A stretch of 28,303 nucleotides of DNA, taken from the IMG/VR virus record IMGVR_UViG_3300022542_000228, positions 1-28,303 of that record. One strand, written 5' to 3'. A program made the position numbers and the translations under genes. This stretch comes from a virus. The notes below the pieces were generated by a model. The model was not told the DNA's origin. It did no database searches and saw only the letters and a list, made by a program, of their open reading frames with translations. Below, one piece after another: positions 1-28,303 of this stretch; position 1 is the first letter of the stretch; each line of letters begins with the position of its first letter.

Positions 1-99
1 AGAATCCTTCCATATGGCGGGGGGCGATTAGAACAGCCATATTTAATAATGGAATACCTCACCCTTATCAGGAGTATAGTTAGTGGCAGAAAAGCTTAA
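1..99 (+). CDS. C-terminal end of an upstream tail protein (partial)
   Basis: The first frame is open from base 1 to a TAA at 97-99. The 32 visible residues include LPYGGGRLEQPYLIME, which resembles the C-terminal ends of small tail proteins (tail assembly chaperone position) encoded just before tape measure genes. It overlaps the tape measure start at 83 by 17 bases, as is common for genes in this position. The start is outside the window, so family assignment is inference from position and a short motif. Confidence 0.5.
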   Translation, partial: RILPYGGGRLEQPYLIMEYLTLIRSIVSGRKA

Positions 100-2317
100 A
101 TTAGTTCTTGAGGGTGATGCAAAAAGCTTAAAGGCCGCTTTACAGTCTACGTTTGGTGGTCTTGATAAAGTTGACAACAAAGCCAAATCCACTACAGCAT
201 CCTTCCTTAAATTCGAATCCGTAACCGCAGCAGCCGGGGCAGTTGGTTTAGCTCTTAAAGGCTCGATTGCCATAACTGCTAAGTTTGAAAGTGCTATTTC
301 AGACCTTTCAGCTATTACGGGCGCATCCGGTAAAGACTTAGAGTTCCTATCTGATGCTGCAAAGGAAATGGGGGCTACTACTACCAAATCAGCATCCGAA
401 GCAGCAGAAGCCCTCAAGCTTATGGCAAGCGCAAAGCCGGATCTGCTAGCTAATGCCGAGGCTCTAGCATCTGTTACGAGAGAAGCCCTAACTCTTGCAG
501 AAGCGGCAGGAGCTACATTGCCCGAAGCTGCTAATACTCTTGGAGCATCCCTTAATCAATTTGGAGCAGAAGCAGACCAAGCAGGGCGTTTTATTAATGT
601 TCTGGCAGCGGGTGCTAAAGAGGGTGCGTCTGAAATAAATGAAACTGCGGCAGCATTAAAAGAAGCCGGAACGGTTGCAGCAGGCGCAGGGATATCTTTT
701 GAGGAAACAAACGCAGCTATCCAGACACTTTCCACCGTTGCCCTAAAAGGTGGACAGGCCGGAACTAATCTAAGAAATATATTTTTAAGATTGCAGACTC
801 AAACTAATGAGAAATTTAATCCTGCAATAGTCGGCATGTCGCAAGCGTTTAAAAATCTAAGAGATGAAAATTTAAACACTACAGAATCTACCAAGCTTTT
901 TGGCGTTATGAATATAACAGCAGCCGAAACGCTAATGAAAAATGCGGATAACTTAGATAATTTAACAAAGAAATTAACAGGGACTTCCACCGCATACGAT
1001 CAGGCAGCAATTAAAACTGATAATATGGCTGGTGATATGGCTTCGCTTCAATCAGCAGTTGAGGCGGCAGCTATAGAATTTGGGGAAGAGTTAGCTCCTG
1101 TGATTAGATTTACTATGCAAACAGCTACAAGCGCAATAAAGGAATTATTGCCAGTTGTATCATTTTTGGGTAAATCGTTTGCTATGGCTTTTCAGGCTGC
1201 GGAAGTGGCAGGGCTTGGTTTTGTATCAGCTTTGCTTACTGGATTTGATGAGTTACAACAAGCAGCCGCAGGGGTGGCAGAATGGTTAGGGTTTGATATA
1301 GAACCATCTGAAGCTTTATCAACATGGGCTACTAAATCAAGGATTGCATTAATAGACGCAAATGAAGAATTTGATAATCTCATAAGCAATTGGACAGAGG
1401 AGCCAAGTGGTGAAAATGTATTAACTAAAATAAAAAAAGATGCTGAAGAAACTAAAAAGGCATTATCAGAAGTTGCGGCCCCTAAAGAGGCGGCGGCAGT
1501 AACTAAAGATCCAACTATTCAAGCCGAGATTGACGCACAGGCCGCAAAGTATATCAAGCTTAGGGAGATGGCAGAGGCATTCCAATTAAATGAGCAGGAA
1601 AGAGAAGTAGCCCGTTTCGAGCGTGAGAATGAACAGTTTAATCTTGATCTTGAAAAGCTAGTAGAAAATGGGGCTACAGTTGATGAAGTTTTGACTATGC
1701 AACGTCAAGCAAGGGAAGATTCTGAATCAATTCATCAAGAAAATCTGAAAAATATAGAAGATCATGCTGCACAAGCTCAATTGAGTGTAACTTCTGATTT
1801 ACTTGGCAATACTTCTCAATTATTGATGCAAGGAAATAAGAGTCAATTTGAAATGGGTAAAAAATTGGCTATATCGCAAGCATTAATTAATACCTATTCA
1901 TCAGCTCAGAAAGCTTTTGACTCTTTGGCAGGCATCCCTATAGTTGGGCCAGGGTTAGGAGCGGCAGCAGCAGCAGCAGCGGTTATAGGTGGTATAGCTA
2001 GAGTAAATACAATTAAATCACAGCAATACTCACAAGCACATGCTGGACTTGATCGTAATCCTTCAGAGGGAACTTTCTTGCTCAAGCGTGATGAAATGGT
2101 CTTGGATTCTGGAACATCTCAAGCAGTAAGAGACGCAGCACCAGCATTAGCAGGCGGTGGGGGAGGAATGAATATAGAAAATTTCAATGTTACAATGCAT
2201 ATTCAAGGGGGCCGAGGTGATATTGACTGGGATAAGGAAGTTGAAGAAGGGTTTATTCCTGCCGTAAATAGGGCATACCGTAGAGATATACAACTTGAGG
2301 GTGTAGTCTATGGCTAA
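83..2317 (+). CDS. Phage tail tape measure protein (TP901 type)
   Basis: This 744-aa protein sets tail length and is packed inside the tail tube. Residues about 67-250 carry the conserved PhageMin_Tail region, including FESAISDLSAITGASGKDLE and the downstream GTVAAGAGISFEET and GGQAGTNLRN segments. Two hydrophobic stretches follow, around residues 340-390 and 630-660, the latter an Ala/Gly-rich GLGAAAAAAAVIGG run. A charged coiled-coil-like region lies at about 485-560. The GTG start at 83 is chosen because GGAG sits at 71-74 with suitable spacing. It is followed, with an 8-base overlap, by another tail gene. Length is short to medium for the family, suggesting a modest tail length. Confidence 0.95.
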   Translation: MAEKLKLVLEGDAKSLKAALQSTFGGLDKVDNKAKSTTASFLKFESVTAAAGAVGLALKGSIAITAKFESAISDLSAITGASGKDLEFLSDAAKEMGATTTKSASEAAEALKLMASAKPDLLANAEALASVTREALTLAEAAGATLPEAANTLGASLNQFGAEADQAGRFINVLAAGAKEGASEINETAAALKEAGTVAAGAGISFEETNAAIQTLSTVALKGGQAGTNLRNIFLRLQTQTNEKFNPAIVGMSQAFKNLRDENLNTTESTKLFGVMNITAAETLMKNADNLDNLTKKLTGTSTAYDQAAIKTDNMAGDMASLQSAVEAAAIEFGEELAPVIRFTMQTATSAIKELLPVVSFLGKSFAMAFQAAEVAGLGFVSALLTGFDELQQAAAGVAEWLGFDIEPSEALSTWATKSRIALIDANEEFDNLISNWTEEPSGENVLTKIKKDAEETKKALSEVAAPKEAAAVTKDPTIQAEIDAQAAKYIKLREMAEAFQLNEQEREVARFERENEQFNLDLEKLVENGATVDEVLTMQRQAREDSESIHQENLKNIEDHAAQAQLSVTSDLLGNTSQLLMQGNKSQFEMGKKLAISQALINTYSSAQKAFDSLAGIPIVGPGLGAAAAAAAVIGGIARVNTIKSQQYSQAHAGLDRNPSEGTFLLKRDEMVLDSGTSQAVRDAAPALAGGGGGMNIENFNVTMHIQGGRGDIDWDKEVEEGFIPAVNRAYRRDIQLEGVVYG

Positions 2318-3056
2318 AGTAAAAGCATATTATAAACATGAATTATCTGGCCTCGTGGCTTCGTCTACTGCATCGGGATATGATGTTGACAATCTTTTGA
2401 TATTCCTTGAATCTTCCCTGTGGAAGGGTGTAGGAACGGGAACACATACTATTACTTTTGATGCTGGCGCGGGTAATACTATTACCGCTGATTATGTAGG
2501 AGTGGCTAATCATAATTTATCAGGTGCAACTTTTAAGCTACAATATTCTACTGATAATTTCTCAGCTGATATTAATGATGCTGTAAGTTTTTCGCCTTCA
2601 AATAATTTCCCCTTCTTGAAAGAATTTACTTCACAGGATAAAAGGTATTGGAGGATTGAACTTACTGGCCTTACATCAGTTCCTTTTATGGGTATAGCAT
2701 ATTGGGGCGATAGGGTGGAATGGGATTATCCAGCATTATTTGACCCTAGCGCAGAAAGTAACAAAGCAAAGGTAAATATAAGCCCTACAGGGTATCTATT
2801 AGCTATTAATAATAAGTTTATAGAGCGTAGCATAAGATTGAAGTTTAAACGCCCAGAAGACGGGGGGGCGCTCTGGCTTGCGCTCCGCGATTGGTGGGAA
2901 AATCATGGACTTAATTTGTTATTCATAGCATGGGATATAGACAATCATCCTAATGAGATTTATTTTGTTTACCCTGATCCTGATTTTAGGGGGCCATTTA
3001 AGACGGCAAACAGGAGAGAAGTTTCTTTAACCTTTAAAGGGAGGGTTTCGAGATGA
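2310..3056 (+). CDS. Tail protein downstream of tape measure (distal tail-like, unidentified)
   Basis: This 248-aa protein is beta-rich with many aromatic residues, for example RYWRIEL, MGIAYWGDRVEWDYP and LALRDWWENHG. Its position directly after the tape measure, where distal tail or baseplate proteins usually lie, suggests a tail-tip structural role. I do not recognise a named domain. The ATG overlaps the tape measure stop by 8 bases and the stop overlaps the next ATG (ATGA), so translation is probably coupled. Function is inferred from order, not from motif. Confidence 0.75.
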   Translation: MAKVKAYYKHELSGLVASSTASGYDVDNLLIFLESSLWKGVGTGTHTITFDAGAGNTITADYVGVANHNLSGATFKLQYSTDNFSADINDAVSFSPSNNFPFLKEFTSQDKRYWRIELTGLTSVPFMGIAYWGDRVEWDYPALFDPSAESNKAKVNISPTGYLLAINNKFIERSIRLKFKRPEDGGALWLALRDWWENHGLNLLFIAWDIDNHPNEIYFVYPDPDFRGPFKTANRREVSLTFKGRVSR

Positions 3057-3184
3057 AATTGAGAGAATTAGTTAGTTTTTTTATGTTGTTCGCCATAGCA
3101 GTAGGTTCATTGTTATATAAAGATATAGAGCAAGAAAAAAAAATCAAACAAGCACAAAAGCAGGAGATAACAAAGGTTATTTAA
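3053..3184 (+). CDS. Small single-pass membrane protein
   Basis: This 43-aa ORF begins MKLRELVSFFMLFAIAVGSL, giving one hydrophobic helix at about residues 6-22, then a lysine/glutamine-rich tail (residues 23-43) likely to be helical. Its ATG overlaps the previous stop (ATGA) and its TAA overlaps the next ATG (TAATG), so it sits tightly in the tail operon and is unlikely to be chance. No family is recognised; a signal-anchor or inner-membrane role is inferred from the hydrophobic stretch only. Confidence 0.6.
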   Translation: MKLRELVSFFMLFAIAVGSLLYKDIEQEKKIKQAQKQEITKVI

Positions 3185-6099
3185 TGATTTCTCTTTCTTC
3201 CATATTTAAAAAGGCAAATAATCAATCAGAAAAGCAAAGAGATGTGCTTGTCATGGTTGAAGATCAGACTTTATTTGCCGAGAAAACTACAGAAACAGAT
3301 TGGGGGAATAATGTCTCTGAAAGTCAAGTTGATTATACTTCAAGTCCTCCTGATGCTGGAAATGTTATAATTGAAAAGCCTTTTTCATGGGCTGCCCTAA
3401 CATCTGGGGCAAGCATAAGAGCGCAGCACTCAGCCATTGAATATAATGGTAAAATATATATCTTTGCTGGTACTAATGGCGGGCCACTTTTAAATGATAT
3501 GTGGGAGTATGATATATCAGGCGATTCATGGACACAACTAACGTCTGGTGCAACTGTAAGGCACGGACATTCTGCTATTGAATATAACGGCAAAATATAT
3601 ATATTTGGCGGCTTCAATGGCACTCTAGCATTAAAAGATGTTTGGGAATATGATATAGCAGGGGATAGCTGGACACAGCTTACATCTGGTGCAACTATAA
3701 GATATACACATTCTGCAATATTGCATGGCGATAAAATGTATATTTTTGCAGGGTACGATGGCTCTAGTATTTTAAATGATTTATGGGTCTACGATATAAC
3801 AGGAGATTCATGGGCTTCTTTAACTTCTGGGGCAAGCATAAGGGCTGCATTTACAGCCATAGAATACAACGGCAAAATATATATATTTGGCGGCGATAAT
3901 GGGTCTTCGCTTTTAAATGATGTTTGGGAATACGATATTGATGCTGATAGCTGGAATCAGTTAACGTCTGGAGCCAGTGTAAGAACGAGTCATACTGCAA
4001 TCTTGCATGATGATAAAATGTATATATTTGCAGGCTATGGAGGGGGGGCACCAACTCAATTAAACGATGTTTGGGAATATGGTATAGCATCTGATTCATG
4101 GGCGCAGAAAACTTCTGGAGCTAGTGTGAGGAATAGTCACTCAGCTATAGCATATAAAGGTAAAATGTATATTTATGGCGGTTATAGTGGAGCCGCTTAT
4201 TTGACAGATATATGGGAAAACCACGTGGGCTATCAGGATGATGGAAATATAACTACTGACAATATTGACATTGGAGAAGTGCCAACAGCAACAGGGGAAT
4301 GGGCGATTGAAGATATTACCCCTGATGATTCAGATATAACATATGAAGCATGGTATTCAACTACTGGCTTATTTGATGTGCCAATCACAGAATCACAAAC
4401 AGGAAGTGATTCTAGCGCAATTATTGCATCAAGAGGAGCGTTTCCGGAATTTGCTCAAGATTGGCAATCTTTTAAGTATTCAGTCGGAGACTTTGGAGAA
4501 CTTCAGGAAATAAAAGGGACTTTTTCCAAGACTTTTGGAGGTTCACATGATATTAGAGCTGGACTATATGATGCAAGGGAAGGTACTCAAATTGGAGTTG
4601 ATGTTGTAGTAGCTTTGACTACAAGTGGTAGTACCCCAACAGAATTAACTTTTGATTTTTCAGGTCAATCTCTTGATATATTAGGAGATACAACTTATTG
4701 GATTAAATTTTTCACTACTGTAGCAGTTCCGCTTGCTGGCAATCTTGTTCATCAAATTTACAACTCAAATACTTCATCCTATCCAGATGGTCAATTAGAT
4801 AGAAAAACAAGTATATGGTATAACAACATAGGGGATGCAAAATTTGAAGTAACTATTAATGCTTGGGGGAATTATATTGGTTCAATAATTGACGGTCAAG
4901 CAATTACAGATCTTAAAAGATATTGGAGAGTGAAAGCTTCTTTTACGGCAAATACTGCACGAGATGAAACGCCTACTCTTCAATCAATAAAAGCAGATTA
5001 TACAACATATAGACGCTTCAATAAAATCCCTGATCTTGGATATGAGCCTTTAGTAACTTCTCTATCTTCATTGACTTCAAAAGTTGATTTTTTTAAGCCT
5101 GCATCTATAGGCCAGATATCAGTTGGAATACAGATGACGGATGCAATTAGTGATTGGGTTTATAATGATACGCTTTATAATAAAATAGTACAGGTAAAAC
5201 TGGGCTTTAAATATGATGGCTTTGGCGAAGCTGATTATATCCATTATTTTACAGGGGCTATTGATGATTGGTCTGTAAATGATAGGATTTTGAATCTCAC
5301 ATTGAAGGATATGTCAAAGGAATGGAAATTGCCAGTACCCTCAAAATGGGAAATTGGTGATGATGTTACATGGACAAATGAGCATCATACCGATGTGATG
5401 CTTGATATATTTCAGACTCATATCAATGTAAGAGATTCGGGATTATTGCTTGATTCTTTCGCTACGGTCAAGGCTGCAACATCTGGATATCAAGTAACTA
5501 GGTCTATCACAGGTAAGACAGAAGATGCTAAAAAGCTTGTTGAAGAGCTTAGAGTATTGCTTATGGCATTCTTTTTGCCTAGGGGTGACGGTAAGATAGG
5601 TATTAAACAATTTGATAGCACAGAGGCGATTGTGACTACCTTTACCGATGATAATACAATGAGGATAACATGGAGAGCTAATTCTAAAGACCTAATAAAC
5701 AGGACGTCTCTATATTTTGATTGGAATGGAGATGGAGATGACGAAGCTGATTTTCTTGAATACGATGAAGGTAATAATACTACAAGTCGGACAAAGTTTA
5801 AAGAAATACATCCTTATACATTAAAAGATAAATGGACAGATGTTGCAGAGGCTACGCAAATATCAGGGCTTGAAACTAAAATATTAGATCAATTTGATGA
5901 CATGCCTGCAAGGGTAACGATCTCATGCGATGCCAAAGATATAGCATATGAGGCAGGGGACATGGTGGGCGTGACTACTCTTGAAGCACCTGGGAATAAT
6001 GGAGCCGGAATTACAGATGAAAAATATCTATTGGTAAGTAAGGATCTTGATTTTCTTGGGGATAAGATAGTTTTTGAAGGGTTAAAGGTGGCAGTATGA
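3184..6099 (+). CDS. Large tail/baseplate protein with six kelch repeats
   Basis: This 971-aa protein contains six kelch-type repeats at residues about 68-348, each with SW....TSGA..R..H.A....K.YIF.G....LND.WEYD. The period is 47 residues (49 in the fifth because of a GGAPTQ insert). Six blades fit one beta-propeller. Residues about 390-620 are a beta-rich region without a named domain. The C-terminal third (about 640-971) has the mixed alpha/beta character of tail hub or baseplate proteins, with YFTGAIDDWSVNDRILNLTL and LLMAFFLPRGDGKIGIKQFD. It probably forms part of the tail tip, with the propeller exposed for receptor or glycan contact. The family link for the C-terminus is inference. Confidence 0.8.
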   Translation: MISLSSIFKKANNQSEKQRDVLVMVEDQTLFAEKTTETDWGNNVSESQVDYTSSPPDAGNVIIEKPFSWAALTSGASIRAQHSAIEYNGKIYIFAGTNGGPLLNDMWEYDISGDSWTQLTSGATVRHGHSAIEYNGKIYIFGGFNGTLALKDVWEYDIAGDSWTQLTSGATIRYTHSAILHGDKMYIFAGYDGSSILNDLWVYDITGDSWASLTSGASIRAAFTAIEYNGKIYIFGGDNGSSLLNDVWEYDIDADSWNQLTSGASVRTSHTAILHDDKMYIFAGYGGGAPTQLNDVWEYGIASDSWAQKTSGASVRNSHSAIAYKGKMYIYGGYSGAAYLTDIWENHVGYQDDGNITTDNIDIGEVPTATGEWAIEDITPDDSDITYEAWYSTTGLFDVPITESQTGSDSSAIIASRGAFPEFAQDWQSFKYSVGDFGELQEIKGTFSKTFGGSHDIRAGLYDAREGTQIGVDVVVALTTSGSTPTELTFDFSGQSLDILGDTTYWIKFFTTVAVPLAGNLVHQIYNSNTSSYPDGQLDRKTSIWYNNIGDAKFEVTINAWGNYIGSIIDGQAITDLKRYWRVKASFTANTARDETPTLQSIKADYTTYRRFNKIPDLGYEPLVTSLSSLTSKVDFFKPASIGQISVGIQMTDAISDWVYNDTLYNKIVQVKLGFKYDGFGEADYIHYFTGAIDDWSVNDRILNLTLKDMSKEWKLPVPSKWEIGDDVTWTNEHHTDVMLDIFQTHINVRDSGLLLDSFATVKAATSGYQVTRSITGKTEDAKKLVEELRVLLMAFFLPRGDGKIGIKQFDSTEAIVTTFTDDNTMRITWRANSKDLINRTSLYFDWNGDGDDEADFLEYDEGNNTTSRTKFKEIHPYTLKDKWTDVAEATQISGLETKILDQFDDMPARVTISCDAKDIAYEAGDMVGVTTLEAPGNNGAGITDEKYLLVSKDLDFLGDKIVFEGLKVAV
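3385..4227 (+). repeat. Six tandem kelch-coding repeats (about 141 bp each)
   Basis: The DNA encoding the kelch blades repeats with a 141-bp period. Recurring pieces are ACATCTGGTGCAACT-like and AAAATATATAT-TTTGGCGG-like segments. Copies have diverged at many third positions, so this is an old expansion and not a recent slippage tract. Unequal recombination between units could change blade number. Confidence 0.85.
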
Positions 6100-6428
6100 G
6101 TTTCTATTCAATAAAAGTGCATATCAACAGCAATAATACTGGGCTGATAAATGCTGTTAAACATGTTATTCCAGCGGCAGACGATCCGATAGTAGACCCT
6201 CAAGAATACAATATACAAGAAGGTGTATTATCGCCATTTGATTATAATTTTTTTCTTGCACATATACAGTTTAAAGAAGAAATTGACAGAGATACAATTC
6301 TTGACAGTATAAAAGGTTTGAATGGCATTATCCACGCCTGTCTTCCCGGGTCACAAGTAATAAGTTATATTCATAAACACGTTGAAAATTTACCTTGTGA
6401 ACAAGAAACAATTCTGGAGAAAACCTGA
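6096..6428 (+). CDS. Hypothetical tail-operon protein
   Basis: This 110-aa protein begins MSFYSIKVHINSNNTGLINA and has no motif I recognise. It overlaps the kelch protein stop (ATGA) and its own stop overlaps the next ATG, so it belongs to the tail operon. Composition is mixed, with no membrane segment. A structural or assembly role is inferred from location only. Confidence 0.65.
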   Translation: MSFYSIKVHINSNNTGLINAVKHVIPAADDPIVDPQEYNIQEGVLSPFDYNFFLAHIQFKEEIDRDTILDSIKGLNGIIHACLPGSQVISYIHKHVENLPCEQETILEKT

Positions 6429-7165
6429 TGGCATTAACTGACGATTTAAGAATCTCCCTTCCTTTTAATGGCGACTGGCTTGATAAATCCGGTAACGGTA
6501 ATAATGTTACTCCATCCGGCATTACATTCGATACAGTAAATAAAAAGCTTGGCAGCGCATCTGCTTTTGGCGATGGGATTACAGATGACGGAGAGATAGC
6601 GGACAGTGGAACTCTTGTTGCTGATTATATAACTGTCGCTTCATGGATTAAATATACTACAAGTGGGGTAACAATTTCTTTTGAGCGCAGTTCGGGTGTT
6701 TTCGGTCCGAATGATTGGGATTTGCTTACGGCATCTGGATTTTTAAGATTTCAGCTGCATATCGGCGGCTCTAATCGAATTGTGACTAGCCCTTTGACAT
6801 ACAATGATGGAAATTGGCATTTGGCTTTATGTATGTATGATGGGGCGTTTTTAAGATTGTTCATAGATAATGTATATGTCGCTGAATTAGCGGCAGCACA
6901 CGGCGCGATAGGTGCTTCGAGCAATCCCTTAACCCTCTTTGCAAGAAAAGGGAAGGTTATTCCTTTCCCTGGGAATTTAGATAGTTTTTTAATGTGGGGA
7001 AGAGCTTTGAGTTTTGGAGGCGTTTCAGTAGGAAATCAGGCAACAGGAGAAGTTGCCGAAGTATCGAATGGCGGGACAGGGATTGAAATAATAGAGGATG
7101 GGATTATTCTTTCAAGAAGAGGACTTTGCCGGGGATTAAATAGAGGAATAGGGAGGGGATTTTAA
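6428..7165 (+). CDS. LamG/concanavalin-like lectin-fold structural protein
   Basis: This 245-aa protein has the LamG-like jelly-roll signature: DLRISLPFNGDWLDKSGNGN at residues about 5-25, ITVASWIKY near 67-75, NDGNWHLALCMYDGAFLRLFID near 125-147, and a final FPGNLDSFLMWGRALS near 178-195. The C-terminal 45 residues are Gly/Arg-rich and end RRGLCRGLNRGIGRGF, an odd basic tail. Such domains in virions usually bind carbohydrate or decorate tails. It probably acts at the tail tip or as a decoration protein; substrate is unknown. Confidence 0.75.
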   Translation: MALTDDLRISLPFNGDWLDKSGNGNNVTPSGITFDTVNKKLGSASAFGDGITDDGEIADSGTLVADYITVASWIKYTTSGVTISFERSSGVFGPNDWDLLTASGFLRFQLHIGGSNRIVTSPLTYNDGNWHLALCMYDGAFLRLFIDNVYVAELAAAHGAIGASSNPLTLFARKGKVIPFPGNLDSFLMWGRALSFGGVSVGNQATGEVAEVSNGGTGIEIIEDGIILSRRGLCRGLNRGIGRGF

Positions 7166-7166
7166 T

Positions 7167-8660
7167 ATGGAATTAATAGCATGTGAATATGGAGTAAGTA
7201 AGACTTTTGATTTGCCTCTCATAGAATATGGGGCAACAGACTATAAAATAGAGGTGACTCTAGCTGTTGGAGATGTAAAAATTTCCAAAGATAATGGCAC
7301 ATTTACAAATATAACAACTTTACCTACCATCAATGGGGCTTGGATGGAAATCACTCTATCAGCTACAGAAATGCAAGCATCCAGAATTAAAGTGCAAATA
7401 ATTGACCAAACTGCAACCAAGGTATTTGAAGATACCGGAGGGACTCTTTCTACTAATATTCAAGAGACTCTTAGTGATATGCAAGAGGCTACTCTGACAA
7501 GGCTTGCATCTTCTGTCTATGGTTCAACTATATGTTCTTCATCTGTAACAGTAACAGATGGGACTATTACATCAGGGGATGTTAATGATTGTTGCACTAT
7601 TAATCAACAATATTTAAAAGTGCAAGAAACGGGTAAATTTAAAATTGATTTTGATTTTACAAGCCTTTCGTCCAATGAAACTGAAATCAATGTAGTATAT
7701 AGATATTTCGGGCCTGGCTCTACAAATCATAAAGTTGAATGTTTAATGTGGAATTATACAACATCTCAATGGGATGATATGCTTGCAACTGATAAGGATT
7801 TTCCGAGTTCAGATGAAGATAGATTGGCTACTATTCATGTATCAGGAACGGTATCTGATTATTTCACAGGTAGTTCACCGAATATAGCAGCTAAAGTAAG
7901 AATTTATCATATAAGTAATTTTAATACGAATCATTATTTTTGGGTAGATTTTATTACATTGGGAGAATTAGAGCAAATATATGTAGCTCCTGATAATGCT
8001 GGTATTTCTTCTATCAATGATGTGGTTGGTAAAGATTTATTGCAACATACCACGATAGATACTTTAGCAAGCCAAACAGTTTTTACTTTATTGGAAGCTA
8101 GTGCCGATGAAAATACTTATAATAATGCCACAATAATAATAACAGATTCGGCAGATTCTGAACAAAAAACAGTTGCAACAGTCTTGAGTTACGAAGGTTC
8201 TACAAAACAAATAACTCTTGAATCTGATCCTGGCATATTCACAATGGCAATAGGTGATACGATTGATATAATTGCTAACTCATCCACCGCCTCATTAATT
8301 AATGCGGTTATAAGTGAGAAAGTAGATACTCTGCTTGATATAAATAAATCACAAGATTTAGTTATTAATACGACAACAAGGCTTGAATATCAATGGAAAG
8401 ATTCTGATGGTGAGCCTGTTAATATATCGGCTTTAACATTTAAGTTTAAAGCGGTAAAAAATGCAGGGGAATCAAGTCCGGCTATCACAGAAGTAACAGG
8501 CACTATATCAGATGGGCCTAATGGAAGATGGTATTTTGATATATTGCCGACAACGGTATTTAAAGGCCATTATGAAATATGGGCGGTAGATGGAGCAAGT
8601 AAGATAACGCCCTTAACTAATGCAGGCGGGGCAAGGATAGAAACACACCCTAGATTATAA
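7167..8660 (+). CDS. Phage tail/baseplate structural protein, unidentified
   Basis: This 497-aa protein is beta-rich. Its N-terminus (GVSKTFDLPLIEYGATDYKI) and C-terminal region (TTRLEYQWKDSDGEPVNIS, followed by a beta-sandwich-like stretch) resemble tail or baseplate upper proteins. The middle, about residues 110-270, looks like a separate beta domain. It lies between the LamG-like protein and the membrane/lysis genes. The RBS AGGGAGGGG just before the ATG supports this start. Assignment as a virion protein rests on location and fold-like composition. Confidence 0.65.
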   Translation: MELIACEYGVSKTFDLPLIEYGATDYKIEVTLAVGDVKISKDNGTFTNITTLPTINGAWMEITLSATEMQASRIKVQIIDQTATKVFEDTGGTLSTNIQETLSDMQEATLTRLASSVYGSTICSSSVTVTDGTITSGDVNDCCTINQQYLKVQETGKFKIDFDFTSLSSNETEINVVYRYFGPGSTNHKVECLMWNYTTSQWDDMLATDKDFPSSDEDRLATIHVSGTVSDYFTGSSPNIAAKVRIYHISNFNTNHYFWVDFITLGELEQIYVAPDNAGISSINDVVGKDLLQHTTIDTLASQTVFTLLEASADENTYNNATIIITDSADSEQKTVATVLSYEGSTKQITLESDPGIFTMAIGDTIDIIANSSTASLINAVISEKVDTLLDINKSQDLVINTTTRLEYQWKDSDGEPVNISALTFKFKAVKNAGESSPAITEVTGTISDGPNGRWYFDILPTTVFKGHYEIWAVDGASKITPLTNAGGARIETHPRL

Positions 8661-8668
8661 GATTATGT

Positions 8669-9094
8669 ATGAAATCGGACGAAATAGCGGCCCAACTTGC
8701 TTCATTAAATACAGGGGCAAAGTTTACTAGCAAAACTCTTGATAGATTTGAGCGCGATTTTGAGCGTATAGAATCTGAAATAAAGGGTTTAAAGGATGAA
8801 AAGGCACAAATAGAAAAACAATATGCTGGTATTTTTTCCGAACTTCAACATAAATTAAATGAGATTGAAGAATTACAAACTTCTATACATACTATAGCTG
8901 ATGATATGGCATCATTTAGAGTTGAATGCACAGATCACAAAACCGCAACAGAGAGTAAAACCACATGGGAAACAATAAAATCAGATCCGATAAAAGCATT
9001 GAAAATAGTGGGGCTATTTTTTATAGCAGTTATTATAGGATCAATAATAGGGTGGGATAGATTTTTCTTATGGCTCATCAAACAGACAGTATAA
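8669..9094 (+). CDS. Coiled-coil protein with C-terminal membrane segment
   Basis: Residues about 24-85 of this 141-aa protein are a heptad-rich coiled coil (DRFERDFERIESEIKGLKDE and onward), and residues 110-128 form one membrane helix (LKIVGLFFIAVIIGSIIG). The end, FFLWLIKQTV, may return to the membrane. This layout resembles small phage membrane proteins near lysis genes (for example XhlA-like proteins), and it lies 580 bases before the endolysin. A lysis-accessory or spanin-like role is possible but unproven. The stop overlaps the next gene by 25 bases. Confidence 0.7.
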   Translation: MKSDEIAAQLASLNTGAKFTSKTLDRFERDFERIESEIKGLKDEKAQIEKQYAGIFSELQHKLNEIEELQTSIHTIADDMASFRVECTDHKTATESKTTWETIKSDPIKALKIVGLFFIAVIIGSIIGWDRFFLWLIKQTV

Positions 9095-9450
9095 AAAAAG
9101 CATGGGTAGTTGATTCAAGCGAATACTTCAGGCGCTTTGAATCTGAATATATAGCAAAGGCAACGAAGTATTGTGTAGTTGAATCTCTGCCCCCTAAAGT
9201 GGCATTATCAAGATTTGCTGATGGTAAATATCCCGATGTATTGGTGATAGATATTCTACAGCCTAATATTAATGGCATTGACTTAGTTAATACCTTGAAG
9301 GATAAGCGGCCAGAAATGAATATAGTTGTTTGTTCATCAGAAGCAAAAAAGAATAGTAATAATTTGATAGGAATGACTTTAATTAATAAACCTATAATGT
9401 CTTTACCTTTATTTATGGAAACAATAAAAGATGTTATTGAAAATATCTAA
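9070..9450 (+). CDS. CheY-like response regulator receiver-domain protein
   Basis: This 126-aa protein fits a stand-alone receiver (REC) domain. AWVVDSSEY gives the first acidic residue at D15, although the usual second acidic residue is serine. PDVLVIDILQPNINGIDLV gives the phospho-acceptor D61 followed by the beta3-alpha3 loop. VVCSS supplies S89/S90 at the conserved Thr/Ser position, and INKPI supplies K107 before the cis-proline. There is no output domain. Start ATG 9070 overlaps the upstream gene; no later in-frame ATG would keep D15. Signalling partners are unknown, and a phage-encoded REC between structural and lysis genes is unusual. Confidence 0.75.
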   Translation: MAHQTDSIKKAWVVDSSEYFRRFESEYIAKATKYCVVESLPPKVALSRFADGKYPDVLVIDILQPNINGIDLVNTLKDKRPEMNIVVCSSEAKKNSNNLIGMTLINKPIMSLPLFMETIKDVIENI

Positions 9451-9459
9451 GGAGAAATT

Positions 9460-9675
9460 ATGGCAAAAGGCATTATAGATATAACTAAAATATTGATCCT
9501 TGAACCTACCAACAAGGAATTATGCGACTTACTAGACGAAAGGATTAAGGATTTAAAAAAGGCAATTAATGTTTCTAATACTGGCGGGAATAAATCAAGG
9601 CTACTGAATGATATTGAAACTTTATCATTTGAAATCAATGATAGATTACTAATTAAATCGGGAGAGAATAAATGA
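9460..9675 (+). CDS. Small hypothetical protein
   Basis: This 71-aa, largely helical, charged protein starts MAKGIIDITKILIL. A good RBS (AAGGAGAAATT) precedes the ATG, and the stop overlaps the endolysin ATG (AATGA), so it is probably co-translated with the lysis gene. No motif is recognised. Confidence 0.6.
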   Translation: MAKGIIDITKILILEPTNKELCDLLDERIKDLKKAINVSNTGGNKSRLLNDIETLSFEINDRLLIKSGENK

Positions 9676-10100
9676 TATTATCTAATAATTTCCCTTTATC
9701 CGAATTATTAAGAACATCATATAATTTGGATAATACACCTACTAAATTACACAAGTCTAAATTATTATATTTATGTCAATTTATATTGCAGCCTATACGG
9801 GATAAGTTTGGACGCATTGATGTAGGCTCTGGATATAGATCATATGCAGTTAATGAAGCTGTAGGAGGCAGCAAAACTTCACAGCATGTCAAAGGTGAGG
9901 CCGCTGATTTTGAGGCCGCTGATGCTGATTTATGGGAAGTTTATTTATGGTGTTTAGGTAATATTACTTTTGGACAATGTATTTATGAAAAGGCGCGAGG
10001 TAAAACATGGATACATATAAGCTTGCCGCGATTAGATAAGACTAAGCAACAGGCTTTATTATATAAAGATGGTAAATACAGTAATTATAAGGGGGTATAA
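9672..10100 (+). CDS. Endolysin, peptidase M15-like
   Basis: This 142-aa protein is a zinc peptidase of the M15 (DacC/VanY-like) type that cleaves peptide cross-links in peptidoglycan. Visible signature: GYRSYAVNEAVGGSKTSQH at residues 54-72, then GEAADFE and WIHISL. Predicted zinc ligands are H72, D79 and H115. There is no signal peptide, so release through a holin is expected, and a 3-TM holin follows immediately. Length matches single-domain phage M15 lysins. Confidence 0.9.
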   Translation: MILSNNFPLSELLRTSYNLDNTPTKLHKSKLLYLCQFILQPIRDKFGRIDVGSGYRSYAVNEAVGGSKTSQHVKGEAADFEAADADLWEVYLWCLGNITFGQCIYEKARGKTWIHISLPRLDKTKQQALLYKDGKYSNYKGV

Positions 10101-10520
10101 ATGGCATTTTGGGATAGTTTTTTAAGTAGTGGCATAGAGGGGGCAGCAAAAGGTATCGGGTCGCTTGCTAAGGATTTACGGGCGGCTATAACAGGTAAAG
10201 AAACCATACCACCTGATATAGCAGTGCAATTAGAACAGATTGCGGCTAATCTTGAAGAAGGAGAAAACAAGGTTGAGGCAGCAACTATACAATATGTTAA
10301 TCAAACTATGCAGGCAGAAGCAAAGTCAGAGCATTGGATGCAATGGGCATGGCGGCCTTTTGTAGGCTTTATATTTGGTTTTACTTTCTTCGGGGTTTAT
10401 TTCATACTACCCTTAGCTAAAATACCATTGCCGATCATACCAAGTGAAGCATGGCTAATGTTAGGTGCTGTACTTGGTGTAGCCTCTTGGCATAGAGGCG
10501 CACAGAAACGCGATAAATAA
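10101..10520 (+). CDS. Holin (3-TM holin, GTA-type family)
   Basis: This 139-aa protein has an N-terminal amphipathic region and a charged middle. HWMQWAWRPFVGFIFGFTFF, with the WRP motif at residues 84-86, is typical of the 3TM/GTA holin family. Hydrophobic helices are at about 87-106 and 116-131, followed by a basic tail (HRGAQKRDK). It would form inner-membrane lesions that let the adjacent M15 endolysin reach the wall. The ATG follows the endolysin stop with no gap. It is the last gene before a terminator. Confidence 0.85.
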   Translation: MAFWDSFLSSGIEGAAKGIGSLAKDLRAAITGKETIPPDIAVQLEQIAANLEEGENKVEAATIQYVNQTMQAEAKSEHWMQWAWRPFVGFIFGFTFFGVYFILPLAKIPLPIIPSEAWLMLGAVLGVASWHRGAQKRDK

Positions 10521-10579
10521 GCCAAGCCTCTCCTCTTGGCTCTCCCTGCCCTCTGAGTTAATTCTTGGAGGGTTTTTTT
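10521..10579 (+). terminator. Tandem hairpins with intrinsic terminator at end of late operon
   Basis: A first hairpin GCCAAG(10521-10526)/CTTGGC(10535-10540) begins one base after the holin stop. A second, CCCTC(10549-10553)/GAGGG(10568-10572), is followed by seven T residues (10573-10579). The second has classical rho-independent form. It separates the late genes from the early promoter at 10619. Confidence 0.85.
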
Positions 10580-10618
10580 ATGCCTGTGTATTTATTTTGA
10601 ATAATATCATTTTTATTC

Positions 10619-10647
10619 TTGACAGTAGTTTAATGGTTTAGTAGTAT
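10619..10647 (+). promoter_or_regulatory. Early sigma70-type promoter
   Basis: TTGACA (10619-10624), a 17-bp spacer, then TAGTAT (10642-10647). It lies between the late terminator and the first early gene at 10688, so it should drive the early block. Confidence 0.75.
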
Positions 10648-10687
10648 AAGAATCATAAGGGATAAAAATTAAACAAAGGAGGAGAAA

Positions 10688-10840
10688 ATGCACACAAGAA
10701 AATCAGATGAAGAATTATTAATTCAGTTTATCGACGACCAAGGATGGGACCAGCCGGATCTAGTGGAAGCTGCTGCTAGGTTAAAGGATTGTATAGAAAA
10801 AGAATTGCAAGATTATTCTATTTCGGAGGAGGATAAATGA
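10688..10840 (+). CDS. Small acidic hypothetical early protein
   Basis: This 50-aa ORF (MHTRKSDEELLIQFIDDQGW...) is first after the early promoter, preceded by AAAGGAGGAG and ending in an ATGA overlap with the HTH gene. It is acidic with no recognised motif. Spacing, RBS and coupling support it as real despite its length. Confidence 0.65.
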   Translation: MHTRKSDEELLIQFIDDQGWDQPDLVEAAARLKDCIEKELQDYSISEEDK

Positions 10841-11037
10841 AGATAGGAACTCAATTGCTAATAGCAAGACGAGATATGAAGGATGGGCAGGGTGTTACTC
10901 AAGAAGAAGTATTTAAATCCACAAAGGTCAATATAGCCACTCTCAGCAATATAGAGAAAAACAAAAGTGATCCTAAGCTAAGTACAGTCTTGAGGTTATG
11001 TGTATTTTATAACTATAAATTGAGGATGATAAAATGA
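10837..11037 (+). CDS. XRE-family helix-turn-helix regulator
   Basis: This 66-aa protein is essentially one HTH domain: VTQEEVFKSTKVNIATLSNI (residues about 20-39), then EKNKSDPKLSTVLRLC, the usual XRE/Cro pattern with helix 3 around ATLSNIE. It is short for a repressor and lacks a dimerisation domain, so it could be Cro-like. Overlaps with both neighbours place it in the early operon. A candidate operator in this block is the palindrome at 12280-12296, but the link is only inference. Confidence 0.8.
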   Translation: MKIGTQLLIARRDMKDGQGVTQEEVFKSTKVNIATLSNIEKNKSDPKLSTVLRLCVFYNYKLRMIK

Positions 11038-11252
11038 GCAAAATAAAGAAAGCGTTTAACTATCTCAAAGAAGTAAGAACTGCAACCTCACTCCAGATTA
11101 GTCGCGAAGTAGGAATAACGGTTGCGGCTGGCAGTATGGTTTCAGATCTTCGCAAGCGAGGGTGTCATATAGCATCCAAGTTTCTATATATATCTCAATC
11201 AGGAGCCAAGGTTTGGGAATATGAGTTATTAAGCTGGCCTGTTAAATTATAA
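11034..11252 (+). CDS. Small helix-turn-helix (winged) protein
   Basis: This 72-aa protein has a recognisable HTH: TATSLQISREVGITVAAGSM (residues about 16-35), then VSDLRKRGCHIASKF, matching phage helix-turn-helix proteins with the pattern T..eAl.e.GI....ri.dLRk.G..I. It likely binds DNA; the target is unknown. It is translationally coupled (ATGA) to the XRE gene. Confidence 0.65.
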   Translation: MSKIKKAFNYLKEVRTATSLQISREVGITVAAGSMVSDLRKRGCHIASKFLYISQSGAKVWEYELLSWPVKL

Positions 11253-11262
11253 GGGGGATAAA

Positions 11263-11463
11263 ATGAGTAAAATTAATCCTACTATATCTAAAACATTTCA
11301 TGATTTACGCAATACTTATCAAGCATTATATGTATATTTTGAAACGCGTGAAAATGAAGAACCTATTTTCACTCCAGAAAGATTAATGGAATATTTAAAA
11401 AAAGACTTAAAATTAATGGAATCTGCAATTGAAGCATGTAAATCATGTGGGAAGGGGGCATAA
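11263..11463 (+). CDS. Hypothetical early protein
   Basis: This 66-aa, mostly helical protein (TISKTFHDLRNTYQALYVYF...) has a CKSCGKGA C-terminus. It has a good RBS (AAGGGGGATAAA) and shares its last base with the next ATG (TAATG). No family is recognised. Confidence 0.6.
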   Translation: MSKINPTISKTFHDLRNTYQALYVYFETRENEEPIFTPERLMEYLKKDLKLMESAIEACKSCGKGA

Positions 11464-11609
11464 TGGAGAAGATAGGCTGCAAGAAATATGGTGGCGCATT
11501 GGAGATCCTGGTTGCCGCTGAATATTATCAAGAAGATAATGTATGCCGGTCATGTTTACATTTTGATATTTGTAGAGAAGAAAGGGAGAAAAAAGATGGC
11601 GAGTGTTAA
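11463..11609 (+). CDS. Small cysteine-rich protein, putative zinc binding
   Basis: This 48-aa ORF (MEKIGCKKYGGALEILVAAE...) has CRSCLHFDIC and a C-terminal Cys. The C-x2-C-x4-C pattern suggests metal binding. It overlaps the previous stop and the following gene's start. No RBS stands out, consistent with coupled translation. Confidence 0.5.
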   Translation: MEKIGCKKYGGALEILVAAEYYQEDNVCRSCLHFDICREEREKKDGEC

Positions 11610-11781
11610 AGATAGGTCAATCAATTATGATTATAATAATCCAATGAAGACATTTAACTTGGCTATGGATTTATTATTTGCAGGCCATGAGGAAGATAGT
11701 GAAGGCAAGCATCCCTTTGAAGATGAAGAGGATAAGGGTTGCGCTGAATACCACTTTAAAAAGGATATGGGGGAGATATAA
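11596..11781 (+). CDS. Acidic hypothetical early protein
   Basis: This 61-aa protein starts at the ATG preceded by AAAGGGAG (MASVKDRSINYDYNNPMKTF...). A longer upstream reading of this frame would overlap the Cys-rich gene wholly and has no RBS. The C-terminal half is very acidic (EEDSEGKHPFEDEEDKG). Function is unknown. Its stop overlaps the Gp157-like gene start. Confidence 0.6.
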   Translation: MASVKDRSINYDYNNPMKTFNLAMDLLFAGHEEDSEGKHPFEDEEDKGCAEYHFKKDMGEI

Positions 11782-12278
11782 TGCTTAAAATATATGAGAT
11801 CAATGAAGAAATACAGGCATTGGATGGACTGCTAGACAGTTGGGCTTCAAACCATGACGGAGATATAACTGACTTCCCGATGAATGATGAATTTGACCGA
11901 CTGGAAGGTGAGCGCAATGAAAAGCTCTTGAATCTTGCTGTATGGCATAAAGACCTTAAAGCACAGGCCGAAGCATTTAATCAGGAAATAAAACGGCTAC
12001 AGGGAAGATACAAGGCTTTAAACAACAAGGCTGACAGGATTAAAGGGTACATTGATTACAGTATGGTAGAGGGTGAGAATTTATCTGATACAAGGGCGGC
12101 TTTGAGTTATCGAAAGTCTACTCAAGTTGTGATTGATGTGTTGGTTGAAGATTTACCGCCAGAGTTTGTAAAGTTTACAAGATCGGCTGATAAGATGGCA
12201 ATTAAGGAAGCTTTGCAAAGTGAAGAAGGTTGCCATTGCGCTCATATCGAATCAAAAATGAATCTTCAAATAAAATAA
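11781..12278 (+). CDS. Siphovirus Gp157-like protein
   Basis: This 165-aa protein matches the Gp157 pattern: an N-terminal helical region, a central coiled coil (residues about 45-95, with LQGRYKALNNKADRIKGYI), then a beta-rich C-terminus with AALSYRKSTQVVIDV, EDLPPEFVKF, DKMAIKEAL and a late Cys/His motif (CHCAHI). Members occur in phage recombination or replication blocks next to ssDNA-annealing proteins and SSB, as here (Rad52-like and SSB follow). Molecular function is not established. Confidence 0.8.
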   Translation: MLKIYEINEEIQALDGLLDSWASNHDGDITDFPMNDEFDRLEGERNEKLLNLAVWHKDLKAQAEAFNQEIKRLQGRYKALNNKADRIKGYIDYSMVEGENLSDTRAALSYRKSTQVVIDVLVEDLPPEFVKFTRSADKMAIKEALQSEEGCHCAHIESKMNLQIK

Positions 12279-12279
12279 G

Positions 12280-12307
12280 TTGACAAGGTTTGTCAATGTG
12301 CTATAAT
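12280..12307 (+). promoter_or_regulatory. Strong sigma70 promoter with palindromic operator over -35
   Basis: TTGACA (12280-12285), a 16-bp spacer and a perfect TATAAT (12302-12307). The -35 is embedded in a perfect 7-3-7 inverted repeat, TTGACAA-GGT-TTGTCAA (12280-12296), a likely repressor site. It starts two bases after the Gp157-like stop and lies 16 bases before the structured RNA at 12324. Confidence 0.8.
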
Positions 12308-12323
12308 AATACTCACATAGTAA

Positions 12324-12427
12324 CAGTCGGTGCAAGACTGAATACAATCATAAATGTTTTTGCTGAAAAGCTTAAACTTGAAAGTCCTTTTAGAGATGTT
12401 GCACCCATCTTTACTAGGGCTTTTTTT
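12324..12427 (+). ncRNA. Kissing-hairpin leader RNA, copy A, ending in terminator-like U run
   Basis: Hairpin 1: CAGTC(12324-12328), loop GGTGCAA, GACTG(12336-12340). Hairpin 2: AGTCC(12383-12387)/GGGCT(12417-12421) closing an internal loop TTTT/ACTA and an inner stem AGAGATG(12392-12398)/CATCTTT(12406-12412) with loop TTGCACC(12399-12405). The two 7-nt loops are perfect complements. Seven T residues end the element. Copy B at 22620 has the same plan with different paired bases, which supports the structure by covariation. Function as an attenuator, antiterminator (compare HK022 put) or small RNA is inference. Confidence 0.7.
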
Positions 12428-12652
12428 ATGCCAAAAATATCAAGTTTTAAGAGACTTTTTCTTGATAGCCTACGGGTGGATAAAGAAATTAAACCAAACC
12501 TAGAGAGGGTCAAGGAGTTTTCGCCAGAGATGGACTTTTTCTCCTCCTCGACTGTGATGCCGCAGCGAGACCTAACAGGGCAAGATTATTTATTAATCAC
12601 CCTGCCTATGATATCTAAGTTCTATATGGTATCACAGGAAAGAAAAAGATAA
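12428..12652 (+). CDS. Possible small protein after copy A RNA
   Basis: A 74-aa ORF starts at the ATG right after the U run (MPKISSFKRLFLDSLRVDKE...). It has no visible ribosome binding site, so either it is poorly translated or this stretch is mainly leader sequence. It lies downstream of the strong promoter and upstream of a better supported gene at 12680. The protein is basic with no motif. Otherwise I see no other feature in 12428-12652. Confidence 0.35.
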   Translation: MPKISSFKRLFLDSLRVDKEIKPNLERVKEFSPEMDFFSSSTVMPQRDLTGQDYLLITLPMISKFYMVSQERKR

Positions 12653-12679
12653 TAATGTCCAGAATTTGAGGAGGATAAA

Positions 12680-12874
12680 ATGGAAGAGATAATAAATAAA
12701 ATATGTGGGCGATTACCAGACGGCTTTATGATAAATCTACATATGGAAAATGGAGCGGCATGGGTTGAATTGATAACTCCATCAGGGATGATAGATGACA
12801 TTGACGGAGGCGGTGAAACTCTTGTAGAGCAATTAAATGAAGCTTTATGTATTGCAACTGGATTTATCGAATAA
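12680..12874 (+). CDS. Small acidic hypothetical protein
   Basis: This 64-aa ORF (MEEIINKICGRLPDGFMINL...) is preceded by GAGGAGGATAAA. It is acidic, with a glycine-rich IDDIDGGGET segment. No family is recognised. It lies in the recombination block before the rad52-like gene. Confidence 0.65.
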   Translation: MEEIINKICGRLPDGFMINLHMENGAAWVELITPSGMIDDIDGGGETLVEQLNEALCIATGFIE

Positions 12875-12900
12875 ATTCAAATTAAACAAAGGAGAATGAA

Positions 12901-13038
12901 ATGGATATAGGAACTGGGTTAGCAATAGCAGGGATGTGGATATTTGCAGCTGCATGTGCAGTAAGTAGACAAGTATCTGGAGAAGGATTTATGTTAGGAC
13001 TAATGGTAGCTATTATAGGCACAGCATTGATTGTATAA
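12901..13038 (+). CDS. Small two-helix membrane protein
   Basis: This 45-aa ORF has two hydrophobic helices: residues about 5-21 (TGLAIAGMWIFAAACAV) and 29-45 (EGFMLGLMVAIIGTALIV region), separated by SRQVSGEG. The RBS AAAGGAGAATGAA precedes the ATG. No family is assigned; it could be an early inner-membrane protein, for example affecting superinfection or host physiology, but nothing in the sequence decides this. Confidence 0.6.
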   Translation: MDIGTGLAIAGMWIFAAACAVSRQVSGEGFMLGLMVAIIGTALIV

Positions 13039-13052
13039 TAAAGGGGGCTAAA

Positions 13053-13760
13053 GTGAATGAGGAAGAGATAGATCTAAGTAAACTAGCATTGCCTTTCCCC
13101 GCTAACAATATTCATTGGCGTGTAGGGGCGACAAGTGGCGACAAGAAGAAAGGGATAGCACTTGCCTATGTAGATGCTAGAGATGTAATGCAACGCCTTG
13201 ATGAGGTTGTAGGTAGAGGTAATTGGCAATGTGAATATCCTTGGTCTGATACTAAAAGACTTGTTTGCAGAGTAGGTATTAAAATAGGGGGCGAATGGAT
13301 ATGGAAATCTAATGGTTGTGGTGATACTCAGGTAGAAGCTGAAAAGGGGGCTTTCTCTGATGCGTTTAAACGTGCAGCAGTATTGTGGGGAATAGCTCAA
13401 TATCTTTATGATCTACCTAATACATGGGTTGAATTGCAGCCACAAGGAAGATCCTGCGCTATCAAGGAAAGCGCGAAATCTAAACTGGTTAAACAACTTG
13501 CAGATTGGCAGAAAGGTATTCGCGGTAAAGATGAGCAAGAACCTGAGGCAGAAAAGAAAAAAATTGATATGACTATTGAGGTTTTATTATCTTCTCTCCC
13601 TTCATGTAAAACAGTAGAGTCACTTGAAAAGTATATGGCAGATAATAAAAAGTTCGTAAATAGTTTATTTGATGAAGACAAAAAGGAAGTAATAGCAGAG
13701 TTTAGTAAGAGGAAAATGGAAATAATAGAGCTTGGCGGAAATAGCCAAGCACAACGATAA
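13053..13760 (+). CDS. Rad52/Rad22-like ssDNA annealing protein
   Basis: This 235-aa protein carries the Rad52-type fold in residues about 15-130: LPFPANNIHWRVG, LAYVDARDVMQRLDEVVGRG, WQCEYPW, then GCGDTQVEAEKGAFSDAFKR AAVLWGIAQYLYDLP. It anneals complementary single strands in phage recombination, working with the SSB encoded next. Residues 150-235 are charged and less conserved. The start is GTG 13053, behind AAAGGGGGCTAAA; no nearby ATG keeps the conserved N-terminus. Confidence 0.9.
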   Translation: MNEEEIDLSKLALPFPANNIHWRVGATSGDKKKGIALAYVDARDVMQRLDEVVGRGNWQCEYPWSDTKRLVCRVGIKIGGEWIWKSNGCGDTQVEAEKGAFSDAFKRAAVLWGIAQYLYDLPNTWVELQPQGRSCAIKESAKSKLVKQLADWQKGIRGKDEQEPEAEKKKIDMTIEVLLSSLPSCKTVESLEKYMADNKKFVNSLFDEDKKEVIAEFSKRKMEIIELGGNSQAQR

Positions 13761-13772
13761 AGGAGATAAAAT

Positions 13773-14183
13773 ATGGCAGGCGTAAATAAGGTTATACTGG
13801 TTGGGAACTTGGGAAGAGATCCTGAAGTAAGATTTACTAAAGATGGGAAGGCTGTTTGTGATTTTCCCATAGCAGTAACAGAAAGAAAAGGCCAAGATGC
13901 AGAATGGTTTAATATCGTAGCCTGGGAGAAACTGGCTGAAGTGTGTGGGGAATATTTAAAGAAAGGCTCTCAAATTTATGTGGAAGGCAGGCAGAAAACA
14001 GAATCATGGGAGAAGGACGGAGAGAAGAAATATAAACAAACTATTGTCATCCTTAATATGACTATGTTAGGGCAAGGCCAAGGATCACCCTCTTCGCCCA
14101 GTAGCGGCGGCTCTGTTTCGCCTGGGACGCAAAGTTCAGGCAGTGGCAGCAACGATTTCGAAGACGACGATATCCCTTTCTGA
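13773..14183 (+). CDS. ssb: Single-stranded DNA-binding protein
   Basis: This 136-aa protein has the OB-fold SSB signature: MAGVNKVILVGNLGRDPEVR, then FPIAVTERKG, WFNIVAWEKLAEVCGEYLKK and VEGRQKTESW (residues 1-105). A Gly/Ser-rich linker leads to the acidic tip FEDDDIPF, used by SSBs to recruit partner proteins. It follows rad52-like by 12 bases with a good RBS (AAAGGAGAT). It is the last core gene before the repeat/ORF array. Confidence 0.95.
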   Translation: MAGVNKVILVGNLGRDPEVRFTKDGKAVCDFPIAVTERKGQDAEWFNIVAWEKLAEVCGEYLKKGSQIYVEGRQKTESWEKDGEKKYKQTIVILNMTMLGQGQGSPSSPSSGGSVSPGTQSSGSGSNDFEDDDIPF

Positions 14184-14237
14184 TATCCTTAATTTCATTG
14201 AGTCTATCTTAGGATAGATTCATTAAAGGGAAGGATA
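14184..14237 (+). repeat. Long imperfect hairpin at left edge of the array
   Basis: Outer arms TATCCTT(14184-14190)/AAGGATA(14231-14237), inner arms TGAGTCTATC(14199-14208)/GATAGATTCA(14213-14222, one G-T pair) with loop TTAG. There is no U run, so it is a poor terminator. It begins right after the ssb stop and its right arm runs into the first TAAC box, marking the array boundary. Confidence 0.6.
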
Positions 14238-14370
14238 ACGTTTAGCTCACCGGAGAGCGAACGCCGTGAGCGAGTCCAAGTTGAAAGGGAGGAAATGACG
14301 TGGTAGCTGAATTAGAACCAGACAATACTGAAGACAATGGAACGCAAAGGGTTGAGCAAGGGGTTAGGTT
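14233..14370 (+). repeat. attC-like site 1
   Basis: 5' box TAAC (14236-14239), spacer GTTTA, inner GCTCA-CC; 3' box GTTAG (14363-14367) whose reverse complement reads TAAC-CCCTT-GCTCAACC. One extra base is on the 3' arm. The RBS and GTG start of the first array ORF lie inside the site. Confidence 0.7.
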
Positions 14371-14524
14371 GCGTGCTGAAATTGATAGATTAATTATGGA
14401 CATTGACTGGCAAGCATCAAGACACCGTAGGGCGAGCGACCTAAAGAGGTATTTGATGACTGACTTGGAAGTGATTGAAGAGGGTGTAAAGAAACTTCGC
14501 AAGTTGATGAAGCAAGCAGCCTAA
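14300..14524 (+). CDS. Array ORF 1: repeat-encoded leader plus helical protein
   Basis: This 74-aa ORF starts at GTG 14300 inside site 1, behind AAGGGAGG (14285-14292). Its first 22 codons (VAELEPDNTEDNGTQ then RVEQGV) are repeat DNA and nearly match the leader of the ORF at 18288. It then crosses the GTTAG box in frame into a charged helical body ending VIEEGVKKLRKLMKQAA. The body matches no family I know. TAA is supplied by the TAAC of site 2. An alternative is that translation starts later in the body, but no RBS or ATG supports that. Confidence 0.6.
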   Translation: MVAELEPDNTEDNGTQRVEQGVRLRAEIDRLIMDIDWQASRHRRASDLKRYLMTDLEVIEEGVKKLRKLMKQAA

Positions 14525-14649
14525 CGACTTAAGCTCAGGGGCTTGCGAGTTAGTGAGTATCGTTTTGTTGATGCCAACAAGATGATAAAATCTGAGCGTA
14601 TCAAACAAACCGAGTGTTAGCAAGTCCCATTGCAGCGTTTGGTTAGTTT
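14519..14649 (+). repeat. attC-like site 2
   Basis: TAAC (14522-14525), spacer GACTTAA, GCT-CAGGGGCTTGC; 3' arm GCAAGTCCC(14620-14628) to GTTAG(14642-14646), whose reverse complement reads TAAC-CAAAC-GCTGCAATGGGACTTGC. The extra base is on the 3' arm. The centre is about 90 bp. Confidence 0.7.
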
Positions 14650-14677
14650 ATAACTTTATTACCATGCGAGGTTAACA

Positions 14678-15013
14678 ATGATTTTTGAAAAATGCATTGA
14701 AACGATTGAACCAGTAGAGCTTGACCTCCTAGACATTAAAAACACCTTTCTCGTTGCTAGAGATGTCAGAAATATAAGAGTTTATTTTGGTCAGTTTAAA
14801 ACAAAAAAAGGTTTTATGTGCGTAAGACTGTTGCCTGGTGGCGACAGACTAAATATTGAAATAGGTGATTTTGACTACAACTCACATGCCGCAAAACTTA
14901 ACATAGTGGAATTTGCAAAGTATTATAATTGCAACTGCCTAGAGGTCATCCGCAAAGATATTTTTATGGTTCAATACAATTCAGCAAGGGCCGCATTGGA
15001 TCAGATTAATTAA
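14678..15013 (+). CDS. Array ORF 2: hypothetical protein
   Basis: This 111-aa protein (MIFEKCIETIEPVELDLLDI...) is the longest in the array. It looks like a mixed alpha/beta domain, with IRVYFGQFKTKKGFMCVRLL and two cysteines in NCNCLEVI. The upstream GCGAGGTTAACA is a weak RBS. No family is recognised. It ends TAA three bases before the TAAC of site 3. Confidence 0.6.
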   Translation: MIFEKCIETIEPVELDLLDIKNTFLVARDVRNIRVYFGQFKTKKGFMCVRLLPGGDRLNIEIGDFDYNSHAAKLNIVEFAKYYNCNCLEVIRKDIFMVQYNSARAALDQIN

Positions 15014-15082
15014 ACTAACGAAAGCGTTAAATTGCCGACATAAACGGAGTGTTGGCGGTCATTTTCAACAATTGGTTAGGCG
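15013..15082 (+). repeat. attC-like site 3
   Basis: TAAC (15016-15019), spacer GAAAGC, GTT-AAATTGCCGAC; 3' GTTAGGC (15075-15081), reverse complement TAAC-CAATT-GTTGAAAATGACCGCC. Short site (about 70 bp), differing from site 5 at only two positions. Confidence 0.75.
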
Positions 15083-15099
15083 AAACAAAGGAGGTTAAT

Positions 15100-15312
15100 T
15101 TGAAAATTTGGATAGGAAAGAATGACGGAACAGACGTGGACGAGATTGAAAACCCCACCGAAAACCAAAAATTGATGTTGTCATGCCTTCATCCAGGCGC
15201 ACTCTATAGAACGGGCGATGATGAAAAAGGCACTGATAAGGATTATTGGGTGGAGAGAATAGAAATATATTTAAGGGACGACTTTATGACGGTGGTTGTG
15301 AAGGATGCCTAA
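15100..15312 (+). CDS. Array ORF 3: hypothetical acidic protein (TTG start)
   Basis: This 70-aa ORF begins with TTG 15100, placed 5 bases after a perfect AAAGGAGG (15087-15094): LKIWIGKNDGTDVDEIENPT.... A longer reading upstream would start inside site 3 without an RBS. The end, WVERIEIYLRDDFMTVVVKD, looks like a beta hairpin. Its TAA is part of the TAAC of site 4. No family is recognised. Confidence 0.6.
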   Translation: MKIWIGKNDGTDVDEIENPTENQKLMLSCLHPGALYRTGDDEKGTDKDYWVERIEIYLRDDFMTVVVKDA

Positions 15313-15403
15313 CGATTAAGTTCAGTGGAATTTGCCAATGGACAAACAATCAAATAGCCGACCAGACTGCGTGGTAAATTTCCTTTGAAACGCTTGGTTA
15401 TGC
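15307..15403 (+). repeat. attC-like site 4
   Basis: GCCTAAC (15307-15313), spacer GATTAA, GTT-CAGTGGAATTT; 3' GTTATGC (15397-15403), reverse complement TAAC-CAAGC-GTTTCAAAGGAAATTT. The outer boxes are textbook RYYYAAC/GTTRRRY-like. Confidence 0.75.
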
Positions 15404-15428
15404 ATGACTTTTATTGAGGAGAAAACCC

Positions 15429-15617
15429 ATGGGTATAACTAGAAAGCAAGCAATCATTATTTTAGACAGATCGTCAAATTATGCAGACGAAGCATGGACT
15501 GATCTTTGTGATGACCAAGGCCTTTATGATGAAAGTGGGGATACATGGGCGACATTCGCTGACATTATGAAAGCTTTGGGCGTGACCGAGGAAGAATTAA
15601 GAGAGGCGAATGCATAA
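15429..15617 (+). CDS. Array ORF 4: hypothetical acidic protein
   Basis: This 62-aa ORF (MGITRKQAIIILDRSSNYAD...) is behind GAGGAGAAAACCC. It is mainly helical and acidic, ending KALGVTEEELREANA. The TAA is part of the TAAC of site 5. No family is recognised. Confidence 0.6.
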   Translation: MGITRKQAIIILDRSSNYADEAWTDLCDDQGLYDESGDTWATFADIMKALGVTEEELREANA

Positions 15618-15680
15618 CGTAAGCGTTAAATTGCCGACATAAACGAAGTGTTGGCGGTCATTTTCAACAATTGGTTAGGC
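15612..15680 (+). repeat. attC-like site 5
   Basis: GCATAAC (15612-15618), spacer GTAAGC, GTT-AAATTGCCGAC; 3' GTTAGGC (15674-15680). A near-identical copy of site 3 about 600 bases away; the flanking ORFs are unrelated. Confidence 0.75.
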
Positions 15681-15698
15681 GAACCCAAGGAGATTAAA

Positions 15699-15905
15699 AT
15701 GAAACAAAAATTAGAATTAGATGTAAGTAACCTTTCTGACTGGATGAATAATAACTGGAATCTGTATTCTTCTCAAATGTATAAAGATAAATTACTTCGT
15801 TTGTGGATAAATGGCAATGGGATATATAGAGTTAATTATGGTGAAGATGTTATTTATGAGGGCAGCCAGATGACTCATGCCATTGCAGCATGGGAATCAG
15901 CCTAA
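15699..15905 (+). CDS. Array ORF 5: hypothetical protein
   Basis: This 68-aa ORF (MKQKLELDVSNLSDWMNNNW...) is behind AAGGAGATTAAA. The second half (LLRLWINGNGIYRVNYGEDV) suggests a small beta sheet followed by a helix. The TAA is part of the TAAC of site 6. No family is recognised. Confidence 0.6.
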   Translation: MKQKLELDVSNLSDWMNNNWNLYSSQMYKDKLLRLWINGNGIYRVNYGEDVIYEGSQMTHAIAAWESA

Positions 15906-15990
15906 CGACTTAAGCTAAAGGGCTGGCGAAATCAAGTTGACTAAAAATAGAATGCGCTATTGCCAGTCCTTTTTAAGCGCATGGTTAGAG
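15900..15990 (+). repeat. attC-like site 6
   Basis: GCCTAAC (15900-15906), spacer GACTTAA, GCT-AAAGGGCTGGC; 3' GTTAGAG (15984-15990), reverse complement TAAC-CATGC-GCTTAAAAAGGACTGGC. The extra base is on the 3' arm. Confidence 0.75.
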
Positions 15991-16009
15991 GAGCGCATAA
16001 ATAAAAATG

Positions 16010-16058
16010 CACATTGTGTAAAATAGGTGTTGACACGTTGTGTATATCTTGATATGCT
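16010..16058 (+). promoter_or_regulatory. Cassette-internal promoter with paired operator-like 10-mers
   Basis: TTGACA (16030-16035), a 17-bp spacer, TATGCT (16053-16058). The 10-mer CACRTTGTGT occurs at 16010-16019 and 16034-16043, 24 bp apart and flanking or overlapping the -35. It is the only clear promoter I see inside the array. Confidence 0.7.
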
Positions 16059-16101
16059 TAGTTCCAAGAGGTAAGGAAAACTTAAAACTAGGGGAAGTAA
16101 A

Positions 16102-16281
16102 ATGGCTAAAATGATTGAAGATATGAGCAAGGAAGAGCTTCAAAACGAGATTCTTTTTAATGAGGATGGTTTGTACGATCAATTCAATGAAGTTTTATTT
16201 TTGAAAGGTGCGATATCGCATGAAGAATTATTGTCTACTACCACAAAGTGGATTAAAGAGAATAATGAGGCTATCATATGA
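16102..16281 (+). CDS. Array ORF 6a: hypothetical protein of the promoter-bearing unit
   Basis: This 59-aa ORF (MAKMIEDMSKEELQNEILFN...) is acidic and helical, and first after the internal promoter. It overlaps the next ATG (ATGA). A three-gene unit with its own promoter and an HTH gene resembles toxin-antitoxin cassettes in layout, but neither small protein matches a toxin family I know. Confidence 0.55.
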   Translation: MAKMIEDMSKEELQNEILFNEDGLYDQFNEVLFLKGAISHEELLSTTTKWIKENNEAII

Positions 16282-16442
16282 ACTTGAAAGAGCTTCAAAA
16301 CTTTGTTAATGAGGCAGTAAAACATTACGGGGGAGATGCGCCAGTGATCTTGTTTGACGAGCAGGGGGATAAATTAGACTGGCCTTTAGAATTGAGCCGA
16401 TGGCATTCCTCGGACGACAAAGAGCCGCTTACTTTTTCCTAA
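16278..16442 (+). CDS. Array ORF 6b: small hypothetical protein
   Basis: This 54-aa ORF (MNLKELQNFVNEAVKHYGGD...) is coupled to 6a by ATGA overlap. It has an acidic APVILFDEQGDKLDWPLELS stretch predicted as beta strands. It ends TAA without an attC-like box, so 6a, 6b and 6c share one unit. Confidence 0.55.
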   Translation: MNLKELQNFVNEAVKHYGGDAPVILFDEQGDKLDWPLELSRWHSSDDKEPLTFS

Positions 16443-16478
16443 ACATAAAACCAAGTTATTTTTAATAAGGAAAGGCAA

Positions 16479-16667
16479 ATGACAGCACAACAACTAAAAG
16501 AGGCCCGGCAAAAGATGGGACTTTCCGTAAAGGATGCCGCCCGTATCTTCAAGGTGACGTATTCAGCTTGGGGGAAGTGGGAACGTGGCGAGAGGGCAAT
16601 ATCGGGTCTTTTGGTTGCAGCGTTGTCACTTTATGAGAACTTACCGAAGGGCAAGAAGCCCCTCTAA
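16479..16667 (+). CDS. Array ORF 6c: helix-turn-helix regulator
   Basis: This 62-aa single HTH protein has MTAQQLKEARQKMGLSVKDA then ARIFKVTYSAWGKWERGER, an XRE-like pattern (LKEAR..MGLS..DAA.iF.V....W.kWErGeR) seen in small phage and plasmid regulators. The RBS AAGGAAAGGCAA precedes the ATG. It could bind the paired CACRTTGTGT motifs in the promoter of its own unit (inference). The TAA is part of the TAAC of site 7. Confidence 0.75.
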   Translation: MTAQQLKEARQKMGLSVKDAARIFKVTYSAWGKWERGERAISGLLVAALSLYENLPKGKKPL

Positions 16668-16800
16668 CGTTAAAAGCTAACCGGCAAGCAACGAGAGTTG
16701 CGTAGTCCAAATTGAAAGGGAGGGGATATGATTGAAGATGTATATAGCATAATAGCAGAGCCGGTTAGTGGAACGCAAGGGGTTGAGCGAAGTGTTAGCA
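16662..16800 (+). repeat. attC-like site 7
   Basis: TAAC (16665-16668), spacer GTTAAAA, GCT-AACCGGC; 3' arm GCCGGTTAG(16760-16768), GGTTGAGC(16780-16787), GTTAGC(16794-16799), reverse complement TAAC-ACTTC-GCTCAACC. An ORF start with AAAGGGAGG lies inside. Confidence 0.7.
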
Positions 16801-16985
16801 AGCCCTTCCCCGAAGAGGAGTATAAGCGTTGGCTGGAACTTAGAGAGAAACATGATGAATTATCAATATCACATAAAATTGCAGGGGAAAGATTCAACTT
16901 TGAGGCTGCAACAAAGTTTTTTGATGAGGCTGAGGAAATAGCCGTTGAAATGAAAAAAATATATGATGGAATAATGGCTTGCTAA
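16728..16985 (+). CDS. Array ORF 7: repeat-encoded leader plus coiled-coil protein
   Basis: This 85-aa ORF starts at the ATG behind AAAGGGAGGGGAT inside site 7. Residues 1-24 are read from the repeat and end SGTQGVERSVSKP, closely matching the leader ends at 14300 and 18288 (GTQ.VE.GV). The body, EEEYKRWLELREKHDELSIS onward, is a helical coiled coil. The crossover GTT is a Val codon as in those ORFs. The TAA is part of the TAAC of site 8. No family is recognised. Confidence 0.6.
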   Translation: MIEDVYSIIAEPVSGTQGVERSVSKPFPEEEYKRWLELREKHDELSISHKIAGERFNFEAATKFFDEAEEIAVEMKKIYDGIMAC

Positions 16986-17153
16986 CGGTGAGCTAACCGG
17001 AAATTAACACATTGTGGCGGGGGGCAGTTTGAGAGCATATTTGTTTGACCACGGTGGAATGACAACCACCTACCTCACAGGCGAACATGCCTGTTCCCCG
17101 CCTTCCTTAATTTAAAAACCGTGTTCATTTTCCGGTTAATTGGAGGGTTATAT
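16980..17153 (+). repeat. attC-like site 8 (large)
   Basis: TAAC (16983-16986), spacer GGTGA, GCTAACCGGAAATTAACAC; 3' arm reads GTGTTCATTTTCCGGTTAAT to GTTATAT (17147-17153). GGCGGGG(17016-17022) pairs with CCCCGCC(17096-17102). Inner hairpins include ACAGGC/GCCTGT. The RBS GGAGGG and the next ATG overlap its 3' box. Confidence 0.7.
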
Positions 17154-17370
17154 GGCGTATGAAGAGCCAGGAACAGACGAATGGGTTCAGCCTGTAGTTG
17201 AAGGCTACAAGATGGCGTGTTGCGATTGCGGATTGGTGCATGAAATGGATTTTAGAATTGAGAATGGTCGGATCCAATTTCGAGTGCGTAGAAACAATAG
17301 AGCAACGGCAGGGAAGCGGGTTAAAATGGGAATGCGAAAAAATAAAGGAGGAGGCTGGAGCTATGTGTAA
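17152..17370 (+). CDS. Array ORF 8a: small putative zinc protein found in phages
   Basis: This 72-aa protein (MAYEEPGTDEWVQPVVEGYK...) has ACCDCGLVHEMDFRI, a C-C-x-C-x3-H cluster followed by a basic stretch (FRVRRNNRATAGKRVKMGMR). Proteins with YKMACCDCGLVH occur in many tailed phages as hypothetical proteins; function is not established. Its ATG overlaps site 8's 3' box and its stop overlaps the next gene. Confidence 0.65.
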   Translation: MAYEEPGTDEWVQPVVEGYKMACCDCGLVHEMDFRIENGRIQFRVRRNNRATAGKRVKMGMRKNKGGGWSYV

Positions 17371-17611
17371 ATGGAATGACACGATTGTTACAACAACGTC
17401 AAGCGGCAAAAGAGTTGATGTGGATAGGTGCTTGGAGCCATTAGTTAACGCCTTGAATGCAGCAGGCATAGAAACTATAGCGTGTTGTTGTGGCCATCAG
17501 AAACGCCCAGGTAATATAGCGTTAAAGGATGGTAGAGAGTTGATTATTGCACCAGACTTTGAAACCGGCAGAGAAGTTGATAGGGCGTTTCCTACCCCTA
17601 TAAATGAATAG
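17363..17611 (+). CDS. Array ORF 8b: MCKW/CCGH phage protein
   Basis: This 82-aa protein starts at the ATG behind AAAGGAGGAG: MCKWNDTIVTTTSSGKRVDV, then DRCLEPLVNALNAAGIET and ACCCGHQKRPGNIALKDGRE. Small phage proteins with M-C-x-W-x-DT, VD.C..PLV.AL...GI.T and CCGHG motifs are common and uncharacterised; the cysteines and histidine suggest metal binding. It overlaps 8a by 8 bases and is the second gene of a two-gene unit. It ends TAG five bases before TAAC. Confidence 0.7.
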   Translation: MCKWNDTIVTTTSSGKRVDVDRCLEPLVNALNAAGIETIACCCGHQKRPGNIALKDGRELIIAPDFETGREVDRAFPTPINE

Positions 17612-17700
17612 CCATATAACGAGTGAGATCAGCGGGGCCGGGACCCTGCTGACTAGGACGAAAGGAGCCCAACGGGCTCCGCTGCATTGATTTGTTATGG
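17612..17700 (+). repeat. attC-like site 9
   Basis: TAAC (17617-17620), spacer GAGTGA, GATC-AGCGGGGCC; 3' GTTATGG (17694-17700), reverse complement TAAC-AAATC-AATGCAGCGGAGCCC. The inner hairpin GGAGCCC-AAC-GGGCTCC (17664-17680) is perfect. Confidence 0.7.
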
Positions 17701-17730
17701 TGCATAACTTTTAAACGGAGGGATTAAAAA

Positions 17731-17907
17731 ATGACTAAAGGAAATAAGAGACTGCATAGTGAAAGCCAGAAAGGTTATAAAAAAAGATTGCGCATGGAGC
17801 AGAAGATAATAAAAGGGTGGCTGCGTGGCCGGTGGATCTGGAGGACTAATCAGAGGGGAACTTATGTAAGGGCCGTGCATGGCGAAATAGGAAGCGCTGC
17901 AAATTAA
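17731..17907 (+). CDS. Array ORF 9: small very basic protein
   Basis: This 58-aa ORF (MTKGNKRLHSESQKGYKKRL...) is rich in Lys, Arg and Trp (KGWLRGRWIWRTNQRG), suggesting nucleic-acid binding. The RBS is ACGGAGGGATTAAAAA. It ends TAA ten bases before the next TAAC. No family is recognised. Confidence 0.55.
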   Translation: MTKGNKRLHSESQKGYKKRLRMEQKIIKGWLRGRWIWRTNQRGTYVRAVHGEIGSAAN

Positions 17908-17913
17908 GCTGCG

Positions 17914-17971
17914 CCATAACAGCCAAGATCAGCAGCCGCGTTAGCGGTCAGCTGGAGCGCCATGGTTAGGC
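17914..17971 (+). repeat. attC-like site 10 (short)
   Basis: TAAC (17917-17920), spacer AGCCA, AGATC-AGCAGCCGC; 3' GTTAGGC (17965-17971), reverse complement TAAC-CATGG-CGCTCCAGCTGACCGC. Only 58 bp; it shares its outer arms with site 19. Confidence 0.7.
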
Positions 17972-17988
17972 AAATTTAAGGAGGCATT

Positions 17989-18249
17989 ATGGGCGACATG
18001 GGCGAGATATTCAAAGACATGATAGAGCATAGTAAAAAGAAGAGAGCAAAGAACAGAGAAGGATCTGCTCAATATTTATGGGAACAAGGCATAAGCTTTG
18101 ACACGATGAACAATGGAGTGCATCTGATAGTCAAAGGAGGCAAGGGGATATTTGCTGACTTTTGGCCGGGAACAGGTAAGTGGAAAATAAGAGGACATAA
18201 TATTGAAGGCAGGGGAGTTAAGAGCTTGGCTAAAAAGCTACTTGCATAA
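17989..18249 (+). CDS. Array ORF 10: hypothetical protein
   Basis: This 86-aa protein (MGDMGEIFKDMIEHSKKKRA...) has a basic helical N-terminus and a beta-rich end (HLIVKGGKGIFADFWPGTGK). The AAGGAGG RBS sits 4 bases before the start. The TAA is part of the TAAC of site 11. Small proteins with a similar NNGVHLIV...ADFWPGTGKW region occur in phages; function unknown. Confidence 0.65.
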   Translation: MGDMGEIFKDMIEHSKKKRAKNREGSAQYLWEQGISFDTMNNGVHLIVKGGKGIFADFWPGTGKWKIRGHNIEGRGVKSLAKKLLA

Positions 18250-18357
18250 CGATTGAATTAACTGGCTTGTGAGCCAAAGGAGAGAACATGGTAGCTGAAT
18301 TGGAGCCAGACAATACTGAAGACAATGGAACGCAAGGGGTTGAGCGAGGGGTTATAA
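18244..18357 (+). repeat. attC-like site 11
   Basis: GCATAAC (18244-18250), spacer GATTGA, ATT-AACTGG; 3' GTTATAA (18351-18357), reverse complement TAAC-CCCTC-GCTCAACCCC. Its 66-bp 3' half (18289-18354) differs from that of site 1 at four positions. Confidence 0.65.
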
Positions 18358-18521
18358 AGCCCTGCCCGTTCTGTAGAGCTAGTGCCGAAACAACAACAAT
18401 GACATTTGGTGACAGCATGACAGAATATTACCGAGTTGAATGTGAAGAGGGAGATGCCTTGGATTGTTGGGATGATACAGAAGAGGAAGCTATAGCAACA
18501 TGGAACAAGAGGGCGGTATAA
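18288..18521 (+). CDS. Array ORF 11: repeat leader fused to Lar-like zinc ribbon
   Basis: This 77-aa ORF starts inside site 11 behind AAAGGAGAGAAC. Residues 1-22 (MVAELEPDNTEDNGTQGVER plus GV) are repeat-encoded. The body begins at KPCPFC and ends EEEAIATWNKRAV, the hallmark ends of Lar/restriction-alleviation-like small zinc ribbons (CPFC...C..C....EAI..WN.R), here with the second knuckle reduced (VECEEGDALDC). An anti-restriction role follows from the family name only. The TAA is part of the TAAC of site 12. Confidence 0.7.
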   Translation: MVAELEPDNTEDNGTQGVERGVIKPCPFCRASAETTTMTFGDSMTEYYRVECEEGDALDCWDDTEEEAIATWNKRAV

Positions 18522-18598
18522 CCTTAGAACTAGCCGGACGGAACCAAAGGTGACGTTCCAAGTTTGTTGATGGCTGGAAACCTATAACAAGGTGATGC
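18516..18598 (+). repeat. attC-like site 12 (degenerate)
   Basis: TAAC (18519-18522), then CTTAGAACTAGCCGG. The inner hairpin GGAAC(18540-18544)/GTTCC(18555-18559) is clear. The 3' box is GTGATGC (18592-18598) instead of GTTATGC, and AAGGTGATG now acts as the next ORF's RBS. Confidence 0.45.
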
Positions 18599-18599
18599 A

Positions 18600-18815
18600 A
18601 TGGATAAGGATAAAGTTGAAAATGGCAAGAGGCTCAGTGGTGGGTTGTGCAGATTGCCCCGCGAAGCCATAGAAGTTGAGGATGATTGGCAATTAGTACG
18701 AGACCATGTTGAGGATGAGAATTGGGCGGAAGTGCCTCATGCTTTAGCAAGGATGAGAGACAAAATGCTTAAATTAGAGGCTTATGTGTTTGCTAAAAAA
18801 GTATTATCTGCATAA
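18600..18815 (+). CDS. Array ORF 12: hypothetical protein
   Basis: This 71-aa ORF (MDKDKVENGKRLSGGLCRLP...) uses AAGGTGATGCA as its RBS. The C-terminal part (HALARMRDKMLKLEAYVFAK) is helical. The TAA is part of the TAAC of site 13. No family is recognised. Confidence 0.55.
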   Translation: MDKDKVENGKRLSGGLCRLPREAIEVEDDWQLVRDHVEDENWAEVPHALARMRDKMLKLEAYVFAKKVLSA

Positions 18816-18878
18816 CTGCAAGCTCAGCGGCAGACATAAGCGAAGCGTTGGCGGTCATTTTTGAATAGTGGGTTATGC
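18810..18878 (+). repeat. attC-like site 13
   Basis: GCATAAC (18810-18816), spacer TGCAA, GCTCAGCGGC; 3' GTTATGC (18872-18878), reverse complement TAAC-CCACT-ATTCAAAAATGACCGCC. The centre (GACATAAGCGAAGCGTTGGC) is close to that of sites 3 and 5. Confidence 0.7.
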
Positions 18879-18893
18879 CTAAAGGAGATGATT

Positions 18894-19085
18894 ATGACAA
18901 GCAAAGAAAGAGAAGAGATGAGGATGAGGATGCAACAAGGCATGAGGGCATTGAGTGAAGAAGAGATAGCGGAGAGGCAAAGAAAAGCTGCATATGGAAT
19001 GAGGCCCATGACACCTGAAGAGATTGCTGAAAGACAGGGAGATGGTTTACAGAATATTTGGGGCAAGATGCCGGGCGAGGCATAA
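18894..19085 (+). CDS. Array ORF 13: protein with a duplicated EEIAERQ motif
   Basis: This 63-aa ORF starts at ATG 18894, 6 bases after AAAGGAG. It contains two copies of GMR..(T/S).EEIAERQ (GMRALSEEEIAERQ and GMRPMTPEEIAERQ), 22 residues apart, and a Met/Arg-rich start. It is probably all helical. The TAA is part of the TAAC of site 14. No family is recognised. Confidence 0.6.
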   Translation: MTSKEREEMRMRMQQGMRALSEEEIAERQRKAAYGMRPMTPEEIAERQGDGLQNIWGKMPGEA

Positions 19086-19137
19086 CGATTGAAATCAGCG
19101 GCGTGTATGCACGTCCGGCTGCATTGGTGGGTTAAAT
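19080..19137 (+). repeat. attC-like site 14 (short)
   Basis: GCATAAC (19080-19086), spacer GATTGA, AATC-AGCGGCGTG; 3' GTTAAAT (19131-19137), reverse complement TAAC-CCACC-AATGCAGCCGGACGTG. This 58-bp site is easily folded by eye. Confidence 0.75.
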
Positions 19138-19149
19138 GAAGGGGGTATC

Positions 19150-19374
19150 ATGGTAGAAAAAAAATATAGACAAGTAGGTATGACGGAAGTGACTGCGTAT
19201 ATATGTGATAAGTGTGGGCGCAGATATGATGATGATATAGAAATGCAGGAATTTCATCTAATCAGATTTAATGGCGGCTATGGTTCAGTTTTTGGTGATG
19301 GGACTATGGTGGAATGCGATGTTTGTCAACATTGTCTAAAGGCAATGATTGGGGATATAGCCCGCACCATTTAA
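19150..19374 (+). CDS. Array ORF 14: zinc-ribbon protein
   Basis: This 74-aa protein has two CxxC knuckles, YICDKCGRRYDDD (residues about 17-29) and ECDVCQHCLKAM (about 54-65), in a treble-clef or ribbon arrangement similar to small proteins that bind Zn and contact DNA or RNA polymerase. The RBS is GAAGGGGGTATC. The TAA is part of the TAAC of site 15. Role unknown. Confidence 0.7.
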   Translation: MVEKKYRQVGMTEVTAYICDKCGRRYDDDIEMQEFHLIRFNGGYGSVFGDGTMVECDVCQHCLKAMIGDIARTI

Positions 19375-19436
19375 CGAAAACGCTAAACCGCCGAAGGAAC
19401 GAAGTGACAGAGGTCGCTTTGAGCAAAGGGTTAGCT
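19369..19436 (+). repeat. attC-like site 15
   Basis: TAAC (19372-19375), spacer GAAAAC, GCT-AAACCGCC; 3' GTTAGCT (19430-19436), reverse complement TAAC-CCTTT-GCTCAAAGCGACC. It is the clearest example of the single extra base on the 3' arm, after GCT. Confidence 0.8.
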
Positions 19437-19463
19437 AGAACAAAACAATTAAAGGAGTAAAAG

Positions 19464-19676
19464 ATGGGTGTATTAGCGTGTGATAGAAACGGTTGTGACA
19501 ACATAATGTGCGACAGACATTCGCAGGAGCATGGCTATATTTGCTATGAATGCTTTGAGGAATTAGTAAGCTCTGGCCCAACCACAGATATAGAAAGCTT
19601 CATGCAAAGCAGGAGGAAACCTGAAGCGAAAGATGAGGCCATGGCAAGATACAATGTTGTATTTGAATCTAGCTAA
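19464..19676 (+). CDS. Array ORF 15: cysteine-rich zinc-finger-like protein
   Basis: This 70-aa ORF (MGVLACDRNGCDNIMCDRHS...) has CDRNGCDNIMCDRHS then YICYECFEEL: six Cys and two His in a pattern like small RING or treble-clef domains. The RBS is AAAGGAGTAAAAG. The TAA is part of the TAAC of site 16. Role unknown. Confidence 0.65.
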   Translation: MGVLACDRNGCDNIMCDRHSQEHGYICYECFEELVSSGPTTDIESFMQSRRKPEAKDEAMARYNVVFESS

Positions 19677-19792
19677 CGATTTAGCTCATGCGCGGCTTGA
19701 GACTTAACAAAGGAGGAAATGACTGATGAAAGAAGATGCACAAAATGAGGTGAAAGAGCTAACTGCCGTCGAAATGCAGCGTGGGGTTATGC
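19671..19792 (+). repeat. attC-like site 16
   Basis: TAAC (19674-19677), spacer GATTTA, GCT-CATGCGCGGC; 3' GTTATGC (19786-19792), reverse complement TAAC-CCCAC-GCTGCATTTCGACGGC. The 3' box lies inside the next ORF. Confidence 0.65.
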
Positions 19793-19944
19793 GACAACTT
19801 CTCACGAAAGAAATTGAATCGTTGGACAGAAGCATCGAAAGATTTGAAAAGGTAGAGAATCTTGATGCCGCAGCCCATGTCAGTGCCAAACGAGATGGGG
19901 TATGCTGGGCGCTATTTGTGCTTAATGTGAGACTTGGCACATAA
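19726..19944 (+). CDS. Array ORF 16: repeat leader plus helical protein
   Basis: This 72-aa ORF starts behind AAAGGAGG (19709-19716) inside site 16. Its first 20 codons (MKEDAQNEVKELTAVEMQRG) are repeat-encoded, and GTT ATG of the 3' box is read as Val-Met. The body (RQLLTKEIESLDRSIERFEK) is a coiled coil. The TAA is part of the TAAC of site 17. No family is recognised. Confidence 0.6.
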   Translation: MKEDAQNEVKELTAVEMQRGVMRQLLTKEIESLDRSIERFEKVENLDAAAHVSAKRDGVCWALFVLNVRLGT

Positions 19945-20071
19945 CAATTAAACTAAGGAGCTTGAGGATTATGGAAGATAAATTATCAAAGATGAGTGAA
20001 ATGGCTCATAGATTAGTAAGATCACAAAACGAAACCACTGGCAACAAGTCTGCTTCAGTGAGGGGTTGGGC
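19939..20071 (+). repeat. attC-like site 17 (tentative)
   Basis: TAAC (19942-19945), spacer AATTAA, ACT-AAGGAGCTTG; candidate 3' box GTTGGGC (20065-20071), reverse complement CAAC-CCCTC-ACTGAAGCAGACTTG. The inner boxes match well with the extra base on the 3' arm, but the 3' outer box is altered. Confidence 0.45.
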
Positions 20072-20213
20072 GGAGTTTCGAGAGAAAGCAAGAAAATGGT
20101 ATGTTGATTATTTCGCGCCTTATGCCTTCTTCTTAGGTTGTTATGTGGGAGCAGTTTGTATGTTGATTTATATAGCTTATGCTACTAAATTATGGACGGA
20201 ATGCTTGAACTAA
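19971..20213 (+). CDS. Array ORF 17: small membrane protein
   Basis: This 80-aa ORF (MEDKLSKMSEMAHRLVRSQN...) has one hydrophobic helix at residues about 49-71 (APYAFFLGCYVGAVCMLIYI). The N-terminal 30 codons overlap tentative site 17. The RBS AAGGAG..GAGG precedes the ATG. No family is recognised. Confidence 0.6.
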   Translation: MEDKLSKMSEMAHRLVRSQNETTGNKSASVRGWAEFREKARKWYVDYFAPYAFFLGCYVGAVCMLIYIAYATKLWTECLN

Positions 20214-20221
20214 GAAAAGCC

Positions 20222-20427
20222 GCCCAACGATTTAGCTCAGTGGCAGAGCCACTAAAGGAGATGGAAAGATGAAAAACGCTGTTATTAAATGTGATAAATG
20301 CGGGTCTATGGCTTACATGGTTCCCGTGAATATAACGTGCATAAGAGGCAATTGTAGAGGAACAATGAGACCCCTTAAAAACAACAAAGCACCCGTGGCG
20401 AATGTCCTTTGCAGCGACGGGTTAGAA
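20222..20427 (+). repeat. attC-like site 18 (tentative, long)
   Basis: CAAC (20225-20228), spacer GATTTA, GCT-CAGTGGCAGAGCCAC; candidate 3' box GTTAGAA (20421-20427), reverse complement TAAC-CCGTC-GCTGCAAAGGACATTCGCCAC. The 5' box is mutated (CAAC). A local hairpin GTGGC-AGA-GCCAC is perfect. Confidence 0.4.
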
Positions 20428-20586
20428 GGCTTGGGCTATTTAAAGGCACATATAAGGATTAAAATAGAGGAAGCTAAATGGTCAAGCAATGAAGCTAAAA
20501 AGGACAATAACAGCAACGGACATATAGCATGGAATCATACAAAAATGGCTTACGAAGATATACTTAGAAAACTAGAAGCCTTATAA
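20269..20586 (+). CDS. Array ORF 18: zinc-ribbon N-terminus plus helical body
   Basis: This 105-aa ORF begins MKNAVIKCDKCGSMAYMVPV and has NITCIRGNCRGTMRPL, giving CxxC and CxxxxC knuckles in residues 8-35. Residues about 52-105 (EGLGYLKAHIRIKIEEAKWS...) are helical, and repeat site 18 may end between the two parts. The RBS is AAAGGAGATGGAAAG. The TAA is part of the TAAC of site 19. Confidence 0.65.
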   Translation: MKNAVIKCDKCGSMAYMVPVNITCIRGNCRGTMRPLKNNKAPVANVLCSDGLEGLGYLKAHIRIKIEEAKWSSNEAKKDNNSNGHIAWNHTKMAYEDILRKLEAL

Positions 20587-20656
20587 CAGCCAAGCTCAGC
20601 AGCCGCATGAGCAAACGGAGTGAGCGTTTGCGGTCGGTTGGAGCGTTTGGTTATGT
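20581..20656 (+). repeat. attC-like site 19
   Basis: TAAC (20584-20587), spacer AGCCAA, GCTC-AGCAGCCGC; 3' GTTATGT (20650-20656), reverse complement TAAC-CAAAC-GCTCCAACCGACCGC. The inner stem GCAAACG/CGTTTGC extends it (20611-20632). Confidence 0.75.
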
Positions 20657-20680
20657 GAAACTTTAATTAAGGAGGCCAAA

Positions 20681-20917
20681 ATGAAAAAAGTAATAATTGA
20701 GAAGCAGGATAAGGACACAATTAAGCAAGATGATATATATGAAACTTCGCCGATATTTGCAAAGAAAGGAGGCGAGTTTTGTGGAATGATAGTTAAAGAA
20801 GAAGAAAAAGGCTGGATATTGAGGCTTGGTGGTTCAGGGGGGTGTTGTGGTTGGCACAAAACGCGCCGGGAATTGTTGGAAAGTGCAAAGACTTATGGAT
20901 ATGAGTTTTTCACATAA
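20681..20917 (+). CDS. Array ORF 19: hypothetical protein, last of the array
   Basis: This 78-aa ORF (MKKVIIEKQDKDTIKQDDIY...) has a beta-rich centre and a GGSGGCCGWHKTRRELLESA segment. The RBS AAGGAGGCCAAA is strong. The TAA opens a last TAAC box, after which no good 3' partner is found. No family is recognised. Confidence 0.6.
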   Translation: MKKVIIEKQDKDTIKQDDIYETSPIFAKKGGEFCGMIVKEEEKGWILRLGGSGGCCGWHKTRRELLESAKTYGYEFFT

Positions 20918-20948
20918 CCTTCTGATATACGGAACACCGGTGATGTAA
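20912..20948 (+). repeat. Degenerate attC-like half site 20 (right array edge)
   Basis: TAAC (20915-20918) is followed by CTTCTGATATACGG and CCGGTGATG, resembling degenerate site 12 (TAACCTTAG...GGTGATG). No convincing GTTA arm is seen. It marks the right edge of the array. Confidence 0.3.
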
Positions 20949-21272
20949 ATGAATGAAAAGCGGTCAAAATGGCGTAAAAACCAAACAGAGAAGCGTAAAA
21001 GGTTGATTTTAGAGCGTCCTCCACCTGATTATCCTGATACGATAGACCATAGGGATTATTGGGATGAAATCGTTTTGAGGCGACATTCACCGGAGGGAGT
21101 GAGGGAAACCACAATAACTCTATTCATGTGTTCAGATAAAGTTGATTCTCATTATGTAATGAGGGATGGGTATATGAGACTCCACAATAAGCGGCCTAAA
21201 CGTATAGGGTCTTACAAAGTGGGTGAATTGGTAGGTAAACTATTAGGGAGGCGAGGGAGGTTTGATGAGTGA
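20949..21272 (+). CDS. Hypothetical basic protein
   Basis: This 107-aa, Arg/Lys-rich protein (MNEKRSKWRKNQTEKRKRLI...) has no recognised motif. It overlaps the VRR-NUC start by 8 bases and follows the array, so it belongs to the downstream core block. GGTGATGTAA is a modest RBS. Confidence 0.6.
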   Translation: MNEKRSKWRKNQTEKRKRLILERPPPDYPDTIDHRDYWDEIVLRRHSPEGVRETTITLFMCSDKVDSHYVMRDGYMRLHNKRPKRIGSYKVGELVGKLLGRRGRFDE

Positions 21273-21621
21273 ATCCACTGAGCAACAATTAACAGTTTCT
21301 TGGTTTCGGCTGCAATATTCTAAATATAGACTTATATCAATTCCTAATGGACAAATGGTCGGGGGCCGGAATAAGTATGCCCGTGTAAATAAGTATAAAA
21401 AAGAGGGGCCGCTGCCAGGTGTGTCGGATCTTTTTTTATGGGGCCCTAAAAACGGCTACGGTGGTCTATTGATAGAAATGAAGGCAAGGGCTAAGACGGC
21501 AAGTAGTTTGTCGCCAGATCAAAGGATATGGTTGTCTGACATGGAAAAAGCGGGATATAAGGCTGAATGGGCGGCTGGGTTTGAGCAGGCTAAGAAAATC
21601 ATAGAGGAGTATTTGAAATGA
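21265..21621 (+). CDS. VRR-NUC domain nuclease
   Basis: This 118-aa protein is a minimal VRR-NUC nuclease (PD-(D/E)xK fold). Visible motifs: SIPNGQMVGG, GPLPGVSDLFL (catalytic Asp), LLIEMKARAKTASSLSPDQR (E-x-K then conserved Q), WLSDMEKAGYKAEWAAGFEQ. Phage stand-alone VRR-NUC proteins are thought to act on branched or damaged DNA, for example Holliday junctions. The ATG 21265 after GGGAGG is preferred to the TTG one codon before. Confidence 0.9.
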   Translation: MSESTEQQLTVSWFRLQYSKYRLISIPNGQMVGGRNKYARVNKYKKEGPLPGVSDLFLWGPKNGYGGLLIEMKARAKTASSLSPDQRIWLSDMEKAGYKAEWAAGFEQAKKIIEEYLK

Positions 21622-21794
21622 GAGACGATATTTGCAGATGCCACGATTCGGGATGTGATGAACACGAGAATTGCCAACGATGGATAAATAGAAATGATAA
21701 GGGGGACAATATAGCTCACAGTCCCAGCCTGTTCCCCTATGATATCCCTCTGAGTTCAGAATGTCCATTGAGAATTCCAAAGGAATCTGATTGA
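21618..21794 (+). CDS. Small cysteine-rich protein
   Basis: This 58-aa ORF overlaps the VRR-NUC stop (ATGA). It begins MRDDICRCHDSGCDEHENCQ, then RWINRND, a C-x-C-x4-C-x5-C cluster seen in small phage proteins; metal binding is likely, function unknown. Its TGA overlaps the TTGACA of the promoter that follows. Confidence 0.6.
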   Translation: MRDDICRCHDSGCDEHENCQRWINRNDKGDNIAHSPSLFPYDIPLSSECPLRIPKESD

Positions 21795-21819
21795 CATATA
21801 GATTCTATTATGTTCTAAT
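21791..21819 (+). promoter_or_regulatory. Promoter upstream of HNH gene 1
   Basis: TTGACA (21791-21796), a 17-bp spacer, TCTAAT (21814-21819). It would transcribe a structured leader and the HNH gene independently of the upstream operon. Confidence 0.65.
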
Positions 21820-21829
21820 ATTGACTTCT

Positions 21830-21882
21830 TATGTGGATAGGGCTGTACACCCGAAAAGCAGAATCCGACTGCCTGCCACATA
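21830..21882 (+). ncRNA. Three-way-junction leader RNA of HNH gene 1
   Basis: Stem 1 TATGTGG(21830-21836)/CCACATA(21876-21882). Within it, GGG(21840-21842)-7 nt-CCC(21850-21852), and GCAG(21858-21861)-7 nt-CTGC(21869-21872). The leader ends about 30 bases before the gene start. No known riboswitch or ribozyme consensus is recognised. Confidence 0.4.
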
Positions 21883-21911
21883 CAATTCTCGGAGCATCTA
21901 CGGAGGATGTC

Positions 21912-22547
21912 ATGGCTAGACCACGCAATAATCTTATAAATCAACAATTTCATAATCTTAAAGTAATTTCATTCTCGCATGTTAATAAAAATGGAGATAC
22001 CCATTGGCATTGTAGTTGTGATTGTGGAAATCATACGATAGTTTGCGGTACGAATCTTAAAAATAGTGGGACTAAGAGTTGTGGCTGTCTTCGTAATGGG
22101 ATATATAATCAAACTCATGGTATGTCTGGCACGTTAATTTATCGAATATGGTCAGGGATGTTAAATCGTTGTAATAATCCTAATAATCAATATTATTATA
22201 GATATGGTGGCCGAGGTATAAAAGTTTGTACAAGATGGCATAAGTTTGAAAACTTTTTGGCAGATATGGGTAAAAGGCCAAAAAACAAAACACTCGATAG
22301 AGTAAATAATGATGGTGATTATACTTATGAAAATTGCCGTTGGGCTACAAAGATAGAACAAGCAAATAATACTTCTTTAAATGTATGGCTGACTGTTAAC
22401 AATGAAACGCATACTCTAGTGCAATGGTCAAAAATTAAGCGAATCAATATAAATACGCTTGAAGCTCGTTTGCGTAGAGGTTGGTCACCAGAAAAAACTA
22501 TAAATACAGCGGTAGAAACAAAATATTCACGGAACCTTGTCCATTGA
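21912..22547 (+). CDS. HNH endonuclease, free-standing homing type (gene 1)
   Basis: This 211-aa protein starts at the ATG behind CGGAGGA; a longer frame upstream runs through the promoter leader. Residues 33-60 form a zinc ribbon (HCSCDCG ... SCGCL). Residues about 70-155 hold the HNH core in the arrangement GMSGTLIYRIWSGMLNRCNN, YGGRGIKVC.RW, LDRVNNDGDYTYENCRWATK. Residues 157-200 look like a DNA-binding HTH (LVQWSKIKRININTLEARLR). Such genes sit between phage genes and spread by cutting alleles that lack them. It separates a small Cys-rich gene from the replication initiator. Confidence 0.85.
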   Translation: MARPRNNLINQQFHNLKVISFSHVNKNGDTHWHCSCDCGNHTIVCGTNLKNSGTKSCGCLRNGIYNQTHGMSGTLIYRIWSGMLNRCNNPNNQYYYRYGGRGIKVCTRWHKFENFLADMGKRPKNKTLDRVNNDGDYTYENCRWATKIEQANNTSLNVWLTVNNETHTLVQWSKIKRININTLEARLRRGWSPEKTINTAVETKYSRNLVH

Positions 22548-22556
22548 TGATTGAGG

Positions 22557-22584
22557 TTGAAGAAAAATCTTGATTTTCTATAAT
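22557..22584 (+). promoter_or_regulatory. Promoter upstream of replication genes
   Basis: TTGAAG (22557-22562), a 16-bp spacer, perfect TATAAT (22579-22584). An alternative pair, TTGATT(22570)/TAATAT(22593), would start about 14 bases later. It precedes copy B of the kissing-hairpin RNA. Confidence 0.65.
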
Positions 22585-22619
22585 GGATATTGTAATATAT
22601 AGGAATCATAATAATTCAA

Positions 22620-22723
22620 CAGTCATGTGGGGCTGAATAAGAATTACAAGGTTTGCCATAGCGCAAGCATTGAAACCCCTTTTCAGAGGCCCACATCCTT
22701 TGACTAGGGGTTTTGTTTTTTGA
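22620..22723 (+). ncRNA. Kissing-hairpin leader RNA, copy B
   Basis: Hairpin 1: CAGTC(22620-22624), ATGTGGG(22625-22631), GCTG(22632-22635). Hairpin 2: AACCCC(22674-22679)/GGGGTT(22707-22712), internal loop TTTT/ACTA, inner stem CAGAGG(22684-22689)/CCTTTG(22697-22702), loop CCCACAT(22690-22696). ATGTGGG and CCCACAT are perfect complements. A T-rich run follows, then the initiator RBS. CAGTC, CTGAATA and the TTTT/ACTA loop are shared with copy A; stems and loops covary. Confidence 0.7.
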
Positions 22724-22730
22724 GGTGTTT

Positions 22731-23528
22731 ATGGATAGCGGATGGATTAAATTATATAGATGTTCTTTAGACTCAAGAGTGTTTAATAATGAAGGTTTAT
22801 TAAAGATATGGATTTGGTGTTTATTGAAAGCTAATCATTCTTCTCAATGGGTTAATTTAAAAACTGGAAGGGGAACAATAGAGATAGAATGTAAAGAAGG
22901 TCAATTTATATTTGGCAGAAATTCAGCAGCTAAAGAATTGAAGATGGACGGCAACACGGTTTGGAAAAGAATGCAGAAATTAAAAAACATCGAAAATATT
23001 ACCATCGAAAGTAACAAGCAATATTCGTTAATAACTATAATAAATTGGCATACTTACCAATCCCTACAAGAAGAAAGTAACAGTAAAGGTAACAAGCAAG
23101 TAACAAGCAAGCAACAAGCAAGTAACACAAACAAGAATGTTAAGAATGAAAAGAATGATAAGAAAAAGAATAAAACCTTCTTGTTGGATTCTATCGAATA
23201 CCAACTTGCAGAATTATTATTTATTGAAATATCAAAGAATAATGAAGATCATAAAAAACCTAACCTACAAACATGGTCTTTACAAATTGATTTGATGATT
23301 AGAATTGACAAGAGAACACCTGATAAGATTAAAGAGGTTATCAGGTGGTGCCAGCGTGATACGTTTTGGCAATCGAATATACTGTCGACTAAGAAACTCA
23401 GAACTCAATATGATCAGCTATTAATAAATATGAAGAGTAAGCCGAGGGGAGGTAAAAGTAGTGGAAAGCATACAGGGCTCAACGAAAAAGATTATAGCGA
23501 AGGTATCGGAGAAGATGGAAGTTTCTAA
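22731..23528 (+). CDS. Replication initiation protein, DnaD-like
   Basis: This 265-aa protein begins MDSGWIKLYRCSLDSRVFNN, the usual N-terminus of phage replisome-organiser proteins, followed by a winged-helix region at residues about 55-105 (GQFIFGRNSAAKELKMDGNT, RMQKLKN). A Lys/Asn-rich linker spans about 113-150, with GNKQVTSKQQASN encoded by AAGCAAGTAAC-like short repeats. The C-terminal helical domain has WSLQIDLMIRIDKRTPDKIK and TFWQSNILS. It would bind the origin and hand over to the helicase loader encoded next. ATG 22731 is preferred because GAGGTG precedes it. Confidence 0.85.
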   Translation: MDSGWIKLYRCSLDSRVFNNEGLLKIWIWCLLKANHSSQWVNLKTGRGTIEIECKEGQFIFGRNSAAKELKMDGNTVWKRMQKLKNIENITIESNKQYSLITIINWHTYQSLQEESNSKGNKQVTSKQQASNTNKNVKNEKNDKKKNKTFLLDSIEYQLAELLFIEISKNNEDHKKPNLQTWSLQIDLMIRIDKRTPDKIKEVIRWCQRDTFWQSNILSTKKLRTQYDQLLINMKSKPRGGKSSGKHTGLNEKDYSEGIGEDGSF

Positions 23529-24228
23529 GTGTAAAAAACATGGCATAGATAAGCTTACTGTTAATAATGATTTTACGAAAGGGAAGATTTTTTATTGTCC
23601 TGAATGTGCTAAAGATGGTAGTCATGATGACCAAGAGTCAAAAATGGCAAGAAGTAGGCAGGAATATTTAGATAAACGCTTGCATAATTCCATGATGTCG
23701 CCAAGATTTCTTAATAAGAGCTTAGATAATTATGAGGCACAGGATGAAGGACAAAAGAAAGCCCTTAGAATGTCAAGATGGTTTGTTGAGAATTTTAAAG
23801 ATACTCCTGGGATGATATTCATAGGCAAAACAGGGACAGGCAAGAATCATTTAGCTTGTGGCATTATACATGAGATTGTGAAGCTGGGTGATACGGCATT
23901 AATAACTACTGCAATCAAAGTTATAAGGTCAATCAAAGATAGCTGGCGAGATAACAAGATAAAAGAAGGTGAGGTGATAGAGCTTTACACCAAGCCCGGT
24001 CTACTTGTGATAGATGAGATTGGTGTCCAATTTGGTACAGACACAGAAAAGCTTTATATATCCGAGGTAATCAATGACCGCTATGAAGCTATAAAACCAA
24101 CAATATTACTTGGCAATATCAAAATAAAAGAATTGATTGAGCAGCTGGGCGACAGGCCGATAGATCGTTTTAGGGAAGGCGGCAAAATAGTTCAGTTTGA
24201 TTGGGATTCATACCGAAAAAAGATTTGA
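23515..24228 (+). CDS. dnaC-like: DnaC-like helicase loader ATPase
   Basis: This 237-aa AAA+ protein has an N-terminal zinc site (C6, H9, C28, C31). Walker A GKTGTGKNHLA (104-114) contains the Asn typical of E. coli DnaC, Walker B LLVIDEIG is at 163-170, and sensor/arginine-finger motifs GDRPIDRFR and FDWDSYRKK lie near the C-terminus. It loads the replicative helicase at the origin bound by the upstream initiator. The ATG 23515 is preferred over the in-frame GTG 23461 because GGAGAAG precedes it; it overlaps the initiator by 14 bases. Confidence 0.9.
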   Translation: MEVSKCKKHGIDKLTVNNDFTKGKIFYCPECAKDGSHDDQESKMARSRQEYLDKRLHNSMMSPRFLNKSLDNYEAQDEGQKKALRMSRWFVENFKDTPGMIFIGKTGTGKNHLACGIIHEIVKLGDTALITTAIKVIRSIKDSWRDNKIKEGEVIELYTKPGLLVIDEIGVQFGTDTEKLYISEVINDRYEAIKPTILLGNIKIKELIEQLGDRPIDRFREGGKIVQFDWDSYRKKI

Positions 24229-24230
24229 TT

Positions 24231-24605
24231 ATGGATAGTAAATTCATAAAGGGAGTTTTTGACGAGATGGTGAAAAATAGAAAAGAAAAAGATACCAAAT
24301 GGGAATATATATCAGGCGTGTTGATTTCTATGCGTGATAGATCTGATGCAATGAATAAATTAATGGATGCGTTTGATATCAATCCTGAATCGGCATTATT
24401 TAAATATTTTTATGAGGCGCATGATGATTTAATATCAGCTATGAGTTTAATGGTAGATGATGGTAAGGAGGCGATAGAGTGGTATATTTATGAATGTGAT
24501 TATGGGCGCAAGTCTATGACAGCCGGAGTTAAAGAGAACATGAAAATAATCAGAACTATTGATGATCTTAGATGGTTGGTAGAGTTATGGGGAACGGATG
24601 ACTAA
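24231..24605 (+). CDS. Hypothetical helical protein after the helicase loader
   Basis: This 124-aa protein (MDSKFIKGVFDEMVKNRKEK...) is acidic and helical, ending TIDDLRWLVELWGTDD. It begins two bases after the loader stop and overlaps the HNH gene start, so it is in the replication operon. I recognise no domain. A frame extending upstream of the ATG lacks an RBS and overlaps the loader. Confidence 0.65.
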   Translation: MDSKFIKGVFDEMVKNRKEKDTKWEYISGVLISMRDRSDAMNKLMDAFDINPESALFKYFYEAHDDLISAMSLMVDDGKEAIEWYIYECDYGRKSMTAGVKENMKIIRTIDDLRWLVELWGTDD

Positions 24606-24918
24606 GCACGAAAAGAAAGTCTGTGATCGACTATGGCAAGAGAAGATAACTGGCGGCATATGCTCAATGCCTGGGTGTAATAAAGTAGGTATCGATGGCC
24701 ATCACGTAATGAAATGTAGGTATCTAAATACCAGATGGGATGTTAAAAACGGTAGAGCATTATGCAGAGAACATCATAATTGGGCCGAGACGCATCCTAC
24801 AGAATATGAGAATATGATTATAAGAGAAATAGGGGCATGGGAATATGCTTTATTGCGGGAGAAGTCTTTAATAATCAAAAAGCAATTTTACGATGAAATA
24901 AGGGAGAGATTGAAATGA
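24598..24918 (+). CDS. HNH-type recombination protein (NinG-like position)
   Basis: This 106-aa protein contains CSMPGCNKVGIDGHHVMKCR then GRALCREHHNWAETHP: two Cys pairs and the H-H plus N-x-H pattern of an HNH (His-Me finger) nuclease with zinc. It sits with ninB in a replication/recombination operon, as ninG does in lambdoid phages, and is unlike the two homing-type HNH genes in having no extra DNA-binding domain. Substrate is unknown. Confidence 0.7.
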   Translation: MTKHEKKVCDRLWQEKITGGICSMPGCNKVGIDGHHVMKCRYLNTRWDVKNGRALCREHHNWAETHPTEYENMIIREIGAWEYALLREKSLIIKKQFYDEIRERLK

Positions 24919-25313
24919 AAGCATGTAATGAATGTGGAGAGCCTAAAGAGCTAAAAGAATTTCATAAAGATAAGCGTAAAGAGGATGGATATAGACACGA
25001 GTGTAAGAAATGCAGAAAAGATAAACATGAAATTAAACAAAAAGAGAAGCCACTTACTATTTCTGCTGAAGTTGAGAGAAAAGCCAGATCATCCATAAAA
25101 ATACATTGTGAACGTGACGCAGGGCAAATGATAAGAATAAGTGATTGTATTCCTGGCTGCAATGATGCTTGTATGTCATGTGAGAGTAAACAGCTAAAGA
25201 ATATACAGGCCGGAAGTGATACATTAACACGAGAGCAAGAGACATTAATGAGGCATGAAGGTATTCGTGGGGCTGGATATAGTGATATGATAGCGCCATT
25301 TGCTGAGAGATAA
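24915..25313 (+). CDS. Zinc-ribbon protein
   Basis: Residues 1-36 of this 132-aa protein (MKACNECGEPKELKEFHKDK...HECKKCRKDK) are a CxxC...CxxC ribbon common in phage HNH-associated proteins, but no HNH motif follows. Later residues (CIPGCNDACMSCES) form a second Cys cluster, then a helical end. It overlaps the HNH gene (ATGA). It may bind DNA; role unknown. Confidence 0.6.
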   Translation: MKACNECGEPKELKEFHKDKRKEDGYRHECKKCRKDKHEIKQKEKPLTISAEVERKARSSIKIHCERDAGQMIRISDCIPGCNDACMSCESKQLKNIQAGSDTLTREQETLMRHEGIRGAGYSDMIAPFAER

Positions 25314-25321
25314 GGACAATT

Positions 25322-25366
25322 ATGATAATACATAATGACAGCGATAAGAATAGGGCTATAAAATGA
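25322..25366 (+). pseudogene. Remnant of a ninB start (14 codons)
   Basis: Behind AAGGACAATT, an ORF MIIHNDSDKNRAIK ends in TGA. It resembles the start of the intact NinB encoded at 25966, MIIKTESDRQAAIN, with identical MII, SD and AI plus conservative changes between. It lies right where ninB should begin after the upstream gene, and the HNH gene follows. I read it as the severed 5' end of the ancestral ninB. Confidence 0.6.
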
Positions 25367-25395
25367 TTGTATTTACATATTGGAGATGGTATACT
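25367..25395 (+). promoter_or_regulatory. Promoter of HNH gene 2 with GTATAC repeats
   Basis: TTGTAT (25367-25372), a 17-bp spacer, TATACT (25390-25395). The palindrome GTATAC occurs at 25389-25394 over the -10 and again at 25413-25418 between the RBS and ATG, so an autoregulatory operator is possible. Confidence 0.55.
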
Positions 25396-25420
25396 TTATA
25401 AATAATTGAGGAGTATACTT

Positions 25421-25969
25421 ATGGAATGGATAGACATAAAAGACTTTGAAGGTATTTATCAGATAACCAGATGCGGCAAAGTAAGAAGTTTGGATAAAAT
25501 AGTTAATTGTTACCCTGACACAAAAAGAATTGTGAAAGGGAAAATATTAAAAGCTATGCTAGGCAAAAATGGTTATTATTATTTTCAGCTTAGCGATGAA
25601 CATAATAAAAGAACAAATAAATATTTACATCGTCTTTTATGTATAGCATTTATCTGGAATCCAATAAACTATCCAAGTGTTAATCATAAAGATGGCAATA
25701 AGACTAATAATAATCTTGATAATTTAGAATGGTGTACTCAAAAACAAAATATGAGACATGGTTATAGTACTGGATTAATACCAAAGAAAGTAAATCCCAA
25801 AGGTGAAAAAGGAATAGCTGCTAAACTTACAGATAATCAAGTCAAAGAAATAAAAAAGCGTTTAAATATAGGGGATAGGATAATTGATATAGCTGCCGAT
25901 TATCCTATAAAGGAAGGAGCTATTGGTGAGATTAAGGCTGGTAGAAGTTGGGGACATATACAGATATGA
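25421..25969 (+). CDS. HNH homing endonuclease with NUMOD4 motif (gene 2)
   Basis: This 182-aa protein: NUMOD4 at residues 2-45 (EWIDIKDFEGIYQIT, GKVRS), HNH core at about 69-112 (LHRLLCIAFIWNP, VNHKDGNKTNNNLDNLEWCT, NMRHG) and a C-terminal HTH at about 135-178 (LTDNQVKEIKKRL...GAIGEIKAGRSWGHI). The RBS TGAGGAG precedes ATG 25421. It is a mobile endonuclease that has inserted at the ninB start: a ninB-like stub is upstream and intact ninB begins within its stop codon (ATGA). Confidence 0.9.
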   Translation: MEWIDIKDFEGIYQITRCGKVRSLDKIVNCYPDTKRIVKGKILKAMLGKNGYYYFQLSDEHNKRTNKYLHRLLCIAFIWNPINYPSVNHKDGNKTNNNLDNLEWCTQKQNMRHGYSTGLIPKKVNPKGEKGIAAKLTDNQVKEIKKRLNIGDRIIDIAADYPIKEGAIGEIKAGRSWGHIQI

Positions 25970-26370
25970 TAATTAAGACTGAAAGTGACAGGCAGGCTGC
26001 CATAAATAGGCTTATAAGTCTTAATATCGAAAAGCCCTGGCAATTAGAAATTAAACTATATAAGAAAAATCGTTCTCTTGCTGCTAATCGTCTCTATTGG
26101 CTTTGGATAACTTGCATAGGCGATTCAATAGGATATGAACGGGATGAACTCCATGCTATAATGGCAGATAAGTTCCTGCCAGATGAAATAGTTGAATATG
26201 GGGGCAAGCAGATCATAAAGGATAAATCAACATCAAGGTTGAATACCAAAGAATTTACGGTATACCTAGAAAATATAGATAAATTCGCAGCGGCAGAGCT
26301 AGGGATAGTATTACCAAGCCCATCTGATTTATATTTTGAGGCTATGGGAATAAAGAGAACTAATTTATAG
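25966..26370 (+). CDS. ninB: NinB-like recombination protein
   Basis: This 134-aa protein matches NinB (lambda Orf family), which binds ssDNA/SSB and aids recombination by annealing proteins. Motifs: ESDRQAAINRLISLNIEKPW, YKKNRSLAANRLYWLWI, HAIMADKFLP, STSRLNTKEFTVYLENIDKF, AAAELGIVLPSP. It should cooperate with the SSB and Rad52-like proteins of this phage. Its ATG overlaps the HNH gene stop; a frame beginning earlier lies inside the HNH gene. Confidence 0.85.
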   Translation: MIIKTESDRQAAINRLISLNIEKPWQLEIKLYKKNRSLAANRLYWLWITCIGDSIGYERDELHAIMADKFLPDEIVEYGGKQIIKDKSTSRLNTKEFTVYLENIDKFAAAELGIVLPSPSDLYFEAMGIKRTNL

Positions 26371-26379
26371 GGAGATAGC

Positions 26380-26568
26380 ATGGCACTATTCGATTATGAA
26401 TGTATTCAATGCGGAAATACTTTTGAGCTTATCCAAAGCGCAAACAAAAGCAATCCAGAATGTAAGAAATGCCGGGGGGAAACAAGGAGGCTAATAAGTA
26501 AATCATCATTTAGGCTCAAGGGGGATGGATGGGAGAAAGATGGATATCAGAAAAGACTTGACAAGTAA
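26380..26568 (+). CDS. FmdB-type zinc ribbon protein
   Basis: This 62-aa protein is an FmdB/CxxC_CxxC_SSSS domain: MALFDYECIQCGNTFELIQS, then ECKKCRGETRRLISKSSFRL, then a GDGWEKDGY tail. These putative regulatory proteins are widespread in bacteria and phages; targets are unknown. The RBS is GGGAGATAGC. Confidence 0.85.
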   Translation: MALFDYECIQCGNTFELIQSANKSNPECKKCRGETRRLISKSSFRLKGDGWEKDGYQKRLDK

Positions 26569-26587
26569 TATCAATATGTTGTATGGT
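26558..26587 (+). promoter_or_regulatory. Possible promoter before the terminase genes
   Basis: TTGACA (26558-26563), an 18-bp spacer and TATGGT (26582-26587). It overlaps the end of the FmdB-like gene and could start the packaging/late genes. The -10 is weak. Confidence 0.4.
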
Positions 26588-26615
26588 CTTAGTTGATTAT
26601 TATATCAAGGGGCTT

Positions 26616-26987
26616 ATGGATAGCAACAATAGTAACAACATAAAAGAAAAAGACTGGATTGTCTCAAGAGAACAAATCTTAGAAGCTCTTTGTGGTAATT
26701 CAGGTTTTTTGCAACAAACAGCGGAAGCACTCAATATAAATCGCGTAACTCTTTGGCGATATATCAAATCAGACAAACAACTCCAAGAAGAAGTAGAGCA
26801 AGTAAAAGAATCCCTTATTGATTTTGCGGAATCTCAACTAAGAACGAATATAAAAGACGGCAAAGAAACTTCTCTTATTTACTTTATGAATTGCAAGGCC
26901 AGGCATAGAGGTTATGGCAATTTTAAACAAATTGAAATAATTGATAAAGATAATAAGGCTGAAAAGCTAGACCCGTCGTTTTTGTAA
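26616..26987 (+). CDS. Terminase small subunit-like protein
   Basis: This 123-aa protein (MDSNNSNNIKEKDWIVSREQ...) has an HTH of the DNA-recognition type (FLQQTAEALNINRVTLWRYI) and a helical region (SLIDFAESQLRTNIKDGKET), as in many small terminase subunits, followed by a charged tail. It sits just before terL. The ATG after AAGGGGCTT is preferred to an upstream TTG. Confidence 0.8.
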   Translation: MDSNNSNNIKEKDWIVSREQILEALCGNSGFLQQTAEALNINRVTLWRYIKSDKQLQEEVEQVKESLIDFAESQLRTNIKDGKETSLIYFMNCKARHRGYGNFKQIEIIDKDNKAEKLDPSFL

Positions 26988-26990
26988 TAT

Positions 26991-28256
26991 ATGTCATTCT
27001 GGCGCAAAGAAGACCCAGTTATAAAACAAGGTAAGTTCCCCTTAGTTGTCAAAGGGGGAATGTTCCCTACTCATAGGGCTTGCTGGGAATCAGAATATTT
27101 TTATAAGTTTTTAGTAGGTGGGTATGGCTCAGGAAAGACAAGATGGCTAGGAAAGAGAATGACAGCTTTATCTATTCTCAATGCGCCTCATCCCTGCATG
27201 ATTGTTTCACCTACTTACAAGATGGCAAAGAGAACTATCATACCAACAATAAAAGATTTATTGGACGGGAAAAATGTCAAGTATACATATCATAGCTCAG
27301 ATCATTATTTCACTATTTATTATAACGGTCATGTCGGTACTTTGTGGGTTGGTTCTGGTAATGACCCTGATAGCCTCAAAGGATCGAATCTCGCGGCAGC
27401 GGGTATTGATGAACCATTCCTACAAAAATATGAAGTTTTAACTCAATTATCAGCAAGGGTGAGGGAACCGCAGGCGACACATTCAGAGATATGTGCAGCA
27501 GGAACGCCAGAGGGAATAGGCGGCTGGGGATATGATATATGCGAGGGGGAATTAAAGAGCAATTATGATATAGGGGTATTCAGGGCAAAGACAAGCGAGA
27601 ACTTAGCATTACCAGAACATTATCTTGACAACCTTCGAAATACTTATGATAAGAAGATGCTGGAGGCGTACTTTGATGGCGAGTTTGTTACTATATCTAA
27701 TCTGCTTGTTTATTATAATTTTACAGATAAAAATATTATTGATGCGCCAGATCCCGGTGGGGATCTTTGTATTGGGCTGGATTTCAACGTCAATCCTATG
27801 GCTGGCGTTGTATTTTGGAAGCATGGAAACAGGATGCACTATATAGACGAAATAGAGCAGCCAAACAGCGATACGGAAACATGGATGCAGATAGCGCATG
27901 AAAGATATCCGGGTAGAATAAAGACGGCTTATCCAGACCCTACAGGTAAAAAGAGACAAACGAGCGCACAGGTAGGCCGGACGGATTTTACTATTATTCA
28001 GAATACAGGGGTGGAAGTTAAAGCCCGTAAGCAACAAGGCATAAGAGATAGGCATAATTCAGTTAATAAAAAGCTTGAGGACTTAACGTTGACAGTTTCC
28101 CCTAAATGTAAAAACCTAATCAGATACTTTAAATCATCGGCTCATGACGATACGGATGATTCAATGACACATTTACTTGATGGTGCTACTTACCCCGTAG
28201 GCTATCTTTATCCGATACGCAAACCACAACTCAAAGCATTAACCGCGAGGAAATAA
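26991..28256 (+). CDS. terL: Terminase large subunit
   Basis: This 421-aa packaging motor and nuclease has Walker A GGYGSGKT at residues 43-50, a Walker B-like LAAAGIDEP near 134-142, and coupling motif AAGTPEG near 169-175. The C-terminal RNase H-like nuclease has GLDFNVNPMAGV (D264), YPDPTGKKRQ (D316) and DDSMTHLLDG (390-399, third acidic residue). It cuts and translocates DNA into procapsids through the portal. It starts three bases after the small subunit stop. Confidence 0.95.
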   Translation: MSFWRKEDPVIKQGKFPLVVKGGMFPTHRACWESEYFYKFLVGGYGSGKTRWLGKRMTALSILNAPHPCMIVSPTYKMAKRTIIPTIKDLLDGKNVKYTYHSSDHYFTIYYNGHVGTLWVGSGNDPDSLKGSNLAAAGIDEPFLQKYEVLTQLSARVREPQATHSEICAAGTPEGIGGWGYDICEGELKSNYDIGVFRAKTSENLALPEHYLDNLRNTYDKKMLEAYFDGEFVTISNLLVYYNFTDKNIIDAPDPGGDLCIGLDFNVNPMAGVVFWKHGNRMHYIDEIEQPNSDTETWMQIAHERYPGRIKTAYPDPTGKKRQTSAQVGRTDFTIIQNTGVEVKARKQQGIRDRHNSVNKKLEDLTLTVSPKCKNLIRYFKSSAHDDTDDSMTHLLDGATYPVGYLYPIRKPQLKALTARK

Positions 28257-28257
28257 A

Positions 28258-28303
28258 ATGAATGTAGAATTTCCAAGACATCCAGATCTTGAAGTTATAC
28301 AAG
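28258..28303 (+). CDS. Start of the next gene (partial; portal position)
   Basis: After the terL stop an ATG begins MNVEFPRHPDLEVIQ and runs off the window. The gene after terL is usually the portal protein, but 15 residues are too few to confirm this. Confidence 0.45.
   Translation, partial: MNVEFPRHPDLEVIQ

Follow-up and report, generated by a model that had tools for sequence, protein, structure and literature searches.

We found that the 28,303-nt window (positions 1 to 28,303 of IMG/VR virus record IMGVR_UViG_3300022542_000228), a 28-kb fragment of a phage genome, carries an array of integron-like gene cassettes in which the attC sites are turned against the genes. We consider it very probable that this array is part of a phage-borne integron platform of reversed polarity, and that members of the group which lack an integron integrase gene (intI) exchange cassettes by means of an integrase acting in trans. 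The array lies between ssb (13,773–14,183, plus strand; PHROG 44, 1.2e-47) and a conserved small phage gene (20,949–21,272, plus strand; 75–79% identity in L096–L099) which adjoins VRR-NUC, and Erf and Gam genes are found on its flanks. Within it we counted 19 attC-like sites; the small ORFs, of which there are about 22, all point in a single direction, and one half-site closes the right end. A sequence-only reading of the same DNA had placed the repeats and the one-directional small ORFs at these positions and counted the same number of ORFs; its estimate of about 20 attC-like sites came down to 19, as the right-end site is an attI-like half-site and not an attC. No tyrosine recombinase was detected in the window or in the circular relative G002, which supports that reading's proposal of an integrase-less cassette array in a phage; since the window is a fragment, an intI may lie elsewhere in the genome of this phage.

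The array follows a conserved left flank ending AAGGATAA/C (14,200–14,238, plus strand; the slash marks the crossover point), which was also found in L098 and L103 and in a similar form in G002. The attC sites, assigned to the minus strand with S11 and S13 ambiguous in polarity, begin with S1 (14,233–14,369), which, if the array is read in canonical polarity, is its last attC and which holds the ribosome-binding site (RBS) and start of ORF 14300. It is followed by S2 (14,519–14,648), S3 (15,013–15,081), S4 (15,307–15,403) and S5 (15,612–15,680); S3 is 92% identical to S5, with the similarity running from TAAC onward. S6 (15,900–15,990) lies upstream of a three-gene cassette (15,984–16,668, plus strand) which ends in an HTH gene (16,479–16,667), has its own sigma70-like promoter (16,030–16,058) and has a related cassette in G002. 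Next are S7 (16,662–16,800), with the start of ORF 16728 inside, S8 (16,980–17,153), S9 (17,614–17,700) and S10 (17,914–17,971), which has 91% identity to a site in L097. The start of ORF 18288 lies inside S11 (18,244–18,357), and the cassette ORF at 18,288–18,521 (plus strand) encodes a Lar-like anti-restriction protein (PF14354, 32.0 bits, above the cut-off of 28.6; PHROG 599). S12 (18,516–18,598) has a degenerate right box, GTGATGC, and is followed by S13 (18,810–18,878), S14 (19,080–19,137), S15 (19,369–19,436) and S16 (19,671–19,792), the last with the start of ORF 19726 inside. S17 (19,939–20,071) also contains an ORF start; the sequence which pairs with its right box, GTTGGGCGG, is CCGCCCAAC (20,220–20,228). 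S18 (20,222–20,427) is of a long type which encodes a Cys-rich N-terminus, with related long sites in L098, L103, G002 and G015, and S19 (20,581–20,656) is the attI-proximal attC. In 15 of the 19 units the last ORF terminates at the TAA of the TAAC box; RBSs come after the repeats, and several start codons lie within them. The cargo would appear to consist mostly of counter-defence and host-takeover genes.

The boxes which flank one ORF unit in the window array, R' upstream and R'' downstream, are mutually complementary. Boxes of the same unit matched at 90 of 114 variable positions (positions 5–10), a few right boxes having been picked among alternatives partly by this complementarity, whereas 20,000 permutations averaged 38.5 matches and never exceeded 63; the two boxes of one hairpin matched at just 35 of 108. 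Complementary R' and R'' boxes in each cassette are a hallmark of integron cassettes. An automatic chain search gave 17 linked pairs in the window array versus at most 6 in shuffled sequences. Across nine phage arrays the chains comprised 3 to 17 cassette pairs, longer than in any shuffle except for L099 (4, equal to its longest shuffle), and the summed pair scores of all nine exceeded every shuffle. As in CALINs (attC clusters lacking an integrase), R' and R'' are complementary within the cassette and relatives vary by whole units whose junctions fall on the core site; the window has 19 sites which combine outer boxes of the form YAAC...GTTR with L''/L' stems bearing an extrahelical base. An Rfam scan of the window gave no attC-type match, its sole int-alpA match lying outside the array; a simple pair scanner which took no account of polarity returned few sites at a noise-like level, and folding energies, a weak test, were unremarkable at some sites of the array.

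The layout score, based on the order of L'', extrahelical base and L', was validated on 21 known attCs, of which all 21 were canonical in the direction of the gene (mean +2.42). The sites in the window had a mean of −2.30, and in the nine phage arrays the antisense strand fitted the canonical layout better at 70 of 72 sites, the opposite of the usual arrangement of ORFs reading towards the attC, which is typical of cassettes and not strictly defining. Against interior-shuffled controls the reversed strand gave z = 8.0 and the ORF-sense strand z = 1.7. The reversed layout was not seen at 2 of the 19 window sites, and S12 is also degenerate. The polarity of the attCs in the window array is opposite to that of the ORFs, and therefore a cassette is an attC plus the ORF which follows it, cut at TAA/C. 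The single unpaired base described in the sequence-only reading is present, but the reversed polarity had been missed (on the plus strand the base lies in the 3' arm).

Comparison with related phages, which that reading had proposed, revealed variation in cassettes between arrays with breakpoints at the boxes, the opposite of the shared ORF order without such breakpoints which would have spoken against it. L096 and L097 are 94–99.9% identical across most aligned segments and differ by one attI-proximal cassette, both junctions of which are at TAA/C. One cassette is shared by G002, which has no intI, and G015, which has one; it is identical at 330 of 330 positions while the flanks are unrelated. 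Among segments common to different arrays, 58% begin within 2 nt of YAAC, versus a background of 4.9%.

In six phages, the one in the window included, the array ends at the same attI-like half-site (TAAC..TGATATACGGAACACCGGTGATG; 20,912–20,950, minus strand, in the window), which sits directly after the crossover TAA/C and is followed by the same gene. With a conserved attI-like site at its end, the array has the look of a platform, not of a stray cluster. The attI-like site of phages without intI is weakly similar to the attI beside the phage intI; homology between these two types was considered and is not secure.

An intI gene was found beside an array of this kind in three distinct phages (G015, L108/L109 and L110). 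The encoded proteins score above the TIGR02249 cut-off of 265 bits (G015 317, L108 308 and L110 315 bits), their nearest solved structure is the Vibrio integron integrase 2a3v (1.5e-56), and the catalytic residues R, K, HxxR, H and Y are all present, as is the IntI-specific extra domain in a divergent form which is 4 residues shorter. Judged from these sequence features, they are true integron integrases. They form a separate clade (100/100) and are at most 43% identical to the IntIs of M16-3, p16 and p42 and the other IntIs compared. Phage Rctr41k also has an IntI (TIGR02249, 383 bits); its cassette-pair chain of 6 is inside the shuffled range (maximum 7), with a summed score slightly above the range, and therefore no array is claimed there and this candidate was dropped. 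L056, L078 and other loci matching ssb with moderate chain counts were not arrays when read or screened, and an Erf search of genome contigs found no relative.

A cassette unit has the form C-attC-(RBS)-ORF-TAA, and we propose that IntI would bind the folded ORF-carrying strand (the attC bottom strand) and recombine it at TAA/C, so that cassettes would be gained or lost beside the right-end attI-like site. Transcription would come in from the ssb side, and the cassette genes would therefore be expressed from the phage operon. A likely recombinase is an IntI encoded by related phages; for the window phage and G002 it would act in trans, most plausibly from co-infecting or co-resident phages of the G015, L108 and L110 type. 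The sequences show the anatomy and polarity of the cassettes, exact junctions, an identical cassette in two phages and a phage-encoded IntI beside such arrays; that IntI catalyses the exchange, and does so in trans on the window array, we infer.

An IntI could alternatively be supplied in trans by a host integron. The sequence-only reading had suggested a host IntI, and this would still be an eligible source, but not the host alone, as related phages encode IntI. That the cassettes are real and the integron of the bacterial host supplies the recombinase, with the phage intI incidental, is possible though doubtful: most phages of the group have no intI, and class 1 IntI1 recombined 5 of 6 phage attCs tested by Qi et al. 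(PMC9892861), but the identical cassette of G002 is also present in a phage which bears intI, and a search of 84,980 prokaryote species genomes for one attC sequence motif gave no exact match, a weak test.

Some HSPs between arrays contain an attC shared without the ORF, or an ORF without the attC, and therefore homologous recombination contributes too. It is unlikely that the turnover as a whole is due to homologous recombination between repeated attC sequences rather than to a site-specific process. Many HSPs do span an attC common to different ORFs, and the phages encode Erf and Gam beside the array; however, such crossovers would be expected within the shared repeats, and the junctions in L096/L097 and G002/G015 are exactly at TAA/C despite unrelated attCs on either side.

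Very unlikely, in our view, is the chance capture of a bacterial chromosomal integron fragment as passive cargo, as in Vibrio anguillarum prophages. Such captures are documented (PMC9892861) and the window record has no intI, but several phages from different samples have their array in the same slot, with the same left flank and the same attI-like right end, cassettes are exchanged between phages, three distinct phages have their own intI, and turnover confined to the interval between the two boundaries has in part been seen. The one-way ORFs, with RBSs after the repeats and several starts inside them, would also suit ordinary hairpins which lie between phage morons, as terminators or translation-coupling elements for example, without recombination, which we regard as extremely improbable, since complementarity links the boxes around an ORF and not those within a hairpin, there is no enrichment of terminator-like sites, the cassettes between the same boundaries differ from one related phage to another, and the exact swaps in L096/L097 and G002/G015 contradict it.

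The reversed-polarity platform can be compared with several known systems. The phage CALINs described by Qi et al. 2023 (PMC9892861) occur sporadically, in 17 phages, with at least two sites per array, and were recombined by IntI1 in tests. As far as that paper's available text describes them, they resemble our arrays in having phage attCs, small cassette genes, in some cases DNA methyltransferases, and no intI, and differ in that ours have reversed polarity, conserved attI-like platforms at a fixed locus, swaps between relatives and a phage IntI clade. With complete integrons (class 1, Vibrio superintegron) the phage system shares a TIGR02249 IntI (in the members which encode one), an attI-like site, attC boxes R''/L''/L'/R' with extrahelical bases, R'/R'' complementarity in each cassette and an intI transcribed away from attI; unlike in those integrons, where the ORFs point away from attI, here all ORFs face it, and the attC is upstream of its ORF, with some attCs containing the start codon and the codons directly after it. 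Integrons called "reverse" or "unusual" are known from Treponema denticola and others and, as here, have intI and cassette genes on one strand; there it is intI which is turned and reads towards attI, with cassettes of normal polarity (PMC3607928, PMC6557892), whereas here the orientation of intI to attI is normal and the genes within the cassettes are turned. Shewanella phage M16-3 and V. anguillarum phages p16 and p42 likewise carry an integron in their genomes, with both intI and attCs except in p42, which has intI only; their IntIs resemble those of the integrons of their host genera (PMC9892861), unlike the IntIs described here. In L091 and L092 attC polarity is canonical, unlike in our arrays. 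Our literature search found no report of a platform with this polarity, or of such a platform or IntI clade at all.

Integrons are regarded as platforms by which bacteria capture genes, and which phages carry now and then. If a phage family has a fixed attI-like platform, swaps whole cassette units and has relatives which encode a distinct IntI, integrons would be an innovation system of phages as well, and the gain or loss of counter-defence genes by phages in one step would be explained. The polarities of attC and gene, usually seen together, come apart here, so that it can now be tested whether normal polarity is required by recombination or just by expression from Pc. Since some attCs contain a start codon and an N-terminal coding segment, fusion proteins may be another product of the cassettes. 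We lean towards the view that phages evolved an integron system of their own, with a dedicated IntI clade, conserved attI platforms at fixed loci across unrelated virion types, and cassettes of reversed polarity as an adaptation to phage operons, in which many platform-only members rely on co-infecting phages with intI. If this is true, such reliance would mean a shared phage cassette pool, in which methyltransferase and anti-restriction cassettes circulate apart from bacterial integrons.

The 28,303-base virus record was identified as originating from a tailed phage. The tape measure gene forms its left edge, followed by endolysin, holin, Gam, Erf and ssb (13773-14183), and then by the cassette array; to the right of the array lie a conserved small gene (20949-21272), a VRR-NUC gene, an HNH gene and DnaD- and DnaC-like loaders, and the large terminase gene forms the right edge. 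A match to the int-alpA RNA (RF02996) was found where the HNH gene begins (21830-21895; 36.0 bits vs a gathering score of 35.8), which was unexpected in a phage in which no integrase was found. The array comprises 19 sites (S1 to S19), bounded by outer boxes of the form TAAC ... GTTA, which separate approximately 22 small ORFs that all run on the + strand. In 15/19 units, the last ORF ends with the TAA of the box as its stop codon, and at six sites (S1, S7, S11, S16, S17 and S18) the next ORF starts inside the site, its frame continuing through GTTA. The N-terminus MVAELEPDNTEDNGTQ.VE.GV is common to the ORFs at 14300 and 18288, which differ from the GTTA box onward.

The R' box at the start of an integron cassette is complementary to the R'' box at its end, because excision as a circle brings the two boxes together. 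Boxes on either side of one ORF unit gave 90/114 matches beyond the 4-base core (20,000 permutations: mean 38.5, maximum 63), a count which includes a few right boxes (e.g. S8 and S17) that were picked among alternatives by this same complementarity. Complementary runs reached 11 bp (e.g. GTTATGTGAAA / TTTCACATAAC), and boxes of the same hairpin gave only 35/108 matches. An automatic chain of cassette pairs, independent of the hand-picked boxes, had a length of 17 in the array vs ≤ 6 in shuffled sequence; the same kind of test gave 9 for the known integron of phage p16 and 12 for that of phage M16-3. The ORF units of the array are cassettes.

The canonical attC layout, R''-spacer-L'' (stem, extrahelical base, stem)...L'-spacer-R', was scored on both strands. 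Known attCs (class 1 integrons, V. anguillarum phage p16 and Shewanella phage M16-3) favoured the gene direction in 21/21 cases (mean +2.42), and sites in the window favoured the strand opposite to the ORFs in 17/19 (mean -2.30). Compared to interior-shuffled sites, window sites reached z = 8.0 on the reversed strand vs 1.7 in the ORF sense, the value for known attCs being 10.9. Reversal extended to 70 of 72 sites across nine phage arrays. attC polarity in the array is thus reversed relative to the ORFs, and a cassette therefore reads C-attC-ORF-TAA, is cut at TAA|C and has its insertion end on the right.

Relatives were sought with ssb and the right-hand gene, and next with the repeated attC motif and a phage integrase. 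Related arrays were recovered from viral record G002 (loci L004/L088), which is circular because its ends overlap, and from loci L096, L097, L098, L099 and L103; that of G001 was nearly empty. The left flank AAGGATAA|C is common to the window, L098 and L103, and the right end TAA|C..TGTAATATNYGGA..CCGGTGATG to the window, G002 and L096-L099, with the same gene next in each. From its position and conservation, we named this right-end site (20912-20950 in the window) a putative attI. The early region of the L099 phage also encodes a low-complexity protein of Gly-Tyr/Gly-Ser/Gly-Asp repeats (6246-6542; GYGSGYGD...), and a tRNA-like sequence with a long insert (GGTGGCGGAATAG..AAATCCCTGCCCTCAC) lies near ssb in L103 (~2168-2350), L098 (~6204-6387) and L002 (~9340-9540).

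L096 and L097 are near-identical phages (aligned segments at 94-99.9% identity, with a single diverged stretch of 291 bp at 85%). A cassette ending GAGGTTGCGGCTTAA is common to both; the cassettes that follow, the last in each, differ, and the two sequences converge again at TAA|CACTGTGATATACGG. The tail of this last L097 cassette is present twice in the contig (2970-3081 and 1-112) with a different attC after each; an ORF thus moves without the attC downstream of it. The contig begins inside this tail, which points to two copies or to variant arrays in the population. A 330-bp unit, from C to TAA, is identical in G002 and G015 (330/330), with unrelated flanks on both sides. Of the segments shared between arrays, 58% have their start no more than 2 nt from YAAC and 39% have their end at GTTR or YAAC, the respective backgrounds being 4.9% and 9.9%. 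Certain segments comprise an attC alone or an ORF alone, so the other box is also a place of exchange, perhaps via homologous recombination.

The window, G001-G003 and G011-G014 were searched for tyrosine recombinases of the Phage_integrase family and yielded none; a search of the same records and that of L103 for relatives of the G015 IntI was likewise negative. Four viral contigs, representing three distinct phages (G015, L108/L109 and L110), encode an IntI immediately past the array, on the strand of the cassette ORFs. Judging from a reading of their ORFs, the G015 phage is Mu-like and has sheath and baseplate genes, and the L108/L109 phage has terminase, portal and ClpP-type genes. The G015, L108 and L110 proteins scored 317, 308 and 315 bits against the integron-integrase profile TIGR02249 (cut-off 265) and retain the catalytic residues; the best match of G015 IntI among solved structures was Vibrio IntI (2a3v). 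Among the IntIs compared they form a separate clade (100/100), with 78-84% identity to one another and ≤ 43% to the IntIs of plasmids, of class 1 and class 3, and of Vibrio, Shewanella and Rctr41k; this clade may have a bacterial source. The phage intI is directed away from attI, as usual, and gene reversal is confined to cassette interiors, whereas in the Treponema 'reverse integrons' (PMC3607928, PMC6557892) intI reads towards attI. The 'XerD integrase-like' gene of the public phage record KX853513.1 (Virus Rctr41k; L112 4680-5678) is also an integron integrase (TIGR02249, 383 bits), and no clear cassette array was found beside it.

The integron integrase would most likely bind the attC bottom strand, here the ORF-bearing strand, with cassettes being inserted or removed beside the attI-like site. 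Window-type phages would obtain this integrase in trans, a reading supported by the identical cassette in one phage with intI and one lacking it, and by the circular G002, which has no detected recombinase. A host IntI acting as the recombinase instead is a real alternative; Qi et al. 2023 (PMC9892861) reported that IntI1 can use phage attCs, and described the integron parts of phages as three complete integrons, one In0 and 17 CALINs (clusters of attC lacking an integrase). The literature searched, to which preprints and most subscription papers did not belong, yielded no description of phage IntIs belonging to the G015/L108/L110 clade, of attI platforms conserved at one fixed locus in phages, or of arrays whose genes are all reversed; the priority of these features is not certain.

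Most cassette proteins of the window belong to no family. The three-gene cassette at 15984-16668 carries a sigma70-like promoter and ends with an HTH gene; toxin-antitoxin and anti-CRISPR operons use such a multi-gene layout with a promoter and a terminal HTH gene. Its HTH is weakly MqsA/Aca2-like, and HTH-terminated multi-gene cassettes were also seen in G002 (L004 13588-14196) and partly in G015 (L106 1-84). Promoter-like sites showed no overall enrichment across the array region. Some attCs of ~190 bp (window 20222-20427; L098 6964-7163, 7791-7977 and 8947-9140; also in L004, L103 and L106) encode in their inner part a Cys-rich N-terminal segment (..KAQTAPVAEVPCSAGL) fused to various downstream ORFs. 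One window cassette protein is a Lar-like anti-restriction protein, and the cargo of relatives includes cytosine and N6/N4-type DNA methyltransferases and a PAPS-reductase-domain protein. This makes counter-defence a plausible theme of the cargo in these phages, in line with what Qi et al. (PMC9892861) suggested for phage CALINs.
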